Source: Flavobacterium sp. 245
GTDB taxonomy: Bacteria; Bacteroidota; Bacteroidia; Flavobacteriales; Flavobacteriaceae
NCBI RefSeq assembly: GCF_004362055.1
Contig: NZ_SNXB01000017.1
Span: 1 to 64,000 of the forward strand
DNA length: 64,000 bases
Direction of reading: 5' to 3'
Positions 1 to 64,000 of this stretch are shown here, one piece after another; within the stretch, counting starts at the first letter, position 1; each line of letters starts with the position of its first letter. The notes under the pieces were generated by a model. The model had not been told where the DNA came from, did not search any database, and saw only the letters and a list, made by a program, of their open reading frames with translations. The translations under genes were made by a program, and so were the position numbers.

Positions 1-64
1 TTTCGTTTCCCTTAATTCGTTTGCTTGCCAGTGTTTCAGTGAACGTTTGTCGTTGTTGCGGGTG

Positions 65-94
65 CAAAAGTAGCACCTTTATTTGCATTTCCAA
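65..94 (-). promoter_or_regulatory. Strong Bacteroidota-type promoter firing out of the left edge
   Basis: Read on the minus strand there is TTG (94-92), exactly 19 bases, then TACTTTTG (72-65), matching the Bacteroidota consensus TTG-N19-TAnnTTTG in every fixed position. The transcript would start near base 58 and run leftward out of the window. The following leader (minus strand: GCACCCGCAACAACG, then GAAACACTGGCAAGC) resembles leaders of highly expressed or rRNA operons in flavobacteria as I remember them; that identification is inference, since the gene itself is outside the window. Confidence 0.6.
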
Positions 95-378
95 GGGTTT
101 TTATCATATAATTTCAATATTTTTTATAAGTCGCTGGTATGGGGGTTTTTATAATGCAAAGTTTTTTTGGACTTTTCTGGAACTTGGCCTTTTTAGGTGG
201 TTTTACGCAAAGACACAAGAGTGTTTTCTCTTTGGGCCTGTATCCGCAAAGGGAGCAAAACTGGATTTTCCCTTGTTATCTGGGGTTTATCGCAAAGATG
301 CGAAGGCGTAAAGCCTTTCTTTTTCTTCTGGAAAACGATTATCCCTTATGGAAAAAACAATATTTTCTTTTGGAAACA
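95..378. other. Gene-free stretch
   Basis: Several short open frames cross this stretch but none shows a plausible start context, composition or recognisable protein. Their translations are rich in Phe, Cys, Trp and Arg, as expected of random AT-rich DNA. A short phrase of the form CGCAAAG recurs three times (about 207, 246 and 291), a common scrap in flavobacterial spacers. I see no gene here. Confidence 0.6.
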
Positions 379-495
379 GCTCCCCTAGCCCCGATAGAAG
401 TGGAAATCCTTTTGCTTTTTTCTTTAAAAAGCAAAAGATTACTTCCTCAGTTCGCTATCACTCGTCTGGAACTGATAGCGGGAAACAGTTCCTTA
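379..495 (+). ncRNA. Structured intergenic repeat, copy 1 (Flavo-1-like)
   Basis: First of three related elements (also at 10376 and 34381). It begins with CCCTAGCCCCGATAGAAG, followed by a perfect 11-bp hairpin (410-420 with 426-436). The right half is diverged: instead of the conserved AGATA-AGCGGA block it carries a second hairpin (GCTATCA/TGATAGC, about 453-479) and ends GGAAACAGTTCC. The hairpin sequence differs among the three copies while pairing is kept, which argues for a selected RNA structure. From memory it resembles the Flavo-1 RNA motif of flavobacteria; I could not search Rfam. Confidence 0.5.
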
Positions 496-605
496 TTAAA
501 ACAAATTACAGGCCTCAAAAACTCTCGCCCCAATCTGATGTACTAAATCCTTACTCCTATATATTATATGTATGATTCTCTACTTATATATCTATAGAAA
601 AAACA

Positions 606-635
606 AACCCGCCAAATTATGAAATCTGGCGGGTT
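606..635 (-). terminator. Terminator of the luciferase-like oxidoreductase gene
   Basis: Perfect 9-bp GC-rich stem AACCCGCCA/TGGCGGGTT with a 12-base loop, about 40 bases past the stop codon of the leftward gene ending at 675, followed on the minus strand by a short T-rich run. Confidence 0.6.
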
Positions 636-643
636 AAATATTG

Positions 644-671
644 CTACTATATATAACAGTATATATAGTAG
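644..671. repeat. Perfect 12-bp AT inverted repeat at gene end
   Basis: CTACTATATATA (644-655) and TATATATAGTAG (660-671) form a perfect 12-bp stem with a 4-base loop, directly after the stop codon of the oxidoreductase gene. Too AT-rich for a conventional terminator alone; it could protect the 3 prime end of the mRNA next to the GC-rich hairpin at 606-635. Confidence 0.6.
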
Positions 672-674
672 GTA

Positions 675-1676
675 TTAATTCAGACTATCTATTACTTCTT
701 TTGTGATTTGAATACTTTTCAATTTCGCTTCATGATCAAAAATAGGGCTTGTTGCCATCAACTCATCAATGTTAGCGTAGTTGACAAACTTTTTTAAATC
801 TGTAATCAATTGTTCTTTGTTTCCTGTAAATGTTCCAGCTGTCATTTGATTGACATGTAAACGTTCTTCCTCACTCATGATATCATCAAGTGACGGGACT
901 GGCGGTTGTAATCCTTTGCGGTCGTTCCTGATTAAGTTGAGAAACATTTGATACAAACTTGTCGATAATAATTCGGCTTCTTCATTTGTATCAGCTGCGA
1001 TTATATTAACACATGCCATTGTTTTGGGTTTATCTAAAAATTCCGATGCCTGAAAATTTGCACGGTAAAACTCGAAAGCCTGTATCATTAAACGAGGAGC
1101 AAAATGTCCGGCGAAGGCATAAGGCAACCCATAAGCTGCTGCTAAAGCTGCGCTTTCCATACTAGATCCTAAAATCCAGATAGGAACATTAAGACCTTCG
1201 GCTGGAAAAGCTCTTACTTTTGCTGTTGTATTTTCGGCCGAAAAATATTCTTGAAGCTTTGTTACATTTTGAGGAAATCGCTGCGCTTGTTCAAAAAAGT
1301 CTTTTCGAATAGCTTCAGCAGTTGGCTGATCTGTTCCTGGCGCCCTGCCTAAACCTAAATCGATTCGGTTGGGATAAAGCGTTTCTAATGTTCCAAATTG
1401 TTCTGCCACTACTAAAGGAGAATGATTTGGAAGCATAATTCCGCCTGACCCTACGCGGATATTTTGCGTCTGCCCCGCAACATATCCAATTAAAACTACT
1501 GTTGCTGTACTTGCAACATGTGCCATATTATGATGCTCTGCGAGCCAAATTCGTTTATATCCGAGTTTATCGGCTAATTGCGCAATGTCTTTTGTTTTTT
1601 TAAATGTTTCTGATGCGTTGCTGTCTTGCGTAATGATTGCAAGCTCTAATATTGAAACTGAAATTGGGTTTTTCAT
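675..1676 (-). CDS. LLM-class flavin-dependent oxidoreductase
   Basis: A 333-residue protein of the bacterial luciferase-like monooxygenase superfamily, the single-component group often named luciferase family oxidoreductase group 1 (E. coli YhbW type). Diagnostic segments are LGYKRIWLAEHHNM near residue 38, GSGGIMLPNHSPLVVAEQFG near 77, and LGLGRAPGTDQP near 108, which build the FMN site of the TIM barrel. Length is normal for the family. Members are predicted to use reduced flavin and oxygen, but physiological substrates are mostly unknown. The gene stands alone, leftward, with a hairpin terminator after it. The family assignment is secure; the reaction is not. Confidence 0.93.
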   Translation of the reverse strand: MKNPISVSILELAIITQDSNASETFKKTKDIAQLADKLGYKRIWLAEHHNMAHVASTATVVLIGYVAGQTQNIRVGSGGIMLPNHSPLVVAEQFGTLETLYPNRIDLGLGRAPGTDQPTAEAIRKDFFEQAQRFPQNVTKLQEYFSAENTTAKVRAFPAEGLNVPIWILGSSMESAALAAAYGLPYAFAGHFAPRLMIQAFEFYRANFQASEFLDKPKTMACVNIIAADTNEEAELLSTSLYQMFLNLIRNDRKGLQPPVPSLDDIMSEEERLHVNQMTAGTFTGNKEQLITDLKKFVNYANIDELMATSPIFDHEAKLKSIQITKEVIDSLN

Positions 1677-1774
1677 ATAAAATAATGCTAAGGTGCAAAA
1701 TTAACTCATTTATATTGATGCACTTTACTTTCTGATGTTAATAGAATTATAATATTTGTAGCTACAAATATTTA

Positions 1775-2983
1775 TTATTTCAATTTCAGATGAACTAGTT
1801 TATGGCTTGTTTTACCATCATCTTTTATAATTAGATCTTTACCAAATTCTATTTCAAATTTAGAAGAAGTATCAATCACTAATGAAATTTCTCGGTATCT
1901 AAATGCTTCAGGAATTTCAGGAATTACAATTTTCACTTCTACATCTTTTCCTTTTTGCTTGTAATCAATTTTTATTAGGTCTCTTAACCAAATATATTCA
2001 TAAACTTCCTGCCATGGCGCCATCCAGATTGAATCGTTTCCTTTTATTCCGTATTTATCGGCAATGGTTGTCATATAATATTTGAAATCAGGAAAACGCA
2101 TACTTAAGTTCCACAAATTAGTATTTCCTGTTCCGTGTGTGAATTCATTAAACCAAAGTGAATTTGGCTGTTTTACAATCGAATCTAACGTTTTTAAATA
2201 ACGATCCATTGTTTTAAAACTAGTAGTATCTTTTGAACTCTGCACAAAAGTTCTAGCTGTAATCATTTTATCTAAATTTACTTTTGAATCGACTTTAAAA
2301 ACTGGACCAACACCTGTATAAGATGCCACCGAAAAAAAGCCGTTTGCCAAAGCATCTTTTTCATATTCTAAATGATAACCTGCATCGCCTTCTCCGCCTG
2401 GAACAACAAAATGCGACATTGTAAAATCAAGATTCTGTTTGATAGAAGCTGTATTTTCGATTACTTCTGTCAAATAATTCGTACCGTGTTTTGTTGCATG
2501 ATGAAAACCGTGGTTTAAAATATCCCAACCGGCGTTATACATTTCTTTAATTTCCGACCAAGAGAGATGCCCGCGGTTTGCTGGTAAATCGCGAATTGCA
2601 CCTCCGTTAACTGCCAATGCCAATTTAAACGGAATTTTATTTCCGAATCCGTCCGAATAAAAAAGACCATTTGAAGTTGTTCCGTCTCCACCTTGATCAA
2701 TTTTCCATTCGTTTTTATCAGAATTACTTATTTTTCCGCCATTCAATAATGGAAATGCAGTTAAATATGTTGATCGATATCCGTCATCCAGGGTAAAACT
2801 GTAAGCAAAATGTTTGTTATACTTTAAAGGAGCGACTTTAATTTGGATACTTTCTGCCGACTGTAGTTTTATTTTAAATGAAATCGTTTTTGATTTTGAA
2901 GAATCTTTTTCGATTAATTCATTTGAAAAACAAGTAAAACACCCGAAGAAAATTATAACGATAAGAAGAATGCGTTTTAACAT
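1775..2983 (-). CDS. Polysaccharide deacetylase (NodB-type) exported protein
   Basis: 402 residues with an N-terminal signal peptide (hydrophobic residues 5-18). Two cysteines at 15 and 18 end the hydrophobic stretch, so it may be a lipoprotein, though the lipobox is imperfect. The NodB fold is indicated by FTLDDG at 63-68 (motif 1; the usual form is TFDDG) and by the metal-binding HxxxH at 158-162 within NHGFHHAT (motif 2). Such enzymes remove N- or O-acetyl groups from chitin, peptidoglycan or other glycans outside the cytoplasm. The C-terminal 120 residues look like a beta-rich accessory domain. Alone on its strand and divergent from the response-regulator gene; no glycan operon surrounds it, so the substrate cannot be inferred. 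Confidence 0.85.
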   Translation of the reverse strand: MLKRILLIVIIFFGCFTCFSNELIEKDSSKSKTISFKIKLQSAESIQIKVAPLKYNKHFAYSFTLDDGYRSTYLTAFPLLNGGKISNSDKNEWKIDQGGDGTTSNGLFYSDGFGNKIPFKLALAVNGGAIRDLPANRGHLSWSEIKEMYNAGWDILNHGFHHATKHGTNYLTEVIENTASIKQNLDFTMSHFVVPGGEGDAGYHLEYEKDALANGFFSVASYTGVGPVFKVDSKVNLDKMITARTFVQSSKDTTSFKTMDRYLKTLDSIVKQPNSLWFNEFTHGTGNTNLWNLSMRFPDFKYYMTTIADKYGIKGNDSIWMAPWQEVYEYIWLRDLIKIDYKQKGKDVEVKIVIPEIPEAFRYREISLVIDTSSKFEIEFGKDLIIKDDGKTSHKLVHLKLK

Positions 2984-3104
2984 AAATTATATGGATTCAT
3001 TTTTTGCTTAAAAGTACATTTCTTTTTGAAGAAATAATTTTAAAAACATTTACTCTTTTGAAAATAATTTCTGCTGAATCAAAAAAGGAATATGATTTAA
3101 AACC

Positions 3105-3112
3105 TAAATTTG
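3105..3112 (+). promoter_or_regulatory. -7 element of the sigma-54 activator gene
   Basis: TAAATTTG fits the Bacteroidota -7 box TAnnTTTG. A start near 3119 gives a leader of about 32 bases to the ATG at 3151. No clear TTG lies at the expected -33 distance, so this is a half match. It helps choose the 3151 start over any upstream in-frame codon, because those would lie at or before the promoter. Confidence 0.45.
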
Positions 3113-3150
3113 TACATCAAAATACCCATTCGGGTTTAGCTTATCTGCAA

Positions 3151-4494
3151 ATGACACACAAAATTTTAATTATAGACGACGAAGAAAAACTAAGAAGTCT
3201 GCTGGCGCGTATTATAAAATCGGAAGGATTTGAAGTTTTTGAAGCCAAAGATTTAAAATCAGGTTTTAAGAAATTGGAACAAACCGAAATTGATGTCGTT
3301 TTGTGTGATGTGAAGCTGCCCGACGGAAATGGAGTTGATTTTCTTCAGAATATAAAAAACAGTTTTCCTTTAGTAGAAGTTATTCTATTAACTGCTTTCG
3401 GAAATATTCCAGACGGCGTACAAGCCATGAAAAACGGTGCTTTTGATTATATTGTTAAAGGCGATGATAATGACAAAATTATTCCGCTTTTATATAAAGC
3501 TGTAGAAAAAGTACAGTTACAGAAAAAAGTACAACAACTTGAAAAACGAATTGGCGATAAATATTCTTTTAATACTATTATCGGAAAATCTAAAGGAATT
3601 GAACAAGTAATCGATTTGGCACAAAAAGTTGCCAAAACCGATTCAACTGTTCTACTTACTGGAGAAACCGGAACCGGAAAAGAAGTTTTTGCGCAGGCGA
3701 TTCATGAAAATAGTAATCGTGTCGGAAAATCTTTTGTCGCTTTGAACTGTAGTACTTTCAGCAAAGAAATCCTTGAAAGTGAATTGTTCGGCCATAAACA
3801 AGGCGCTTTTACCGGTGCCTTAAAAGATAAAAAAGGTTTCATTGAAGAAGCTAATGGCGGCACTTTATTTCTTGATGAAATTGGGGAAATGCCAATTGAT
3901 CTTCAAGCCAAATTATTACGCGTTCTAGAAACTTCAGAATATATTCCTGTTGGCGATACGACTCCAAAAAAATCAAATTTCAGATTAATTGCTGCTACAA
4001 ACCGTGATTTAAAAACAGAAAGTGATGAACATCGTTTTCGTTCGGACTTATATTTTCGATTGAATATTTTCGAAATCAAATTGCCGTCTTTGCGAGAAAG
4101 AATCAAAGATATTTCAGTATTGGCGCATTATTTCGTCAAACAGTTTTCTGAAAAAACGAATAAAAAAGCTTTAAATATTGCCGATGATTTTCTGCAGAAA
4201 TTGGAAAATTATTCCTGGCCAGGAAATGTTAGGGAACTTAAAAACATTATTGAAAGATCGGTTATCTTGAGTAATGGCGATACTTTAACTTCTGATGTTT
4301 TGCCCTATGAAATGCAACATCAAGCTGAAAAAAACACCAAATCAATGTCAGCTTTCTCGATGCAGAGTGTTGAAAAACTTCATATTCAAAAAGTTTTAAA
4401 TTATACAAAAGGAAATAAGGCGGAAACTGCGCGATTGCTCGAAATTGGAATTGCGACTTTGTATAGAAAATTAGAAGAGTACGGAATTCAATAA
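3151..4494 (+). CDS. Sigma-54-dependent response regulator (NtrC family), probable Kdp regulator
   Basis: 447 residues starting at MTHKILIIDDEE. The frame is open upstream to 3004 but those residues are not receiver-like and overlap the promoter, so I use 3151. Domain order: receiver (acidic DDEE near 10, phospho-acceptor Asp about 53 in LCDVKLPDG), AAA+ ATPase (Walker A GETGTGKE about 171-178; sigma-54 contact loop GAFTGA about 217-222; Walker B GGTLFLDEIGEMP), and a C-terminal Fis-type helix-turn-helix (ETARLLEIGIATLYRKLEE). The GAFTGA loop is intact, so it should drive sigma-54 RNA polymerase. It precedes the kdp genes on the same strand and no KdpE is present; the kinase at 12925 is the natural partner. 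That pairing is inference. Confidence 0.93.
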   Translation: MTHKILIIDDEEKLRSLLARIIKSEGFEVFEAKDLKSGFKKLEQTEIDVVLCDVKLPDGNGVDFLQNIKNSFPLVEVILLTAFGNIPDGVQAMKNGAFDYIVKGDDNDKIIPLLYKAVEKVQLQKKVQQLEKRIGDKYSFNTIIGKSKGIEQVIDLAQKVAKTDSTVLLTGETGTGKEVFAQAIHENSNRVGKSFVALNCSTFSKEILESELFGHKQGAFTGALKDKKGFIEEANGGTLFLDEIGEMPIDLQAKLLRVLETSEYIPVGDTTPKKSNFRLIAATNRDLKTESDEHRFRSDLYFRLNIFEIKLPSLRERIKDISVLAHYFVKQFSEKTNKKALNIADDFLQKLENYSWPGNVRELKNIIERSVILSNGDTLTSDVLPYEMQHQAEKNTKSMSAFSMQSVEKLHIQKVLNYTKGNKAETARLLEIGIATLYRKLEEYGIQ

Positions 4495-4535
4495 TAAATT
4501 TAAATTCCAATCAGGATAAATTCCAAACCAATTTA

Positions 4536-4703
4536 AAGCTCCAGCCGAGCAAAATGTTTATAGCAAATATAATTGGTTTTGATTGAAGCTCCAGCGGAGC
4601 GACATTCTAGCGTTTGTTTCAATCTAAAACATGCCACCCCTAAGGGGCTTTATTATCGAACGTTGTAATTTTCTATAAACATAACGTCCCTCTGGAACTC
4701 ATT
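4536..4703. repeat. Cluster of Bacteroidota intergenic repeats
   Basis: Holds two direct copies of AAGCTCCAGCSGAGC (4536-4550 and 4586-4600), a third diverged copy in inverse orientation (ending near 4703 as CTCTGGAAC), an inverted pair ATGTTTATAG/CTATAAACAT (about 4554-4563 and 4673-4682), and CCCCTAAGGGGC near 4637. Such phrases recur between genes in flavobacteria. No gene is visible between 4495 and 4876; the rest is the terminator at 4732 and a promoter candidate at 4773. Confidence 0.6.
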
Positions 4704-4731
4704 TTCAAAATCAAATCCTTATCATTTCAAT

Positions 4732-4762
4732 AAAAGCTTATCATTTTGATAGGCTTTTTTTA
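4732..4762 (+). terminator. Intrinsic terminator before the kdp operon
   Basis: Stem AAGCTTATCA/TGATAGGCTT (10 bp with one G-T pair, 3-base loop) followed by a run of seven T. It separates the regulator gene from the kdp structural genes, so the latter need their own promoter. Confidence 0.75.
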
Positions 4763-4772
4763 TGCCTAATTT

Positions 4773-4790
4773 TTGGCACGAAACTACATT
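4773..4790 (+). promoter_or_regulatory. Candidate sigma-54 promoter of the kdp operon
   Basis: TTGGCACG (4773-4780) is a perfect -24 half site of the consensus YTGGCACG-N4-TTGCW. At the correct spacing the -12 half reads TACA instead of TTGC, so that half is poor. It lies immediately after a terminator, about 100 bases before the first gene, and downstream of a gene for a sigma-54 activator. Position and the perfect -24 half support it; the -12 mismatch is the weakness. Confidence 0.45.
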
Positions 4791-4876
4791 CCTTTTATTG
4801 ACAGCACTTTAGCTATACCTCAACTTTTTCGGAACATATTTTGGCATAAGGAGGAAGAACATAAAAATTCATTCTC

Positions 4877-5158
4877 ATGAAAAATCAAGTAACCTCAATC
4901 TACAAACAAGCTGAACGCTTTGCTGAGATAACCAAAAAATCTATTATTTCTGGAAATATTGTTCGTGCAAAAAAATGTCTGGCACTTGCTGAACGCCTAT
5001 TCATTAGCGGAAGCATCGAAACTAAAAATGCTATTTCTAATGTGTATGTTTTCTCCGTTTCTTCTTTTATGGAAGTACGTCACTGCAATATTTCTCATCT
5101 TTTTCCACAAATGCTTAAAGCGGAATATATCAAGCAAATTAATGCTTCAGGCGTATAA
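4877..5158 (+). CDS. Small hypothetical protein at the head of the kdp operon
   Basis: 93 residues, soluble, mainly helical, with a basic N-terminal half (IYKQAERFAEITKKSI; RAKKCLALAERLF) and a motif SSFMEVRHCN near 63-72. No signal peptide or membrane segment. I do not recognise an experimentally characterised family. It is the first gene after the candidate sigma-54 promoter and precedes kdpF-A-B-C, so a role in potassium uptake or its control is inferred from position only. A purine-rich AGGAGG lies about 22 bases before the ATG, too far for normal Shine-Dalgarno use. Confidence 0.7.
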   Translation: MKNQVTSIYKQAERFAEITKKSIISGNIVRAKKCLALAERLFISGSIETKNAISNVYVFSVSSFMEVRHCNISHLFPQMLKAEYIKQINASGV

Positions 5159-5238
5159 AAATGTTTAATCGGTTTTTTGTTTAATCGTTTAATCGGATGA
5201 CAATCTAAAATCTAAACTCTTAAATCTAAAATAATATT

Positions 5239-5322
5239 ATGATCACTTTTCTTTTACTCGCATTGGCCGTTGTGCTTTTTGCCATTTGTTTTAAATCAGT
5301 TGAATTCTTTGAAAAAATCTAA
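5239..5322 (+). CDS. Tiny membrane protein upstream of kdpF
   Basis: 27 residues: one hydrophobic segment (FLLLALAVVLFAICF) followed by KSVEFFEKI. Three bases separate it from kdpF. The size, single membrane span and position match accessory KdpF-like peptides. No homologue can be named with certainty; coding status is supported by three consecutive compact frames of the same kind in this short region. Confidence 0.6.
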   Translation: MITFLLLALAVVLFAICFKSVEFFEKI

Positions 5323-5325
5323 ATC

Positions 5326-5403
5326 ATGATTGCACTATTTATTATTTCTATCGCCGTTTTTGGCTATTTGGTTTATGTATTAATCAAACCAGAAAAATTC
5401 TAA
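5326..5403 (+). CDS. kdpF: KdpF, small subunit of the potassium-transporting ATPase
   Basis: 25 residues, MIALFIISIAVFGYLVYVLI then KPEKF. The single membrane span with a C-terminal KPEKF tail is the standard KdpF pattern (the E. coli protein is 29 residues, with the same Y-L..LI.PE.F character). KdpF stabilises the KdpABC complex in the inner membrane. It lies just before kdpA with only one other small frame between. Too short for most gene finders. Confidence 0.88.
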   Translation: MIALFIISIAVFGYLVYVLIKPEKF

Positions 5404-5407
5404 AAAA

Positions 5408-5497
5408 ATGAAAAAGTCACAGTCAGGAAAAAAGCTACTACTATATGTTTTTGTGGCTTGGACATTAGCCTTTATAACGCTTGTTGCGTTTTTGTAA
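5408..5497 (+). CDS. Tiny membrane protein between kdpF and kdpA
   Basis: 29 residues: a basic start (MKKSQSGKK) and one membrane span (LLLYVFVAWTLAFITLVAFL), predicted N-terminus in. Four bases after kdpF and 36 before kdpA. Likely cotranslated with the pump; function unknown. Codon use is ordinary and the positive-inside pattern favours a real protein. Confidence 0.6.
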   Translation: MKKSQSGKKLLLYVFVAWTLAFITLVAFL

Positions 5498-5533
5498 AAG
5501 CCCCAATTTTAATTAATTTCTAACAAACAAAAT

Positions 5534-7255
5534 ATGAACACAGAGTTATTTGGTGTCATTAGCATTTTTATCATTTCGATAGTTTTAGCCATTCCAATAG
5601 GAAAGTATATTGCTAAAGTTTATTTAGGAGATAAAACCATTTTTGACCCGATTTTCAATCCAATTGAAAAATTTATTTTTAAAATCAGCGGAATTAATTC
5701 TACTGAGGAGATGAACTGGAAACAACATTTGAAAGCGCTTTTAAGCGTGAACATGATTTGGTTCTTTCTTTGCTTTTTTGTCTTGCTTTTTCAAGGATCA
5801 TTATTCTTGAATCCCGACAACAATCCGTCAATGACACCCGATTTGGCATTTAATACGGCTATTTCATTTGTAGTAAACTGTAATTTACAGCACTATTCAG
5901 GCGAAACCGGACTTTCTTATTTATCTCAAATGGTTTTGATGTTCCTGCAATTTGTTTCCGCTGGTGTCGGAATGGCTGCTGCAGCGATGATTTTTACTGC
6001 AATGAAAGAAAGAACAACAGAAAAACTGGGGAATTTTTATAATTATTTCATCAAAAGTTGTACTCGTATTTTGCTGCCACTTTCAGCTATTGTAGCAGTT
6101 GCTCTATTATTTAGCGGAACTCCTATGACGTTTGAAGGAAAAGATACCATTACCACTTTACAAGGCGATTCAGTACAAGTTTCTCGCGGACCGGCAGCAG
6201 CTTTTATCGCTATCAAACATATCGGTACTAATGGTGGTGGATTTTTTGGAGCCAATTCGGCACATCCATTAGAAAATCCTACTTATTTTACGAATGCGGT
6301 TGAACTTTGGGCACAATTGATAGTTCCGTTTGCGATGATTTTTGCTTTAGGTTTTTATCTAAAGAAAAAGAAACTAGCCTATGTAATCTTTGGCGTAATG
6401 ACAATTGGCTTTTTACTCCTTGTCATTCCAACAGTTATCAGTGAACTAAATGGAAATCCAGCGATAGAAAAAATGGGAATTGCTCAGGCAACCGGAGCGA
6501 TGGAAGGAAAAGAAGTTCGGTTTGGCCCAGCGATTTCAGGGTTCTGGAGTATTGCTACAACCGTAATTTCTACAGGTTCTGTAAACAGTATGCACGATAG
6601 TTCTATGCCGATTTCCGGAGCTATGCAATTGCTAGCCATGATGGTTAATGCCTTTTATGGAGGTTGTGGAGTTGGAATCCTGAATTTTTATGTATTCATT
6701 ATTCTTGCTGTATTTATTTCCGGATTAATGGTAGGTCGAATTCCTGAATTTTTAGGAAAGAAAATCGAAGCTCGGGAAGTTAAAATTGCTGCTTTTATTG
6801 CAATTCTTCATCCTTTATTGATTTTAGCCGGAACAGCGATAGCTTCTTATTTTGCTGCACATGACACTGCAATGGGCTATTGGTTTAGCGGAAACGCTGC
6901 GGGCTGGCTAAACAATCCAGGCAATCACGGATTCTCGGAAATGTTATACGAATATACTTCAAGTGCTGCAAACAACGGTTCTGGTTTTGAAGGTTTAGGA
7001 GATAATAATCCGTTTTGGAATATCACTACAGGAATTGTGTTACTGTTAAGCCGTTTCATTCCGATTATTGGGCCATTAGCAATTGCCGGATTATTGGCTA
7101 ACAAAAAATACATTCCCGAAAGTGCAGGAACTTTAAAAACTGACACAACAATTTTCGGAGTAATGGTTTTTGCCGTGATCGCAATTATTGCTGCCTTATC
7201 ATTCTTTCCTGCACTTGCTCTAGGTCCATTGGCTGAATATTTCACACTAAAATAA
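5534..7255 (+). CDS. kdpA: KdpA, potassium-binding and translocating subunit
   Basis: 573 residues, about ten membrane spans, of the superfamily of K transporters. The four selectivity-filter loops are visible: around NCNLQHYSGETG near 115, HIGTNGGGFFGANS near 230, STGSVNSMHD near 353 and SSAANNGSGFEG near 476. It forms the K+ pore of the high-affinity KdpFABC pump and works with the P-type ATPase subunit encoded next. Length agrees with the family (about 557 in E. coli). First large gene of the operon. Confidence 0.97.
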   Translation: MNTELFGVISIFIISIVLAIPIGKYIAKVYLGDKTIFDPIFNPIEKFIFKISGINSTEEMNWKQHLKALLSVNMIWFFLCFFVLLFQGSLFLNPDNNPSMTPDLAFNTAISFVVNCNLQHYSGETGLSYLSQMVLMFLQFVSAGVGMAAAAMIFTAMKERTTEKLGNFYNYFIKSCTRILLPLSAIVAVALLFSGTPMTFEGKDTITTLQGDSVQVSRGPAAAFIAIKHIGTNGGGFFGANSAHPLENPTYFTNAVELWAQLIVPFAMIFALGFYLKKKKLAYVIFGVMTIGFLLLVIPTVISELNGNPAIEKMGIAQATGAMEGKEVRFGPAISGFWSIATTVISTGSVNSMHDSSMPISGAMQLLAMMVNAFYGGCGVGILNFYVFIILAVFISGLMVGRIPEFLGKKIEAREVKIAAFIAILHPLLILAGTAIASYFAAHDTAMGYWFSGNAAGWLNNPGNHGFSEMLYEYTSSAANNGSGFEGLGDNNPFWNITTGIVLLLSRFIPIIGPLAIAGLLANKKYIPESAGTLKTDTTIFGVMVFAVIAIIAALSFFPALALGPLAEYFTLK

Positions 7256-7260
7256 AAATG

Positions 7261-7440
7261 CTGAATATTTTAAACACATAGAAACATAGCAAAACAAAAC
7301 AGACAGAAAGAGTATTAAAAAAACTAGTTTTTCACACATAGCTATGTGTTTACATGCAAGTGAACGCCTAACTCTCAAAGTAAAAATCTATGTCTATGTG
7401 TTTAAAACAAATATTAGCTTAATAAATAACATTCAAAAAA
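7261..7440. repeat. Inverted repeat in the kdpA-kdpB spacer
   Basis: AAACACATAGAAACATAG (7272-7289) faces CTATGTCTATGTGTTT (7388-7403), with an extra CACATAGCTATGTG palindrome between them near 7333-7346. The gap is unusually long for two subunits of one complex. No reading frame of interest inside. Confidence 0.65.
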
Positions 7441-9474
7441 ATGACAACTAATAAATCCGCATCATTGTTTGAAAGCAAACAGGTAAAAGAAGCCTTAGTG
7501 CAATCTTTTGTCAAGTTGAACCCAAAATTGATGATCAAAAATCCGGTAATGTTCACCGTAGAAATTGGAACTGCCATTATGTTTGCTGTTTGTGTTTCCA
7601 TTTTGATGGGAGCAACAGATCAGGGCAGTTTTACTTATAATTTAATTGTGTTCTTAATTTTACTAGCAACACTTTTGTTTGCCAATTTCGCCGAAGCTAT
7701 TGCCGAAGCCAGAGGGAAAGCACAAGCCGACAGTTTACGAAAAACACGTGAAGAAACGCCTGCAAGACAGATTTTACCAAACGGAGAAATCAAAAATATC
7801 AGTTCTTCGCAATTAAAAAAAGGAGATATTTTCTATTGCGAGTCAGGTGATCTAATTGCAACTGACGGAGAAATTATCGAAGGTTTGGCAACCATTGACG
7901 AAAGTGCCATTACAGGAGAAAGTGCTCCAGTAATTCGCGAAGCCGGTGGCGATAAATCATCTGTAACAGGAGGAACAAAAGTGTTATCTGATAAAATTAA
8001 AGTAATTGTAACTTCTGAACCTGGCGAAAGCTTTTTAGATAAAATGATTGCTTTGGTTGAAGGTGCGAGCCGTCAGAAAACGCCAAACGAAATTGCCTTA
8101 ACCATTTTATTAGCCGCATTTACCTTAATCTTCGTGATTGTGTGCGTTACGCTAAAACCGTTTGCCGACTATGCAAATGCGCCCATCACGATTGCGGCTT
8201 TTATTGCTCTTTTTGTTTGTTTGATTCCAACTACAATTGGAGGTTTACTTTCTGCAATTGGTATTGCCGGAATGGATAGAGCATTGCGTGCCAACGTAAT
8301 TACAAAATCTGGAAAAGCGGTAGAAACTGCCGGAGATATTGACGTATTGCTTTTAGATAAAACCGGAACAATTACTATCGGGAACAGAAAAGCAACCAGT
8401 TTTTATCCTACTAAAGGAGTTTCAGAAGAAGATTTTATAAAATCTGCGGTGTTAAGTTCACTAGCAGATGACACTCCGGAAGGGAAAAGTATCGTGGAAT
8501 TGGCTGGAGCCGAAACTGCCAATAAATTATCAATTGAAGGTGCTACTTTAATCAAATTTACCGCAGAAACCAGAACTTCCGGAGTTGTCTTAAAAGACGG
8601 AACCAATATTCGAAAAGGTGCTCAGGATGCTGCAAAAAACATTGCTGCTCAAGCAGGAAATAGTTTCCCAGAAGATACTGCCCAAAAAGTAATCGACATT
8701 TCTTCAAACGGAGGAACGCCATTAGTGGTTATTAAAAACAATCAGGTTCAAGGTGTTATCGAATTACAGGATATCATTAAAACCGGAATGAAAGAACGTT
8801 TTGACCGATTGAGAAAAATGGGTGTAAAAACGGTAATGGTTACTGGCGATAATCCGCTAACAGCTAAGTTTATTGCCGAAGCTGCGGGTGTAGATGATTT
8901 TATTGCCGAAGCGAAACCTGAGGATAAAATGAACTACATCAAAAATGAGCAAAATCTTGGTAAATTGGTTGCCATGATGGGAGACGGAACGAATGATGCT
9001 CCTGCCCTTGCGCAAGCCAATGTTGGTGTTGCAATGAATAGTGGAACGCAAGCGGCTAAAGAAGCCGGAAACATGGTCGATCTTGATAATGATCCAACGA
9101 AACTTATCGAAATTATCGAAATTGGAAAACAGCTTTTAATGACTCGTGGAACTTTAACTACTTTTTCTATTGCAAATGACGTTGCGAAATATTTTGCTAT
9201 TGTTCCTGCTCTTTTTATTACTGCGATTCCTGCGCTTCAAGGTTTAAATATTATGCATTTACATAGCCCGGAAAGTGCCATTTTATCTGCTGTAATTTTT
9301 AACGCGATTATCATTCCGATTTTGATTCCACTTGCGTTGAGAGGTGTTGATTATAAACCAATTGGAGCAAGTGCAATCCTAAAAAGAAATCTTTTGATCT
9401 ATGGTTTAGGGGGATTGATTATTCCATTTATCGGGATTAAACTGATTGATTTACTTGTTGCTGTATTTATTTAA
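7441..9474 (+). CDS. kdpB: KdpB, P-type ATPase subunit
   Basis: 677 residues, P-type ATPase of class IA. Seen: actuator motif TGES ([11 protein letters not shown], about 155-165), phosphorylation loop DKTGTIT with Asp at about 306, nucleotide-binding domain with KGAQDAAK near 395, and hinge motif [10 protein letters not shown] near 520. It hydrolyses ATP to drive K+ uptake through KdpA. All catalytic residues expected are present, and size matches the family (682 in E. coli). Confidence 0.97.
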
Positions 9475-9475
9475 G

Positions 9476-9640
9476 GTTCTGAGATGCTAAGGCTCTAAGA
9501 TACTAAGGTTTTTCTCTTAGAGTCTTAAAAATCCTAGAATCATTAAAAAACTAAAATTATAAACATAGACTTTGATTACTAAGCTTCTAAAAAAAAAACT
9601 TAGAACCTTAGCAACTTAGTCCCTTAGAATCTCAAAAAGA
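9476..9640. repeat. Inverted repeat in the kdpB-kdpC spacer
   Basis: The left side reads GGTTCTGAGATGCTAAGG..CTAAG and the right side CTTAG..CTTAGCAACTTAG..CTTAGAATCTCA, forming an imperfect palindrome of repeated CTAAG/CTTAG words. A scrap of the same family (GAGTCGCTAAGGTTCTAAGG) follows kdpC at about 10209. No gene inside. Confidence 0.6.
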
Positions 9641-10219
9641 ATGAAAAATATATTCTCATTATTAAAATTGACGCTGCTTACCGTAATTCTGTTTGCAGTT
9701 ATTTATCCTCTTGCGATTTACGGAATCGCACAAATTGCTCCGAATCAAGGAAAAGGAGAAACTGTTTCGGTTAACGGAAAAGTGGTTGGATACCAAAAAA
9801 TTGGTCAGAAGTTCGATAAGTCGAATTATTTCTGGGGAAGACCTTCGGCTGTTGATTATAACGCTGCAGGAAGTGCAGGAAGCAATAAAGGACCAAGCAA
9901 TGCTGAATATTTGGCTTTGGTTCAAAAAAGAATTGATACACTTTTACTAGTTCATCCGTACTTGAAAAAATCTGATATTCCATCAGATATGGTTACGGCT
10001 TCCGGAAGTGGATTGGATCCGAATATTTCTCCACAAGGTGCTTTGATTCAGGTAAAACGTGTTGCTAAAGAACGAAAATTAGCCGAAGATAAAGTAAAGG
10101 CTTTGGTGGAATCTAAAATTAATACGGCTGTTGTGGGTCCTGAAACAGTTAATGTTTTGGAATTGAATATGGCGCTTGATGCGCTTTCTGGAAAAGGTTC
10201 TGAGGTACTGAGTCGCTAA
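9641..10219 (+). CDS. kdpC: KdpC, potassium-transporting ATPase subunit C
   Basis: 192 residues. One N-terminal membrane span (LTLLTVILFAVIYPLAIYGI) is followed by an extracytoplasmic domain with family signatures: FWGRPSAVDYNAAGSAGSN near 65-83, ASGSGLDPNISPQGA near 119-133 and LNMALDAL near the end. KdpC assists KdpB during the transport cycle. Length matches the family (190 in E. coli). Confidence 0.96.
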   Translation: MKNIFSLLKLTLLTVILFAVIYPLAIYGIAQIAPNQGKGETVSVNGKVVGYQKIGQKFDKSNYFWGRPSAVDYNAAGSAGSNKGPSNAEYLALVQKRIDTLLLVHPYLKKSDIPSDMVTASGSGLDPNISPQGALIQVKRVAKERKLAEDKVKALVESKINTAVVGPETVNVLELNMALDALSGKGSEVLSR

Positions 10220-10250
10220 GGTTCTAAGGTTTTTTTTAACTCATTTTTTG

Positions 10251-10332
10251 GTCATTGCGAGGAACGAAGCAACCACATTTACAAAATCAGCTTTGACATT
10301 ATTAGTGAGGTTGCTTCGTTCCTCGCAATGAC
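10251..10332. repeat. Inverted-repeat element with 24-bp perfect arms
   Basis: Arm GTCATTGCGAGGAACGAAGC plus AACC (10251-10274) is repeated perfectly in inverse at 10309-10332, with 34 bases between. This word, starting CATTGCGAGGAACGAAGCAA, is a widely dispersed repeat I know from several phyla, so it may be a small non-autonomous mobile element or a remnant of one. It has no visible target-site duplication. Confidence 0.8.
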
Positions 10333-10375
10333 AAACTAGATGGAAAATTAGAACTAAAAACTTCCTTTTACCCTG

Positions 10376-10488
10376 AGTGCCCTAGCCCTGATAGAAGCGG
10401 TATCCTTTTTAGGCTATTGAAAAGATCTTGTTTACCATAAACAATCTGCCTAAAAAGATATAGCGGATAGCAGGAAATAGCTCCTTAA
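10376..10488 (+). ncRNA. Structured intergenic repeat, copy 2 (Flavo-1-like)
   Basis: GAGTGCCCTAGCCCTGATAG opens the element; the variable hairpin pairs TTTTTAGGC (10406-10414) with GCCTAAAAA (10448-10456); then AGATATAGCGGATAGCAGG and AGCTCCT close it. The flanks match the copy at 34381 closely while the hairpin differs in sequence and loop length. It lies between kdpC and the porin gene, together with the inverted repeat at 10251, filling a 324-base gap without protein genes. Confidence 0.55.
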
Positions 10489-10543
10489 AAAACTACTAAT
10501 AAAAATTAATACGCCTTTTTTACCCCAAATAATAAAAACAAAA

Positions 10544-11620
10544 ATGAAAAAAATAATACTTACTGCTTTAATCGCATTCGGTTTTAGCAATTTACATGCA
10601 CAGGAAGAATCGAAAAGTCCTTTAACATTTTCAGGTTACGTCGAAACTTATTACAGTTATGATTTTGGAAAACCAGACGATCATACACGCCCGGGCTTTT
10701 TTTACAATTATAATCGAAGTAATGAAGTGAACCTGAATTTAGGTATGGCAAAAGTGAATTATACGAAAGATAATATCCGCGGAAATTTTGCTTTGATGGC
10801 CGGAACTTATGCACAATATAATATGTCGGCTGAACAGGACTTATTGAAAAATGTATATGAAGCCAATGTTGGTGTGAAGATTTCGCAAAGCCATAATTTG
10901 TGGATTGATGCGGGAATTATGCCTGCACATATTGGTTTTGAAAGTGCGATTGGAAAAGATTGCCAGACTTTGACGCGAAGCATTTTGGCTGAGAATTCTC
11001 CTTATTATGAAGCTGGAGTAAAAATTGGTTACACCTCTGAATCTGGTGCCTGGTATTTGGCCGGAATGTATTTGAATGGCTGGCAACGTATCCAAAAATT
11101 AGACGGAAATCATACACCTGCTTTTGGAACGCAAATTACGTATAAACCAACGGATAAGGTGGCTTTGAACTGGAGTACGTATATTGGAAATGAACAGCCG
11201 GACATTGATAAAAAGTGGCGTTATTTCAACAACTTTTACGGACAATTTAAAGTAACAGACAAAACAAATATTACAGCTGGTTTTGATGTTGGATCGCAAC
11301 AATCGGCTAAAAGCAGTAACAAATATGACACTTGGTTTTCGCCAGTTTTGATTCTACAATACAAACCAGTTGACAAAATTCAACTTGCAGTAAGAGGCGA
11401 ATATTATAGTGACGAAAAAGGTGTAATTATCGCAACAGAAACTGAAAACGGTTTTAAAACTTACGGATTTTCGGCTAACTTTGATTACTTAGTTACTGAT
11501 AATGTAATGTTTAGAATTGAAGCCAGAAATCTTTCGAGTAAAGATGAAATATTTACAAAAGACAATCTTCCAACGGATACGAATACGTTTGTAACGACTT
11601 CGCTGGCAATTTCTTTTTAG
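10544..11620 (+). CDS. Outer-membrane beta-barrel porin associated with kdp
   Basis: 358 residues with a clean signal peptide (MKKIILTALIAFGFSNLHA, cleavage before QEE). The remainder alternates polar and aromatic residues typical of beta strands and ends in a terminal Phe (ISF), the usual outer-membrane barrel signature. It resembles the OmpL-like beta-barrel porin-2 family (NLWIDAGIMPAHIGFES; GMYLNGWQRIQ). Lying between kdpC and kdpD, it probably lets K+ cross the outer membrane under the same conditions; that role is inferred from position. Confidence 0.85.
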   Translation: MKKIILTALIAFGFSNLHAQEESKSPLTFSGYVETYYSYDFGKPDDHTRPGFFYNYNRSNEVNLNLGMAKVNYTKDNIRGNFALMAGTYAQYNMSAEQDLLKNVYEANVGVKISQSHNLWIDAGIMPAHIGFESAIGKDCQTLTRSILAENSPYYEAGVKIGYTSESGAWYLAGMYLNGWQRIQKLDGNHTPAFGTQITYKPTDKVALNWSTYIGNEQPDIDKKWRYFNNFYGQFKVTDKTNITAGFDVGSQQSAKSSNKYDTWFSPVLILQYKPVDKIQLAVRGEYYSDEKGVIIATETENGFKTYGFSANFDYLVTDNVMFRIEARNLSSKDEIFTKDNLPTDTNTFVTTSLAISF

Positions 11621-11698
11621 CTTTAAGCTATAGGCTTTAGGCAGTAAGCTTTTGAAAAGTCAAACTGCCTAAAGCTTAAAGCTTATGGCCTAAAGCAT
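11619..11698. repeat. Inverted repeat in the porin-kdpD spacer
   Basis: GCTTTAAGCTATAGGCTTTAGG on the left faces CCTAAAGCTTAAAGC and GGCCTAAAGC on the right. The whole 84-base spacer is occupied, and it partly covers the porin stop codon. Confidence 0.65.
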
Positions 11699-11704
11699 AT
11701 TTTT

Positions 11705-12826
11705 ATGGAACAGAAAAATAACGCACAGCACTTTCTCGATTTAATTCAGAAATCACGGAAAGGAAAGTTTAAAGTCTACATTGGGATGAGTGCCGGTGTG
11801 GGGAAGACTTTTCGTATGCTTCAGGAAGCGCATTCGTTGTTGAAGAATGGAATTGATGTAAAAATTGGTTACATTGAAACGCATATGCGGAAGGAAACGC
11901 ATGAACTTTTAGCTGGTTTGCCTGTGATTCCACGGCGAACCATTTTCTATAAAGGGAAACAGCTGGAAGAACTAGATGTACAGGCAATTATCAACCTTAG
12001 ACCTGAAGTTGTAATTGTCGATGAACTGGCACACACCAATGTTGAAGGAAGCAAAAATGAAAAACGCTGGCAGGATGTTTTAGAAATTTTAGATGCCGGA
12101 ATCAATGTTATTTCTGCGGTTAATATTCAGCATATTGAGAGTTTGAACGAGGATGTAAAACGGATTACTAATATTGATGTTCAGGAACGAATTCCGGATA
12201 ATGTTCTGCGTCTGGCTGATGAAGTCGTGAATATCGATTTGACATCGGAAGATTTGATTGCGCGTTTGAAAGAAGGTAAAATTTACACGCCAGATAAAAT
12301 TCAGACCGCTTTAACGAACTTTTTTAAATCGGAACAAATTTTACAATTACGCGAATTGGCTTTAAAAGAAGTAGCAAGCCAAGTAGTTCGGAAAGTCGAA
12401 AATGAAGTACCTCAACTGCATGCTTTACGCCATGAGAAACTTTTGGCATGCATTAGCAGTAATGATAAAACGGCAAAAATTGTAATTAGAAAAGCGGCTC
12501 GACTGGCGAGTTATTATAACGGAAGCTGGTATGTTTTGTATGTAGAAACACCAAAAGAAAGCAGTACCAAAATTGCATTAGACAAACAAAGACATTTAAT
12601 TAATAACTTTAAACTGGCCGTACAATTAGGCGCGGAAGTTATCAAATTAGAGCATAAAAATATTGCCGATGCGATTTTAATAGCGGTAGAAGAAAAACAA
12701 ATTACAACTGTCTGCATTGGGAAACCGCATTTGAATTTATTTAAAGTAATTTTGTCTACAACGATTTTCAGACGTTTATTAAATCGCCTGTCTTTATCGA
12801 ATGTGGATCTTGTTATTTTGTCATAA
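11705..12826 (+). CDS. kdpD: KdpD sensor domain protein without a kinase
   Basis: 373 residues corresponding only to the N-terminal cytoplasmic part of KdpD: the KdpD domain with Walker A GMSAGVGKT (about 26-34), the DELAHTN Walker B-like motif near 105, and then a universal-stress-protein domain (about 245-373). The membrane spans, GAF and histidine kinase parts of the classical 900-residue KdpD are absent. It is not a truncation: the frame ends cleanly and the next gene supplies a complete kinase. This split layout is, to my knowledge, usual in Bacteroidota. Probably senses K+ limitation, nucleotides or c-di-AMP and signals to the kinase at 12925. Confidence 0.92.
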   Translation: MEQKNNAQHFLDLIQKSRKGKFKVYIGMSAGVGKTFRMLQEAHSLLKNGIDVKIGYIETHMRKETHELLAGLPVIPRRTIFYKGKQLEELDVQAIINLRPEVVIVDELAHTNVEGSKNEKRWQDVLEILDAGINVISAVNIQHIESLNEDVKRITNIDVQERIPDNVLRLADEVVNIDLTSEDLIARLKEGKIYTPDKIQTALTNFFKSEQILQLRELALKEVASQVVRKVENEVPQLHALRHEKLLACISSNDKTAKIVIRKAARLASYYNGSWYVLYVETPKESSTKIALDKQRHLINNFKLAVQLGAEVIKLEHKNIADAILIAVEEKQITTVCIGKPHLNLFKVILSTTIFRRLLNRLSLSNVDLVILS

Positions 12827-12834
12827 AATTTTCT

Positions 12835-12896
12835 AACCATTAAGAGATTAAGAAAAATTAAGCTTTGACTTAATGAAACTTAATATCTTAATGGTT
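12835..12896. repeat. Inverted repeat in the kdpD-kinase spacer
   Basis: AACCATTAAGAGATTAAG (12835-12852) faces CTTAATATCTTAATGGTT (12879-12896), 16 of 18 positions complementary. It lies 28 bases before the kinase start. Confidence 0.7.
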
Positions 12897-12924
12897 CAAT
12901 ATAAAAAACTTGTTTTTAAACATC

Positions 12925-14643
12925 ATGAGAATTAAAACCAAATTGAATCTGGGCGTTGGATTGTTATTTTTAATGATCATCATACTTTCTTTAGTGAGTG
13001 GCTATTCTGTTTTTTTGATAAAAGCGGATACAGAGAATATTCTGAAAGCAAATTATAACACGCTGGAATATTCGCGAAATATGATTTTGTCTTTGGATGA
13101 AATTAAAGAAAGCCCTGATAGTAAGATTCATGTTTTCAAGGAATATCTTGAAAAACAAACGCAAAATGTTACCGAACCCGGAGAAAAAGAAGCAACGGCT
13201 AAACTTGAAAATGATTTTTCACTTTTAGAAAAAAACAGTTCGGATGAAACCATAAAAGCACAAATTCGGCAAGATATTTTTGCGATTATGAAACTCAATC
13301 TGGATGCTATAAAACAGAAAAGCGATATTGCGAAACATACCGCCGAAAATGCCAATTTATGGATTGCCATTGTGGGAAGTTTATGCTTTTTGATTGCGTT
13401 TAACTTATTGGTTAACTTACCGAATAACATTGCAAACCCTATTAAAGAATTAACGCAAAGTATAAGGGAAATTGCTAATAAAAATTATTCGGAGCGGGTG
13501 CATTTTACCAGTCACAGCGAATATGGCGATTTGGCAAAATCATTCAATACGATGGCGCAAAAACTTCAGGAATACAATGATAGTAATTTGTATAAGTTGT
13601 TTTTCGAAAAGAAACGACTTGAAACGCTTATCAATAATATGAATGATCCTATTATTGGATTGGATAATGACGGAATTATTTTGTTTGTGAATGATGAAGC
13701 ACTGAAGATTATCGGAATGAAATTGGAAGATGTTGTTGGGAAATCGGCCTCTACTCTAGCCTTGTCAAATGATTTAATTCGTTCCTTGATTGTAAAAGAA
13801 GAGATTGATTCTGCTAAAAAACAACCGCTTAAAATTTACGCACACGGAAAGGAAAGTTATTTCGAAAAAGAAATTCTAAATATTACTATAATTCCAACAG
13901 GAGAAGAAAAAGAAATTAATATTGGCGATGTGATTATTCTGCGAAATATTACGCTTTTTAAGGAACTGGATTTTGCTAAAACCAATTTTATTGCAACCGT
14001 TTCGCACGAATTAAAAACCCCAATTGCGTCTATAAAACTAAGTCTTCAATTACTTGAAAACACAAAAACCGGCGACATGAACGACGATCAGAAACAATTG
14101 GTCGAAAGTATAAAAGATGACAGTCAGCGTTTATTAAAAATCACAGGAGAATTGCTGAATTTATCGCAATTGGAAACTGGAAATATTCAGCTGAATATCG
14201 AAAAAAGCAATCCACACGAAATTGTAAATTATGCTATGGAAGCCGTAAAAGTTCAGGCAGATCAAAAGCAGATTAAATTGGTTATTAATGCTGAGGAAAA
14301 CCTGGAAGATGTAAAAGCCGACAGCGAAAAAACAGGCTGGGTTCTGATTAATTATTTGTCGAATGCAATTCGATATTCTTCAGAAAAAAGTACGATTGTC
14401 ATTCAATTAAAAAAAGAGAACAACCAGATCGTATTTCAGGTTATCGACACCGGAAAAGGAATTGACGCAAGATATAAAGACAAGGTTTTTGATAAATATT
14501 TCCAGGTTCCGGGAAGTCAAAAATCCGGAACCGGATTGGGATTAGCGATCAGCAAAGAATTTATTGAAGCTCAAAATGGGAATGTTGGCGTAGAAAGTAA
14601 TTTAGGATTGGGAAGTACGTTTTGGTTTGCACTAAAAGTGTAA
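12925..14643 (+). CDS. Membrane histidine kinase of the kdp cluster
   Basis: 572 residues from the ATG at 12925; an in-frame TTG at 12910 is possible but less likely. Domains: membrane span 1 (about 8-32), extracytoplasmic helical region, span 2 (about 150-170), HAMP (about 170-222), PAS (about 235-345), HisKA with phospho-acceptor His about 361 in SHELKTPIAS, and HATPase with N box NYLSNAIRYS, G1 DTGKGI and G2 GTGLGLAIS. It follows the kinase-less KdpD and likely phosphorylates the sigma-54 regulator at 3151. Domain calls are firm; the partnership is inferred. Confidence 0.94.
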   Translation: MRIKTKLNLGVGLLFLMIIILSLVSGYSVFLIKADTENILKANYNTLEYSRNMILSLDEIKESPDSKIHVFKEYLEKQTQNVTEPGEKEATAKLENDFSLLEKNSSDETIKAQIRQDIFAIMKLNLDAIKQKSDIAKHTAENANLWIAIVGSLCFLIAFNLLVNLPNNIANPIKELTQSIREIANKNYSERVHFTSHSEYGDLAKSFNTMAQKLQEYNDSNLYKLFFEKKRLETLINNMNDPIIGLDNDGIILFVNDEALKIIGMKLEDVVGKSASTLALSNDLIRSLIVKEEIDSAKKQPLKIYAHGKESYFEKEILNITIIPTGEEKEINIGDVIILRNITLFKELDFAKTNFIATVSHELKTPIASIKLSLQLLENTKTGDMNDDQKQLVESIKDDSQRLLKITGELLNLSQLETGNIQLNIEKSNPHEIVNYAMEAVKVQADQKQIKLVINAEENLEDVKADSEKTGWVLINYLSNAIRYSSEKSTIVIQLKKENNQIVFQVIDTGKGIDARYKDKVFDKYFQVPGSQKSGTGLGLAISKEFIEAQNGNVGVESNLGLGSTFWFALKV

Positions 14644-14724
14644 AAAGAGCCATAGGCTCAAATTATATTGTAGGGCTGGACTTCAGTACAGTTCACAAAG
14701 TATGTGAAGGTTTTAGTTTTTTTT

Positions 14725-14805
14725 GCCACGAATTACACAAATTTTCACAAATTTTCATTCAAAATGTGATCAATATAATTCGTGCAAATTTGTGTAATTC
14801 GTGGC
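14725..14805. repeat. Inverted repeat between the kdp cluster and the mutagenesis island
   Basis: GCCACGAATTACACAAATTT (14725-14744) is repeated in inverse as AAATTTGTGTAATTCGTGGC (14786-14805), 20 perfect base pairs with a 41-base spacer. The word CACGAATTACACAAATT is a frequent intergenic repeat in Bacteroidota. It lies between convergent genes ending at 14643 and 14846 and may end both transcripts. A 105-residue frame at 14622-14939 crosses it and is not a gene. Confidence 0.75.
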
Positions 14806-14845
14806 GAAGAAATAATCCTTTTAATCTTTTAATCTGTGGCAAAAA

Positions 14846-15619
14846 TTATGTATTCGAAGTATTATTCTTAATCTCCATAACTTCTCTTTTTACTTCTAAA
14901 AGCAAATCTTTCATACTTTGTGATTCTGTCTGTTCATGACGTCTATCACTTCGGCCGATGTTACATTCGTATTCCCATATTTCTAGAATATCTGAAGCTT
15001 TTACTTCGTAATTTGGATAAAAGCGATTGTCAGATTCTAACACTAAAGCATTCTTTTTATTTTTATTGAGACGTTTGTAAACCATACCTTCATTTTTGGT
15101 AATCAGTATATAGGTCTTTCCATCCATAACCTCGCCCAGCCTTTCTACATAACGGCCAATAATAATAGAACCGTCTTCGTGTGGTGGCATCGAATCACCT
15201 TCTACAGGAAAACCTCTGTGTTTCCCCGGACCCAAAAACGGAAGCGAAACCTGTTGTAAACTTTCAATATATTCCGGATCAGCATAGCCGTTTAGATAAC
15301 CTGCTTTTGCTTTTTGACTTACAATTTCGATGAAATTTTCTCCGAATCTATCTACTTGTATGGGTAAAATTAGTCGGTTTCCTTCTAATTTTATTAAATT
15401 TTCTACATCTATTTTGCGTATATCGACAGACAGTATCAGGTCAATACTCATATGAAAATATAAAGCAATCTGCTTTAAAATATCATACGGTGCTTCTGAA
15501 GTTCCGTCTTCGTATTTAACGTATCTACCTCTGGTAATTTTTAGGTTTTCAGCTAATTTCTCTTGTGATATTTTATGCTTAACCCTCAATGCTCTGATAT
15601 TGTCTGAAAATAAGGACAT
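14846..15619 (-). CDS. LexA-like repressor (XRE helix-turn-helix plus S24 peptidase)
   Basis: 257 residues from MSLFSDNIRALR; the frame is open further upstream, but that part covers the divergent promoter. Residues 1-65 are an XRE helix-turn-helix (KISQEKLAENLKITRGRYVKYE). The C-terminal half is a peptidase S24 (LexA/UmuD) domain with nucleophile Ser about 142 in EGDSMPP and Lys about 180 in MVYKRL. An Ala-Gly pair at about 105 (KAKAGYL) is a plausible self-cleavage site. It should therefore bind DNA and inactivate itself on the RecA filament during DNA damage. Divergent from the polymerase genes, sharing an 84-base promoter region. Not LexA proper: the DNA-binding domain is XRE, not the LexA winged helix. 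Confidence 0.9.
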   Translation of the reverse strand: MSLFSDNIRALRVKHKISQEKLAENLKITRGRYVKYEDGTSEAPYDILKQIALYFHMSIDLILSVDIRKIDVENLIKLEGNRLILPIQVDRFGENFIEIVSQKAKAGYLNGYADPEYIESLQQVSLPFLGPGKHRGFPVEGDSMPPHEDGSIIIGRYVERLGEVMDGKTYILITKNEGMVYKRLNKNKKNALVLESDNRFYPNYEVKASDILEIWEYECNIGRSDRRHEQTESQSMKDLLLEVKREVMEIKNNTSNT

Positions 15620-15645
15620 AATTAATTTGTTATAATTTGGAACAT

Positions 15646-15653
15646 CAAATATA
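15646..15653 (-). promoter_or_regulatory. -7 element of the LexA-like repressor gene
   Basis: The minus strand reads TATATTTG (15653 to 15646), matching TAnnTTTG. It gives a start near 15639 and a leader of about 20 bases. No TTG at the usual -33 distance; the GTAC word at 15673-15676 falls in that region instead, suggesting autoregulation. Confidence 0.45.
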
Positions 15654-15670
15654 CAAAAAAATGTTATCAT

Positions 15671-15692
15671 CTGTACTAATTTTGTTGTACAA
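15671..15692 (+). promoter_or_regulatory. Promoter and putative operators of the mutagenesis operon
   Basis: TAATTTTG (15677-15684) is a full -7 match; transcription would start near 15691, only 13 bases before the ATG at 15704. Two GTAC-centred words frame it: CTGTAC (15671-15676) and the perfect palindrome TTGTACAA (15685-15692), centres 14 bases apart. A protein bound there would block this promoter and overlap the upstream region of the divergent repressor promoter. Operator function is inferred. Confidence 0.5.
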
Positions 15693-15703
15693 AAACAAAG
15701 GAA

Positions 15704-16885
15704 ATGGCAAGGGCGATTGTACACATGGATTTGGATACCTTTTTTGTATCCTGCGAAAGGCTAACTAACTCAGAATTAAACGGTATTCCGTTGATTATTG
15801 GTGGTGGCGATCGCGGTGTTGTAGCCTCTTGTTCGTATGAAGCACGTTACTTTGGAGTGCGTTCTGCGATGCCTATTCACATGGCGATGAAACTTTGTCC
15901 GCAAGCCAAAGTAATGAAAGGCGATATGGAATTATACTCTCAATTATCGCATGATGTTACTCAGGTCATTCAGGAAAAAGCACCGATTATGGAGAAAGCG
16001 AGCATCGATGAATTCTATCTTGACATTACCGGAATGGATAAATTTCACGGAAGCTATAAATGGACAAATGAACTCGCTCAATCCGTTATTAAAGAAACCG
16101 GATTGCCAATTAGTTTTTCATTATCTGTCAATAAAACCGTTTCTAAAATTGCTACCGGCGAAGGCAAACCGGTAGGAAATTTACAAATCCCGGAAAACGA
16201 GGTACAAGGTTTTTTGAATCCGTTGTCGATTCAAAAAATTCCTATGGTTGGCGCTGTCACTTTTCAGCTTTTATCCCGAATCGGTGTTCGTAAAATTCAA
16301 ACTTTAGCTGAGATGCCTCCTGAAGTTTTACAACAGATGATTGGCAAAAACGGATTGGATATTTGGAAAAAAGCCAACGGAATCGATAATACTCCCGTAG
16401 AACCTTATACCGAAAGAAAATCAATTTCTACAGAACATACTTTTTCTCAGGATACTATCGATATCGAAAAACTCAAAAGAGTACTTATAGGCATGGTCGA
16501 AAAACTTGCTTTCCAATTGCGATCAGAACAATGGCTGACCTCCACTATTACGGTTAAAATACGCTACGCCAATTTTGATACTGAAACCAAACAATGCAAA
16601 ATTGCCTACACTTCAGCAGATCATATTCTGACCAAAAATGTAATGGAACTTTTTGAAAAATTGTACCAACGCCGTATGCGATTACGCTTAATTGGTATTC
16701 GCTTTAGCGGATTGGTTCGCGGTACCTATCAAATTGATCTTTTTGAAGATACGGAGGAAATGTTATCACTTTATGAAGCTATGGATAAAATGAAAAGCCG
16801 TTATGGTTTTGATGCCGTAATGCGCTGTGCCGGAGCTATTTTTAAGCCTAATAATAAAGATGAAATTTTAAAACGTAAAAAATAA
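15704..16885 (+). CDS. dinB: Y-family DNA polymerase (DinB/Pol IV-like)
   Basis: 393 residues. Palm motifs are intact: HMDLDTFF with Asp 9, and KASIDEFYLD with Asp 102-Glu 103, so unlike ImuB it should be an active translesion polymerase. Steric and finger segments (YEARYFGVRSAMP) are standard. A perfect beta-clamp-binding word QIDLF lies at 343-347. Only two bases separate it from the dnaE-like gene. It should copy past lesions with low fidelity under control of the adjacent repressor. Family certain; the dinB name is by similarity, as Bacteroidota have several Y-family genes. Confidence 0.93.
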   Translation: MARAIVHMDLDTFFVSCERLTNSELNGIPLIIGGGDRGVVASCSYEARYFGVRSAMPIHMAMKLCPQAKVMKGDMELYSQLSHDVTQVIQEKAPIMEKASIDEFYLDITGMDKFHGSYKWTNELAQSVIKETGLPISFSLSVNKTVSKIATGEGKPVGNLQIPENEVQGFLNPLSIQKIPMVGAVTFQLLSRIGVRKIQTLAEMPPEVLQQMIGKNGLDIWKKANGIDNTPVEPYTERKSISTEHTFSQDTIDIEKLKRVLIGMVEKLAFQLRSEQWLTSTITVKIRYANFDTETKQCKIAYTSADHILTKNVMELFEKLYQRRMRLRLIGIRFSGLVRGTYQIDLFEDTEEMLSLYEAMDKMKSRYGFDAVMRCAGAIFKPNNKDEILKRKK

Positions 16886-16887
16886 TC

Positions 16888-19800
16888 ATGTATCTCAACT
16901 GTCATTCCTTTCACTCTCTGCGTTACGGCACGATTCCTCTCGATAAACTAGTTGAGGAAGCTGTTTCTTGTGGTGTAGAAGCAATGGCATTAACAGATAT
17001 TAATACCGTTACGGGAATTTATGATTTTATAAGAGCTTGTGAATCTAAAGGAATTAAAGCTTTAGTCGGAATGGAATTTCGCTGTAATCATCAATTTCGA
17101 TATATTGGCTTAGCTAAGAATGCCGAAGGTTTAGGCGAAATGAATCGTTTTTTAACGAATCATAATTTCAGCGGAGAAGCTTTGCCTTTAATTGCTCCCG
17201 AATTTGAATCGGTTTTTGTGATTTATACTTTAGAAAATTCTCCGAAAACGCTTCGTAAAAATGAATTTATCGGCATTCGAACAGATGAAGTTTCAAAACT
17301 TTTTACATCAGAACATAAAAATCAAATTTCTAAAATGGTTGTCCTTCAACCGGTAACTTTTAGAAATAAAAAAGAATTTAACCTGCACAAAATTCTGCGT
17401 GCGATTGATACCAATATTATTTTATCAAAATTGACAGAAGCTGATTATTCCAGAACTTCTGAAAAAATGTTGCCTTTAGAATCGCTTTTGCCTTTCTATG
17501 AAAAATACCCTGAAATTATTGACAACACACAGAAAATTATTGATTCCTGTGATTTTCAGTTTGATTTTTCAATTAAAAGAAATAAAAAATTCTTTACCGG
17601 AAGTCGTGAGAATGATATCAAAAAACTAACAGAATTGGCCGAAGAAGGTTTTGAATGGCGCTATGGAAAAGAAAACAAAATTGCTCGAAAACGTGTAGAA
17701 AAAGAATTAAAAGTTATTGACCAATTAGAATTCAGCGGGTATTTTTTAATTACCTGGGATATTGTTCGATACAGCAACAGTCAGGGATTTATGCATATTG
17801 GGCGTGGAAGCGGTGCCAACAGCATTATTGCCTATTGTCTCGGAATTACCGACATCTGTCCAATCGAACTCGATTTGTATTTTGAACGTTTTTTAAATTT
17901 AAATCGAAAAAGTCCACCCGATTTTGACATTGACTGGAGTTGGAAAGAACGCAATACCATTTTAGAATATATTTTCGAAACTTATGGTCGTGAGCACGTT
18001 GCTTTTTGCGGAACTAATGTCGAATTCAAACACCGATCTATTTACAGAGAAGTCGGAAAAGTTTTTGGTCTTCCGAAAGAAGAATTGGATATGCTGGCCA
18101 AAAATCCGATGGCATTACACGAAACTAATTCTATCGTGAACTTGGTACAGAAATATAGCATGATGATGGGTAAATATCCCAACCAACGCAGTATGCACGC
18201 TTGTGGGATTATCATTTCTGAAGAACCCATTACCAATTATACGCCATTGGAAATGCCACCAAAAGGATTTCCAATTGTACTTTTTGACATGCACATTGCG
18301 GAAGAAATTGGTTTTGATAAATTCGATATTTTGAGCCAACGCGGGATTGGACATATCGATGACAGTGTAAAACTGATCGAGAAAAACAGAGGAATTAAAG
18401 TAGACATTCGCAATACTTCTATTTCTAAAGATGAAGCGATCTGCAATGTTCATTTGGCACAAGGCAAAACGATTGGCTGTTTTTATATCGAAAGCCCGGC
18501 GATGCGCGGTTTATTACGCCGATTGAATTGTGATAATTATAAAGTTTTGGTTGCCGCGTCTTCGATCATTCGGCCTGGAGTTGCTCAATCCGGTATGATG
18601 AAAGAATATATTTTCCGTCATAATTATCCAGACCAATTTGAGTATTTCCATGAGGTTTTCAAAGAACATCTTGGCGAAACGTACGGCATTATGGTGTATC
18701 AGGAAGATGTGATCAAAATTGCCCAGCATTACGGAGGCGTTCCTGCCGCTGATGGCGATATCCTGCGCCGTGCCATGTCTGGAAAAGGGCGTTCTTTAGA
18801 AGCTTTACAAAAAGTAAAAGATAATTTCTTTGCCTCTTGTGCCAGAAAAGGACATCCTGAAGCACTGAGTCAGGAAATTTATCGTCAGATTGAATCCTTT
18901 GCCGGATTTTCATTTTGTAAAGCCCACTCCGCTTCTTATGCGGTAGAAAGTTATCAGAGTTTGTATCTCAAAATTAATTATCCTGTTGAGTTTATGGTGG
19001 CGGTCATCAACAATCAGGGTGGATTTTATCGAACCGAAGTTTATGTACACGAAGCACGAATGTCTGGCGGGACAATCCTAAATCCATGTGTGAATAAGAG
19101 CGAATATCAAACTACTGTTTATGGAAATGATATTTATTTGGGTTTTATGCATTTGCAGGGTTTAGAATCGAAAACCGCAAATTTGATTGAATCAGATCGG
19201 GAGAAAAACGGTGACTTTCTTTCTTTGGAAGATTTCATTAATCGAATACCAATCGGAATTGAAAGCATTAAAATTTTGATTTTTATTGATGCTTTTCGCT
19301 TTACAGGAAAAACAAAAAATCAGCTTTTAGTCATTGCGAGTTTGCTTTTAAACAATTTCAAACCCGAAAACAGAAGTTTGATGTTATTGCAGGAACCCGT
19401 TAAAGAATATAAACTTCCAACTTTGGAACGTTCTCTGTTTGAAGATGCTTTTGATGAAATTGAATTATTGAATTTTCCTGTTTCATGTACTGTTTTTGAT
19501 TTGCTTCAGATCAAATACCGTGGCGATATTATGGCTAAGGATTTAGTGGCACATCATAAAAAACAAGTAAAAATGCTGGCTTATTTAATATCCAGAAAAC
19601 AAGTCCCAACCAAAAAAGGAAACATGTATTTCGGCACCTGGATCGATCACGAAGGCACTTATTTTGATACCGCACATTTTCCGGATTGTCTGGCAGAATA
19701 TCCTTTTCAGGGCGGAGGCTGTTATTTGCTTTTGGGAAATGTAGAAGTTGATTATCATTTCCCGACAATCACCATTATCAAAATGGCTAAGATGCCTTTT

Positions 19801-19947
19801 ATTCCGGATCCGCGTTATATGGATGCGAAAGATCAGTTTAAAACACAGCGTCAAATTAAGGAAGATGTGAGTCCGACGCATCGGGAACCGTATCCGCAGG
19901 GACATGAAATCAACCTACCAAGACACCGAATGAAATTTCAAAAATAA
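16888..19947 (+). CDS. Second DNA polymerase III alpha subunit (DnaE2/ImuC-like)
   Basis: 1019 residues, shorter than replicative DnaE (about 1160 or more) and close to error-prone DnaE2. An N-terminal PHP domain (HSFHSLRYG at 6-14, ALTDINTV near 35) lacks several metal ligands and looks inactive for proofreading. The polymerase core has GRGSGANSIIAYCLGI near 310 and the catalytic DxD in PDFDID near 344-349. The C-terminal OB-fold region is present. Placed directly after a Y-family polymerase and near a LexA-like repressor, it fits the inducible mutagenesis role established for imuA-imuB-dnaE2 in other phyla. Confidence 0.9.
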   Translation: MYLNCHSFHSLRYGTIPLDKLVEEAVSCGVEAMALTDINTVTGIYDFIRACESKGIKALVGMEFRCNHQFRYIGLAKNAEGLGEMNRFLTNHNFSGEALPLIAPEFESVFVIYTLENSPKTLRKNEFIGIRTDEVSKLFTSEHKNQISKMVVLQPVTFRNKKEFNLHKILRAIDTNIILSKLTEADYSRTSEKMLPLESLLPFYEKYPEIIDNTQKIIDSCDFQFDFSIKRNKKFFTGSRENDIKKLTELAEEGFEWRYGKENKIARKRVEKELKVIDQLEFSGYFLITWDIVRYSNSQGFMHIGRGSGANSIIAYCLGITDICPIELDLYFERFLNLNRKSPPDFDIDWSWKERNTILEYIFETYGREHVAFCGTNVEFKHRSIYREVGKVFGLPKEELDMLAKNPMALHETNSIVNLVQKYSMMMGKYPNQRSMHACGIIISEEPITNYTPLEMPPKGFPIVLFDMHIAEEIGFDKFDILSQRGIGHIDDSVKLIEKNRGIKVDIRNTSISKDEAICNVHLAQGKTIGCFYIESPAMRGLLRRLNCDNYKVLVAASSIIRPGVAQSGMMKEYIFRHNYPDQFEYFHEVFKEHLGETYGIMVYQEDVIKIAQHYGGVPAADGDILRRAMSGKGRSLEALQKVKDNFFASCARKGHPEALSQEIYRQIESFAGFSFCKAHSASYAVESYQSLYLKINYPVEFMVAVINNQGGFYRTEVYVHEARMSGGTILNPCVNKSEYQTTVYGNDIYLGFMHLQGLESKTANLIESDREKNGDFLSLEDFINRIPIGIESIKILIFIDAFRFTGKTKNQLLVIASLLLNNFKPENRSLMLLQEPVKEYKLPTLERSLFEDAFDEIELLNFPVSCTVFDLLQIKYRGDIMAKDLVAHHKKQVKMLAYLISRKQVPTKKGNMYFGTWIDHEGTYFDTAHFPDCLAEYPFQGGGCYLLLGNVEVDYHFPTITIIKMAKMPFIPDPRYMDAKDQFKTQRQIKEDVSPTHREPYPQGHEINLPRHRMKFQK

Positions 19948-19952
19948 CCACG

Positions 19953-21377
19953 ATGATTTTACAAGAACAAAAACAGGTTTTGCGTTATAGTAAAGAGATG
20001 AAAAAGCAAGAATACGCCATAGTAGATATAGAAACCACCGGTGGAAATGCCAGTGGCAGTCGCATTACTGAAATTGCCATTATTATACATGACGGTGAAA
20101 AGGTAATCGATCGCTTCGAAACGCTTGTTAATCCGGAAAGAGAAATTCCGCTTTCTATTTTTGGATTAACTGGTATTAACAACGAAATGGTTGCCAACGC
20201 TCCAATCTTCGATGACATTTCAGAAAAAGTACTAGAAATGCTGACCGACCGTATTTTTGTTGCTCATAACGTCAACTTTGATTACTCTTTTGTGCGTCAT
20301 CAATTGGAACAAGCGGGATTTAAATGGACGGCAAGAAAACTGTGTACCGTTCGCGTAGCACGAAAAATCAAACCGGGATTAACATCTTACAGTTTGGGAA
20401 AACTTTGCTATTCGCTTGACATTCCTTTAGAGAATCAACACCGGGCTGGCGGAGATGCAGATGCCACCGCCATATTATTTTCCCGATTACTCGAATGGGA
20501 CGAGGAAGGCGAGATAGCAAAAATGGTCAAGATGACTTCACAAGATCAGCGTTTACCACCTAACCTGCCTCCCGAAGATTTTAATAATTTACCCGAGAAA
20601 CCAGGTGTCTATTATTTTTATAATCAAATGAATAAGGTGATTTATGTTGGAAAAGCGATCAACTTAAAAAAACGTGTAGCCTCTCATTTTAGCGGTCATA
20701 AAATTAATCCGCAAAGACAGCATTTCTTGAGAGATATTCACGCTATTTCCTTTGAAATTTGTGCGAACGAATTAATGGCACTTTTGTTAGAATGTACCGA
20801 AATAAAACAACTTTGGCCGACTTACAACAGAGCATTAAAACGTTTTGAAGCCAAATTCGGTATTTATCAATATGAAGCAAGAAACGGATATAAATATTTG
20901 GCTGTTGGAAAACTAACCAAATTTCAGACTTGCATTCATGAATTTAATAGTTTGTTTAATGCTATCGATTTATTGAGAAGCCTTTCTGAACAATTTGAAA
21001 TTGACCAAAGATTCTGCAAATATTCCAGACCTGAAGAAGGAGATTTTTTTCAGAATACCGAAGTCAAAAGTCTGCCGGATGTTTTGCTCCACAACGAGCA
21101 AGTCGACAATGCCATTGAATTTTTATTACAAAACAGACCCACGTTTGCCATTATAGAAAAAGGAAGAACGGCAGACGAACGCAGCTGTATTTGGGTTGAA
21201 AACGGACATTTTTACGGAATGGGTTATATTCCGTCAGATGTAGCAATTACTGATCCATCCGAAGTAAAAAATTATGTCACGCAGTACAAAAGCAATCAAT
21301 ATATGGTGCAATTGATTTTTGCTTACGCAGAAAAATATCCGGGTAAAATATTCTTTAACAAACAGTTCTTGAAATAA
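19953..21377 (+). CDS. DnaQ-type exonuclease fused to a GIY-YIG endonuclease
   Basis: 474 residues. Residues 15-175 are a DEDD 3 prime-5 prime exonuclease: ExoI IVDIETTG near 22-30, ExoII AHNVNFDYSFV near 104, ExoIII HRAGGDADAT near 163-172. A GIY-YIG nuclease domain follows (KPGVYYFYNQ to GKAINLKKRV, about 214-245), as in the N-terminal part of UvrC and in Cho. The remaining 200 residues are unassigned. Such fusions are annotated as Pol III epsilon-like or Cho-like proteins. Five bases after the dnaE-like gene, so it may proofread for, or incise lesions alongside, these polymerases. An alternative start is at 19998. Confidence 0.88.
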   Translation: MILQEQKQVLRYSKEMKKQEYAIVDIETTGGNASGSRITEIAIIIHDGEKVIDRFETLVNPEREIPLSIFGLTGINNEMVANAPIFDDISEKVLEMLTDRIFVAHNVNFDYSFVRHQLEQAGFKWTARKLCTVRVARKIKPGLTSYSLGKLCYSLDIPLENQHRAGGDADATAILFSRLLEWDEEGEIAKMVKMTSQDQRLPPNLPPEDFNNLPEKPGVYYFYNQMNKVIYVGKAINLKKRVASHFSGHKINPQRQHFLRDIHAISFEICANELMALLLECTEIKQLWPTYNRALKRFEAKFGIYQYEARNGYKYLAVGKLTKFQTCIHEFNSLFNAIDLLRSLSEQFEIDQRFCKYSRPEEGDFFQNTEVKSLPDVLLHNEQVDNAIEFLLQNRPTFAIIEKGRTADERSCIWVENGHFYGMGYIPSDVAITDPSEVKNYVTQYKSNQYMVQLIFAYAEKYPGKIFFNKQFLK

Positions 21378-21448
21378 GAATAGGAAACTGTGTAAATATA
21401 TATGTTTAAAAAGCTGTAAATTTAATAGCACAACTAATTAAATCTACT

Positions 21449-22225
21449 ATGAAAATAGCCACTTATAATGTAAACGGAGTCAACGGAAGATTAAATGTAT
21501 TACTGCGCTGGTTGGAAGAAGCCAAACCTGATATTGTTTGTCTGCAGGAATTAAAAGCGACTCAGGATAATTTTCCGATTAAAGCGATTAATGACGCCGG
21601 CTACAACGCTATTTGGCACGGACAAAAACAATGGAATGGTGTTGCTATTCTCGCCCGAAATATGGAGATTGAAGAAGTAACCCGAATTCTTCCAGGAGAT
21701 GAAGAAGATATTCAAAGTCGTTATGTGGAAGCTTTGATAAACGGAATCGTAATTGCCTGTCTTTATTTGCCAAACGGAAATCCGTGGCCGGGACCAAAAT
21801 TCGAATACAAATTAAAATGGTTTGATCGTCTGGCTCATCGTGCATCTACATTGATTGATTTAAAAATTCCTGTAATACTAATTGGCGATTATAACGTGAT
21901 ACCAACGGAACTGGATGTTTATAAACCTGAAAAATGGGTAAACGATGCCCTTTATAGAACTGAAGTACGAGAGGCATTTAAGAATATTGTCTCGCAAGGA
22001 TGGACAGATGCGATTCGAAAACTATATCCCGATGAAAAGATTTACACTTTTTGGGATTATTTCAGAAATGCCTACGAGCGAGATGCAGGACTTCGAATTG
22101 ATCATTTTTTACTGAGTCCACAAATAGCTACAGCTTTGCGCTCGGGCGGTGTCGATCGTCACGTTCGAGGCTGGGAAAAAACAAGCGATCATGCGCCAGT
22201 ATGGATTGAAATTGACAAAAAATAA
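21449..22225 (+). CDS. xth: Exodeoxyribonuclease III / AP endonuclease
   Basis: 258 residues, endonuclease/exonuclease/phosphatase fold. Seen: NVNGVNGR at 8-15, metal-binding Glu in CLQELKAT near 33, LIGDYNVIPTELD near 148-160, and terminal TSDHAPVWI with the catalytic Asp-His. Cuts 5 prime of abasic sites and degrades 3 prime ends in base-excision repair. It follows the nuclease gene by 71 bases and precedes the alkB-like gene by 11, extending the repair island. Confidence 0.95.
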   Translation: MKIATYNVNGVNGRLNVLLRWLEEAKPDIVCLQELKATQDNFPIKAINDAGYNAIWHGQKQWNGVAILARNMEIEEVTRILPGDEEDIQSRYVEALINGIVIACLYLPNGNPWPGPKFEYKLKWFDRLAHRASTLIDLKIPVILIGDYNVIPTELDVYKPEKWVNDALYRTEVREAFKNIVSQGWTDAIRKLYPDEKIYTFWDYFRNAYERDAGLRIDHFLLSPQIATALRSGGVDRHVRGWEKTSDHAPVWIEIDKK

Positions 22226-22236
22226 AGGAGAAAACA

Positions 22237-22863
22237 ATGACATTATTTAACGACACCGAATTATTTGCAACTGGTTTGGCAGGAAAAAAAGTATTTGACA
22301 TTCCTGATTCCGAATTGATTTTGATCGATAATTTCTTTACAAAAGAAGAATCTGATCGTTTTTATGAACGAATACTTCGCAAGACTAAATGGAGAGAATA
22401 TGAAATGGAAATTTATGATAAAACCTATACAGTTCCTCGAATGATTTCTTGGTATGAAGACAAAGATAATCCTGGAGCAGATCCAAAAGGACCTGACTGG
22501 ACTTATGACTTATTGACTATTCGAGGCCGTGTTGAAAAAGAAACGCAAGTTGATTTTAACAGCCTCCTTTTAAATTTATACCGAAACGGAAATGATGGCG
22601 TAGGCTGGCACAGTGACAAAGAACATAATACGGGACCAAATCCTATTATTGCATCGGTGACTTTTGGCGAAACCAGAATGTTCAGACTTCGTCATAAATA
22701 CAGCAAGGAAATTCCTCAAGTTGAGATTCCGCTACATCATGGTTCTTTTTTATTAATGGCTGGAACAACTAATAGTTTTTGGCAGCATCAAGTTCCTAAA
22801 ACGGCTCGGGATGTTTTGCCAAGGATCAATCTTACCTTTAGGAGAACCAATCGAAAACTTTGA
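22237..22863 (+). CDS. alkB: AlkB-like 2-oxoglutarate/Fe(II) dioxygenase
   Basis: 208 residues of the AlkB family, closer to the ALKBH2/3 and short bacterial type. The Fe(II) triad is HxD in GWHSDKEHNTG (near 127) with distal His in FWQHQVPKT near 188. The 2-oxoglutarate-binding Arg lies in LPRINLTFRRT. RMFRLRHK is the family nucleotide-recognition segment. It directly reverses alkylation lesions in DNA. Eleven bases after xth, probably cotranscribed; it ends the compact repair run. Confidence 0.93.
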   Translation: MTLFNDTELFATGLAGKKVFDIPDSELILIDNFFTKEESDRFYERILRKTKWREYEMEIYDKTYTVPRMISWYEDKDNPGADPKGPDWTYDLLTIRGRVEKETQVDFNSLLLNLYRNGNDGVGWHSDKEHNTGPNPIIASVTFGETRMFRLRHKYSKEIPQVEIPLHHGSFLLMAGTTNSFWQHQVPKTARDVLPRINLTFRRTNRKL

Positions 22864-22987
22864 TTTTTATAGAATTGAATAATTAAAAAAAGTTTTTTCG
22901 ACAAAAAAACAGTAAGATATTCCTTCTTTAAAAAGTTAAAACGCACACTGTATGAACCTTTTATTAGGCAAACCCTATCTTTTTTAC

Positions 22988-22995
22988 TACTTTTG
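22988..22995 (+). promoter_or_regulatory. -7 element of the DUF1810 gene
   Basis: TACTTTTG matches TAnnTTTG and continues as GCAACC, the same word seen before prfC at 48437. Transcription would begin near 23002, about 20 bases before the ATG at 23023, which supports that start and argues that this gene is a separate unit from the repair operon. Confidence 0.55.
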
Positions 22996-23022
22996 CAACC
23001 TTTTTTCAAATACAATACCATA

Positions 23023-23484
23023 ATGGCATATTCAAACAATGATTTAGCGCGTTTCTTAGATGCGCAGAACAAACTTTATCTTACCGCTTTTTCTGAAATC
23101 AGAAAAGGAAAAAAAGAAACACACTGGATGTGGTTCATTTTTCCGCAAATAAAAGGTTTAGGCAAAAGTGACACAGCAAATCTTTATGCCATTAATGATT
23201 TAAAAGAAGCTACAGATTATTTGGAACACCCAATTTTAGGGAAACATTTAATCGAAATTTCAGAACTTTTATTGACTTTCAAAAGAAAGTCAGCTGATGG
23301 GATTTTTGGCGATTTAGATGCACGCAAATTACGTTCTTCTATGACACTTTTTTCTTTGGTAGAAAATACAAATCCGATTTTTCAGGAAATTCTGGAAGCT
23401 TTCTTCTCAGGAGAATCTGACCCGCTTACTTTGTCTATTATTAATTCAACAATAAAATCATCTGCTGAAGCTGTTGCATTATAA
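23023..23484 (+). CDS. DUF1810 family protein
   Basis: 153 residues beginning MAYSNNDLARFLDAQ. The characteristic DUF1810 segments are present: HWMWFIFPQIKGLG near 35-48, YLEHPILGKHL near 72, and DARKLRSSMTLFSLV near 100-114. The family is cytoplasmic, small and of unknown biochemistry, although distantly related folds have been linked to ADP-ribose or NAD metabolism; I do not claim this here. An upstream TTG in frame lies within the promoter and is rejected. A terminator follows. Confidence 0.88.
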   Translation: MAYSNNDLARFLDAQNKLYLTAFSEIRKGKKETHWMWFIFPQIKGLGKSDTANLYAINDLKEATDYLEHPILGKHLIEISELLLTFKRKSADGIFGDLDARKLRSSMTLFSLVENTNPIFQEILEAFFSGESDPLTLSIINSTIKSSAEAVAL

Positions 23485-23512
23485 AACAGTTTCCAGATTA
23501 TTTGCATCAAAG

Positions 23513-23543
23513 AGACACTGCTTAACTGCAGTGTCTTTTTTTT
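23513..23543 (+). terminator. Terminator of the DUF1810 gene
   Basis: Stem AGACACTGC/GCAGTGTCT (9 bp) with 6-base loop followed by a long T run. Confidence 0.85.
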
Positions 23544-23668
23544 ATCTTAAGAAGAACAAAAAAATAAAAAAGGAGGTTAGAATCGTAATTCTTATTAATC
23601 AAAACACTTATTTTCAGACAATTAATTCCTAACTTGCATATATAAACCAACCTCAAACCAACCAAATC

Positions 23669-24079
23669 ATGTCTGAAAAAATTAAAGCTCTCCAAATTAT
23701 TCATCTTGCCATTTGCGCAGGAACAATTATAGCTTATTATATTTTAGGCGATCTTTCAATTGAAAAATTACGAATTCCCACTATCGATTCTTCATCAGCA
23801 GTTTATGTTCTAATTCCTGTTTTAGCGTTTGTTTTAAGCAGTTTTTTATTCAAATCGCAATTGAAACAAATTAATCCAAAATTAAAACTTGAAGAAAAAT
23901 TTCCCATTTACCAAACGGCATCAATTCTGCGCTGGGCTGTTCTCGAAGGTGCCGCCTTTTTGATTTTAATTCTAAAACCAGAATTTATATTGTTCGGAAT
24001 TTTGGTTTTAATTTATCTGATTTTCTTAAGACCAACGGCAGAAAGAATTGATAATGACTTATCGGATTCTAACAATTAA
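23669..24079 (+). CDS. Four-span membrane protein, unknown function
   Basis: 136 residues with about four membrane segments (8-27, 45-62, 90-104, 106-124) and a cytoplasmic-looking acidic tail (ERIDNDLSDSNN). The layout and the phrase FPIYQTASILRWAVLEGAAF recall a small membrane family common in Bacteroidota, but I cannot name it. Monocistronic: its own start follows a 130-base gap and a strong terminator follows at 24084. Confidence 0.8.
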   Translation: MSEKIKALQIIHLAICAGTIIAYYILGDLSIEKLRIPTIDSSSAVYVLIPVLAFVLSSFLFKSQLKQINPKLKLEEKFPIYQTASILRWAVLEGAAFLILILKPEFILFGILVLIYLIFLRPTAERIDNDLSDSNN

Positions 24080-24083
24080 AAAC

Positions 24084-24118
24084 AAAAAAGCGTCTTGCAT
24101 TAACAAGACGCTTTTTTT
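24084..24118. terminator. Bidirectional terminator
   Basis: AAAAAGCGTCTTG/CAAGACGCTTTTTTT, 13-bp stem with A and T runs on both sides, between convergent genes ending at 24079 and 24162. Confidence 0.9.
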
Positions 24119-24161
24119 ATAGATAAAGCATTACACTTGAAACATTAAACCTGAAACAAAT

Positions 24162-25574
24162 TTATTCCTCTTTTGGTTTCGTTAAATAGTAAACTGGAAT
24201 TCCTGCCAACATTATTAAAACTCCCCAGCCACAAGTTGAAAATTTCGTAAATAACAATGAAATACAAATTGCAGTTGCAACGATGATATACAACATTGGT
24301 AAAAACGGATATCCGAAAGCTTTATAAGGTCTTTCAACGTCTGGCATTTTTCTTCTTAAAATAAAAATTCCATAGATCGTCAGAATATAAAAAATCAATA
24401 CGATGATGATTACGAAATCTAATAAATCGCCATATTTTCCTGTCAAACATAAAGCAGATGCCCAAATACATTGTGCCCATAAAGCCCACTCCGGAACGCT
24501 CGATTCGTTTAAAACAGCTGCCTTTTTAAAGAACAAACCATCATTTGCCATTGTATAATAAACTCTTGCTCCCGCCATAATTAGTCCGTTGTTGCAGGCA
24601 AAAGTCGAAATCATAATCATGATGGCGATAATCAGGGTTCCAATATCTCCAAAAATATATTGCGAAGCCACAACCGCGACTCTATCCGATTTTGCAGTTG
24701 CAATTTCCTGAAGTGGCACAACAGCCAAATACATCAAATTGGTCAAAACATAAATTACTGTTACTATAAAAGTTCCTAGAAACAAACTTAAACCAACATT
24801 ACGTTTTGGATTTTTAATTTCACCAGCAATAAAAGTAACGCCATTCCAAGCATCGCTTGAAAATAATGAACCCACCATTGCGGCAGAAATTCCGGTAATC
24901 AAAGCCGTTCCGCTGATTGGAAGCCATGAACTGCTTTCGGCATTATACGTGCGCGTTGTCCATGCATCAGCCCAGTTGGCATCCCAAACTGAAGCTTTTG
25001 CTGCAAGCGTTAATCCAAAAACGATTAACCCCAACAATGATAAAATTTTAATTATTGTTAAAACAGTCTGCAGAATTTTTCCGTTTTTTACACCGCGGCT
25101 GTTAATGTAAGTCAGTAAAATAATCGTAAAAATCGATACTAGTTGTGCTGCATTTAATTTAAACGCCCCCAACTCGTAAAGAATATTTTCGTCGCTGAAA
25201 GGTTCATAAATATACGCTGCAAATTTTGAGAAAGCTACTCCAACTGCGGCAATGGTTCCGGTCTGAATTACTGCAAAAAAACTCCAGCCATACAAAAAGG
25301 CAATTAGTTTATTATAAGCTTCTTTAAGATACACATATTGTCCTCCTGCCTTAGGAAACATCGCACTCAACTCTCCGTAACTTACAGCTGCGATAATTGT
25401 AATTAATCCGGAAATCAGCCAGATCAGTGTCAGCCAGCCGGCAGATCCAACTTGTCGTGCGATATCGGCACTTACGATAAATATCCCAGATCCAATCATA
25501 GAACCAACTACAAGCATGGTTCCGTCTAATAATCCGAGTTCTCTTTTAAAATGTTCTTGGTCGTTTTCTTGCAT
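24162..25574 (-). CDS. APC-family amino-acid permease
   Basis: 470 residues from MQENDQEHFKREL. The frame is open upstream to 25727, but that extension is translated from GATTTTAGAT-type spacer repeats and is not family-like. About twelve membrane spans. The substrate-binding region of span 1 is intact (VGSMIGSGIFIVSA near 22-35), and AGGQYVYLKEAYNK near 75 is typical of LAT/YfnA-like transporters. Likely a cationic or neutral amino-acid importer or exchanger; specificity cannot be read. Monocistronic, leftward. Confidence 0.9.
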   Translation of the reverse strand: MQENDQEHFKRELGLLDGTMLVVGSMIGSGIFIVSADIARQVGSAGWLTLIWLISGLITIIAAVSYGELSAMFPKAGGQYVYLKEAYNKLIAFLYGWSFFAVIQTGTIAAVGVAFSKFAAYIYEPFSDENILYELGAFKLNAAQLVSIFTIILLTYINSRGVKNGKILQTVLTIIKILSLLGLIVFGLTLAAKASVWDANWADAWTTRTYNAESSSWLPISGTALITGISAAMVGSLFSSDAWNGVTFIAGEIKNPKRNVGLSLFLGTFIVTVIYVLTNLMYLAVVPLQEIATAKSDRVAVVASQYIFGDIGTLIIAIMIMISTFACNNGLIMAGARVYYTMANDGLFFKKAAVLNESSVPEWALWAQCIWASALCLTGKYGDLLDFVIIIVLIFYILTIYGIFILRRKMPDVERPYKAFGYPFLPMLYIIVATAICISLLFTKFSTCGWGVLIMLAGIPVYYLTKPKEE

Positions 25575-25799
25575 TTTTTTGGTTTTTGGGTTGGTTAAAG
25601 ATATACTTTTTTCTGAAATTTTAGATTTTAGATCGTAGATTTTAGATTTTTGAAAATAAAGTGGAGATCCTAATCGCCCCGAATATAATTTATTCATTGT
25701 ACAAAAAGATATTTTATACTTTAGCACAAAGAATGCAGTTCAATTTTCATAGCTAAAATCAATTACGACTAAACAAAACATTTTTAATAAAATCAACTT

Positions 25800-26423
25800 A
25801 TGGGCTTCAAAATCTTTATTATTCTTTTTTTAACGTTTGTCTTTTTATACGGCGCATATTTCATTTACAAAGCATTTAAAGGGTGGGACAATAGTTATGT
25901 TCCGCATAAAACGTCAGCAAGAATTATTAGAGAAATTGTTGGTTATGATGGCACTCGTTTTATTATGGGAATAATTGGATTTGTATTTGCTCTAATTCCT
26001 GCCTTGATTTTTTCTAATAAAGTTTTAGGAATAAATCCTCCCGAAAGATTAACCTCTAAAAGTGATATAATATTTTTAACTGCTGAACCAGATGAAAACA
26101 GAGGAATATACGCTCCTGGCGGCGATAGATCTGGAAATCTTCAATCGATAACAGACAATATCAAATACAACTCGCAGGAAATTAGAAATACTTATATAAA
26201 AATTAGTTTTAAAAATAATTATTTAGATGCACTGCCTTTAATCATTTTTGATTTACAAAATCTAGAAGAGATTGATTTAGAAAACAATGACATAGAAAAT
26301 CTACCAATTGATCAGCTTAAAAATTTAAAAAAGCTCCGTAAAATTATTCTAACTAATAACCCAATTTCGTCAGAAAATTTAAAGCAGATAAAACAGCTTC
26401 AAAACGTTAAAGTCATACAATAA
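25800..26423 (+). CDS. Membrane protein with C-terminal leucine-rich repeats
   Basis: 207 residues: two membrane spans (about 3-23 and 57-77), then an extracytoplasmic or cytoplasmic region whose last 80 residues form about three leucine-rich repeats (LDALPLIIFDLQNLEEIDL, ENNDIENLPIDQLKNLKKL, TNNPISSENL). Such LRR tails usually bind proteins. I do not recognise a specific family. Genes 25800, 26465 and 27061 form a small group of hypothetical proteins with low GC. Confidence 0.75.
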   Translation: MGFKIFIILFLTFVFLYGAYFIYKAFKGWDNSYVPHKTSARIIREIVGYDGTRFIMGIIGFVFALIPALIFSNKVLGINPPERLTSKSDIIFLTAEPDENRGIYAPGGDRSGNLQSITDNIKYNSQEIRNTYIKISFKNNYLDALPLIIFDLQNLEEIDLENNDIENLPIDQLKNLKKLRKIILTNNPISSENLKQIKQLQNVKVIQ

Positions 26424-26464
26424 GAAATAGCAGCGTTTGGGAAATTAATCCGAAATAAAAAATA

Positions 26465-26863
26465 TTGAAAGATATAGAAGAAATAATTAATAAAACTGCG
26501 CAAGACAAAATAGACTTTGATCTTGGTGTAAAGCTTTTATTAGAATATAATGACAATTTTAAAGCTCTATTTAAAATATTGCAGCATTATATTTTTAATT
26601 CAATTCCCAATAAGACGGATTATAATTCTGAGGTTTATCAAACAGCAATAAATACTATTCCGCTTAAACAAACTTACACTCCAATTGTAATTTTAAAAAC
26701 ATTCCCCACTAAAATTGCTTTTCAAAAATTAGCTTCCCTTCCCGAAGATGAAAATAAAACAACAACAACTGCCTTATTATGGATTTTTAAGATAACAGAT
26801 ACTGAAAGACGAAACACCGAATGCAAAAATGGTTGCGGACATTATTGGCATGAACTCGATTAA
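26465..26863 (+). CDS. Hypothetical protein with C-terminal Cys/His cluster
   Basis: 132 residues starting at a TTG (26465); no in-frame ATG lies near, and the N-terminus KDIEEIINKTAQDK is a plausible amphipathic helix. Mostly helical, soluble. It ends in ECKNGCGHYWHELD, a Cys-x3-Cys-x-His-x2-His pattern that could bind a metal. Unknown family. 41 bases after the LRR protein, so possibly in the same transcript. Confidence 0.6.
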   Translation: MKDIEEIINKTAQDKIDFDLGVKLLLEYNDNFKALFKILQHYIFNSIPNKTDYNSEVYQTAINTIPLKQTYTPIVILKTFPTKIAFQKLASLPEDENKTTTTALLWIFKITDTERRNTECKNGCGHYWHELD

Positions 26864-27060
26864 AAAGCTGCAAAATTAAACTTTACAGCTTTTTTTATTT
26901 AAAAAAATTTCTCCTTTACGTCTTCCCGTAAGTATATAAATTTTCAACTATTTATATTTGAAAAACCAATTAACTTTTTTGAGCATCATCACAATCTTGT
27001 CAAATAATATGATAGCCGTAAAAAGTATCTTTTTATTTGTAACCAACCAAAAACTAACAT

Positions 27061-27399
27061 ATGGAAACCACCCAAGTTGAACCAGCAGATGTTTTAAATC
27101 ATCACTACAGTTATGCTGCAAATCTGCTTTTAAATGAAAACAAGTCATCATCTGAAACTAAAGCAAAACTCGTAGAACAAGGGTTGAGCTACGAAATTTC
27201 TGAATTGATCGTCGAAAACGTTGAAATTCAAATACAAGAAGCAAAACACGAAAGAGCCCGAAAAGATATGGTTTATGGCGCACTTTGGTTTTGTGGCGGT
27301 ACTGTTTTGACATTTGCTGATATTGGTTTTATATTTTGGGGTGCTATTTTATTTGGTGGCATTCAATTTTTCAAAGGATTAATTAATGTCAATTCTTAA
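27061..27399 (+). CDS. Small membrane protein with N-terminal helical domain
   Basis: 112 residues. The N-terminal 75 residues are soluble and helical (KSSSETKAKLVEQGLSYE; IQIQEAKHERARKDM). Then come two close membrane spans, MVYGALWFCGGTVLTFADIG and FIFWGAILFGGIQFFKGL. The soluble part has the character of short regulatory helices that precede small membrane hairpins in Bacteroidota. Function unknown. Confidence 0.75.
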   Translation: METTQVEPADVLNHHYSYAANLLLNENKSSSETKAKLVEQGLSYEISELIVENVEIQIQEAKHERARKDMVYGALWFCGGTVLTFADIGFIFWGAILFGGIQFFKGLINVNS

Positions 27400-27447
27400 A
27401 ATGACTTTTCATTAAAAATGTGAAACAAAAACTAATACCAAAAAACA

Positions 27448-27652
27448 ATGGGAATATTTGATATGTTTTTTTAGTAATTCAGAAAGAAACCGCTGTTCTA
27501 AAAATATCAAAAACACAGATTATACAGCTTCTGAAGAGTTGATGGAAGGGAATTTATTTTGGAAAATCATTCAAAAAACCAAAAACAGCTCTGGAGGCAA
27601 TTTTGAAGAACAACAAGAAGAATTAGCAAATGAGCTTAAAGTTCACAAATAA
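27448..27652 (+). pseudogene. Frameshifted remnant of a DUF4240-like gene
   Basis: ATG at 27448 gives MGIFDMFF and a stop (TAG) right after a run of seven T (27466-27472). With six T the frame would continue SNSERNRC... to the TAA at 27652, 68 residues in all. The segment LFWKIIQKTKNSSGGNFEEQQEEL matches, from memory, the N-terminal signature of DUF4240 proteins (FWK.I...........Q...L), but these are normally about twice as long, so the gene also lacks its C-terminal part. Either a decaying gene or a sequencing slip in the T run. Confidence 0.55.
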
Positions 27653-27666
27653 CTTTACTTAAAAGC

Positions 27667-27700
27667 AAAAAAAGCTGCGAGCAAAACTCGCAGCTTTTTT
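27667..27700. terminator. Terminator after the DUF4240-like remnant
   Basis: AAAAAAAGCTGCGAG/CTCGCAGCTTTTTT, stem of 14 bp with loop CAAAA. The remainder of the gap to 28203 is very AT-rich; apart from the promoter at 28005 and a palindrome AACAATTGTT (28078-28087) I see nothing in it. Confidence 0.9.
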
Positions 27701-28004
27701 GTTTCAAAATGCGCTCAAAAATAAAAAAACGATCCATTTTATTCTTACATTTTATTGAAAATTATTTTTATTTAATTTTCTGCAAAAAATAAAGCAAAAC
27801 CTTCTATTATAATTTGTTTTTCAAAACCGCCTATCGTTAAACAAAATTATGTTTTAAAATATTATTTATTCGTAAAATGATTATTAAAAATGAACTCATT
27901 TTTCATTAAAAAAGTGTGGATTCAAATTTTAACAAAAACACAATTAACTGAAAAACAATTATTTAAATAAATTAAATTCAAAATAATCCGAAAATAAAAT
28001 CTTC

Positions 28005-28038
28005 TTTGTTGAAGCAAAATATTTTTTCATTAAATTTG
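28005..28038 (+). promoter_or_regulatory. Full Bacteroidota promoter of the two-component pair
   Basis: TTTGTTG (28005-28011), 19 bases, then TAAATTTG (28031-28038): every fixed position of TTG-N19-TAnnTTTG. Transcription should start near 28045, leaving an unusually long leader of about 160 bases before the ATG at 28204. Confidence 0.7.
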
Positions 28039-28203
28039 GTAAGAAGCTGAAATTGATCTAATAACCTTATTTTTATTAACAATTGTTTATTTAACAATCT
28101 AAACTTATAGAAAGTTCCCCAAACTTACGAAACAGAAAAAAAACATCAACCACAAGGCAATCAGACGTTTAAAACAAAACTATCAACCTACAAAATACGA
28201 AAT

Positions 28204-29628
28204 ATGCAGAAGATTAAGCTTTTAAGAAAAATGCGTTTTCCAAATGTCTTTGTTCTTTTGTTAATTGTATTTATCACATGTGCCCTTTTAATTTGCATCA
28301 ATTTCTTTACAATCAAAATTTTATCTGCCAATAGAGCCTACGTAAATGGCGAATCACATTATTCGAAAGGCCAAAAAGATGCAGCCCGCCATCTCATAAC
28401 ATACCTTTATACTAAAGACAAAAATCAATGGAAATTATATCTCGAAGAGTTAAGCGTACCTCAAGGTGACGGGATCGCAAGAAAAACACTCATAAAAGCA
28501 GGCGACAACCAGATTGCTCGCAAAGGATTTCTTATTGGGCGAAATCATAAGGACGACCTAGATGATCTTGTTTGGCTTTTTGTTCATTTTAAAGAAGTAC
28601 CCTTTTTAGCAAAAGCTATTCATGAATGGGAACAAGGTGATAATTTGATCTACAAATTATTTGTAATTGGAACCGAGATTGACGCAAAAATCAAACACAA
28701 TTCACTAACTGTTGGAGAACAACGTAGTTTTCTTGAACAAATAAGTGTTATAAGCGACAAACTTACGATCAACGAACGTAATTTTTCGAATACATTGGGC
28801 GCAGGAACCCGCAAAATAAAAGATTTGCTAATTATCACCAATATCTTATTCATTCTTATTATTGTCTGCAGTATTTGCCTTTATTATTCCATAATGGTAA
28901 AACGCTTGCTTCTTTCAAAAAAAGAAACTGAAGTTAAAAACGAAAATTTGATTCTGGTAAATCATGAACTGGATTGCTTTGTTTATAGCGCATCACACGA
29001 TTTAAGATCTCCTATTACATCATTAAAAGGCCTGATAAAAATTACACAATTAGAAGACAACGTATCACAGATAAAAGGCTATCTAAATTTAATGGAACAG
29101 AGTCTAGCCAAACAGGATCAATTTATAAGCGACATTATTGATTATTCAAAAAACAAACGCGCTCAAATAATCATGGAGCCTGTAAGTTTAAAAGAATTAT
29201 TTGAAGAAGCTATTTCGCAATTAATGCACATTGAAAACGCCAGCAGAATCAAATTCACCAAAGAACTATTGGTAGATCAAATTCACAGCGACAGCTTAAG
29301 ACTAAAAATTATCATTTCGAATTTACTTTCAAACGCTATAAAATATGCCGATGCCAGCAAAGAAGAAATGCTTATTTCTATTAAAACTTCAGTCAATGAT
29401 GGATTTAACAAAATTGAAGTAACAGACAACGGACTTGGAATTAAAGAAGAATTTAAAGATAATATTTTTGAAATGTATTTTGGAACAAACAAAAATAAAG
29501 GATCTGGATTAGGCCTTTATATTGTAAAAGAAGCAGTTCAAAATATTAAAGGAAACATATCTGTGAGCTCACAAACTGAAATAGGAAGCAAATTTGTCGT
29601 AACAATACCAAACTATTATGCCACTTAA
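28204..29628 (+). CDS. Membrane sensor histidine kinase
   Basis: 474 residues. Span 1 (about 14-40), extracytoplasmic sensor region of about 165 residues predicted helical, span 2 (about 207-230), short linker, HisKA with His about 265 in SASHDLRSPITSLKG, and HATPase with N box SNLLSNAIKYAD, G1 DNGLGI and G2 GSGLGLYIV. No HAMP or PAS is evident. The stop overlaps the start of the response regulator, so the two are translationally coupled. The signal is unknown. Confidence 0.93.
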   Translation: MQKIKLLRKMRFPNVFVLLLIVFITCALLICINFFTIKILSANRAYVNGESHYSKGQKDAARHLITYLYTKDKNQWKLYLEELSVPQGDGIARKTLIKAGDNQIARKGFLIGRNHKDDLDDLVWLFVHFKEVPFLAKAIHEWEQGDNLIYKLFVIGTEIDAKIKHNSLTVGEQRSFLEQISVISDKLTINERNFSNTLGAGTRKIKDLLIITNILFILIIVCSICLYYSIMVKRLLLSKKETEVKNENLILVNHELDCFVYSASHDLRSPITSLKGLIKITQLEDNVSQIKGYLNLMEQSLAKQDQFISDIIDYSKNKRAQIIMEPVSLKELFEEAISQLMHIENASRIKFTKELLVDQIHSDSLRLKIIISNLLSNAIKYADASKEEMLISIKTSVNDGFNKIEVTDNGLGIKEEFKDNIFEMYFGTNKNKGSGLGLYIVKEAVQNIKGNISVSSQTEIGSKFVVTIPNYYAT

Positions 29629-30022
29629 TCCAACATTTTTATTAATTGAAGATAATTTAATTGACCAGCTGGTCATTAAACAATTATTTAAAAAAGTACT
29701 CGGTATAGATCAAGTGCATCTTGCAAATAATGGCAAAGAGGGACTTCAATGGCTTTTTTACAATTTAGAAACCTGCACCCCTTTGATTATCCTTCTCGAT
29801 ATTCAAATGCCTATTATGAATGGTTTCGATTTTTTGAAGACATTCGATCAATTTGATGAAAAATACAAAAACGACATTCAGATTTATGTCCTTTCATCAA
29901 CACTAGATCAAGATGAAATTGACGAAATCACAAAAAATAAATATGTTCAAAAAATGCTGAGCAAGCCTTTTCCTATTGAAGAATTTAAAGATAAATTTTA
30001 TCTGAATATTACAGCTTCTTAG
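29618..30022 (+). CDS. Single-domain response regulator
   Basis: 134 residues consisting only of a receiver domain: acidic pocket EDN near 10-12, phospho-acceptor Asp about 61 in LLDIQMPIMNGF, Ser/Thr in VLSSTLDQ near 90, and conserved Lys in LSKPFPIEEF near 117. No output domain, as in CheY- or Rcp1-like proteins. Starts 11 bases inside the kinase gene. The final 14 bases overlap the convergent NlpC/P60 gene. Confidence 0.93.
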   Translation: MPLNPTFLLIEDNLIDQLVIKQLFKKVLGIDQVHLANNGKEGLQWLFYNLETCTPLIILLDIQMPIMNGFDFLKTFDQFDEKYKNDIQIYVLSSTLDQDEIDEITKNKYVQKMLSKPFPIEEFKDKFYLNITAS

Positions 30023-31175
30023 CTTCTTCTTCCAAAATACGATTAACCTGCGAAAAAGCTCTTTCGTAATAAGGTTCTTTTGTTGAAGAAATCATAACGC
30101 CTCCGTGAGTTGAAGAATGAACAAATTTAATTTCGCCTTCATTTACCTCAACAACCATTCCTACGTGATTAATATGGCGACGCCCATTTGTTTTAAAGAA
30201 AATCAAATCTCCCTTTTGTGCTGTGTCAGAACTAACCTTATTACCAATTCGAGATTGTTCAATTGAACTTCTAGGTAGCTTAATATCAAAGTTTCCAAAA
30301 GTACAAAACATCAAACCCGAGCAGTCAAAACCAGCTTTTGTTGTTCCCCCGGAACGATAACGAGTTCCAATGTTTTGAGTAGCGTTCAAAATTAAAAGAT
30401 CAATCAATTCCGAATGATTACTCACCCGAACCATTGCTGAAGAGTCTGTTTTCACATTCGTATTTTCAGCTACTTGTGTCTTTTCTTCCTGAGTCGGTGT
30501 TATTTCATTTGGCGCTTGGACCGGATTTAATGTCGCTGCGGCATCTGCCTTTTCTTTAGAAGTTTTTATCTTTAAAACGTAACCTACAGGAAGTTTTCCT
30601 TTTATAAAAGGATTTTGTTTTTCTAATTCGGCAACCGTAATTCCATATTTCTTGGCAATTGCGTATTTGGTTTCTTTTGGCTGTACCTCAACTATAACCT
30701 CAACATCAGTTGATTTTTCGGTAATTTCAGTGGTATTTTCAACAATTGTTGCTGAATTTGAAGGAATATTTATTCGTTGTCCAATCTGTAATCCTTCGCT
30801 TTCAAGCGTTGGATTTACCTTTTTTAATTCGTCGACTGACACATTATACTTTTTTGCAATTCCCCACAGTGTTTCTTTTGCCAGAACTTCATGAGAATCA
30901 CTATTTGCATTTTCAGGGTTTTCAGCAGGTTTTAGTGTAACTGCTTTATTATTATTTTTATTATCTGGGACTAATAAAACCGAATTCAGTTTCAGAATTT
31001 TTGGAGCATCAGGATTTGCATCAATAATATCCTTCGGCTTAACTCCATATTTTTTAGCAATAACGGTAATATTTTCTCCTTTCGAAATCTTATGTTTGAT
31101 GTATTTTTCTTGAGAAAAAACACCAACACTAAAAAAAAACATCAATATTATCAATCTATAGGTCATCCTTATCAT
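30009..31175 (-). CDS. LysM and NlpC/P60 cell-wall hydrolase
   Basis: 388 residues, exported by a signal peptide (about 1-21, cleaved before QEKY). Three LysM peptidoglycan-binding repeats (about 26-70, 95-138 and 160-203) are followed by a linker and a C-terminal NlpC/P60 domain with nucleophile Cys 285 in GFDCSGL, His 337 in INHVGM and third residue His 353. Predicted D,L-endopeptidase that trims peptidoglycan stem peptides. Start could be Met 1 or Met 4; both precede the signal. Convergent with and overlapping the response regulator by 14 bases. Confidence 0.92.
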   Translation of the reverse strand: MIRMTYRLIILMFFFSVGVFSQEKYIKHKISKGENITVIAKKYGVKPKDIIDANPDAPKILKLNSVLLVPDNKNNNKAVTLKPAENPENANSDSHEVLAKETLWGIAKKYNVSVDELKKVNPTLESEGLQIGQRINIPSNSATIVENTTEITEKSTDVEVIVEVQPKETKYAIAKKYGITVAELEKQNPFIKGKLPVGYVLKIKTSKEKADAAATLNPVQAPNEITPTQEEKTQVAENTNVKTDSSAMVRVSNHSELIDLLILNATQNIGTRYRSGGTTKAGFDCSGLMFCTFGNFDIKLPRSSIEQSRIGNKVSSDTAQKGDLIFFKTNGRRHINHVGMVVEVNEGEIKFVHSSTHGGVMISSTKEPYYERAFSQVNRILEEEAKKL

Positions 31176-31411
31176 TTTATCTTACGCACTTTTTCAACTT
31201 TTCTATTCTGAAAACTCAAAAAAAGCTATTTTGTTATTTGGGGCAAGGCGAATTTAACTTTTTAAAGTAAAAAAAGCACAATTTTTAACAACTAATTTTG
31301 CTCAAATTAACAAGTCGGCACAGAAATTGCGGCAATACTCTGACAATATGCTTTTTATATAAAAAAAGTTTTTCTCATAAATCCGAAACAACCAAAAATC
31401 TGCAAAATCAT

Positions 31412-32804
31412 ATGAAAAGATTATTTTTAATTTTCATTTTCTGTCCTTTGTTATCAGTTGCTCAAAATATTACTGGAATTATCGTTTCTGAGAAAGACAA
31501 TAATCCTATTGAAAATACCAACATATTTGCCGTCTTAAGCAAAACCGGAACAATAAGCAATAAAGACGGCAAGTTTTCCCTACAAGTGCTTCCGAAATTT
31601 AAAAATGATGAAATACTGGAGTTTTCGCATATCGGTTATATTACAAAAAGATTTAGCATAAGTTATTTAAAAAGCCAAGATTATAAAGTTATACTTAAAG
31701 TAGACGTTCAAAATTTATCTGGCGTAACTATTGCCGCTAACAAAAAATTGGAGGAAAAACTTTCGTTTAAGAAATTGAACTCAATGAAAAATAATATTTC
31801 AGCATTTGGATCATTTCTTAAAGACGATAAATTATACGTAGTTGGTGGCGACTCATCATATGAGACAGATGCATTTGAAAAATTTAGATCAAGAAGAGCC
31901 GATGCTGATCTGCTTAACTTTCTTCAATCCGGAAAAGAAGATAATATTCTATTTTATAGACGCGACCTATGTATTTATGATTTTAAACTGACACTTGGGA
32001 AATCAAAAAGCTAAAATTAAAAAAAAGAGCCTATCATAATATCCATTATTATGACAATTCAATTTACATTTTAGGTGGTAAAGAAATCAAGATGACTTTG
32101 AAAACTGATGACAATATTTATGTATGGGAATATATACAGGATAAAATTGAAGTTTTAAATATTAATGACCAAGCAATTCAAGTAGACAATACAAATCCGC
32201 ATCAGGCAGCAAATTTTGCTTCATTTTCTTATAAGGATAATATTATTGTAATGGGCGGTTATTTGAGAACTGGAAACAAGGGAGTAAAAGATTTACAAGT
32301 AAAATTCATCTTTATAATATTACTTCTGGATATTGGTATGAGCTTGGAAACCTTCCTACTCCACGAGAAACCACAGGAATTCTTATTGATGATAAAATCT
32401 ATATAATTGGCGGTAATGATGGAAAGCCGATCGCTAAAATTCAAAGTTTTGATTTGGATATAGAAATATGGGAAACTGAAGCTGAATTATTCTCCGGTTT
32501 AGAAAGACCCGCAATAACATATCATGAAAATATTATTTATTTTTTTGAAGATCGAAAAATGTTCACTTACGATCTCAAAGCAAAACAGCTGAAAGAATAT
32601 GAAATCGACCTAAGTTTGAAATATTCTTCTATGTACTATTACGACAACAAATTATATATTTTTGGAGGACGTGTAGAAACTGCATATTCTAATATAGCTT
32701 CATCTAAAGTATATAATATTGACCTCGAAAACTTCAAAAACACGGAGCCAGTTAGAACCAAAATTTTCAAGAAAGAAATAACTTTAGCCAAAGCTAATGA
32801 ATGA
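31412..32804 (+). pseudogene. Frameshifted CarboxypepD_reg-like/Kelch gene
   Basis: Paralogue of the next gene. The ATG at 31412 gives a signal peptide (MKRLFLIFIFCPLLSVAQ) and a carboxypeptidase-regulatory-like domain. Two one-base losses break it: near 31987 (run of A, frame ends at 32014) and near 32294 (run of T, frame ends at 32406). Adding one A and one T restores a continuous protein of about 465 residues alignable end to end with the paralogue (TDTWEIKKLKLKKRA; DFTSKIHLYNITSGYWYEL). No other damage is visible, so the loss is recent or a sequencing artefact. An apparent upstream extension to 31298 is not coding. Confidence 0.8.
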
Positions 32805-32958
32805 TTTCCTTTTAAGAATCATCCGCTAAACCAAATGCGGTCGAGTCTTTAAGAAATAAGTCTCTTCGTTATAAAAATTTAGCCAACTTTTTAAAATTCA
32901 GCTTTTTATACATTATCATAATTTAAAATATTAATAGTAACTTAACCTTCAAAAACTT

Positions 32959-34332
32959 GTGAAAAAATTACTACTTATTTTTCTGCTTTTTCCTTTAATT
33001 TCAGAAGCGCAAAATCTTAAAGGGATTGTATTTTCAGAAAACAACACACCTCTCGAAAATGTAAATATTTTGGCTACATCGAGTAAAACAGGAACCATTA
33101 CCAATAATGATGGCTTTTTCTCAATAAATTTACTTCCGAAATTCAAAGACATCGAGATATTGGAATTTTCGCACATTGGTTTTCTTTCTATTAAAATAAC
33201 TCCTAAGGATTTAGCCGATCAAAATTTTAAAATTTATCTCAAAGAAAATATCCAAAATTTAACAGAAGTCGCAATCAACAACAGTGTAAACCTAAAAGCC
33301 AAACTTGCATTTAAAGTTCTAAAACCATTAAACGATGGTGTTTTTTCTTTTGGTTCCTTTGTAAAAGATGACAAAATTTATGTTATGGGAGGAGATGCAT
33401 CCCGAGAATCTGATCCAATGATGAAGCTGCGCGACGAAAAACCAGATGCAACCGCTCTAGATGTTCAAAAAGAACTTATTCGTAATCCAGATCATTTTAT
33501 TTTTAAAGACAACTTAGCAGTTTATGATATTAAAAATGATAACTGGGAAACTTCTGTAATAAAATTCAAAAAAAGAGCCAGTCACAATATTTTCTATTAT
33601 GATGATAAGATCTATATTGTTGGAGGAAAAAGAATTTCACTTAATGCCAAATTTGAATATCTACAAGATCAAATCGAAGTGTTTGATACCAAGAAAAACA
33701 GTATAACGATTGACAAAACAAATCCGCATCAAGCTTCAGATTTTGCTTCCTTTATTTACAAAGACAATATTGTTTTGATGGGTGGCTCGGTAAAAAAAGC
33801 CGAAAGCGGTAAAAAAGATTTTACGAAAAAAGTACATTTGTATAATATCACTTCTGGATATTGGTATGAACTTGCCGAGATGCCAATGGCAAAAGAAACG
33901 ACAGGAGTTTTAGTTGGAGACAAAGTTTATCTTTTGGGCGGTAATAATGGAAATGCGGTTTCACAAATCGAGACATTTGATTTAATAACTGAAAAATGGC
34001 AGACCGAAGGCGAGTTATTTTCAGGACTAGAAAGGCCCGCGACCGCCTATCATGACGATATTATTTATTTTTTTGAGAATCAAAAAATATACACCTATAA
34101 TATACAGACCAAACAGTTAAAAGAATACGAGATTAATATTGAACTGAAATATGCTGCTTTACTTTACAATGATCAGAAATTATATCTTATAGGCGGCCGT
34201 ATTGATAAAAATTTCTCCAAACTACCTTCTTCAAAAGTATTTAGCATTGAGATAGACGAATTCAAAAAAACTAGACCATCTAGAACCAAAATTTTATCAC
34301 AACAAAATAATGAAACTAAATCAGACGGATAG
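32959..34332 (+). CDS. Exported CarboxypepD_reg-like and Kelch-repeat protein
   Basis: 457 residues from a GTG at 32959. Signal peptide MKKLLLIFLLFPLISEAQ, then a carboxypeptidase-regulatory-like beta sandwich (about 20-95: GIVFSENNTPLENVNILATS, GFFSINLLPKF), then Kelch repeats (about 125-440) with YVMGGDAS, IYIVGGKR, IVLMGGS, VYLLGGNNG and LYLIGGR blades forming a beta propeller. Secreted or surface-exposed, probably a protein- or glycan-binding scaffold. Tandem duplicate of the broken gene before it; the pair shares WETEAELFSGLERPA-like segments nearly word for word. Confidence 0.85.
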   Translation: MKKLLLIFLLFPLISEAQNLKGIVFSENNTPLENVNILATSSKTGTITNNDGFFSINLLPKFKDIEILEFSHIGFLSIKITPKDLADQNFKIYLKENIQNLTEVAINNSVNLKAKLAFKVLKPLNDGVFSFGSFVKDDKIYVMGGDASRESDPMMKLRDEKPDATALDVQKELIRNPDHFIFKDNLAVYDIKNDNWETSVIKFKKRASHNIFYYDDKIYIVGGKRISLNAKFEYLQDQIEVFDTKKNSITIDKTNPHQASDFASFIYKDNIVLMGGSVKKAESGKKDFTKKVHLYNITSGYWYELAEMPMAKETTGVLVGDKVYLLGGNNGNAVSQIETFDLITEKWQTEGELFSGLERPATAYHDDIIYFFENQKIYTYNIQTKQLKEYEINIELKYAALLYNDQKLYLIGGRIDKNFSKLPSSKVFSIEIDEFKKTRPSRTKILSQQNNETKSDG

Positions 34333-34380
34333 TTTTCATTTAAAACAAAATTATTCAAACTGAAATTTCCTTTTGAAAAC

Positions 34381-34465
34381 GAGTGCCCTAGCCCGGATGG
34401 AAGCGGCATCCTTTTATGGCGGGGTTCGCCATAAAAGATACAGCGGACAGCCGGATTAGCTGCTA
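34381..34465 (+). ncRNA. Structured intergenic repeat, copy 3 (Flavo-1-like)
   Basis: The cleanest copy: GAGTGCCCTAGCCCGGATGG, AAGCGGCATCC, then an 11-bp hairpin CTTTTATGGCG (34411-34421)/CGCCATAAAAG (34427-34437), then AGATACAGCGGACAGCCGG and AGCTGCT. Hairpin sequence differs completely from copies 1 and 2, yet pairing is perfect. Lies between convergent genes, just before a terminator. Confidence 0.6.
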
Positions 34466-34502
34466 ATAAAAAAAATGCCCTGTTAACACAGAGCATTTTT
34501 TT
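34466..34502. terminator. Bidirectional terminator
   Basis: A run, stem ATGC-CTGT/ACAG-GCAT with opposed single-base bulges and loop TAAC, then a T run. Serves the Kelch gene (rightward) and the aconitase gene (leftward, ending at 34524). Confidence 0.75.
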
Positions 34503-34523
34503 TATATAATAGAACTTTAAAAT

Positions 34524-36788
34524 TTAAGCTTTTCCGGCCGCAATTAAGTTTAATGCAGACCCCGCAACGAACCAGCCAATTTGACCTGCGTTATAAGTGT
34601 GGTTTGCCAAGATAATATCTTTTGTACCATCAACATGAACGAATTCTAAAGTTAATGGTTTTCCAGGAGCGAACTCCGTTAAATCAGTAAAGTTAATAGT
34701 ATCGTTTTCCTGAATTTTATCATAATCTGCTTCGTTTGCAAAAGTCAACCCTAAAAGACCTTGTTTTTTAAGGTTTGTTTCGTGGATACGAGCAAAAGAT
34801 TTTACTAATACTGCTTTTACACCTAAGAAGCGAGGTTCCATTGCCGCATGTTCACGAGAAGAACCTTCTCCATAATTGTGATCTCCTACTACAATAGACG
34901 GAACACCTGCTGCTTTGTATGCACGGGCAACAGCTGGCACAGCATCGTATTCGCCTGTTAATTGATTTTTAACCGAATTTGTTTTTTGGTTGTAAGCGTT
35001 TACAGCACCAATCAGCATATTATTAGAAATATTATCCAAATGTCCGCGGAAACGCAACCAAGGTCCAGCCATTGAAATATGGTCGGTGGTACATTTTCCG
35101 AAGGCTTTGATTAGCAATTTAGCACCGGTAATATTTTTACCATCCCAAGGATCAAATGGAGCCAATAATTGCAAACGTTCTGATGTAGGATTAACTACAA
35201 CCTGAACTCCTGAACCATCTGCTGCCGGAGCCTGAAATCCTGGATCTTCGGCATAGAATCCTTTAGCAGGAAGCTCATCTCCTGTTGGAGCGTCGAGCAT
35301 TACTTCTTCTCCATCTTCATTAATTAATGTATCTGTTAATGGATTAAAGCCTAAATCACCAGCAATTGCCATTGCAGTTACCAATTCTGGAGAACCAACA
35401 AAAGCAAGCGTATTAGGATTACCATCTGCACGTTTTGAGAAATTACGGTTGAAAGAGTGCACAATTGTATTTCTTTCTTCTTTTTCTGCCCCTTCTCTAT
35501 CCCACATACCAATACATGGCCCGCATGCGTTAGCAAAAACGGTTGCGCCAATTTTATGGAATGTATCAATAAATCCATCTCTTTCGATAGTTGAACGAAC
35601 TACTTCAGAACCTGGCGTAATAGTAAATTCTGCTTTTGTTTTTAAGTTTTTATCAGCAACCTGTCTTGCTAAAGAAGCTGCACGAGAAATATCTTCGTAA
35701 GACGAGTTTGTACAAGAACCAATTAAACCAACCTGAATTTGTAATGGCCAATTGTTTTTGATTGCTTCTTCTTTCATTTTAGAAATTGGAGTCGCTAAAT
35801 CTGGTGTAAAAGGACCATTTAAGTGTGGCTCCAATGTCGAAAGATTGATCTCGATAACTTGATCAAAATATTCGTGCGGGTTTGCGTAAACTTCTGGATC
35901 TCCTGTTAAATAAGAAGCTACTTTATCAGCAGCATCGGCAACATCGGCTCTGTTTGTTGAACGCAAGTAACGACTCATAGAATCATCATAACCAAAAGTC
36001 GAAGTTGTTGCTCCAATTTCGGCACCCATATTACAAATAGTTCCTTTACCGGTACAAGACATTGCGGTTGCGCCTTCGCCAAAATATTCAACAATAGCAC
36101 CAGTTCCTCCTTTTACAGTAAGAATACCAGCAACTTTAAGAATAACATCTTTTGGAGCAGTCCATCCTGATAACTTACCAGTCAATTTAACTCCAATTAA
36201 TTTAGGAAACTTAAGTTCCCAAGCCATTCCAGACATTACGTCTACAGCATCGGCTCCACCAACGCCAATGGCTACCATTCCTAAACCTCCAGCATTTACG
36301 GTGTGCGAATCAGTACCAATCATCATTCCGCCAGGGAAAGCGTAGTTTTCAAGTACTACTTGGTGAATAATTCCGGCTCCTGGTTTCCAAAACCCAATTC
36401 CGTATTTATTAGAAACTGACGACAAGAAATCAAAAACCTCATTACTTTGTGTTTTCGCTCTGGCCAAATCGGTTGCAGCATCAACTTTTGCCTGAATCAA
36501 GTGATCACAGTGTACGGTTGTTGGAACCGCTACTTTAGATTTTCCGGCATGCATAAACTGCAATAATGCCATTTGAGCCGTTGCATCCTGACACGCAACA
36601 CGGTCTGGTGCAAAATCAACATAATCAATTCCTCTTCCAAACGCCTGAGTTGGATTTCCATCCCAAAGATGATTGTATAAAATTTTCTCTGTCAACGTAA
36701 GTGGACGCCCAACAATCTCACGTGCTTTATCAACACGATTTGGCATGTTTTCGTACACTTTTTTAATCATTTCGATATCAAAAGCCAT
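34524..36788 (-). CDS. acn: Aconitate hydratase, mitochondrial-type
   Basis: 754 residues, aconitase of the kind related to mitochondrial ACO2 (start [20 protein letters not shown]). The three iron-sulfur cysteines lie in [14 protein letters not shown] near 354 and [11 protein letters not shown] near 420. The C-terminal swivel domain includes [14 protein letters not shown]. Converts citrate to isocitrate in the TCA cycle. Next to, but not overlapping, the acnB gene on the same strand; a terminator at 36868 separates them, so they are likely transcribed independently. Confidence 0.95.
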
Positions 36789-36864
36789 AAGTTCTATATT
36801 ATTTTTTGTTTTTTATTTTATTTTGAACATGACAAGTTACAAAAAATAGAAGAGCTATAAAAGA

Positions 36865-36893
36865 AAAAGCCCGAGTTTATCACTCGGGCTTTT
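36865..36893 (-). terminator. Terminator of acnB
   Basis: AGCCCGAGT/ACTCGGGCT, 9-bp GC-rich stem, followed on the minus strand by a T run. Lies 22 bases past the acnB stop codon. Confidence 0.88.
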
Positions 36894-36914
36894 GATATAT
36901 TAATAATCGTAAGA

Positions 36915-39686
36915 TTACATTACTAACGATTTATTAGAAGGTGCAAATTTAGTCAAGTTGATACCCTCTACTGCAGTTGTATATTCCGCTAATGTTGGAG
37001 TTCTACCCAAAATTGTAGACAACACTACAACAGGTGTAGAAGAAAGCAATGACTCTCCTTTTTTACCTTCAGTATCTTCTACAACTCTTCCTTGGAAAAG
37101 ACGCGTTGAAGTTGCCATAACTGTATCTCCTTTTGCCGCTTTTTCCTGGTTACCCATACAAAGGTTACATCCTGGACGCTCTAAATACAACATGTTTTCG
37201 TATTCTGTACGCGCTGCACCTTTTGGAGCATTATCGTCGAATTCAAAACCAGAATATTTTTGCAAAACTTCCCAGTCACCTTCCGCTTTTAATTCATCTA
37301 CAATATTGTAAGTAGGAGGAGCAACTACAAGAGGAGCGTTGAATACCACTTTTCCTTTTTGTGCTTCTACGTTTTTCAACATTTGAGCAAGGATTTTCAT
37401 ATCTCCTTTGTGAACCATACAAGATCCAATAAATCCAAGATCTACTTTTTTCTCACCTCCGTAAAAAGATAAAGGTCTGATAGTATCGTGCGTATATCTT
37501 TTAGAAACATCAGCGTTATTTACGTCTGGATCAGCAATCATTGGCTCAGAAATCTGATCTAAATCAACTACAACCTCAGCATAATATTTAGCATTTGCAT
37601 CTGGAGTTAATGCTGGTTTCTCTGCCGATTTAATTTCAGCAATTCTCTTATCAGCTTTGTTGATCAACCCTTGAAGAACGTGTTTGTCGTTATCCATTCC
37701 TTTGTCGATCATGATCTGGATTCTGCCTTTAGCAATTTCCAATGATTCAATTAAAGTATCATCTTCAGAAATACAGATAGAAGCTTTTGCTTTCATCTCT
37801 GCTGTCCAGTCAGTAAATGTAAAGGCCTGGTCAGCAGTAAGCGTACCAATATGAACCTCAATAATTCTTCCTTGGAAAACATTTTCTCCTCCATATTGGT
37901 GAAGCATCTGCGCTTGAGTAGCATGAACCACATCACGGAAGTCCATATACCCTTTCATTTCACCTTTGAAAGTCACTTTTACAGATTCCGGAATTGGCAT
38001 TGATGCCTCACCCGTAGCCAATGCAAGAGCAACAGTTCCTGAGTCAGCACCGAAAGCAACTCCTTTTGACATTCTTGTATGAGAGTCACCACCAATAATG
38101 ATAGCCCACTCGTCTATAGTAATATCGTTAAGTACTTTATGAATTACGTCAGTCATTGCATGATAAACACCTTTTGGGTCACGAGCTGTGATCAAACCAA
38201 AATCGTTCATGAATTTCATCAATTTAGGAATATTAGCCTGCGCTTTTTTATCCCAAACCGAAGCAGTGTGACAACCAGATTGGTAAGCACCGTCAACAAT
38301 CGGTGAAATTACTGTAGCCGCCATAGACTCTAATTCCTGAGCAGTCATAAGACCTGTAGTATCTTGAGAACCTACGATGTTAACTTCAACACGAACGTCA
38401 GAACCAGCGTGCAATACTTTACCCGGAGCAATACCAACAGCATTTTTGTTGAAGATTTTCTCAACCGCTGTAAGACCTTGTCCTTCATGTGAAATTTCTT
38501 TTGACGGAGCATATACTAGAGGAGCAGTCACGTCAAGAACTTTAGCTGCTAATGTTTGAAGTTTTTTACCAAAAACAATAGCGTATGAACCACCAGCTTT
38601 AATGAATTCCATTTTCTGAGGTGTAAATGCCTTAGAAATATCGATTAATTCCTGATCGCCGCTATATAGTTTTTTCTCTTTAATATTAATTGTCAAGACA
38701 GTTCCTGTAGCAACAGAGTATGTTTGCTCTAGAATTGGCTCGTCATTTTCGTTACGGATAACGTTACCATCAGCATCAACTTTCTTAACCCAGTTTTTAA
38801 GGTCTAAACCAATACCACCAGTAACATCGACAGTTGTTAGGAAAATTGGAGAAATACCGTTTGTTCCACCAACAATTGGCGCGATATTAACGAATGGAAT
38901 ATATGGGCTTGCTTGTTTTCCTGTCCAAAGTGCCACGTTATTCACACCTGACATTCTTGAAGAACCAACTCCCATAGTCCCTTTTTCAGCGATCAACATT
39001 ACGCTTGCATCAGGATGCTGTGCTTGTAATGCTTTAATTTCTTGTTGTGCTTGAGGAGTAATCATACACTGCCCATGAAGTTCACGATCTGAACGAGAGT
39101 GTGCTTGATTTCCCGGAGAAAGCAAATCTGTTGAAATATCACCTTCACCAGCAATAAAAGTTACTACCTTAATTTCGTCTGCTACTTCTGGAAGTTTTGT
39201 AAAAAACTCAGCTTGAGCATAACTTTCTAGAATTTCTTTGGCAGTTTCATTATTATTTTTGAATGCCTCTACTAATCGATCTGTATCTGCTTCGTAAAGG
39301 AAAACTTGTGTTTTAAGAACTTTTGCAGCTTCTTTTGCAATAGCAGCGTCACTACCTAAAGCTAAATCAAGCAGCACTTTAATAGAAGGTCCGCCTTTCA
39401 TGTGAGATAATAATTCAAAAGCAAAGGCTGGCGTAATTTCTTTTACTACAGACTCACCAAGAATAATCTCTTTTAAAAACTCTGCTTTTTCGCCAGCTGC
39501 ACTTGTAGTACCTGGCAAAGTATTGTAAATAAAAAACTTAAGAGAATCCTCTCTATATTCATTATCTAAATCTTTAATTTGAGCAATGATTTCGCTTAGT
39601 AATTCAGCTCCATCAATTGGCTTTGGATGAAGTCCTTGGCCTTTTCTTTCTTCAATTTCGTTAATGTAATCTTTGTAAGTATTCAT
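36915..39686 (-). CDS. acnB: Aconitate hydratase B (bifunctional 2-methylisocitrate dehydratase)
   Basis: 923 residues. AcnB order: N-terminal HEAT-like domain (to about 160), swivel domain, then the catalytic domains. Seen: cluster ligand cysteines in IGSCMVHKGD near 755 and RPGCNLCMGNQ near 850, and GGDSHTRMSKGVAFGADSG near 520. Catalyses citrate-isocitrate interconversion and can act in the methylcitrate cycle; in E. coli AcnB also binds mRNA when its cluster is lost. Its neighbour encodes a different aconitase class. Confidence 0.96.
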   Translation of the reverse strand: MNTYKDYINEIEERKGQGLHPKPIDGAELLSEIIAQIKDLDNEYREDSLKFFIYNTLPGTTSAAGEKAEFLKEIILGESVVKEITPAFAFELLSHMKGGPSIKVLLDLALGSDAAIAKEAAKVLKTQVFLYEADTDRLVEAFKNNNETAKEILESYAQAEFFTKLPEVADEIKVVTFIAGEGDISTDLLSPGNQAHSRSDRELHGQCMITPQAQQEIKALQAQHPDASVMLIAEKGTMGVGSSRMSGVNNVALWTGKQASPYIPFVNIAPIVGGTNGISPIFLTTVDVTGGIGLDLKNWVKKVDADGNVIRNENDEPILEQTYSVATGTVLTINIKEKKLYSGDQELIDISKAFTPQKMEFIKAGGSYAIVFGKKLQTLAAKVLDVTAPLVYAPSKEISHEGQGLTAVEKIFNKNAVGIAPGKVLHAGSDVRVEVNIVGSQDTTGLMTAQELESMAATVISPIVDGAYQSGCHTASVWDKKAQANIPKLMKFMNDFGLITARDPKGVYHAMTDVIHKVLNDITIDEWAIIIGGDSHTRMSKGVAFGADSGTVALALATGEASMPIPESVKVTFKGEMKGYMDFRDVVHATQAQMLHQYGGENVFQGRIIEVHIGTLTADQAFTFTDWTAEMKAKASICISEDDTLIESLEIAKGRIQIMIDKGMDNDKHVLQGLINKADKRIAEIKSAEKPALTPDANAKYYAEVVVDLDQISEPMIADPDVNNADVSKRYTHDTIRPLSFYGGEKKVDLGFIGSCMVHKGDMKILAQMLKNVEAQKGKVVFNAPLVVAPPTYNIVDELKAEGDWEVLQKYSGFEFDDNAPKGAARTEYENMLYLERPGCNLCMGNQEKAAKGDTVMATSTRLFQGRVVEDTEGKKGESLLSSTPVVVLSTILGRTPTLAEYTTAVEGINLTKFAPSNKSLVM

Positions 39687-39715
39687 AATATATTAGAAGT
39701 ATTTTTTTTTGTACG

Positions 39716-39723
39716 CAAATTTA
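39716..39723 (-). promoter_or_regulatory. -7 element upstream of acnB
   Basis: On the minus strand TAAATTTG (39723 to 39716) matches TAnnTTTG, 30 bases before the acnB start. No clear -33 TTG. Confidence 0.4.
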
Positions 39724-39817
39724 GAGATTAAAGGTGAGAATTAAAAAGAATATAATGAAAGTCGCCTTTTCAAAAATTATTATTGCTAAAAAACGATTTT
39801 CACTGCTTGTTTTTGCC

Positions 39818-39965
39818 AAAATATCAATTTTGTATTAAAAAAATGAATTATTGATATTTTAAAATCTTTTCATTAACAAAGTCGAAATTTGTTGTTATAA
39901 ACTAAGTGAGATTTTACCTCTATTTTCGCAAAGAATAGTTCTAAATAAGAAATTATAACGTTATA
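39818..39965. repeat. Inverted repeats in the acnB-VIT gene spacer
   Basis: An 11-bp perfect inverted repeat AAAATATCAAT (39818-39828)/ATTGATATTTT (39850-39860), and a perfect palindrome TATAACGTTATA (39954-39965). The second shares TATAACG with the site at 46701 upstream of the amylase gene. The gap 39687-40110 holds no protein gene that I can see. Confidence 0.5.
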
Positions 39966-40051
39966 GTTGACTTTTTTTCATCTTTAAAAAGGATTTTCTG
40001 AATCCACAAAAGCACACAAAATTTTCTTCAAAAAAATAAAACAAAAAAATC

Positions 40052-40079
40052 TTGTTTTTCAAATATTCTATTAACTTTG
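40052..40079 (+). promoter_or_regulatory. Promoter of the XrtN system
   Basis: TTG (40052-40054), 17 bases, TAACTTTG (40072-40079). Transcription would start near 40086, about 25 bases before the ATG at 40111. Confidence 0.6.
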
Positions 40080-40110
40080 TATTTCAAAGTACTTTTTAAA
40101 AAATACAACT

Positions 40111-42603
40111 ATGAAATACAAACTAGAAATTTTAGATTATTATTCTCAAAAAAAAGGCGTGCAAATTAGCCTCTTAGTAACACTATTCAGTACAATATTT
40201 ATGATTTGTGCACTCACTTCTAAAGAATTCTCTTTTTACAAGTACGAATCTATCGGAGGGGTTAGTTTGATAATCGAATTTATTTACGGAACTGTAGTAT
40301 CATTTCTTATTCTAAAAAAAAGAGAAGAATATCTTCATCTTACTCCTTTTTTAATGCTTAATTGGCTTATTGGCTGTTTTAGCCTAAATGTTTTTATTCC
40401 AATTTTTCAACATTTGCCAGTATGGGTTTATGTTACAACTTTTGTGTTTTGCATCACTAATTTTTTTCTTTATCAAAATGAAGTCAAAACCCCTCATACT
40501 TATATTGTCTATTTTATTAATGGCGCCACATTCTGGATTATATTTTATTTTGCCTTATTTCTTATTCCGGTAATACCTTATTCATTTGTTGGAATATTAG
40601 CTTTAGGACTGGGTTTTTACGGAATGGTTCCTGCAATAATTTTAATCATTCATTTGCTAACCGTTATTTTGTATTTGCCTAAAAACAGGCCTTATTATCT
40701 TTCCTTTAGTACTGGATTTTCAATCGTACTTGTTGGCTTTCTAATTTTTACTGCCGGTTTAGTAATTGAAAGCAAAAAAATAGCGCAAATTGCAAAAATC
40801 AATTCCTTCGAAACCAATACCGATTTACCCGCATACATTTCGGTTTCTCAGAATATAAAACCTAATTTTTTTAATGAAATTTTACTAAAGAAAGGTCTTG
40901 TGTACATCAATATAGATAACTTCTTTTCGTTTGACCGTTTTGATTCCTTCAGCAAACAGCAATTCAATGGAAACAAAATTCATAATCCTTTTATAAGTCT
41001 AGCTTATTTAGTTTGTGATGATCTTGGTTTGGACAATGATGACAAAATCAATATTCTAAAATCAAATTTTGATAAAAGATTAGAAACCGAAGAACAATTA
41101 TGGAGCGGTGAAGATTTGTTTACCAAAACTATTAAAGAAGATATCAAACTATATCCCGACTCTAGATTGGCTTATACCGAAATTACCATGAAAATTGCCA
41201 GCGAAAAATCATGGCGAAATCAAGAAGCTATTTATTCTTTTCAGTTGCCAGAAGGTTCTGTTGCCACTTCTCTTTCATTATGGGTTAATGGAGTGGAACG
41301 CAAAGGCGTCTTGACAACTAAAGAAAAAGCTAAAAAGGCGTACAATCAAATTGTTGGCGTAGAATATCGTGATCCTTCATTAATGCAATGGAAAGAAGGA
41401 AATAAGATTGTAGTTCGCGTTTTTCCAATCAATTATAAAACCCCTAGAACATTTAAATGCGGTTTTACAACTCCATTAAAAGTTGAAGATAATCAAATGA
41501 AATACCAAAGTCTTTCAATTAAAGGACCGAACATTTCAAATGCCGAAACAATTTCAAGAATACAAATGACAGGAACTAGTGCTGTGGAGACCAATAAAGA
41601 TTTTGAATTTGAAAAGGGATTCTACATGAACCAATCAAAAGGACTGGAAGATTGGGATGCAACAATGCCATTAAGCAAAATCAATCATAATTCATTTGCT
41701 TGGAAAGGAAAGATTTATGAAGTCGATGACATTCAAAAAACAGTAATTCCCTTCACTCCTTCTGAAATTATTTTGGATTTAAACAGCAGTTGGACAACAA
41801 AACAAATAGAATCATTTGTAGATCTTGATCAACAGAATCTTTACGTTTTTGTAAATGGACATAAAAAGAAAATCACTAAAGATAATTTTAAAGCCATTCA
41901 ATTGGACTTTGAAGATTCTCAGTACACATTATTGCCTCTTTATAAATTGACCAAGAACAGCTTAGTCATCGCAAAATCGGGAACTTTCTCTGCTAATTTT
42001 GAAGAGCTTGAAGAATCGAATTATTTGAAGAAAATTAAATCTGGAACCAAACAACGAAATATAAAAGTCATCAATATCAGTGGCGAAATTAATCCGTTTT
42101 GGCAGACTGCTAAACAACAAAAATACGTAGACTATTTTCAAAGCAGTTTGGATAATTGTTTACAGCTGATCAACAAACATCAATTTCCTGTATACAAAAC
42201 AGATCAAAATAGCATCAATATTGAACCGTCACAAGTTTCAATTCATGAAAATATCCACAACAATAATTCGAAAACCACTGGACCAAATCATATTTACAGA
42301 ATGTACGCTTTTGGAAAAGTTCTCGAAGAACAGGTTAAAATTCAAAATGACGCTTTGACCAATAATCAATACGTTGAACTAGCAAAAGATGCCAATATTG
42401 TAACGCCAATTTCATCATTGATTGTTCTTGAAACTGATGAAGATTACAAAAATAATGGAATCGATAAAAACGTAAACACCTTAGGAAATGCTTCCATAAA
42501 TAATGACGGTGCTGTTCCTGAGCCCCACGAATGCCTTTTGATTATTATTGGAACTGCAACACTTTATTTCTATTACAGAAAAACAAAAAAACAGACTGTA
42601 TAA
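40111..42603 (+). CDS. XrtN-system VIT-domain protein with PEP-CTERM-type tail
   Basis: 830 residues. Residues 15-230 hold about seven membrane spans; a large extracytoplasmic part follows with a VIT domain (about 340-470: SWRNQEAIYSFQLPEGSVA, WVNGVERKGVLTTKEKAKKA, RVFPINYKTPRTFKCGF). The last 30 residues are an exosortase signal: VPEPHE near 801, hydrophobic LLIIIGTATLYFYY, then basic RKTKKQ. The stop is at 42603 and the exosortase ATG at 42604, so no base separates them. It is almost certainly the dedicated substrate of XrtN. I recall a protein family defined for this pair; its function is unknown. Confidence 0.9.
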   Translation: MKYKLEILDYYSQKKGVQISLLVTLFSTIFMICALTSKEFSFYKYESIGGVSLIIEFIYGTVVSFLILKKREEYLHLTPFLMLNWLIGCFSLNVFIPIFQHLPVWVYVTTFVFCITNFFLYQNEVKTPHTYIVYFINGATFWIIFYFALFLIPVIPYSFVGILALGLGFYGMVPAIILIIHLLTVILYLPKNRPYYLSFSTGFSIVLVGFLIFTAGLVIESKKIAQIAKINSFETNTDLPAYISVSQNIKPNFFNEILLKKGLVYINIDNFFSFDRFDSFSKQQFNGNKIHNPFISLAYLVCDDLGLDNDDKINILKSNFDKRLETEEQLWSGEDLFTKTIKEDIKLYPDSRLAYTEITMKIASEKSWRNQEAIYSFQLPEGSVATSLSLWVNGVERKGVLTTKEKAKKAYNQIVGVEYRDPSLMQWKEGNKIVVRVFPINYKTPRTFKCGFTTPLKVEDNQMKYQSLSIKGPNISNAETISRIQMTGTSAVETNKDFEFEKGFYMNQSKGLEDWDATMPLSKINHNSFAWKGKIYEVDDIQKTVIPFTPSEIILDLNSSWTTKQIESFVDLDQQNLYVFVNGHKKKITKDNFKAIQLDFEDSQYTLLPLYKLTKNSLVIAKSGTFSANFEELEESNYLKKIKSGTKQRNIKVINISGEINPFWQTAKQQKYVDYFQSSLDNCLQLINKHQFPVYKTDQNSINIEPSQVSIHENIHNNNSKTTGPNHIYRMYAFGKVLEEQVKIQNDALTNNQYVELAKDANIVTPISSLIVLETDEDYKNNGIDKNVNTLGNASINNDGAVPEPHECLLIIIGTATLYFYYRKTKKQTV

Positions 42604-43836
42604 ATGAATCTATTACTGAATTACAAAAAAACTTCTGTCCTACTGCTAGTCAGCTGTCTTTTACTTTTAAATTACAGCATAATTACAGTGGGACTGAATA
42701 ATAATTTGTTTGGAATTCTGGCATCAATTGGGCTATTTTTTATTGGGAGTCGAAAAACAACTTTTAATGTAAGCTATCCTCTTTTTGCAATGATTTTTAT
42801 ATTAGAGTTTATAAGTTATCGCTTGCATACCAAATCATTGCATCTTTTAGCTTTGGCATTATTTGTCTGTCTTTTGTATTACAGTTTTACACAAAAATTT
42901 TCATTTATCGCTTTCATTTGTATTCTGCTGTTCTCTTCAGTTTTCAGCACTTTCTTTGATTACATGACAACAGAAATAAAACAAATTCTCTGTTATTATG
43001 TTTATATTGTTTTAAAAAATTTTATTGCAATTGATAAAATAGAAGGCGTCAATTTTTACATCAATAATGCCAAAATTACCGTCGATACTGCCTGCATGGG
43101 GTTGTCAATGTTTAAAACCGGATTGCTGTCAGGTGCTTTTATATTAACTTTAGAAGAAAGGAAACAATCAAAATATTTCGGTATTCTTCAGATTTTTCTT
43201 TTTTGTGTAGTCATAATTATTCTTAATATAATTTCGAACTATTTCAGAATCATTACACTTATTTTATTTCAGTGTACACAAGAAAACGCACTCCATCATA
43301 GCATTGGAATCTTGTGTTTCGTATTTTATCAAATTGTTCCTATGCTTTTTCTGATCCGATTTTTTAAACCGAAAACAGAAGAAACTCAGACGAAGAAACA
43401 ACTGCATAAATTCTACATCGCTATTACAGCAACTGTCATCATGTTTGCAACCAGTTTTGAAATAAAGAAAATACAACCGAACAATTTACTTGAAAACTTA
43501 AGCTCCGAATATTCTATTCAAAATGGAGCTTGGATAAACAGTGAAGTTTTTAAAATAGCAACTCCAAACAAACTAATTTATATAAAAACTCCGGCTCATA
43601 ACCCATTAGTCTGCTGGACCGGAAATGGTTATAAAATTATAGAGAAAAAAGAAACCGTCAGAGGAAACGAAAAAATATGGCAGGTAAAGATGGAGAAAAA
43701 CGGGCTTCAATACAACTCGTATTGGTGGTACGAATGCGATCGAAAAAAATATACTGCTCTTCCTGAAGTTCTTTTAATCAAACTGTTCACAAAGAAATCT
43801 GTACGCTTGATTAATGAAACAACTAAAATTCAGTAA
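42604..43836 (+). CDS. xrtN: Exosortase N (XrtN)
   Basis: 410 residues: about eight membrane spans in the first 260 residues, then a soluble C-terminal domain of about 140 residues with Trp and Cys residues (CWTGNGYK; YWWYECDRK) like the EpsI/DUF3485 partner of other exosortases. Catalytic residues: Cys about 163 in DTACMGLS, Arg about 213 in SNYFRIIT, His about 230 in LHHSIGILCFVFY. A transpeptidase or protease that cleaves PEP-type C-terminal signals and transfers the protein to a surface anchor. Starts immediately after its substrate gene. Confidence 0.92.
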   Translation: MNLLLNYKKTSVLLLVSCLLLLNYSIITVGLNNNLFGILASIGLFFIGSRKTTFNVSYPLFAMIFILEFISYRLHTKSLHLLALALFVCLLYYSFTQKFSFIAFICILLFSSVFSTFFDYMTTEIKQILCYYVYIVLKNFIAIDKIEGVNFYINNAKITVDTACMGLSMFKTGLLSGAFILTLEERKQSKYFGILQIFLFCVVIIILNIISNYFRIITLILFQCTQENALHHSIGILCFVFYQIVPMLFLIRFFKPKTEETQTKKQLHKFYIAITATVIMFATSFEIKKIQPNNLLENLSSEYSIQNGAWINSEVFKIATPNKLIYIKTPAHNPLVCWTGNGYKIIEKKETVRGNEKIWQVKMEKNGLQYNSYWWYECDRKKYTALPEVLLIKLFTKKSVRLINETTKIQ

Positions 43837-43839
43837 TAA

Positions 43840-43876
43840 AAAAAGCCTGACAAATTTTAATATTGTCAGGCTTTTA
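43840..43876. terminator. Bidirectional terminator
   Basis: AAAAAGCCTGACAA/TTGTCAGGCTTTT, stem of over 12 bp with 9-base loop, between convergent genes ending at 43836 and 43892. Confidence 0.9.
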
Positions 43877-43891
43877 CATAAAATATAATTG

Positions 43892-44845
43892 TTACAACAG
43901 TTTTTGAATAATAACTTCTTCCGTTATTCCTTCAGCATCTGCTTTATAATTTTTAATAATTCTGTGTCGCAAAATTCCAACTGCAACTGCTTTTACATCT
44001 TCAATATCTGGTGAAAATTTACCATTAAAAGCGGCGTGCGCTTTTGCTGCTAAAATCAAATTCTGAGAAGCTCTTGGTCCTGCACCCCAATCTAAATAAT
44101 TTTTCACAAAATCATTTGATAAACTATTGTCAGGACGCGTTTTGCTAACCAATGTCACAGCATATTCAATTACATTATCAGCTACCGGAATTCTGCGAAT
44201 CAAATGCTGGAAATCAATAATTTCCTGCGCACTAAATAAAGCATTAATTGTTGTTTTAACATCTGAAGTTGTACGTTTTACTACCTGAACTTCCTCTTCA
44301 AAAGATGGGTATTCTAATTTAATAGCAAACATAAAACGGTCTAATTGCGCTTCTGGCAAAGGATAAGTCCCCTCTTGCTCAATTGGATTTTGGGTTGCCA
44401 AAACAAAATATGGCAAATCTAATTTGTAATTCTGTCCCGCAATTGTAACCGAACGTTCCTGCATAGCTTCAAGTAAAGCAGCCTGCGTTTTTGGCGGCGT
44501 TCTGTTGATCTCATCAGCTAAAATAATATTAGAGAAAATTGGCCCCTTAATAAATTTAAATTGCCTGTTTTCATCTAAAATTTCACTTCCTAAAATATCT
44601 GAAGGCATTAAATCTGGTGTAAACTGAATTCTTTTAAAATCTAAACCTAACGCTTGAGATAAAGTGTTTATCATTAAAGTTTTTGCCAAACCTGGAACAC
44701 CAATCAATAAAGCATGTCCTCCTGAAAATATACACAGTAAAATTTGATCAACTACTGCATCTTGGCCTACAATTATTTTTGCTATTTCTGATTTTAACTC
44801 GTTTCGTTTTTGAACTAAATTATGAATTGCTGTTACGTCAGACAT
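43892..44845 (-). CDS. MoxR-family AAA+ ATPase
   Basis: 317 residues. Walker A GVPGLAKT near 54-61, Walker B ILADEINRTPPKTQAALLEAMQE near 113-135, sensor ATQNPIEQEGTYPLPEAQLDRF near 160. MoxR ATPases act as chaperones that assemble or activate protein complexes, often with DUF58 and VWA proteins; those partners are not in this window. It lies 77 bases downstream of the SurA-type gene on the same strand and is probably cotranscribed with it. Confidence 0.93.
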   Translation of the reverse strand: MSDVTAIHNLVQKRNELKSEIAKIIVGQDAVVDQILLCIFSGGHALLIGVPGLAKTLMINTLSQALGLDFKRIQFTPDLMPSDILGSEILDENRQFKFIKGPIFSNIILADEINRTPPKTQAALLEAMQERSVTIAGQNYKLDLPYFVLATQNPIEQEGTYPLPEAQLDRFMFAIKLEYPSFEEEVQVVKRTTSDVKTTINALFSAQEIIDFQHLIRRIPVADNVIEYAVTLVSKTRPDNSLSNDFVKNYLDWGAGPRASQNLILAAKAHAAFNGKFSPDIEDVKAVAVGILRHRIIKNYKADAEGITEEVIIQKLL

Positions 44846-44922
44846 TTAAGTATGTTTTTAAATTAAAAAAGAGTCAGCTCTATGGATTCATAAAACTAAC
44901 TCTTTTATTTATTTAATAAAAA

Positions 44923-46353
44923 TTATTTTTTCAGCCAATTATTAGCAAAAGCACATTCTCTGTATTCTCCAATAATTTTGATATAAGTATCTTTTATTTT
45001 AGCATCAAACCATTTTGCGATTGCATTAATCTGTTTTTCTTTTAATGCTAGATCTTTAATTTTTGTGTAATCCATTGCATAATCTGCTGTATGCTCTTCA
45101 ATCCTGTTTGTTACCGTGATTATTTTATAGGTCTTTTTACTGCTTTTTTCATCTACATTTAAAAGGGGCTGAGAAATCTCCGTATCTTTCAAATTAGAAA
45201 CCTGACCATATAATTGCGGATCCATTTTAGTCAATTCAAAACGCGTATCCTGCGTATTAGGATTTATTAATATACCTCCGTTTGCTCTAGTTTCTTTTTC
45301 ATCAGATTCTGTTCTGGCAGCATCTGCAAATGAAATCTCTTTATTTACAATCTTATTACGAATGTTTGTAATTCTTTCTTTTGCTTCTTTTAAAGCAGCT
45401 TCAGAAACCGTTGGCGAGATCAAAATATGACGTAATTCAACTTCTTGTCCCTTTATTTTATCAATCATTATTATATGAAATCCATAAATAGTTTCAAAAG
45501 GCTGTGAAATTTCACCTTCCTGCAAACTAAAAGCAACATCTTTAAACTCTTTCAAAAAAGGCGTTTTTCTTGTCATTTTATAATACCCTCCGTTAGAAGA
45601 TGATCCTGGATCCTGAGAATATAAAACGGCTTTTGTTGCAAAACTAGAACCTCCAATAACATCTTGTCTTATTGCATTCAATCTGTCAATTACTTTCTGC
45701 TTATCTTCTTTTGAAACTTTAGGTTCTACAACAATTTGTGCTACTTCCATTTCAGCTCCAAAAGTTGGTAATTCCTCTTTTGGTATTTTCTTAAAGAAAT
45801 TACGAACTTCTTCAGGCGTAATTTCAACATCTTTAATGATTTTTTCTCTCATTTCTGAGGCTAATTTTTGCTCTTTTAAGATGTCAGCAAAATAGGTTTT
45901 AAATTCCTCAACAGAGCTTTTTTTGTAGTATTCAACTACTTTATTGATATCTCCAACCTGTTTAACCATATAGTTCAAACGATCTTCCATCATCCCTCTC
46001 ACCTCGGCATCACTCACAATAATACTATCTTGAATTGCCTGGTGTGCGTATAATTTATCCTCTAAAAGTTTACCAAGCATCTGGCATCTTGTAATATCTT
46101 TTACAGAACCACCTTGAGCTGTAATTTCTAAAAAGCCTTTATCAATATCTGAATCTAAAACAATATAATCTCCAACGGTTGCAATAATACCGTCAATTTT
46201 TTGTCTCCCAACAGGAACTTCAGCTGGTTTTTGTGCTACAGCATCCGGAATAATTTCCTGAGCTGAAACCATTGAGCTGAAAAAAAGTAAAAAACACATT
46301 GTCAATACAAGCTTGTAATCAATTGTTTTTAGCTGTAATTTTTTTAATAACAT
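44923..46353 (-). CDS. surA: SurA-type periplasmic peptidyl-prolyl isomerase
   Basis: 476 residues with a signal peptide ending FFSSMVSAQ. A SurA N-terminal chaperone domain (about 50-185: DGIIATVGDYIVLDSDID, CQMLGKLLEDKL) is followed by two parvulin-type rotamase domains (about 195-285 and 300-390: YGFHIIMIDKIKGQEVELRHILI). Assists folding of outer-membrane barrel proteins in the periplasm. Called surA by architecture. Confidence 0.9.
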   Translation of the reverse strand: MLLKKLQLKTIDYKLVLTMCFLLFFSSMVSAQEIIPDAVAQKPAEVPVGRQKIDGIIATVGDYIVLDSDIDKGFLEITAQGGSVKDITRCQMLGKLLEDKLYAHQAIQDSIIVSDAEVRGMMEDRLNYMVKQVGDINKVVEYYKKSSVEEFKTYFADILKEQKLASEMREKIIKDVEITPEEVRNFFKKIPKEELPTFGAEMEVAQIVVEPKVSKEDKQKVIDRLNAIRQDVIGGSSFATKAVLYSQDPGSSSNGGYYKMTRKTPFLKEFKDVAFSLQEGEISQPFETIYGFHIIMIDKIKGQEVELRHILISPTVSEAALKEAKERITNIRNKIVNKEISFADAARTESDEKETRANGGILINPNTQDTRFELTKMDPQLYGQVSNLKDTEISQPLLNVDEKSSKKTYKIITVTNRIEEHTADYAMDYTKIKDLALKEKQINAIAKWFDAKIKDTYIKIIGEYRECAFANNWLKK

Positions 46354-46590
46354 TATTTTAGATTTAATTTAAATGTAAAGATCTTGCTTTTTAGAATTAT
46401 CGTTTTTAAAAACCAAACTTTCAATTGTCCTATTTTAAAAGCTAAACTTCCAAAGCAGTAAACAATTAAACTCTAGTTCTTTTGCTTATAACGAACAAAA
46501 ATAACAATTCAATTACATAATACAACTATCGCTTATACTATTAACAAAAAATTATAGAGATTCTCTTTTATTTTAAATATGAGAAACTGC

Positions 46591-46614
46591 TTTTCATCGA
46601 TTAAATGATGAAAA
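46591..46614. repeat. Short inverted repeat in the surA-amylase spacer
   Basis: TTTTCATC/GATGAAAA, 8 perfect base pairs with loop GATTAAAT. The spacer 46354-46874 is otherwise AT-rich and without a recognisable protein gene. Confidence 0.45.
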
Positions 46615-46700
46615 TAAAAAGACACAATTTCCCAAAAATCTTTTTCAACCAAAAACACAACCCTTTAATTATAAGCATTGTAAAAAAAAGTTTTTAACAC

Positions 46701-46720
46701 TATAACGTTTTCGTTGTATA
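46701..46720 (+). promoter_or_regulatory. Possible LacI-type operator upstream of the amylase gene
   Basis: AACG (46704-46707), TTTT, CGTT (46712-46715), with outer bases ATA/TGT also nearly complementary. Palindromes with AACG/CGTT arms are typical LacI-family targets, and starch genes are often so controlled. About 160 bases before the amylase start. No regulator gene lies in the window. Inference. Confidence 0.3.
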
Positions 46721-46874
46721 ACTATTTTCATGCAAAAACAAATTGAATCAAAAAAAACTTACATTCGATGCGTAATTAATAATTTATCTGCTTAAAAACT
46801 AAGAATATACGCGATTTAAAGCTTAAAAATTATCTAATTACAAACTTTATTAACCTTTTCTAACCAAATCTATT

Positions 46875-48317
46875 ATGAAAAAACCACAAACAAAATTTTT
46901 GTTGATGAGCTTAGTTACAGCATTTTTATGTTCATGCTCGCAAAATGAAACATCAGAAACTGATTCAAAAGCAGAAAGTCAGAAATTCGAAATCATCAAC
47001 GTTACGCATCACGACGGAAAACCTTTTAGCACAGGAGCCTCAAAATCATCACTTACAGGAAAATATGTTGATAATCCCGGTGGCGGTGTTATGATGCAGG
47101 CTTTTTACTGGGACGTTCCTTCTGGTGGAACTTGGTGGAATACGGTCAGCGGAAAAGTTACTGCATGGGGCAATGCAGGAATTGGCTCTATCTGGCTTCC
47201 TCCAGCTTCAAAAGCACAAAACGGCGCATTTTCAATGGGTTATGATCCAACTGATTATTTTGATTTTGGAGATTATAATCAAAATGGAACTACAGAAACT
47301 CGTTTTGGTTCAAAAACCGAATTAGTAAGTTTAATTACAAAAGCACATACTGAAAATATGAAAGTATATGCCGATATCGTAATTAATCATAATAGTGGCG
47401 GGGCATCAGAAGCCAATCCGTTTACTGGAACTAATACTTGGACTAATTTTAATGGAGTTGCTTCTGGAAAATTTAAGCGTACTTATTCTAATTTTTATAA
47501 AAACAGTTTTGGCAATAATGATGAAGGCTCTTTTGGAGGATTTCCTGATTTATGCCATGCGGATCCTTATGTAAAAGATTGGCTGTGGTTACGTGCTGAC
47601 GGCGTTGGAAAATATTACAAAAATACAATGAAATTTGACGGTTGGAGATTCGACTATGTAAAAGGCTTTGGAGCTTGGGTTGTAAATGCTTGGAATGCAA
47701 ATGTTGGCGGATTTTCTGTTGGAGAATTATGGGATTCGAATGTTAACGTATTAAATGACTGGGCAAACAATGCTAATAGTTCTGTATTTGATTTTGCTTG
47801 TTATTACAAAATGAATGATGCCTTTGACGGAAATAATCTTGCTCTTTTAAACGATGACATGATGTGGAAACGAAATCCGTACAAAGCAGTAACTTTTGTA
47901 ACCAATCATGATACTGATGAAATTTGGAGCAAACTTTTAGCTTATTCTTATATATTAACTCATGAAGGTTATCCAACAATTTTCTACAGAGATTATGAAG
48001 AATGGCTGGACAAAAACAAGTTAAATAATTTAATCTGGATTCATAACAACAAAGCAACCGGAACCACTTCTATTCTATATTCTGATAATGATGAATATTT
48101 GGCTAGAAGAAACGGGTACAACGGGAATCCGGGGTTAGTAGTTTATATAAACAATTCCGATGTTTGGCAGGAAAGATGGATTCAGACGAATTGGGCAAAC
48201 ACACAGATAAAGGATTTTACCGGAAATTCAACCTGGTATCCAACCACACAAGCAGACAAATGGGTAAAAATACAATGTCCTCCAAAAGGATATTCAATTT
48301 GGTCAATTAATCAGTAA
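46875..48317 (+). CDS. Secreted alpha-amylase lipoprotein (GH13)
   Basis: 480 residues. Lipoprotein signal with lipobox LCSC (Cys 20-ish in FLCSCSQNE). GH13 barrel motifs: DIVINHNSGG (region I), GWRFDYVKGFG with nucleophile Asp near 259 (region II), GELWDSN with acid Glu near 284 (region III) and VTNHDTDE with Asp near 345 (region IV). All catalytic residues are intact. It should hydrolyse alpha-1,4-glucans at the cell surface. It is not in a sus-like locus: no SusC/SusD genes lie near, so it appears solitary. A terminator follows. Confidence 0.94.
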   Translation: MKKPQTKFLLMSLVTAFLCSCSQNETSETDSKAESQKFEIINVTHHDGKPFSTGASKSSLTGKYVDNPGGGVMMQAFYWDVPSGGTWWNTVSGKVTAWGNAGIGSIWLPPASKAQNGAFSMGYDPTDYFDFGDYNQNGTTETRFGSKTELVSLITKAHTENMKVYADIVINHNSGGASEANPFTGTNTWTNFNGVASGKFKRTYSNFYKNSFGNNDEGSFGGFPDLCHADPYVKDWLWLRADGVGKYYKNTMKFDGWRFDYVKGFGAWVVNAWNANVGGFSVGELWDSNVNVLNDWANNANSSVFDFACYYKMNDAFDGNNLALLNDDMMWKRNPYKAVTFVTNHDTDEIWSKLLAYSYILTHEGYPTIFYRDYEEWLDKNKLNNLIWIHNNKATGTTSILYSDNDEYLARRNGYNGNPGLVVYINNSDVWQERWIQTNWANTQIKDFTGNSTWYPTTQADKWVKIQCPPKGYSIWSINQ

Positions 48318-48334
48318 TTTTAAAATGACTATTT

Positions 48335-48364
48335 AAGGCTGTTGCAAAACAGCCTTATTTTTTT
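48335..48364 (+). terminator. Terminator of the amylase gene
   Basis: AAGGCTGTT/AACAGCCTT with loop GCAA, then ATTTTTTT. Confidence 0.88.
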
Positions 48365-48436
48365 CTAAAAACCTCTTAATAAATAAAGACTTCCAAATTT
48401 AAGAAGTGAATATTTTTATAAAGCCGTATTTAATAG

Positions 48437-48444
48437 TACTTTTG
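48437..48444 (+). promoter_or_regulatory. -7 element of prfC
   Basis: TACTTTTG followed by GCAACC; start expected near 48451, about 13 bases before the ATG at 48464. No good -33 TTG. Confidence 0.5.
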
Positions 48445-48463
48445 CAACCTATTTATACGAAAT

Positions 48464-50056
48464 ATGAGCTTTTTAAAAGAAATACAACGCAGAAGAACCT
48501 TCGGAATTATATCGCATCCCGATGCCGGTAAAACAACCTTGACTGAAAAATTATTGTTATTTGGAGGTGCTATTCAAGAAGCCGGAGCTGTAAAAAACAA
48601 TAAAATTAAAAAAGGAGCAACGAGTGACTTTATGGAAATCGAACGCCAAAGAGGTATTTCGGTTTCAACTTCTGTGCTTGCTTTTAATTATAAAGACAAA
48701 AAAATCAATATTCTTGATACACCTGGACACAAGGATTTTGCTGAAGATACTTTTAGAACTTTAACTGCTGTAGACAGTGTAATTGTTGTAATTGACGTTG
48801 CAAAAGGGGTTGAGGAACAAACTGAAAAATTGGTTTCAGTTTGTAGAATGCGTAATATTCCTATGATTGTTTTCATCAATAAATTAGATCGTGAAGGTAA
48901 AGATGCTTTCGATTTGATGGATGAAGTAGAACAAAAATTAGGGTTAAAAGTCACTCCTTTAAGTTTCCCAATCGGAATGGGTTATGATTTCCAAGGAATT
49001 TACAACTTATGGGAAGAAAACATCAATCTTTTTAGTGGAGACAGCCGTAAAAACATTGAAGAAACTATTGCTTTTTCTGATGTTCAGAATAATCCGGAAT
49101 TAGATAAAATCGTTGGTCAAAAAGCAGCGGAAAAACTTCGTGAAGAATTAGAATTGATCGATGAAGTTTATCCAAAATTTGAGCGTCAGGATTATTTAGA
49201 CGGAAAAATTCAGCCTGTATTCTTTGGTTCAGCTTTAAATAATTTTGGAGTTCGCGAATTGTTAGATTGTTTTGTGACGATCGCCCCATCTCCAAGACCA
49301 AAAGATTCTGAAACTCGTTTGGTTGATCCGGCTGAAGAAAAAATGTCTGGTTTTGTATTTAAAATCCATGCTAATATGGATCCAAAACATCGTGACCGTT
49401 TAGCTTTTATAAAAATTGTTTCTGGAACTTTCGAAAGAAACAAACCCTATTACCACGTTCGTCAGAAGAAAAATTTAAAATTCTCTAGTCCGAATGCATT
49501 TTTTGCTGAGAAAAAAGAAATTGTAGACATTTCTTATCCTGGAGATATCGTTGGTTTACATGATACTGGAAACTTTAAAATTGGAGATACTTTAACTGAA
49601 GGCGAAATAATGAGCTTTAAAGGAATTCCTAGTTTCTCTCCAGAACACTTTAGATATATCAATAATGCTGATCCAATGAAAGCTAAGCAATTAGAAAAAG
49701 GAGTCGATCAGTTGATGGATGAAGGAGTAGCACAGTTGTTTACTTTAGAAATGAATAATAGAAAAGTAATTGGAACTGTTGGAGCACTTCAATATGAAGT
49801 TATTCAATATCGTCTAGAGCACGAATATGGTGCAAAATGTACCTATGAAAATTTCCCAGTTCATAAAGCATGCTGGGTAAAACCGGACGATGCCAAAAAT
49901 GAAGAATTCAAAGAATTTAAACGTATCAAGCAAAAATTCCTTGCTCATGATAAATATGGCCAATTAGTATTTTTAGCCGATTCTGATTTTACGATTCAAA
50001 TGACACAGAGTAAATATCCAAGTGTGAAATTATTTTTCACTTCAGAATTTGATTAA
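48464..50056 (+). CDS. prfC: Peptide chain release factor 3
   Basis: 530 residues, translational GTPase. G1 SHPDAGKTTLTEK near 16-28, G3 DTPGHKDF near 84-91, G4 NKLDR near 138-142; RF3-specific start RRRTFGIISHPDAGKTT and IERQRGISVSTS. Recycles RF1 and RF2 after peptide release. Full length (529 in E. coli), single gene with its own promoter and terminator. Confidence 0.96.
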   Translation: MSFLKEIQRRRTFGIISHPDAGKTTLTEKLLLFGGAIQEAGAVKNNKIKKGATSDFMEIERQRGISVSTSVLAFNYKDKKINILDTPGHKDFAEDTFRTLTAVDSVIVVIDVAKGVEEQTEKLVSVCRMRNIPMIVFINKLDREGKDAFDLMDEVEQKLGLKVTPLSFPIGMGYDFQGIYNLWEENINLFSGDSRKNIEETIAFSDVQNNPELDKIVGQKAAEKLREELELIDEVYPKFERQDYLDGKIQPVFFGSALNNFGVRELLDCFVTIAPSPRPKDSETRLVDPAEEKMSGFVFKIHANMDPKHRDRLAFIKIVSGTFERNKPYYHVRQKKNLKFSSPNAFFAEKKEIVDISYPGDIVGLHDTGNFKIGDTLTEGEIMSFKGIPSFSPEHFRYINNADPMKAKQLEKGVDQLMDEGVAQLFTLEMNNRKVIGTVGALQYEVIQYRLEHEYGAKCTYENFPVHKACWVKPDDAKNEEFKEFKRIKQKFLAHDKYGQLVFLADSDFTIQMTQSKYPSVKLFFTSEFD

Positions 50057-50079
50057 TTATTCTACAAATTCAAATATAA

Positions 50080-50112
50080 AAAAAGCGCTATATATCTATA
50101 GCGCTTTTTTTT
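50080..50112 (+). terminator. Terminator of prfC
   Basis: AAAAAGCGCTATA/TATAGCGCTTTTTT with loop TATC, 13-bp stem and T run. Confidence 0.9.
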
Positions 50113-50267
50113 ATTTGAATTAACACAACCTTACTAAGTTCATTATTCCCAAATAATTTTTTTCTAATTAGGTTCTACTAAAATACTTCAATCTTAAAGA
50201 AGGGAGAAATTTAGTCGATGAAATACTTATTAAATCGGATAAACTGCAATATCAAAAAATACATGTC

Positions 50268-50297
50268 AAAAAAAAAAGCCCCATTACTGGGGCTTTT
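50268..50297 (-). terminator. Terminator of the rpoB-rpoC-DUF3467 unit
   Basis: AGCCCCA/TGGGGCT with loop TTAC; on the minus strand followed by a long T run. It starts four bases past the DUF3467 stop codon. Confidence 0.88.
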
Positions 50298-50301
50298 GAA
50301 T

Positions 50302-50613
50302 TTATGCTTGTCCCGCAGGACCAAAATTAAGCGGAATTGGCGCTTGTTCCGTTTCTTTGATTTCGCCATGAGCGGCTTCAAATCTATGGATGTTTTCACC
50401 TATTGCTCTTAATAATCTTTTAGCATGTTGTGGTGTCAAAACAATTCTTGACTTTACCTTGGCTTTAGGAATACCTGGCATAATGCTTACAAAATCTAAA
50501 ACAAACTCTGATGATGAGTGATTTATAATCGCAAGATTAGAATAAATTCCTTCTGCAATAGTTTCATCTAACTCAATATTAATTTGCTCTTGTTGTTGTT
50601 TCGGATTACTCAT
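50302..50613 (-). CDS. DUF3467 family protein
   Basis: 103 residues, DUF3467: NIELDETIAEGIYSNLAIINHSSSEFVLDFVSIMPG is the usual core. Small, cytoplasmic and of unknown role. Ten bases after rpoC, and I know it as a common rpoC neighbour in Bacteroidota, suggesting a link to transcription, though this is inferred. Terminator follows at once. Confidence 0.88.
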   Translation of the reverse strand: MSNPKQQQEQINIELDETIAEGIYSNLAIINHSSSEFVLDFVSIMPGIPKAKVKSRIVLTPQHAKRLLRAIGENIHRFEAAHGEIKETEQAPIPLNFGPAGQA

Positions 50614-50623
50614 AGTTTCCTAA

Positions 50624-53600
50624 TTAATAAATGTATTCTTCTTTATTAGCCATCATTTCGTTGTAATCGTCTTTAGATCCTACGATTGTATTATCGTATT
50701 CTCTCATACCAGTTCCTGCAGGAATTCTGTGTCCAACAATTACATTTTCTTTTAATCCTTCTAAATCATCAACTTTACCAGCTACAGCAGCTTCGTTAAG
50801 TACTTTCGTTGTCTCCTGGAATGAAGCCGCAGAAATGAATGATTTAGTTTGTAACGAAGCTCTTGTAATACCTTGAAGAACTGGCGTTGCAGTTGCAGTA
50901 ATTACATCTCTTGCTACAACAAGATTTTTATCATTTCGTTTCAATAATGAATTTTCATCACGCAATTCACGAGGTGTAATAATCTGACCTGGTTTCAATA
51001 CTGAAGAATCTCCAGCATCTTCAACTACTTTCATACCGTATAATTTATCGTTTTGAACGATGAAATCTTTAGTATGAATTAATTGGTCTTCTAAGAATAA
51101 AGTATCACCTGGATCCTGAACTCTTACTTTACGCATCATTTGACGAATAACTACCTCAAAGTGCTTGTCATTAATTTTTACCCCTTGTAAACGGTAAACC
51201 TCTTGAATTTCATTTACCAAGTACTGTTGAACAGCAGCTGGACCTTGAATTCTTAAGATATCATCTGGTGTAATTGCACCATCAGACAATGGAACTCCCG
51301 CTCTTACGAAGTCATTTTCTTGTACTAAGATTTGGCTAGAAAGTTTAACTAAATACTTTTTAATTTCACCAAATTTAGACTCGATAACGATCTCACGGTT
51401 ACCTCTTTTAATTTTTCCGAAAGATACAACACCATCGATTTCAGATACAACTGCTGGGTTTGAAGGGTTACGAGCTTCAAGCAACTCAGTAATTCTTGGA
51501 AGACCTCCCGTGATATCGCCTGCTTTAGAAGAACGACGTGGGATTTTAACCAATACTTTACCTGCTTTAATTTTCTCCCCATTCTCAACCATTAAGTGTG
51601 CACCTACTGGTAAGTTGTACGAACGAATCAATTCACCTTCTTTACCGTAAACCAATAAAGTTGGGATTAATTTTTTGTTTCTAGCCTCAGAAATTACTTT
51701 TTCTTGGAAACCAGTCTGCTCATCGATTTCAACCATGAACGATTGTCCTTGTTCTAAATCCTCGTAAGCAATCTTACCAGTAAATTCAGAAACAATTACA
51801 CCGTTATATGGATCCCATTTACAGATTACAGTTCCTTTTGCGACAGTATCACCATCATTTACAAAAATACTAGATCCGTAAGGAATGTTATGCGTATTTA
51901 AAACAATTCCAGTTTTCTCGTCAACTAATTTCAACTCAGTTGAACGTGAAACTACGATATCAACAGAGTTTCCTTCTCCGTCTTCTCCTTTAACTGTCTT
52001 TAAATCTTCAATTTCAAGTCTACCGTTGAATCTTGTAACAATACTAGATTCTTCAGAAATACCTCCAGCAACCCCTCCAACGTGGAACGTACGAAGTGTC
52101 AACTGTGTACCTGGCTCTCCAATAGATTGAGCTGCAATAACTCCGACAGCTTCACCTCTTTGTGTCATCTTACCAGTAGCTAAATTTCTACCGTAACATT
52201 TAGCACAAATACCTTTTAAAGCTTCACAAGTTAATGGAGATCTAACCTCTACTTTTTCAATAGGAGAAGCTTCGATAGTTCTCATAATTGCCTCAGTAAT
52301 TTGTTGACCAGATTGAACCATTACTTCATTAGTAAGTGGATTTATAACATCTTGCAATGCAACACGTCCTAAAATTCTTTCTCCTAATGACTCAACGATT
52401 TCCTCATTTTTCTTCAATGCAGCAACTTCAACACCTCTAAGAGTTCCACAATCTTCGATGTTAACAATAACATCTTGAGAAACGTCATGAAGCCTTCTTG
52501 TTAAGTAACCAGCATCGGCCGTTTTAAGAGCCGTATCCGCAAGACCTTTACGAGCACCGTGAGTAGAAATAAAGTACTCAAGGATCGAAAGACCCTCCTT
52601 AAAGTTAGAAAGAATCGGGTTTTCAATAATCTCACCACCACCAGCAGTAGATTTTTTAGGCTTAGCCATTAAACCACGCATACCAGTTAACTGACGAATC
52701 TGTTCCTTAGAACCCCTCGCCCCAGAGTCAAGCATCATATATACAGAGTTGAAACCTTGTTGGTCTTCTCTAATATTTTTCATTGCTAATTCTGTTAACT
52801 GCGCATTTGCTGAAGTCCATACGTCAATAACTTGGTTGTAACGCTCGTTATTTGTAATAAGACCCATGTTATAGTTAGTTGAGATACCTTCAACTTGCTC
52901 TCTAGCATCTGCAATTAACTTAGTTTTTTGTTCTGGAATTCTAATATCACCTAAAGAGAATGATAAACCTCCTCTAAATGCGAATTTATACCCCATATCT
53001 TTCATATTATCCAAGAAAGCTGCCGTTGTAGGTACATCAGTCACACTTAAAATGTGTCCGATAATATCTCTAAGGTTTTTCTTAGTCAATACATCATTGA
53101 TATATCCAGCTGCTTCAGGTACTACTTCATTAAATAATACACGTCCTGCAGTTGTTTGAATGATTTTGTACACTAATTCTCCAGCATCATTAAAATCTTT
53201 TGCTCTAATTTTCACACGAGCATTCAATTCTAATCTTCCTTCGTTTAATGCAATGTTTACTTCTTCAGCAGAATAGAACGTTAAGTCTTGACCTAAAATT
53301 ACATGTTCTGGAGTTGAAATACGTTCTTTGGTCATATAATATAGACCCAAGACCATATCCTGAGAAGGTACAGTAATTGGAGCACCATTTGCCGGGTTCA
53401 AGATATTGTGAGAAGCTAACATTAACAATTGTGCCTCTAAAATAGCCTCTGGTCCTAATGGCAAGTGAACTGCCATCTGATCCCCATCAAAATCGGCGTT
53501 GAAAGCCGTACATACTAATGGGTGCAATTGGATCGCTTTTCCTTCAATTAATTTTGGTTGAAAAGCCTGAATACCAAGTCTGTGTAACGTAGGAGCACGG

Positions 53601-54931
53601 TTAAGCAATACTGGGTGACCTTTAATTACATTTTCAAGGATATCCCAAACTACAGGCTCTTTTTTGTCTATGATTTTCTTAGCAGATTTCACTGTTTTAA
53701 CAATACCTCTTTCAATCAATTTACGGATAACGAAAGGTTTGTATAATTCAGATGCCATATCTTTTGGCAATCCACATTCGAATAATTTTAATTCAGGACC
53801 AACAACAATTACCGAACGAGCAGAATAATCCACACGTTTTCCAAGTAAGTTTTGACGGAAACGTCCTTGCTTACCTTTTAATGAATCAGATAATGATTTT
53901 AATGGTCTGTTAGATTCTGTTTTAACTGCAGAAGCTTTACGAGTGTTATCAAATAATGAATCTACAGATTCTTGTAACATACGTTTTTCGTTTCTTAAGA
54001 TAACTTCCGGAGCTTTAATCTCCATTAATCTTTTCAAACGGTTGTTACGGATAATTACACGACGGTATAAATCATTTAAATCTGAAGTTGCAAAACGACC
54101 TCCATCAAGTGGCACAAGCGGACGTAATTCTGGTGGAATAACAGGAACCACTTTCATGATCATCCACTCAGGACGATTTTCGCGGTTTAAGTTAGACTCA
54201 CGGAAAGACTCAACAACTTGTAATCTTTTTAAAGCTTCAGTTTTACGTTGTTTAGATGTTTCGTTGTTAGCGCTGTGTCTTAATTCATAAGATAAAGCAT
54301 CTAAGTCAATACGAGCCAATAAATCCATAATACACTCTGCTCCCATTTTGGCAACAAATTTATTAGGATCCATATCATCTAAATATTGATTTTCTTGTGG
54401 AAGAGTATCTAAAATATTCAAATATTCTTCTTCAGTTAAGAAATCTAATCTTTGTAATGATTCTCCATCTGCATTTTTAGCAATACCAGCCTGGATTACT
54501 ACGTATCTTTCGTAGTAAATAATCATATCTAATTTCTTAGATGGAAGACCAAGGATATAACCAATTTTGTTTGGAAGAGAACGGAAATACCAGATGTGAG
54601 CAATTGGCACAACAAGGTTGATGTGTCCTACTCTATCACGACGTACTTTTTTCTCAGTAACTTCAACACCACAACGGTCACAGATAATACCTTTGTAACG
54701 AATTCTTTTATATTTACCACAAGCACACTCAAAATCCTTAACAGGTCCGAAGATTCTTTCGCAGAAAAGTCCGTCACGCTCTGGTTTGTGAGTTCTGTAG
54801 TTGATAGTTTCTGGTTTCAACACCTCTCCTCTTGATTCTTTCAAGATAGATTCTGGCGAAGCCAATCCAATAGAAATTTTGTTAAATCTTTTTACTGGAT
54901 TCTTATCTTTATTGTTTCTGTTATTCATCAT
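50624..54931 (-). CDS. rpoC: RNA polymerase subunit beta-prime
   Basis: 1435 residues. Zinc site [20 protein letters not shown] near 70-88; active-site [15 protein letters not shown] near 470-484 with the three Mg-binding Asp residues; bridge helix and trigger loop region ([22 protein letters not shown] split near 795). Second zinc site [15 protein letters not shown] near 880-980. Complete. Confidence 0.98.
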
Positions 54932-55144
54932 AGTTTTTACTATTGATTTATTTGCAATTAAAAAATTGAATTTAGATTTATAATCTACTCTTAGAAATAT
55001 AAGAGTTAATCATTCAGCTACTACCTCGGGTTACTTCTCTAAACCTCAAAATTAATTTGAAGCGCTAGTTATAAAATGCCTTGCATTATTATAAAAAATC
55101 GGAACGGTTTACGGGTATAAATCTTTAAAAACTTTTATAAATGA

Positions 55145-55178
55145 GTAATCAGTCCCATTAAAAAATGAGACTGACTAC
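55145..55178. repeat. Hairpin between rpoB and rpoC
   Basis: GTAATCAGTCCCATT/AATGAGACTGACTAC, 15-bp stem with two mismatches, 12 bases after the rpoB stop in a 258-base spacer. No T run on the minus strand, so mRNA processing or stability is more likely than termination. The spacer holds no gene. Confidence 0.5.
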
Positions 55179-55189
55179 AAAACTTTTAT

Positions 55190-58100
55190 TTATTCTTCCA
55201 AACGAAGATCTAAACCTAGACCTTTCAATTCGTGCATTAATACATTGAATGATTCTGGTAAACCTGGTTCTGGCATAGTCTCACCTTTAACGATAGCTTC
55301 GTAAGTTTTAGCTCTACCAATAACATCATCAGACTTAACAGTCAAGATTTCACGTAGTGTACTAGAAGCTCCATAAGCCTCAAGTGCCCAAACCTCCATC
55401 TCTCCAAAACGCTGACCTCCAAATTGAGCCTTACCTCCAAGTGGCTGTTGCGTAATCAATGAGTATGGTCCGATAGAACGTGCGTGCATCTTATCATCAA
55501 CCATGTGTCCTAATTTAAGCATGTAAATTACACCCACAGTTGCTTTTTGTGCAAAACGCTCTCCAGTTCCACCATCATAAAGGTATGTATGTCCGAAACG
55601 TGGTACATTAGCTTCATCAGTCAAAGCATTGATTTCGTCAAGGGAAGCACCATCAAAAATTGGAGTAGCAAATTTTCTACCCAAGTTCATACCAGCCCAT
55701 CCAAGAACAGTCTCATAAATCTGACCAATGTTCATACGTGAAGGTACCCCAAGTGGATTCAATACGATATCTACTGGTGTTCCATCCTCCAAGAAAGGCA
55801 TATCTTCATGACGAACGATTCTTGCAACAATACCTTTGTTACCGTGACGTCCTGCCATTTTATCACCAACTTTTAACTTACGTTTTTTAGCGATATAGAT
55901 TTTAGCCAATTTCAAGATTCCAGATGGTAATTCATCTCCAACTGTAATAGTGAATTTTTCTCTTCTTAAAGATCCTTGTAAGTCATTCAGCTTAATTTTA
56001 TAGTTATGAATCAAATCATTAACCATTTTATTTGTAGCATCGTCAGCAACCCATTGACCTTTGCTTAAGTGAGCAAAATCTTCTACTGCGTAAAGCATTT
56101 TTTGAGTATATTTTTTACCTTTTGGTAAAACTTCTTCACCCAAATCATTCATTACACCTTGAGATGTTTTTCCGTTAACGATCAAGAATAATTTCTCAAC
56201 CAATCTGTCTTTTAATTCAACAAATTTAGTTTCGAATTCCATTTCTAAAGCGCCTAAAGCATCTTTATCCTGAGTACGTTTACGTTTATCTTTTACGGCT
56301 CTTGCAAATAATTTTTTGTCAAGAACTACACCATGTAAAGATGGAGAAGCTTTCAATGAAGCATCTTTTACATCACCAGCTTTATCTCCGAAGATTGCAC
56401 GAAGCAATTTCTCCTCTGGAGTAGGATCTGATTCTCCTTTTGGTGTAATTTTTCCGATCAAAATGTCGCCAGGTTTAACCTCTGCTCCAATTCTAATCAT
56501 ACCGTTTTCATCTAAATCTTTAGTAGCTTCTTCAGAAACGTTAGGAATATCGTTTGTTAACTCTTCATTTCCTAACTTAGTATCTCTAACCTCTAATGAA
56601 TAATCATCAACGTGGATAGATGTAAAAATATCATCACGAACTACTTTTTCAGAAATTACAATCGCATCCTCGAAGTTGTACCCTTTCCATGGCATGAACG
56701 CAACTTTTAAGTTTCTACCTAAAGCTAATTCTCCATTTTGAGTAGCATACCCTTCAGACAATACTTGTCCAGGAATAACTCTATCACCTTTTCTTACGAT
56801 TGGCTTCAAGTTAATACTTGTACCTTGATTGGTTTTTCTAAATTTAATTAAGTTGTAAGTTTTCTCATCAGCATCAAAACTAACCATTCTTTCATCTTCA
56901 GTACGGTCGTATTTGATAGTAATGATATTAGCATCTACATATTCAACAGTTCCATGCCCTTCAGCATTGATCAATACTCTTGAATCTGAAGCTACTTGAC
57001 GCTCTAAACCTGTACCAACAATCGGCGCTTCTGGACGGATCAAAGGAACCGCCTGACGCATCATGTTAGATCCCATCAAGGCTCTATTCGCATCATCATG
57101 CTCCAAGAAAGGAATCAATGAAGCAGAAATCGAAGCGATCTGGTTAGGAGCAACGTCTGTATAATGTACTGCTGATGGTTCAACAACCGGGAAGTCACCT
57201 TCCTCACGAGCAATAACATTGCTCGCTGTAATCTTACCTGAAGCATCCATTTCAATGTTTGCCTGAGCAATCATTTTTCCTTCTTCTTCTTCAGCACTTA
57301 AGTAAATTGGAGTACTTTCTAAATCAACTACACCATTAGTTACTTTACGGTATGGAGTTTCAATGAAACCCATTCCGTTTACTTTTGCATAAACACCAAG
57401 AGATGAAATCAAACCAATGTTTGGTCCCTCTGGAGTTTCAATCGGACATAAACGACCATAGTGTGTATAGTGAACGTCACGAACCTCGAAACCAGCTCTC
57501 TCTCTCGAAAGTCCGCCAGGTCCAAGTGCAGATAATCTTCTTTTGTGTGTAATCTCAGCTAATGGATTCGTTTGATCCATAAATTGAGATAACTGGTTAG
57601 TACCAAAGAAAGAGTTGATAACTGATGATAATGTTTTAGCATTAATCAAATCAATTGGTGTAAACACCTCGTTATCTCTAACGTTCATTCTCTCACGAAT
57701 AGTTCTAGCCATACGTGCTAAACCAACACCGAATTGTTGAGACAATTGTTCTCCAACTGTTCTAACACGACGGTTTGATAAGTGATCAATATCATCAATC
57801 TCTGCTTTAGAGTTAATTAATTCGATCAAATATTTTACAATGGTAATGATATCTTCTTTGGTTAGCACTTGCTTTTCCATTGGGATATCTAAACCAAGTT
57901 TTTTGTTCATTCTGTAACGACCAACTTCACCTAAGTTATAACGTTGATCAGAGAAGAACAATTTATCTATAATACCACGAGCAGTTTCTTCATCAGGCGG
58001 TTCTGCATTACGCAATTGTCTGTAGATATGCTCAACAGCTTCTTTTTCAGAGTTTGTTGGATCTTTTTGTAACGTGTTGTGGATAATAGCATAATCTGCT

Positions 58101-59005
58101 TGGTTATTATCCTCTTTATGTAACAAAATAGATTTTACGTTAGAATCGATGATTTCTTCAACATTATCTTTATCGATAATAGTATCACGATCAAGGATGA
58201 TTTCATTACGTTCGATAGAAACTACTTCTCCAGTATCTTCATCAACGAAATCCTCGTGCCATGTGTTCAATACACGCGCAGCAAGTCTTCTTCCAATATA
58301 TTTCTTAATACCAGTTTTAGAAACTTTAATTTCTTCTGCTAAGTCGAAAATTTCAAGGATATCCTTATCTCTTTCGAATCCAATAGCACGGAATAAAGTT
58401 GTAACAGGTAATTTTTTCTTTCTATCGATATAAGCGTACATTACGCTATTAATATCTGTAGAGAATTCTATCCAAGATCCTTTAAAAGGAATTACTCTTG
58501 CAGAATAAAGTTTAGTTCCATTTGCGTGGAATGACTGTCCAAAGAAAACCCCAGGAGAACGGTGTAATTGTGATACTACAACACGCTCGGCACCATTGAT
58601 TACAAAAGTACCACTTGGAGTCATGTAAGGTATTGTTCCAAGATAAACATCTTGTACAATTGTTTCAAAATCTTCGTGTTCTGGATCTGTACAGTATAGT
58701 TTTAACCTTGCTTTTAAAGGCACACTATAAGTAAGACCTCTCTCTATACATTCTTGAATTGTATAACGTGGCGGATCAACAAAATAATCTAGGAATTCCA
58801 ATACAAAGTTATTTCTTGTATCTGTAATTGGGAAGTTTTCCATGAAGGTGTTGTATAACCCTTCGTTGCCTCTTTCGTCAGATTTCGTTTCTAATTGAAA
58901 GAAATCTTTAAAAGATTTAACCTGAACATCTAGAAAATCTGGATAGTCAGGGATATTTTTTGTAGAGGCAAAATTCAATCTTTCAGTCTGATTTGTTATC
59001 ATCAA
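55190..59005 (-). CDS. rpoB: RNA polymerase subunit beta
   Basis: 1271 residues (MMITNQ; a start one codon later is equally possible). The rifampicin-binding cluster [20 protein letters not shown] and [14 protein letters not shown] keeps the sensitive residues (Asp, His and Ser at the positions equal to E. coli 516, 526 and 531), so the strain should be rifampicin-sensitive by target. C-terminal [16 protein letters not shown] is the standard clamp region. Complete. Confidence 0.98.
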
Positions 59006-59206
59006 TGGACAAAATTTTGATTAAAAAAAGTAATTTTTTTGTGTAATACACACTGTTTAATCTATACTTTCTTATTATAATCAATACATCTTTAAAAATA
59101 AACCGTAAAAGTAAGTTCAATTTTTTTTCTTCGTATTGATCAAAAACTTTTTCGTATTTTAAACTATTTGATAATAAAACTTGATATATTTTATTATACG
59201 AAAAAT

Positions 59207-59245
59207 GGTTTAGACCCTTGGATGTTACCATCCAAGGTCTAAACC
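59207..59245 (-). promoter_or_regulatory. Long hairpin between rplL and rpoB (attenuator or processing site)
   Basis: GGTTTAGACCCTTGGATG/CATCCAAGGTCTAAACC, a 17-bp stem with one bulged C and loop TTAC, 21 bases past rplL and about 200 before rpoB. On the minus strand it is followed by ATTTTTCG, a weak T run. The equivalent E. coli gap carries an attenuator and an RNase III site. Confidence 0.7.
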
Positions 59246-59265
59246 TAGTTCTAAACTGAGTTTTG

Positions 59266-59637
59266 TTATTTTAACTCAACAACAGCTCCAGCTTCTTCTA
59301 ATGATTTTTTAAGACCTTCAGCCTCTTCTTTAGAAACACCTTCTTTAACGTTACTTGGAGCACCGTCAACTACATCTTTAGCTTCTTTCAAACCTAAACC
59401 TGTAAGTTCTTTTACTAATTTTACAACTGCTAATTTAGAAGCACCAGCTTCTTTTAATACAACTGTAAATTCAGTTTGTGCTTCTTCAGCAGCACCTTCT
59501 CCACCACCAGCAGCAACTACTACAGCTGCAGCAGCAGGCTCGATACCATACTCGTCTTTTAATATTGTTGCTAATTCGTTAACTTCTTTAACTGTTAAGT
59601 TAACTAATTGTTCTGCGAATTGTTTCAAATCTGCCAT
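59266..59637 (-). CDS. rplL: 50S ribosomal protein L7/L12
   Basis: 123 residues: N-terminal dimerisation helices, an Ala/Gly-rich hinge ([20 protein letters not shown], about 33-52) and a C-terminal factor-binding domain ([20 protein letters not shown]). Recruits translation GTPases. Length normal. Confidence 0.97.
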
Positions 59638-59730
59638 TTTTTCTATCGTTTAAAATGATTTGTAAAAATATAATTTAATTATTGTGCGCTAATTTAAGCT
59701 GCAAGAGAAAAACTCCCTTGCTTTTTGTTA

Positions 59731-60231
59731 TTATGCTTCAGCCTCTTCGCTTCCTGCGAATTGGTTTTGTAAAGCAGAGATAACTCTTTGAGCTGGTGAT
59801 TGTAATAATCCAATAATCTCTCCAAGAAGTTCCTCTTTAGATTTAATAGTTGCTAATGCATCTAATTGGTTATCTCCAATGTATATTTCAGAATTGATGT
59901 AAGCTCCCTTTAAAACTGGTTTATCAGATTTCTTACGGAAATCTTTGATAATTTTTCCAGGTGCGTTAGCAACATCAGAAATAAATATAGCACTGTTACC
60001 ACTTAAAACTGTAGGTAAATCACCATAATCATTAGCAGAAGCTTCCATTGCTTTTGCAAGCAAAGTGTTCTTTACAACTTCTAATTTGATACCTGCTTTA
60101 AAACAAGCTCTACGTAAGTTTGAAGTTGTTTCTGCGTTTAAACCAGAAATATCAGATACATAAATGATATTTGTACCAGCTAACTGCGCAGTTAAATTTT
60201 CAATCGCGATTGATTTTTCTTCTCTAGTCAT
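59731..60231 (-). CDS. rplJ: 50S ribosomal protein L10
   Basis: 166 residues, L10 of the stalk base; start MTREEKSIAIENL, LRRACFKAGIKLEVVKNTL near 39 and IFISDVANAPGKIIKDFRKK. 22 bases after rplA, 93 before rplL. Confidence 0.97.
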   Translation of the reverse strand: MTREEKSIAIENLTAQLAGTNIIYVSDISGLNAETTSNLRRACFKAGIKLEVVKNTLLAKAMEASANDYGDLPTVLSGNSAIFISDVANAPGKIIKDFRKKSDKPVLKGAYINSEIYIGDNQLDALATIKSKEELLGEIIGLLQSPAQRVISALQNQFAGSEEAEA

Positions 60232-60253
60232 ACTAAAAATTTTTAACTACCAA

Positions 60254-60943
60254 TTATACTGCTTTTGGGTCTAATGCAATAGCAGGACTCATAGTGCTTG
60301 TAAGGTGAATACCTTTAATGTATGTACCTTTAGCAGCAGTTGGTTTAAGTTTTATTAATGTTTGAATAATTTCGTGTGCGTTATCAACAATTTGCTCAGC
60401 TCCAAAAGAAACTTTACCAATTCCTGCATGAACGATACCAGTTTTATCAACTTTAAAGTCAATTTTACCAGCTTTAACCTCTTGAACAGCTTTTGCAACA
60501 TCCATAGTTACAGTACCTGTTTTAGGGTTTGGCATTAAACCTCTAGGTCCTAAAATACGACCTAATGGACCTAATTTACCCATAACAGCTGGCATAGTGA
60601 TGATAACATCAACATCTGTCCAACCATCTTTAATTTTTTGTAAATAGTCATCAAGACCTACATAGTCAGCACCAGCTTCTTTAGCTTCCGCTTCTTTATC
60701 TGGAGTAACTAATGCTAATACTTTAACATCTTTACCAGTTCCATGAGGTAATGTAACCACACCTCTTACCATTTGATTCGCTTTTCTTGGATCTACACCC
60801 AAACGAACTGCGATATCAACAGACTCATCAAATTTTGCAGAAGCAACAACTTTTAATAATGCCGCAGCATCTTTAAGAGAGTATAATTTGTTCTTTTCAA
60901 TTTTTGAAGCAGCCTCTTTTTGCTTTTTTGTTAATTTTGCCAT
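60254..60943 (-). CDS. rplA: 50S ribosomal protein L1
   Basis: 229 residues; signature [14 protein letters not shown] near 134-147 and [18 protein letters not shown] near 53. Thirteen bases after rplK. In other bacteria L1 autoregulates the rplKA transcript. Confidence 0.97.
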
Positions 60944-60956
60944 GTCTTTTTCTTAA

Positions 60957-61394
60957 TTAAAAAGGAGCATCTCCTGATACAGTTATACCCATAGATCTAG
61001 CTGTTCCAGCAACCATACTCATTGCTTTTTCTACTGTAAAAGCATTTAAGTCAGGCATTTTGTCTTCAGCAATTGCTCTAATTTGTTCCCAAGTAACACT
61101 AGCTACTTTTTTACGATTAGGCTCACCAGAACCAGATTTTAGCTTTGCAGCTTCCATTAACTGAACTGCTGCTGGAGGAGTCTTAACAACAAAATCAAAT
61201 GATTTGTCTTTATACACAGTGATTTGCACTGGGCATATTTTGCCAGGTTTATCTTGAGTTCTAGCATTAAATTGCTTACAGAACTCCATGATGTTTACCC
61301 CAGCAGCTCCTAAAGCAGGTCCAACCGGTGGCGACGGATTCGCAGCACCTCCCTTAACTTGTAGTTTAACTACCTTACTAATTTCTTTAGCCAT
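60957..61394 (-). CDS. rplK: 50S ribosomal protein L11
   Basis: 145 residues from [12 protein letters not shown], the usual L11 length. The frame is open nine codons further upstream, but those residues are not part of L11. Features [22 protein letters not shown] near 23-44 and [17 protein letters not shown]. Binds 23S rRNA at the GTPase centre. Confidence 0.97.
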
Positions 61395-61461
61395 TTTTAA
61401 AAAATTTAACACTGCAATCAATGGAAGCGATTACAATGGTTATTATATATGTAACAAAAAA

Positions 61462-62016
61462 TTATACTTTTTCAACTTGCATAAAACTTAATTCTAATGG
61501 AGTTTTTCTTCCGAAAATCTTAACCATAACTTCAAGTTTACGCTTTTCTTCATTAATTTTTTCAACTGTACCGTTAAAGCCATTAAAAGGACCGTCAATC
61601 ACTTTTACAGTTTCTCCTAAGTTGAAAGGAATAGCACGAGTATCTGTATTAACAGCTAACTCATCTACTTTACCTAACATACGATTTACTTCAGACAATC
61701 TTAAAGGAACAGGTTCTCCTCCTTTAATTTCTCCTAAAAATCCAATTACACTTGTAATAGACTTAATAATATGAGGTATCTCACCAACCAAGTTGGCTTC
61801 GATCATAACATATCCAGGGAAATAAACTTTATCCTTAGACATTTTCTTTCCCTCTTTTACAGTAACTACTTTTTCTGTAGGCACTAAAACTTGGGAAACA
61901 TAATCACCCATACCTAGTCTGGCAATTTCAGTTTCGATGTAAGCTTTGACTTTATTTTCTTGTCCGCTTACAGCTCTAACCACATACCATTTTTTCACAT
62001 TATTATCTGCCATCAC
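61462..62016 (-). CDS. nusG: Transcription termination/antitermination factor NusG
   Basis: 184 residues: NGN domain (KWYVVRAVSGQENKVKAYIE; YFPGYVMIEA) and C-terminal KOW domain (GETVKVIDGPFNGFNGTVEKI). Couples RNA polymerase to Rho or ribosomes. Start could be Met 1 or Met 2. Seven bases after secE. Confidence 0.97.
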   Translation of the reverse strand: MMADNNVKKWYVVRAVSGQENKVKAYIETEIARLGMGDYVSQVLVPTEKVVTVKEGKKMSKDKVYFPGYVMIEANLVGEIPHIIKSITSVIGFLGEIKGGEPVPLRLSEVNRMLGKVDELAVNTDTRAIPFNLGETVKVIDGPFNGFNGTVEKINEEKRKLEVMVKIFGRKTPLELSFMQVEKV

Positions 62017-62023
62017 AAAAAAA

Positions 62024-62224
62024 TTATCCTTTTTTTAACCAACTAAAAAATCCAGCCAACGCTTTTGCAAAAAATTCGTCTACTCCCCAAGTTGCCAAAG
62101 CAAATAGAATCGAAAATACAGCCACAACAATTGTCAATTTTTGAACTTCAGCCCAAGCTGGCCAAGTAACATTTGACTTTAACTCTTCGAAAGCCTCTGA
62201 TAAATAATTAGTAACTTTTGTCAT
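62024..62224 (-). CDS. secE: Preprotein translocase subunit SecE
   Basis: 66 residues with a single membrane span near residues 29-55 preceded by the conserved amphipathic segment AFEELKSNVTWPAWAEVQK. Short, single-span SecE as in most bacteria other than gamma-proteobacteria. Stabilises SecY. Confidence 0.95.
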   Translation of the reverse strand: MTKVTNYLSEAFEELKSNVTWPAWAEVQKLTIVVAVFSILFALATWGVDEFFAKALAGFFSWLKKG

Positions 62225-62243
62225 TTGATATATTTTTTTATTG

Positions 62244-62314
62244 CACGGGCGGAGGGATTCGAACCCCCATCAACGGTTTTGGAGACCGCTATTCTACCCT
62301 TGAACTACGCCCGT
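62244..62314 (-). tRNA. tRNA-Trp (anticodon CCA)
   Basis: Acceptor ACGGGCG/CGCCCGT, T loop GTTCGAATC and anticodon loop CTCCAAA with CCA; discriminator G. CCA is not encoded. Between tuf and secE, the usual place in bacteria. Confidence 0.97.
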
Positions 62315-62318
62315 AATT

Positions 62319-62359
62319 AAAAGCCAGTGATTTCGGTTAAGAAAATCAACTGGCTTTTT
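62319..62359 (-). terminator. Terminator-like hairpin after tuf
   Basis: AAAAGCCAGT/ACTGGCTTTTT with inner pairs GATTT/AAATC, just past the tuf stop codon; on the minus strand it ends in a T-rich run. Probably ends much of the tuf transcript before tRNA-Trp. Confidence 0.65.
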
Positions 62360-62374
62360 ATAATATTTATAGGA

Positions 62375-63562
62375 TTATCCTACGATTTCAGTAACCTGAC
62401 CTGCACCTACAGTTCTACCACCTTCACGGATAGCGAAACGTAAACCTACGCTCATAGCGATTGGGCTTAATAAAGATACATTGATAGTTAAGTTATCTCC
62501 TGGCATTACCATCTCTACTCCTTCTGGTAAAGTAATAACTCCTGTTACGTCAGTTGTACGTACGTAGAACTGTGGACGGTAGTTATTATGGAATGGAGTA
62601 TGACGTCCACCTTCTTCTTTTTTCAAGATATAAACCTCAGCTTTGAAAGTAGCGTGTGGTTTTACTGATCCTGGCTTAATGATAACCATTCCTCTTTTGA
62701 TAGATTCTTTATCAATACCTCTTAACAATAAACCTACGTTATCTCCAGCTTCACCTCTATCAAGGATTTTACGGAACATCTCAACTCCTGTAATAGTAGA
62801 AGTTAATTTATCAGCTCCCATACCAATGATTTCAACTGGATCTCCTGTATTAGCAATACCTGTTTCGATACGACCTGTAGCAACAGTTCCACGACCAGTA
62901 ATTGTAAATACGTCTTCAACCGGCATCAAGAATGGTTTAGCAACGTCACGCACTGGCTCTTCGATCCAAGCATCAACAGCTTCCATTAATTCAATGATTT
63001 TTGGTACCCAAGCAGGATCATTATTCAATCCTCCTAAAGCAGAACCTTGAACAACAGGACCATTATCTCCATCATATTCGTAGAAAGATAATAAATCTCT
63101 AATTTCCATTTCAACAAGCTCTAACAACTCAGCATCATCAACCATATCCACTTTGTTCATGAAAACAACGATTCTTGGAATACCAACCTGACGACCTAAA
63201 AGGATATGCTCACGAGTTTGTGGCATTGGACCATCTGTAGCAGCAACTACTAAGATAGCTCCGTCCATTTGAGCAGCACCAGTAACCATGTTTTTTACGT
63301 AATCCGCGTGACCTGGACAGTCAACGTGAGCGTAGTGACGGTTAGCTGTTTCATACTCTACGTGTGATGTATTAATAGTAATACCTCTTTCTTTCTCCTC
63401 TGGAGCGTTATCGATTTGATCAAACGATTTTGCTTGACAATAACCAGCATCTGACAATACTTTTGTAATTGCAGCAGTTAATGTAGTTTTTCCGTGATCC
63501 ACGTGTCCAATTGTACCTATGTTTAAGTGCGGTTTGGAACGATTAAAATTCTCCTTTGCCAT
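62375..63562 (-). CDS. tuf: Elongation factor Tu
   Basis: 395 residues: G1 [11 protein letters not shown] at 18-28, G3 [12 protein letters not shown] near 81-92, G4 NKVDM near 136-140, and beta-barrel domains 2 and 3 ending [11 protein letters not shown]. Delivers aminoacyl-tRNA. Only copy in the window. Confidence 0.98.
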
Positions 63563-63617
63563 TTTACTTAATTTTTAATCTTAGTTATATATTAATTTTC
63601 AATTTCCTACTTACTTG

Positions 63618-63689
63618 AGCCAATGTCGGGATTTGAACCCGAGACCTCTTCCTTACCAAGGAAGCACTCTACCCCTGAGCTACACCGGC
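63618..63689 (-). tRNA. tRNA-Thr (anticodon GGT)
   Basis: Acceptor GCCGGTG/CATTGGC with two G-T pairs, anticodon loop TTGGTAA, discriminator T, 72 bases. Just upstream of tuf. Confidence 0.96.
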
Positions 63690-63777
63690 AGAGAGTTCTG
63701 ATTTTAGATTTTTGAATTTAGATTTCAGATTTAATAACCTAAAAACCACAATCCAAAATCTAAACTTCTTTTTTTTG
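63690..63777. repeat. GATTTTAGAT-type spacer repeat
   Basis: GATTTTAGATTTTTGAATTTAG and TAGATTTCAGATTTAA on the left and AATCCAAAATCTAAACTTC on the right form an imperfect inverted repeat filling the Thr-Tyr spacer. The same words occur at about 5205-5235 and 25620-25650. Confidence 0.5.
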
Positions 63778-63858
63778 TGGGGAGAGCAGGATTCGAACCT
63801 GCGAAGTTCACACAGCAGATTTACAGTCTGCCCTCGTTGGCCGCTTGAGTATCTCCCC
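63778..63858 (-). tRNA. tRNA-Tyr (anticodon GTA)
   Basis: Acceptor GGGGAGA/TCTCCCC, anticodon loop CTGTAAA, long variable arm, discriminator A, 81 bases (class II). Confidence 0.96.
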
Positions 63859-63976
63859 AAATAATCCATGACTTTAAATTTTAGATTTCACATCACTCCA
63901 AAATTTTAATCATCATAAAACGTTGTTTTTCAATGTTTTAAAGAACAAATCTCAAATCGCATTTGAAATATTTTTG

Positions 63977-64000
63977 AGCCGATAGAGGGACTCGAACCCA
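63977..64000 (-). tRNA. Partial tRNA at right edge, probably tRNA-Thr (TGT)
   Basis: Only the 3 prime end is present: T loop TTCGAGT and acceptor TATCGGC with discriminator T. The anticodon lies outside. The acceptor strand and discriminator are Thr-like, and Thr-Tyr-...-Thr-tuf is the classic order, so tRNA-Thr(TGT) is the likely identity. Confidence 0.7.

Follow-up and report, generated by a model that had tools for sequence, protein, structure and literature searches.

The window (the whole stretch of DNA analysed, 64,000 nucleotides) carries six open reading frames at 14846–22863, all confirmed at their positions by ORF coordinates and family profile searches (Table 1). As claimed in the original prediction, the gene of an S24/XRE repressor is divergent from those of a Y-family polymerase (PolY) and a second DnaE, followed by genes for an exonuclease–GIY-YIG fusion (exoGIY), exonuclease III (Xth) and AlkB; each ORF matched its expected family, and the gaps of 2, 5, 71 and 11 bases between the five rightward genes agree with the ORF coordinates. 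Beyond that prediction we noted operator-like palindromes, a promoter element, a DUF1810 gene, a second PolY–DnaE copy, an exchangeable polymerase core and copies lacking a repressor. On the divergent side of 80 named S24 loci, polY and dnaE were found in 56, polY alone in three, umuD and umuC in 17, none of these in four and both sets in no locus, while the set of 102 loci retrieved for dnaE contained polY in 98 cases and dnaE in 99; because of these counts, the arrangement is not attributable to chance. In the locus survey, polY adjoins dnaE across Flavobacteriaceae.

Table 1. Coordinates of genes, motifs and sites at the locus (positions in the window).
Feature	Position	Strand	Basis or remark
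S24/XRE repressor, non-canonical LexA type, 257 aa	14846..15619	-	HTH and Peptidase_S24 above cut-off
Operator-like palindrome 1, TGTTATAATTTGGAACA	15628..15644	.	2 mismatches to genus form TGTTACAATTTGTAACA
Operator-like palindrome 2	15662..15684	+	2 mismatches to TGTTACAATCTGTACTAATTTTG, 34-bp spacing
Promoter -7 element TAATTTTG	15677-15684	+	Overlapped by palindrome 2
PolY, predicted active-type Y-family polymerase	15704..16885	+	IMS and IMS_C
Clamp-binding motif QIDLF in PolY	16730..16744	+	Regex match
RecA N-terminus-like motif in PolY	16757..16825	+	Best place in PolY for own RecA N-terminus
Second DnaE, DnaE2B type, 1019 aa	16888..19947	+	Only superfamily cut-off reached
DnaQ-type exonuclease/GIY-YIG (Cho/UvrC-like) fusion	19953..21377	+	RNase_T and GIY-YIG
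Exonuclease III (Xth), lineage-specific member	21449..22225	+	TIGR00195/TIGR00633 above cut-off
AlkB-type 2OG-Fe(II) oxygenase, SOS-linked subtype	22237..22863	+	PF13532
DUF1810 protein, syntenic neighbour, operon membership uncertain	23023..23484	+	Profile match; relative of Rv1873, PDB 2jek
Terminator-like hairpin, strong, 3′ of DUF1810	23509..23540	+	13-bp stem then T run; scan gave 9 such sites vs 7.3 expected

PolY carries the catalytic motif SIDEFYLD, whose DE pair can be read in 93 of the 96 aligned relatives in its family (the remaining three rows display another stretch), and in its motifs it is the apparently intact, clamp-binding polymerase that had been predicted. A regular expression found QIDLF in 35 of the 96, with near forms in three more and no match in 58; the six divergent members inspected have QINLF (five) or QANLF (one). 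The score of the RecA-like motif is modest, 14 of 1000 shuffles being as good, and an ImuB, a protein expected to have such a motif, gave 163 of 1000 in the same test. In profile searches the second DnaE reached no equivalog cut-off, only the superfamily one, and scored 469.5 bits with the error-prone DnaE2 subfamily model (cut-off 939), compared with 1373 for the DnaE2 of an imuA–imuB–dnaE2 locus, L169. It falls on the DnaE2 side, outside DnaE2A and apart from the ImuAB-linked DnaE2, in a tree of 20 rows built by a quick method.

The S24 repressor and its putative operators

The repressor, which has its conserved start codon, ATG, at 15619, combines an HTH_3-type N-terminus with an S24 C-terminus, and its Ala106–Gly107 cleavage site, Ser143 and Lys182 are invariant in 16 of 16 sequences. 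Between it and PolY lie two operator-like palindromes, neither of whose scores was equalled in shuffled sequences (0 of 200 for each), and an element fitting TAnnTTTG, the -7 promoter consensus. Most loci of the genus have such an operator pair at a spacing of 33–34 bp. The genus form TGTTACAATTTGTAACA was derived from the same loci that were later scored against it, the scores of two (L053 and L069) being spoiled by misplaced ORF starts, and the pattern search that matched palindrome 2 without mismatch used a pattern itself modelled on palindrome 2. A sigma-70 promoter scan was uninformative (31 sites vs 28.6 expected).

The site bound by a repressor of the same S24 family is TTAC-AAATT-GTAA (PMC8565304), which is the genus site read on the opposite strand, and we regard the palindromes as putative, diverged copies of the operator that binds such a repressor elsewhere. 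The motif TTAC-N5-GTAA with at most one mismatch is absent from the S24/PolY gap and occurs at chance level in the whole window (40 matches vs 37.4 expected). Since the operator 2 pattern gave 28 matches genome-wide against 24 in the reversed control, those outside the window and the genome's own second copy resembling background, we claim no wider regulon. Members of this S24 family act as SOS repressors, and mitomycin C induces a polymerase gene divergent from such a repressor (PMC8565304). By analogy with this published family, and with operators that are similar, the operon in the window would be damage-inducible, and S24 appears to control the error-prone polymerase pair together with several repair genes.

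The polymerase slot and the repair tail

Among 56 loci with common flanks, 39 hold PolY(-DnaE) and 17 UmuD–UmuC. Core junctions were mapped in seven pairs of loci, in the best of which the flanks are 97% identical up to both junctions, one just 3′ of the promoter and the other at the exonuclease gene. The sequences show that in related species the polymerase pair has been replaced, at precisely this position, by unrelated mutation polymerases; we did not find a core in an exchangeable slot described in print. On the flank trees core type changes 11–13 times, against 14.5–14.8 for shuffled labels, but these counts drop to 5–10 once poorly supported branches are discarded and are rough because the flank genes recombine too; the tree of the downstream permease retains some core-type signal (4 of 300 shuffles as low). 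Distances for dnaE track those for S24 well (r 0.80), and those for umuC do so weakly (r 0.25, a value reached in 48 of 500 permutations).

The domain architecture of the DnaQ/GIY-YIG fusion is already known from the PRK07883 models (DEDD exonuclease matches below cut-off here), and the protein is a published candidate regulon member. It is the putative lesion-incising nuclease with a putative proofreading role of the original prediction. Many relatives use the Met at 19998 as their start. The gene occurs in 28 of the 102 dnaE loci and, in several loci, other genera included, is found beyond S24. Its AlphaFold2 model (mean pLDDT 60.6) was not used.

A neighbourhood survey upheld the membership of alkB in the predicted island but found xth to be lineage-specific. 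In 101 genomes of the genus, 37 of 38 genes of the window's AlkB subtype lie within 6 kb of S24 or the second dnaE, whereas among the other listed AlkB matches, read by eye, only that of G178 is within 10 kb of dnaE or S24; in four genomes S24 and alkB point away from each other, and no intervening gene was found. We take AlkB to be a true partner of the repressor/polymerase locus, a recurrent partnership that would couple, in this group, induced mutagenesis with alkylation repair. Xth, present in six of 102 dnaE loci and 18 of 80 named S24 loci, was seen only in the clade of the window and was rejected as a general partner.

Of the 68 DUF1810 copies in the genus, 27 lie within 10 kb of S24 or dnaE and 41 are unlinked. 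Because a promoter-like TAnnTTTG precedes the gene in several relatives, no obvious operator was seen by eye in the gaps inspected and most copies are unlinked, we rejected DUF1810 as an operon member and kept it as a neighbour, whose linkage still recurs.

Relation to known mutagenesis systems

The repressor is already published as the Bacteroidetes 'non-canonical LexA' (Sanchez-Osuna et al., 2021; PMC8565304), with which the window's S24 shares its domain order with a phage-type HTH, the Ala–Gly site, the Ser/Lys dyad, a position divergent from an error-prone polymerase and, putatively, a TTAC-N5-GTAA-like operator, diverged in the window. Targets predicted in that study are a GIY-YIG exonuclease, SRAP and a DinB–DnaE operon; the terms alkB, DUF1810, conjugative, plasmid, replace and exchange are absent from its main text. 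The polymerase pair is published as 'DnaE2B-PolY-RecA' (PMC6511836, PMC12926913). As in the available parts of these papers, a PolY with an apparently intact catalytic motif and a RecA-like motif stands beside a DnaE2 in Bacteroidetes, with no ImuA/ImuB-like partner alongside. Those parts define the polymerase module, to which we add the repressor, the repair tail and Pol V exchange at one locus.

The locus had been proposed as a flavobacterial counterpart of imuA-imuB-dnaE2, and this gains support from a distant relative (G220) in which a related S24 repressor is followed by imuA-imuB-dnaE2-alkB; the S24 of the imuA-imuB-dnaE2 locus L169 shares 80% identity with the one at a polY–dnaE locus. 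Like that cassette, the window has a damage-linked-type DnaE2 with a Y-family partner. Unlike it, the Y-family member keeps its catalytic motif, which suggests activity where the cassette's partner is catalytically inactive; the DnaE belongs to a separate clade, below the error-prone DnaE2 cut-off; and no ImuA was found with an insensitive model, NF033429, which matched only RecA in this genome, is passed at cut-off by no control genome and gives the ImuA of L169 itself 57.7 against a cut-off of 150.

mucAB and rumAB are mobile mutagenesis operons. As with these and Pol V, error-prone polymerases are found here on mobile DNA, and in 17 of 56 loci the slot is filled by UmuDC; the polymerases of the window differ from theirs, however, and are probably controlled by the S24 repressor instead of a classical LexA. 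A plasmid-borne imuABC has also been described (PMC4151985), and species with both DnaE2-type polymerases and Pol V are reported in PMC12926913. The replacement of Pol V by DnaE2-type polymerases is a matter of debate. Here replacement is visible at one locus between near-identical flanks, and two unrelated damage-induced polymerases could therefore be compared in the same operon, under the same promoter and in close species, a comparison that could cover their mutation spectra and fitness effects.

Proposed mechanism and its alternatives

We consider it highly probable that the locus is an SOS-type mutagenesis-and-repair operon under a LexA-equivalent S24, with its polymerase core in an exchangeable slot. 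Genes, cleavage residues, operator conservation, slot exchange and AlkB linkage are established by sequence, and to these we join, by inference, damage induction here, complex formation, trans control and the roles of the enzymes. S24 would act as the LexA equivalent on two operators over the polY promoter, and RecA filaments on damaged DNA would provoke its self-cleavage, releasing polY-dnaE-exoGIY-(xth)-alkB. PolY, tethered to the sliding clamp via QIDLF and to RecA via the RecA-like motif, would form with DnaE2B an error-prone polymerase, while AlkB and the nucleases would act on lesions. In relatives UmuD–UmuC lies between this repressor with its operators and the repair tail, and in one more distant relative ImuA–ImuB–DnaE2 lies between a related repressor and alkB. 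We further lean, if only slightly, towards this one chromosomal SOS slot of Flavobacterium being a cassette-exchange site, where a conserved repressor-operator on one flank and a repair tail on the other would allow homologous recombination to swap, repeatedly, the whole mutagenic polymerase (PolY–DnaE2B, Pol V or, in a more distant lineage, ImuAB–DnaE2), so that species would often change their damage-induced mutation machinery with control and repair constant, and conjugative elements would spread copies that plug into the host repressor.

Differential loss from an ancestral tandem of polY–dnaE and umuDC, with no exchange, would equally leave a junction region common to both core types and a poor fit of core type to the flank trees; we judge it improbable, as none of the 80 named loci has both core types, umuC and dnaE differ in how they track S24 (r 0.25 vs 0.80) and the 97% identical pair differs cleanly. 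That alkB, exoGIY and xth lie beside the polymerase pair by chance is suggested by the low counts of xth (6/102) and exoGIY (28/102), but is very unlikely in view of the linkage of 37 of 38 AlkB-subtype genes (G178 alone being near among the other listed matches), the divergent S24/alkB pairs of four genomes and the exoGIY genes beyond S24, also in other genera. Nor do we give more than very slight credence to S24 being a prophage-type or local regulator with no role in DNA damage: its DNA-binding domain is of phage-repressor type by profiles and in PMC8565304, yet its cleavage machinery is complete (site and Ser/Lys dyad), family members act as SOS repressors (PMC8565304) and 76 of the 80 named loci have a mutagenic polymerase divergent from S24.

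The second PolY–DnaE copy, elsewhere in this genome, has a DnaE 77% identical and lies near a conjugative-transposon TraM gene. Extra copies of this kind mostly keep the operators and lack the repressor, and some are near conjugative-element genes. S24 is present elsewhere in 12 of the 14 genomes with S24-less copies, which are probably under host S24 control in trans. A regulator of their own, or a status as unregulated cargo, is possible but doubtful; the search for regulators covered this S24 family, and two of the 14 genomes have no detected S24 (one is only 60% complete), but 13 of 15 S24-less copies retain operator 2 within five mismatches.

The SOS mutagenesis locus and its proteins

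ORF calls and domain/model searches confirmed the coordinates and families of all six genes in the original prediction, whose outline of an SOS mutagenesis core is correct, the core itself being already known. A gene for an S24/XRE repressor (S24) is divergent from genes for a Y-family polymerase (polY), a second DnaE (dnaE), a DnaQ-type exonuclease/GIY-YIG fusion (exoGIY), exonuclease III (xth) and AlkB (alkB). The conserved start of S24 is the ATG at 15619, which leaves an 84-bp gap to polY with two related operator-like palindromes (operators 1 and 2); the sequence overlapped by the latter fits the Bacteroidota −7 element TAnnTTTG. Across 16 sequences the repressor shows no variation at the Ala106-Gly107 cleavage bond or at Ser143 and Lys182. 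Passages of PMC8565304 describe this S24-type repressor family and report EMSA of a repressor from Elizabethkingia on TTAC-AAATT-GTAA, as well as induction by mitomycin C of the polymerase gene divergent from it.

Features in the S24-polY gap and downstream of alkB
Feature	Coordinates	Location	Remark
Operator-like palindrome 1	15628-15644	S24-polY gap	Related to palindrome 2
Operator-like palindrome 2	15662-15684	S24-polY gap	Related to palindrome 1; overlaps TAATTTTG
DUF1810 gene	23023-23484	Downstream of alkB	
Strong terminator-like hairpin	23509-23540		

The PolY catalytic motif is intact, and its DE could be seen in 93 of the 96 family members tallied. A clamp regex was positive in 38 of the 96, and six regex-negative members inspected had QINLF (five) or QANLF (one). 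In the window PolY, the clamp motif QIDLF is followed by the best PolY site for the RecA N-terminus of its own genome, equalled in 14 of 1000 shuffles; the figure per 1000 shuffles was 0 to 28 for seven other PolYs, 0 for UmuC and 163 for the ImuB of locus L169, where a match was expected. The window DnaE passes the superfamily model alone, falling below the cut-off of every equivalog model (error-prone subfamily, 469.5 bits; cut-off 939). In a quick-search tree of 20 sequences it falls among 13 pair-type DnaEs that form one clade (support 100), joined by one long branch (Desulfosarcina). This clade stands apart from the DnaE2 linked to ImuAB, and the branch splitting off DnaE1/DnaE3 (support 100) leaves it on the side of DnaE2. 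The first His of the metal-binding HxH stretch in the PHP domain is Asn in the window DnaE, Arg in E. coli and His in the genome's own DnaE1. This replicative DnaE1 (L272, G000:C1:332500-338500) has an N-terminal DnaQ-like stretch (MYLIFDTETTG...), seen in alignment. The architecture of the exonuclease/GIY-YIG fusion is already known from the PRK07883 models, the window protein being below cut-off.

Distribution, operators and copies without a repressor

Window-type DnaE matches occurred in 42 of 101 genus genomes (E ≤ 1e-80; full length in 41), 78 of 149 family genomes (E below 1e-240; our own count, with G147 incomplete) and 45 of 296 phylum genomes (E ≤ 1e-120). We compared 102 loci: the window, its genome's second copy and 100 fetched, non-randomly, for window-type DnaE (53 from the genus and 47 from the family, the latter comprising the 39 best-scoring and eight from lower in the match list), two of the fetched holding dnaE fragments only. 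Clustering counted dnaE in 99, polY in 98, S24 in 60, exoGIY in 28, alkB in 25, DUF1810 in 19, SRAP in 12 and xth in six. Genes for the SOS response associated peptidase SRAP turn up repeatedly close to the pair (L049, L051, L055, L057, L066, L120, L134, L265, L266), also on plasmids. Many of the family's other genera have the gene order dnaE-polY, not polY-dnaE (L088-L134), and their operators differ too, being CTAC-N5-GTAG where S24 is nearby and GGA-N5-TCC where it is not.

Upstream of the pair, 7 of the 52 loci from the genus carried exact TTAC-N5-GTAA (shuffled, 0.3). Outside the genus, CTAC-N5-GTAG lay upstream of the pair in 11 of the 24 loci whose fetched stretch included S24 (shuffled, 0.0), and GGA-N5-TCC, the published flavobacterial SOS motif, in 16 of 22 without it (shuffled, 0.5).

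The genus sample contained 53 dnaE copies of full length; S24 lay within 3 kb of 36 of them and not of 17, two of the latter (G200:C115, G182:C13) starting near contig ends. The 17 are spread over 14 genomes, 12 with S24 elsewhere; of the other two, G182 is only 60% complete. In 13 of the 15 S24-less copies with usable upstream sequence, operator 2 was found within five mismatches, and likewise in 13 of 15 the two operators at 33-34 bp spacing, figures that are descriptive and no independent test since the consensus was derived from the same loci it scored; L062 had seven mismatches to operator 2, and the score of L069 is unreliable owing to a wrong ORF start. The genome's own second polY-dnaE pair (L004, G000:C6:160000-179000; 7712-11979), whose DnaE is 77% identical to that of the window, had no S24 found alongside. 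Conjugative-gene neighbourhoods were examined for three copies: this one and L058 have genes for TraM of a conjugative transposon and for a DUF4138 protein (TraN) nearby, and L060 is near PcfK, PcfJ, SSB and exonuclease VII genes. The pair also occurs in plasmid records of Chryseobacterium shandongense (mobilizable), Emticicia (pEMTOL01, conjugative) and Adhaeribacter swui (non-mobilizable).

Contents and boundaries of the polymerase slot

In 6 of 101 genus genomes, a UmuC-type polymerase replaces polY-dnaE at the same site, between kdp genes, S24 and the same operators on one side and exoGIY (lacking in L171), alkB and DUF1810 on the other. UmuD, read in the three of these loci whose ORFs were listed, is above its model's cut-off; UmuC has UmuC as best model, below cut-off (383.6 of 431). 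In L169, which has no kdp flank, S24 is followed by imuA-imuB-dnaE2-alkB, with dnaE2 scoring 1373 (cut-off 939), ImuA best matching its own model below cut-off (57.7 of 150) and no specific match for ImuB in the model search; the polY-dnaE locus L076 encodes an S24 protein 80% identical to the one in L169. These seven are among 14 S24 genes in the genus sample without dnaE inside 6 kb, the others being S24-exoGIY-alkB (one), S24-alkB (four), G165, with none of the sought genes nearby, and a remnant in G204.

Among named S24 loci (best 80 of 565 relatives), 56 had polY and dnaE (F. piscis, F. johnsoniae CI04, F. hibernum), three polY alone, 17 umuD and umuC (F. aquidurense RC62, F. pectinovorum DSM 6368, F. 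defluvii DSM 17963) and four none; polY-dnaE and umuDC occurred together in none of these 80. Genome-wide, umuC (E ≤ 1e-60) was found in 11 of 41 genus genomes with DnaE versus 51 of 60 without (Fisher p 4.7e-9, uncorrected for kinship), and not in the window's own genome.

Exchange was examined in 56 shared-flank loci (the window and 55 of the 56 named loci of this kind, the remaining one having failed the flank-gene coverage filter), 39 with polY, including L187, cut by the contig after polY, and 17 with umuDC. On the kdpD+kdpHK, S24, permease (54 rows) and alkB+DUF1810 (55 rows) trees, the fewest core-type changes were 13, 13, 11 and 13 respectively, with shuffled labels averaging 14.5-14.8 and 55, 58, 4 and 56 of 300 shuffles as low. 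Collapsing branches under SH-aLRT 95 gave 10, 5, 8 and 9 changes (40, 18, 13 and 25 of 300 shuffles as low). Core type thus holds little signal of flank history, somewhat more downstream; event counts are approximate, since the flanks recombine. F. tyrosinilyticum (L205, umuDC) and Flavobacterium sp. ACN2 (L199, polY-dnaE) share 97.2% identity over 3378 bp ending at 10846, just past the promoter, and 96.8% over 4807 bp beginning at the exoGIY start; in six further pairs with lower-identity flanks the left junction fell at 10836-10849. Distances of dnaE correlated with those of S24 (r 0.80); those of umuC did so weakly (r 0.25), and better with alkB (r 0.53).

No description of slot exchange, of AlkB linkage or of conjugative PolY-DnaE copies for this group turned up in the portions of the open-licence literature searched or in passages of PMC8565304, PMC6511836 and PMC12926913; passages of PMC4151985 and PMC7198004 were also consulted. 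As far as these searches go, the exchangeable polymerase slot is unreported.

The repair tail

AlkB, predicted as an operon member, is a true partner of the SOS mutagenesis core. By scripted coordinate comparison, S24 or dnaE is no more than 6 kb away from 37 of the 38 alkB genes of the window subtype (identity at least 58%, including one 72% fragment; next matches 44% or less) and no more than 3 kb away from 31; the sole unlinked one is in G232. Of the other AlkB matches listed (about one per genome), only that of G178 was, by eye, within 10 kb of either gene. In four genomes (L164-L167) alkB and S24 point away from each other and no gene was detected between them, and in L168 exoGIY is the only gene between them.

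Exonuclease III is a lineage-specific member and not a general partner: besides its six of 102 loci, xth was present in 18 of 80 named loci (best 80 of 565 S24 relatives), in both sets exclusively in the kdp-flank clade. Within this clade its distribution agrees with the flank trees (5, 6 and 8 changes, and 11 on the S24 tree, versus about 15 shuffled).

For DUF1810, 27 of 68 copies are within 10 kb of S24 or dnaE, mostly as one orthologous series. It stands beside polY-dnaE or S24 in separate contexts (the window clade, G192, G225, G204, G173 and G156/G230/G238). Open-licence literature on DUF1810 yielded unrelated papers only, and the only solved relative found was Rv1873 (2jek). In the remnant locus L170 (G204:C18, 7740-8854), the end of S24 abuts the end of alkB and DUF1810 comes next, an arrangement suggestive of a core deletion.
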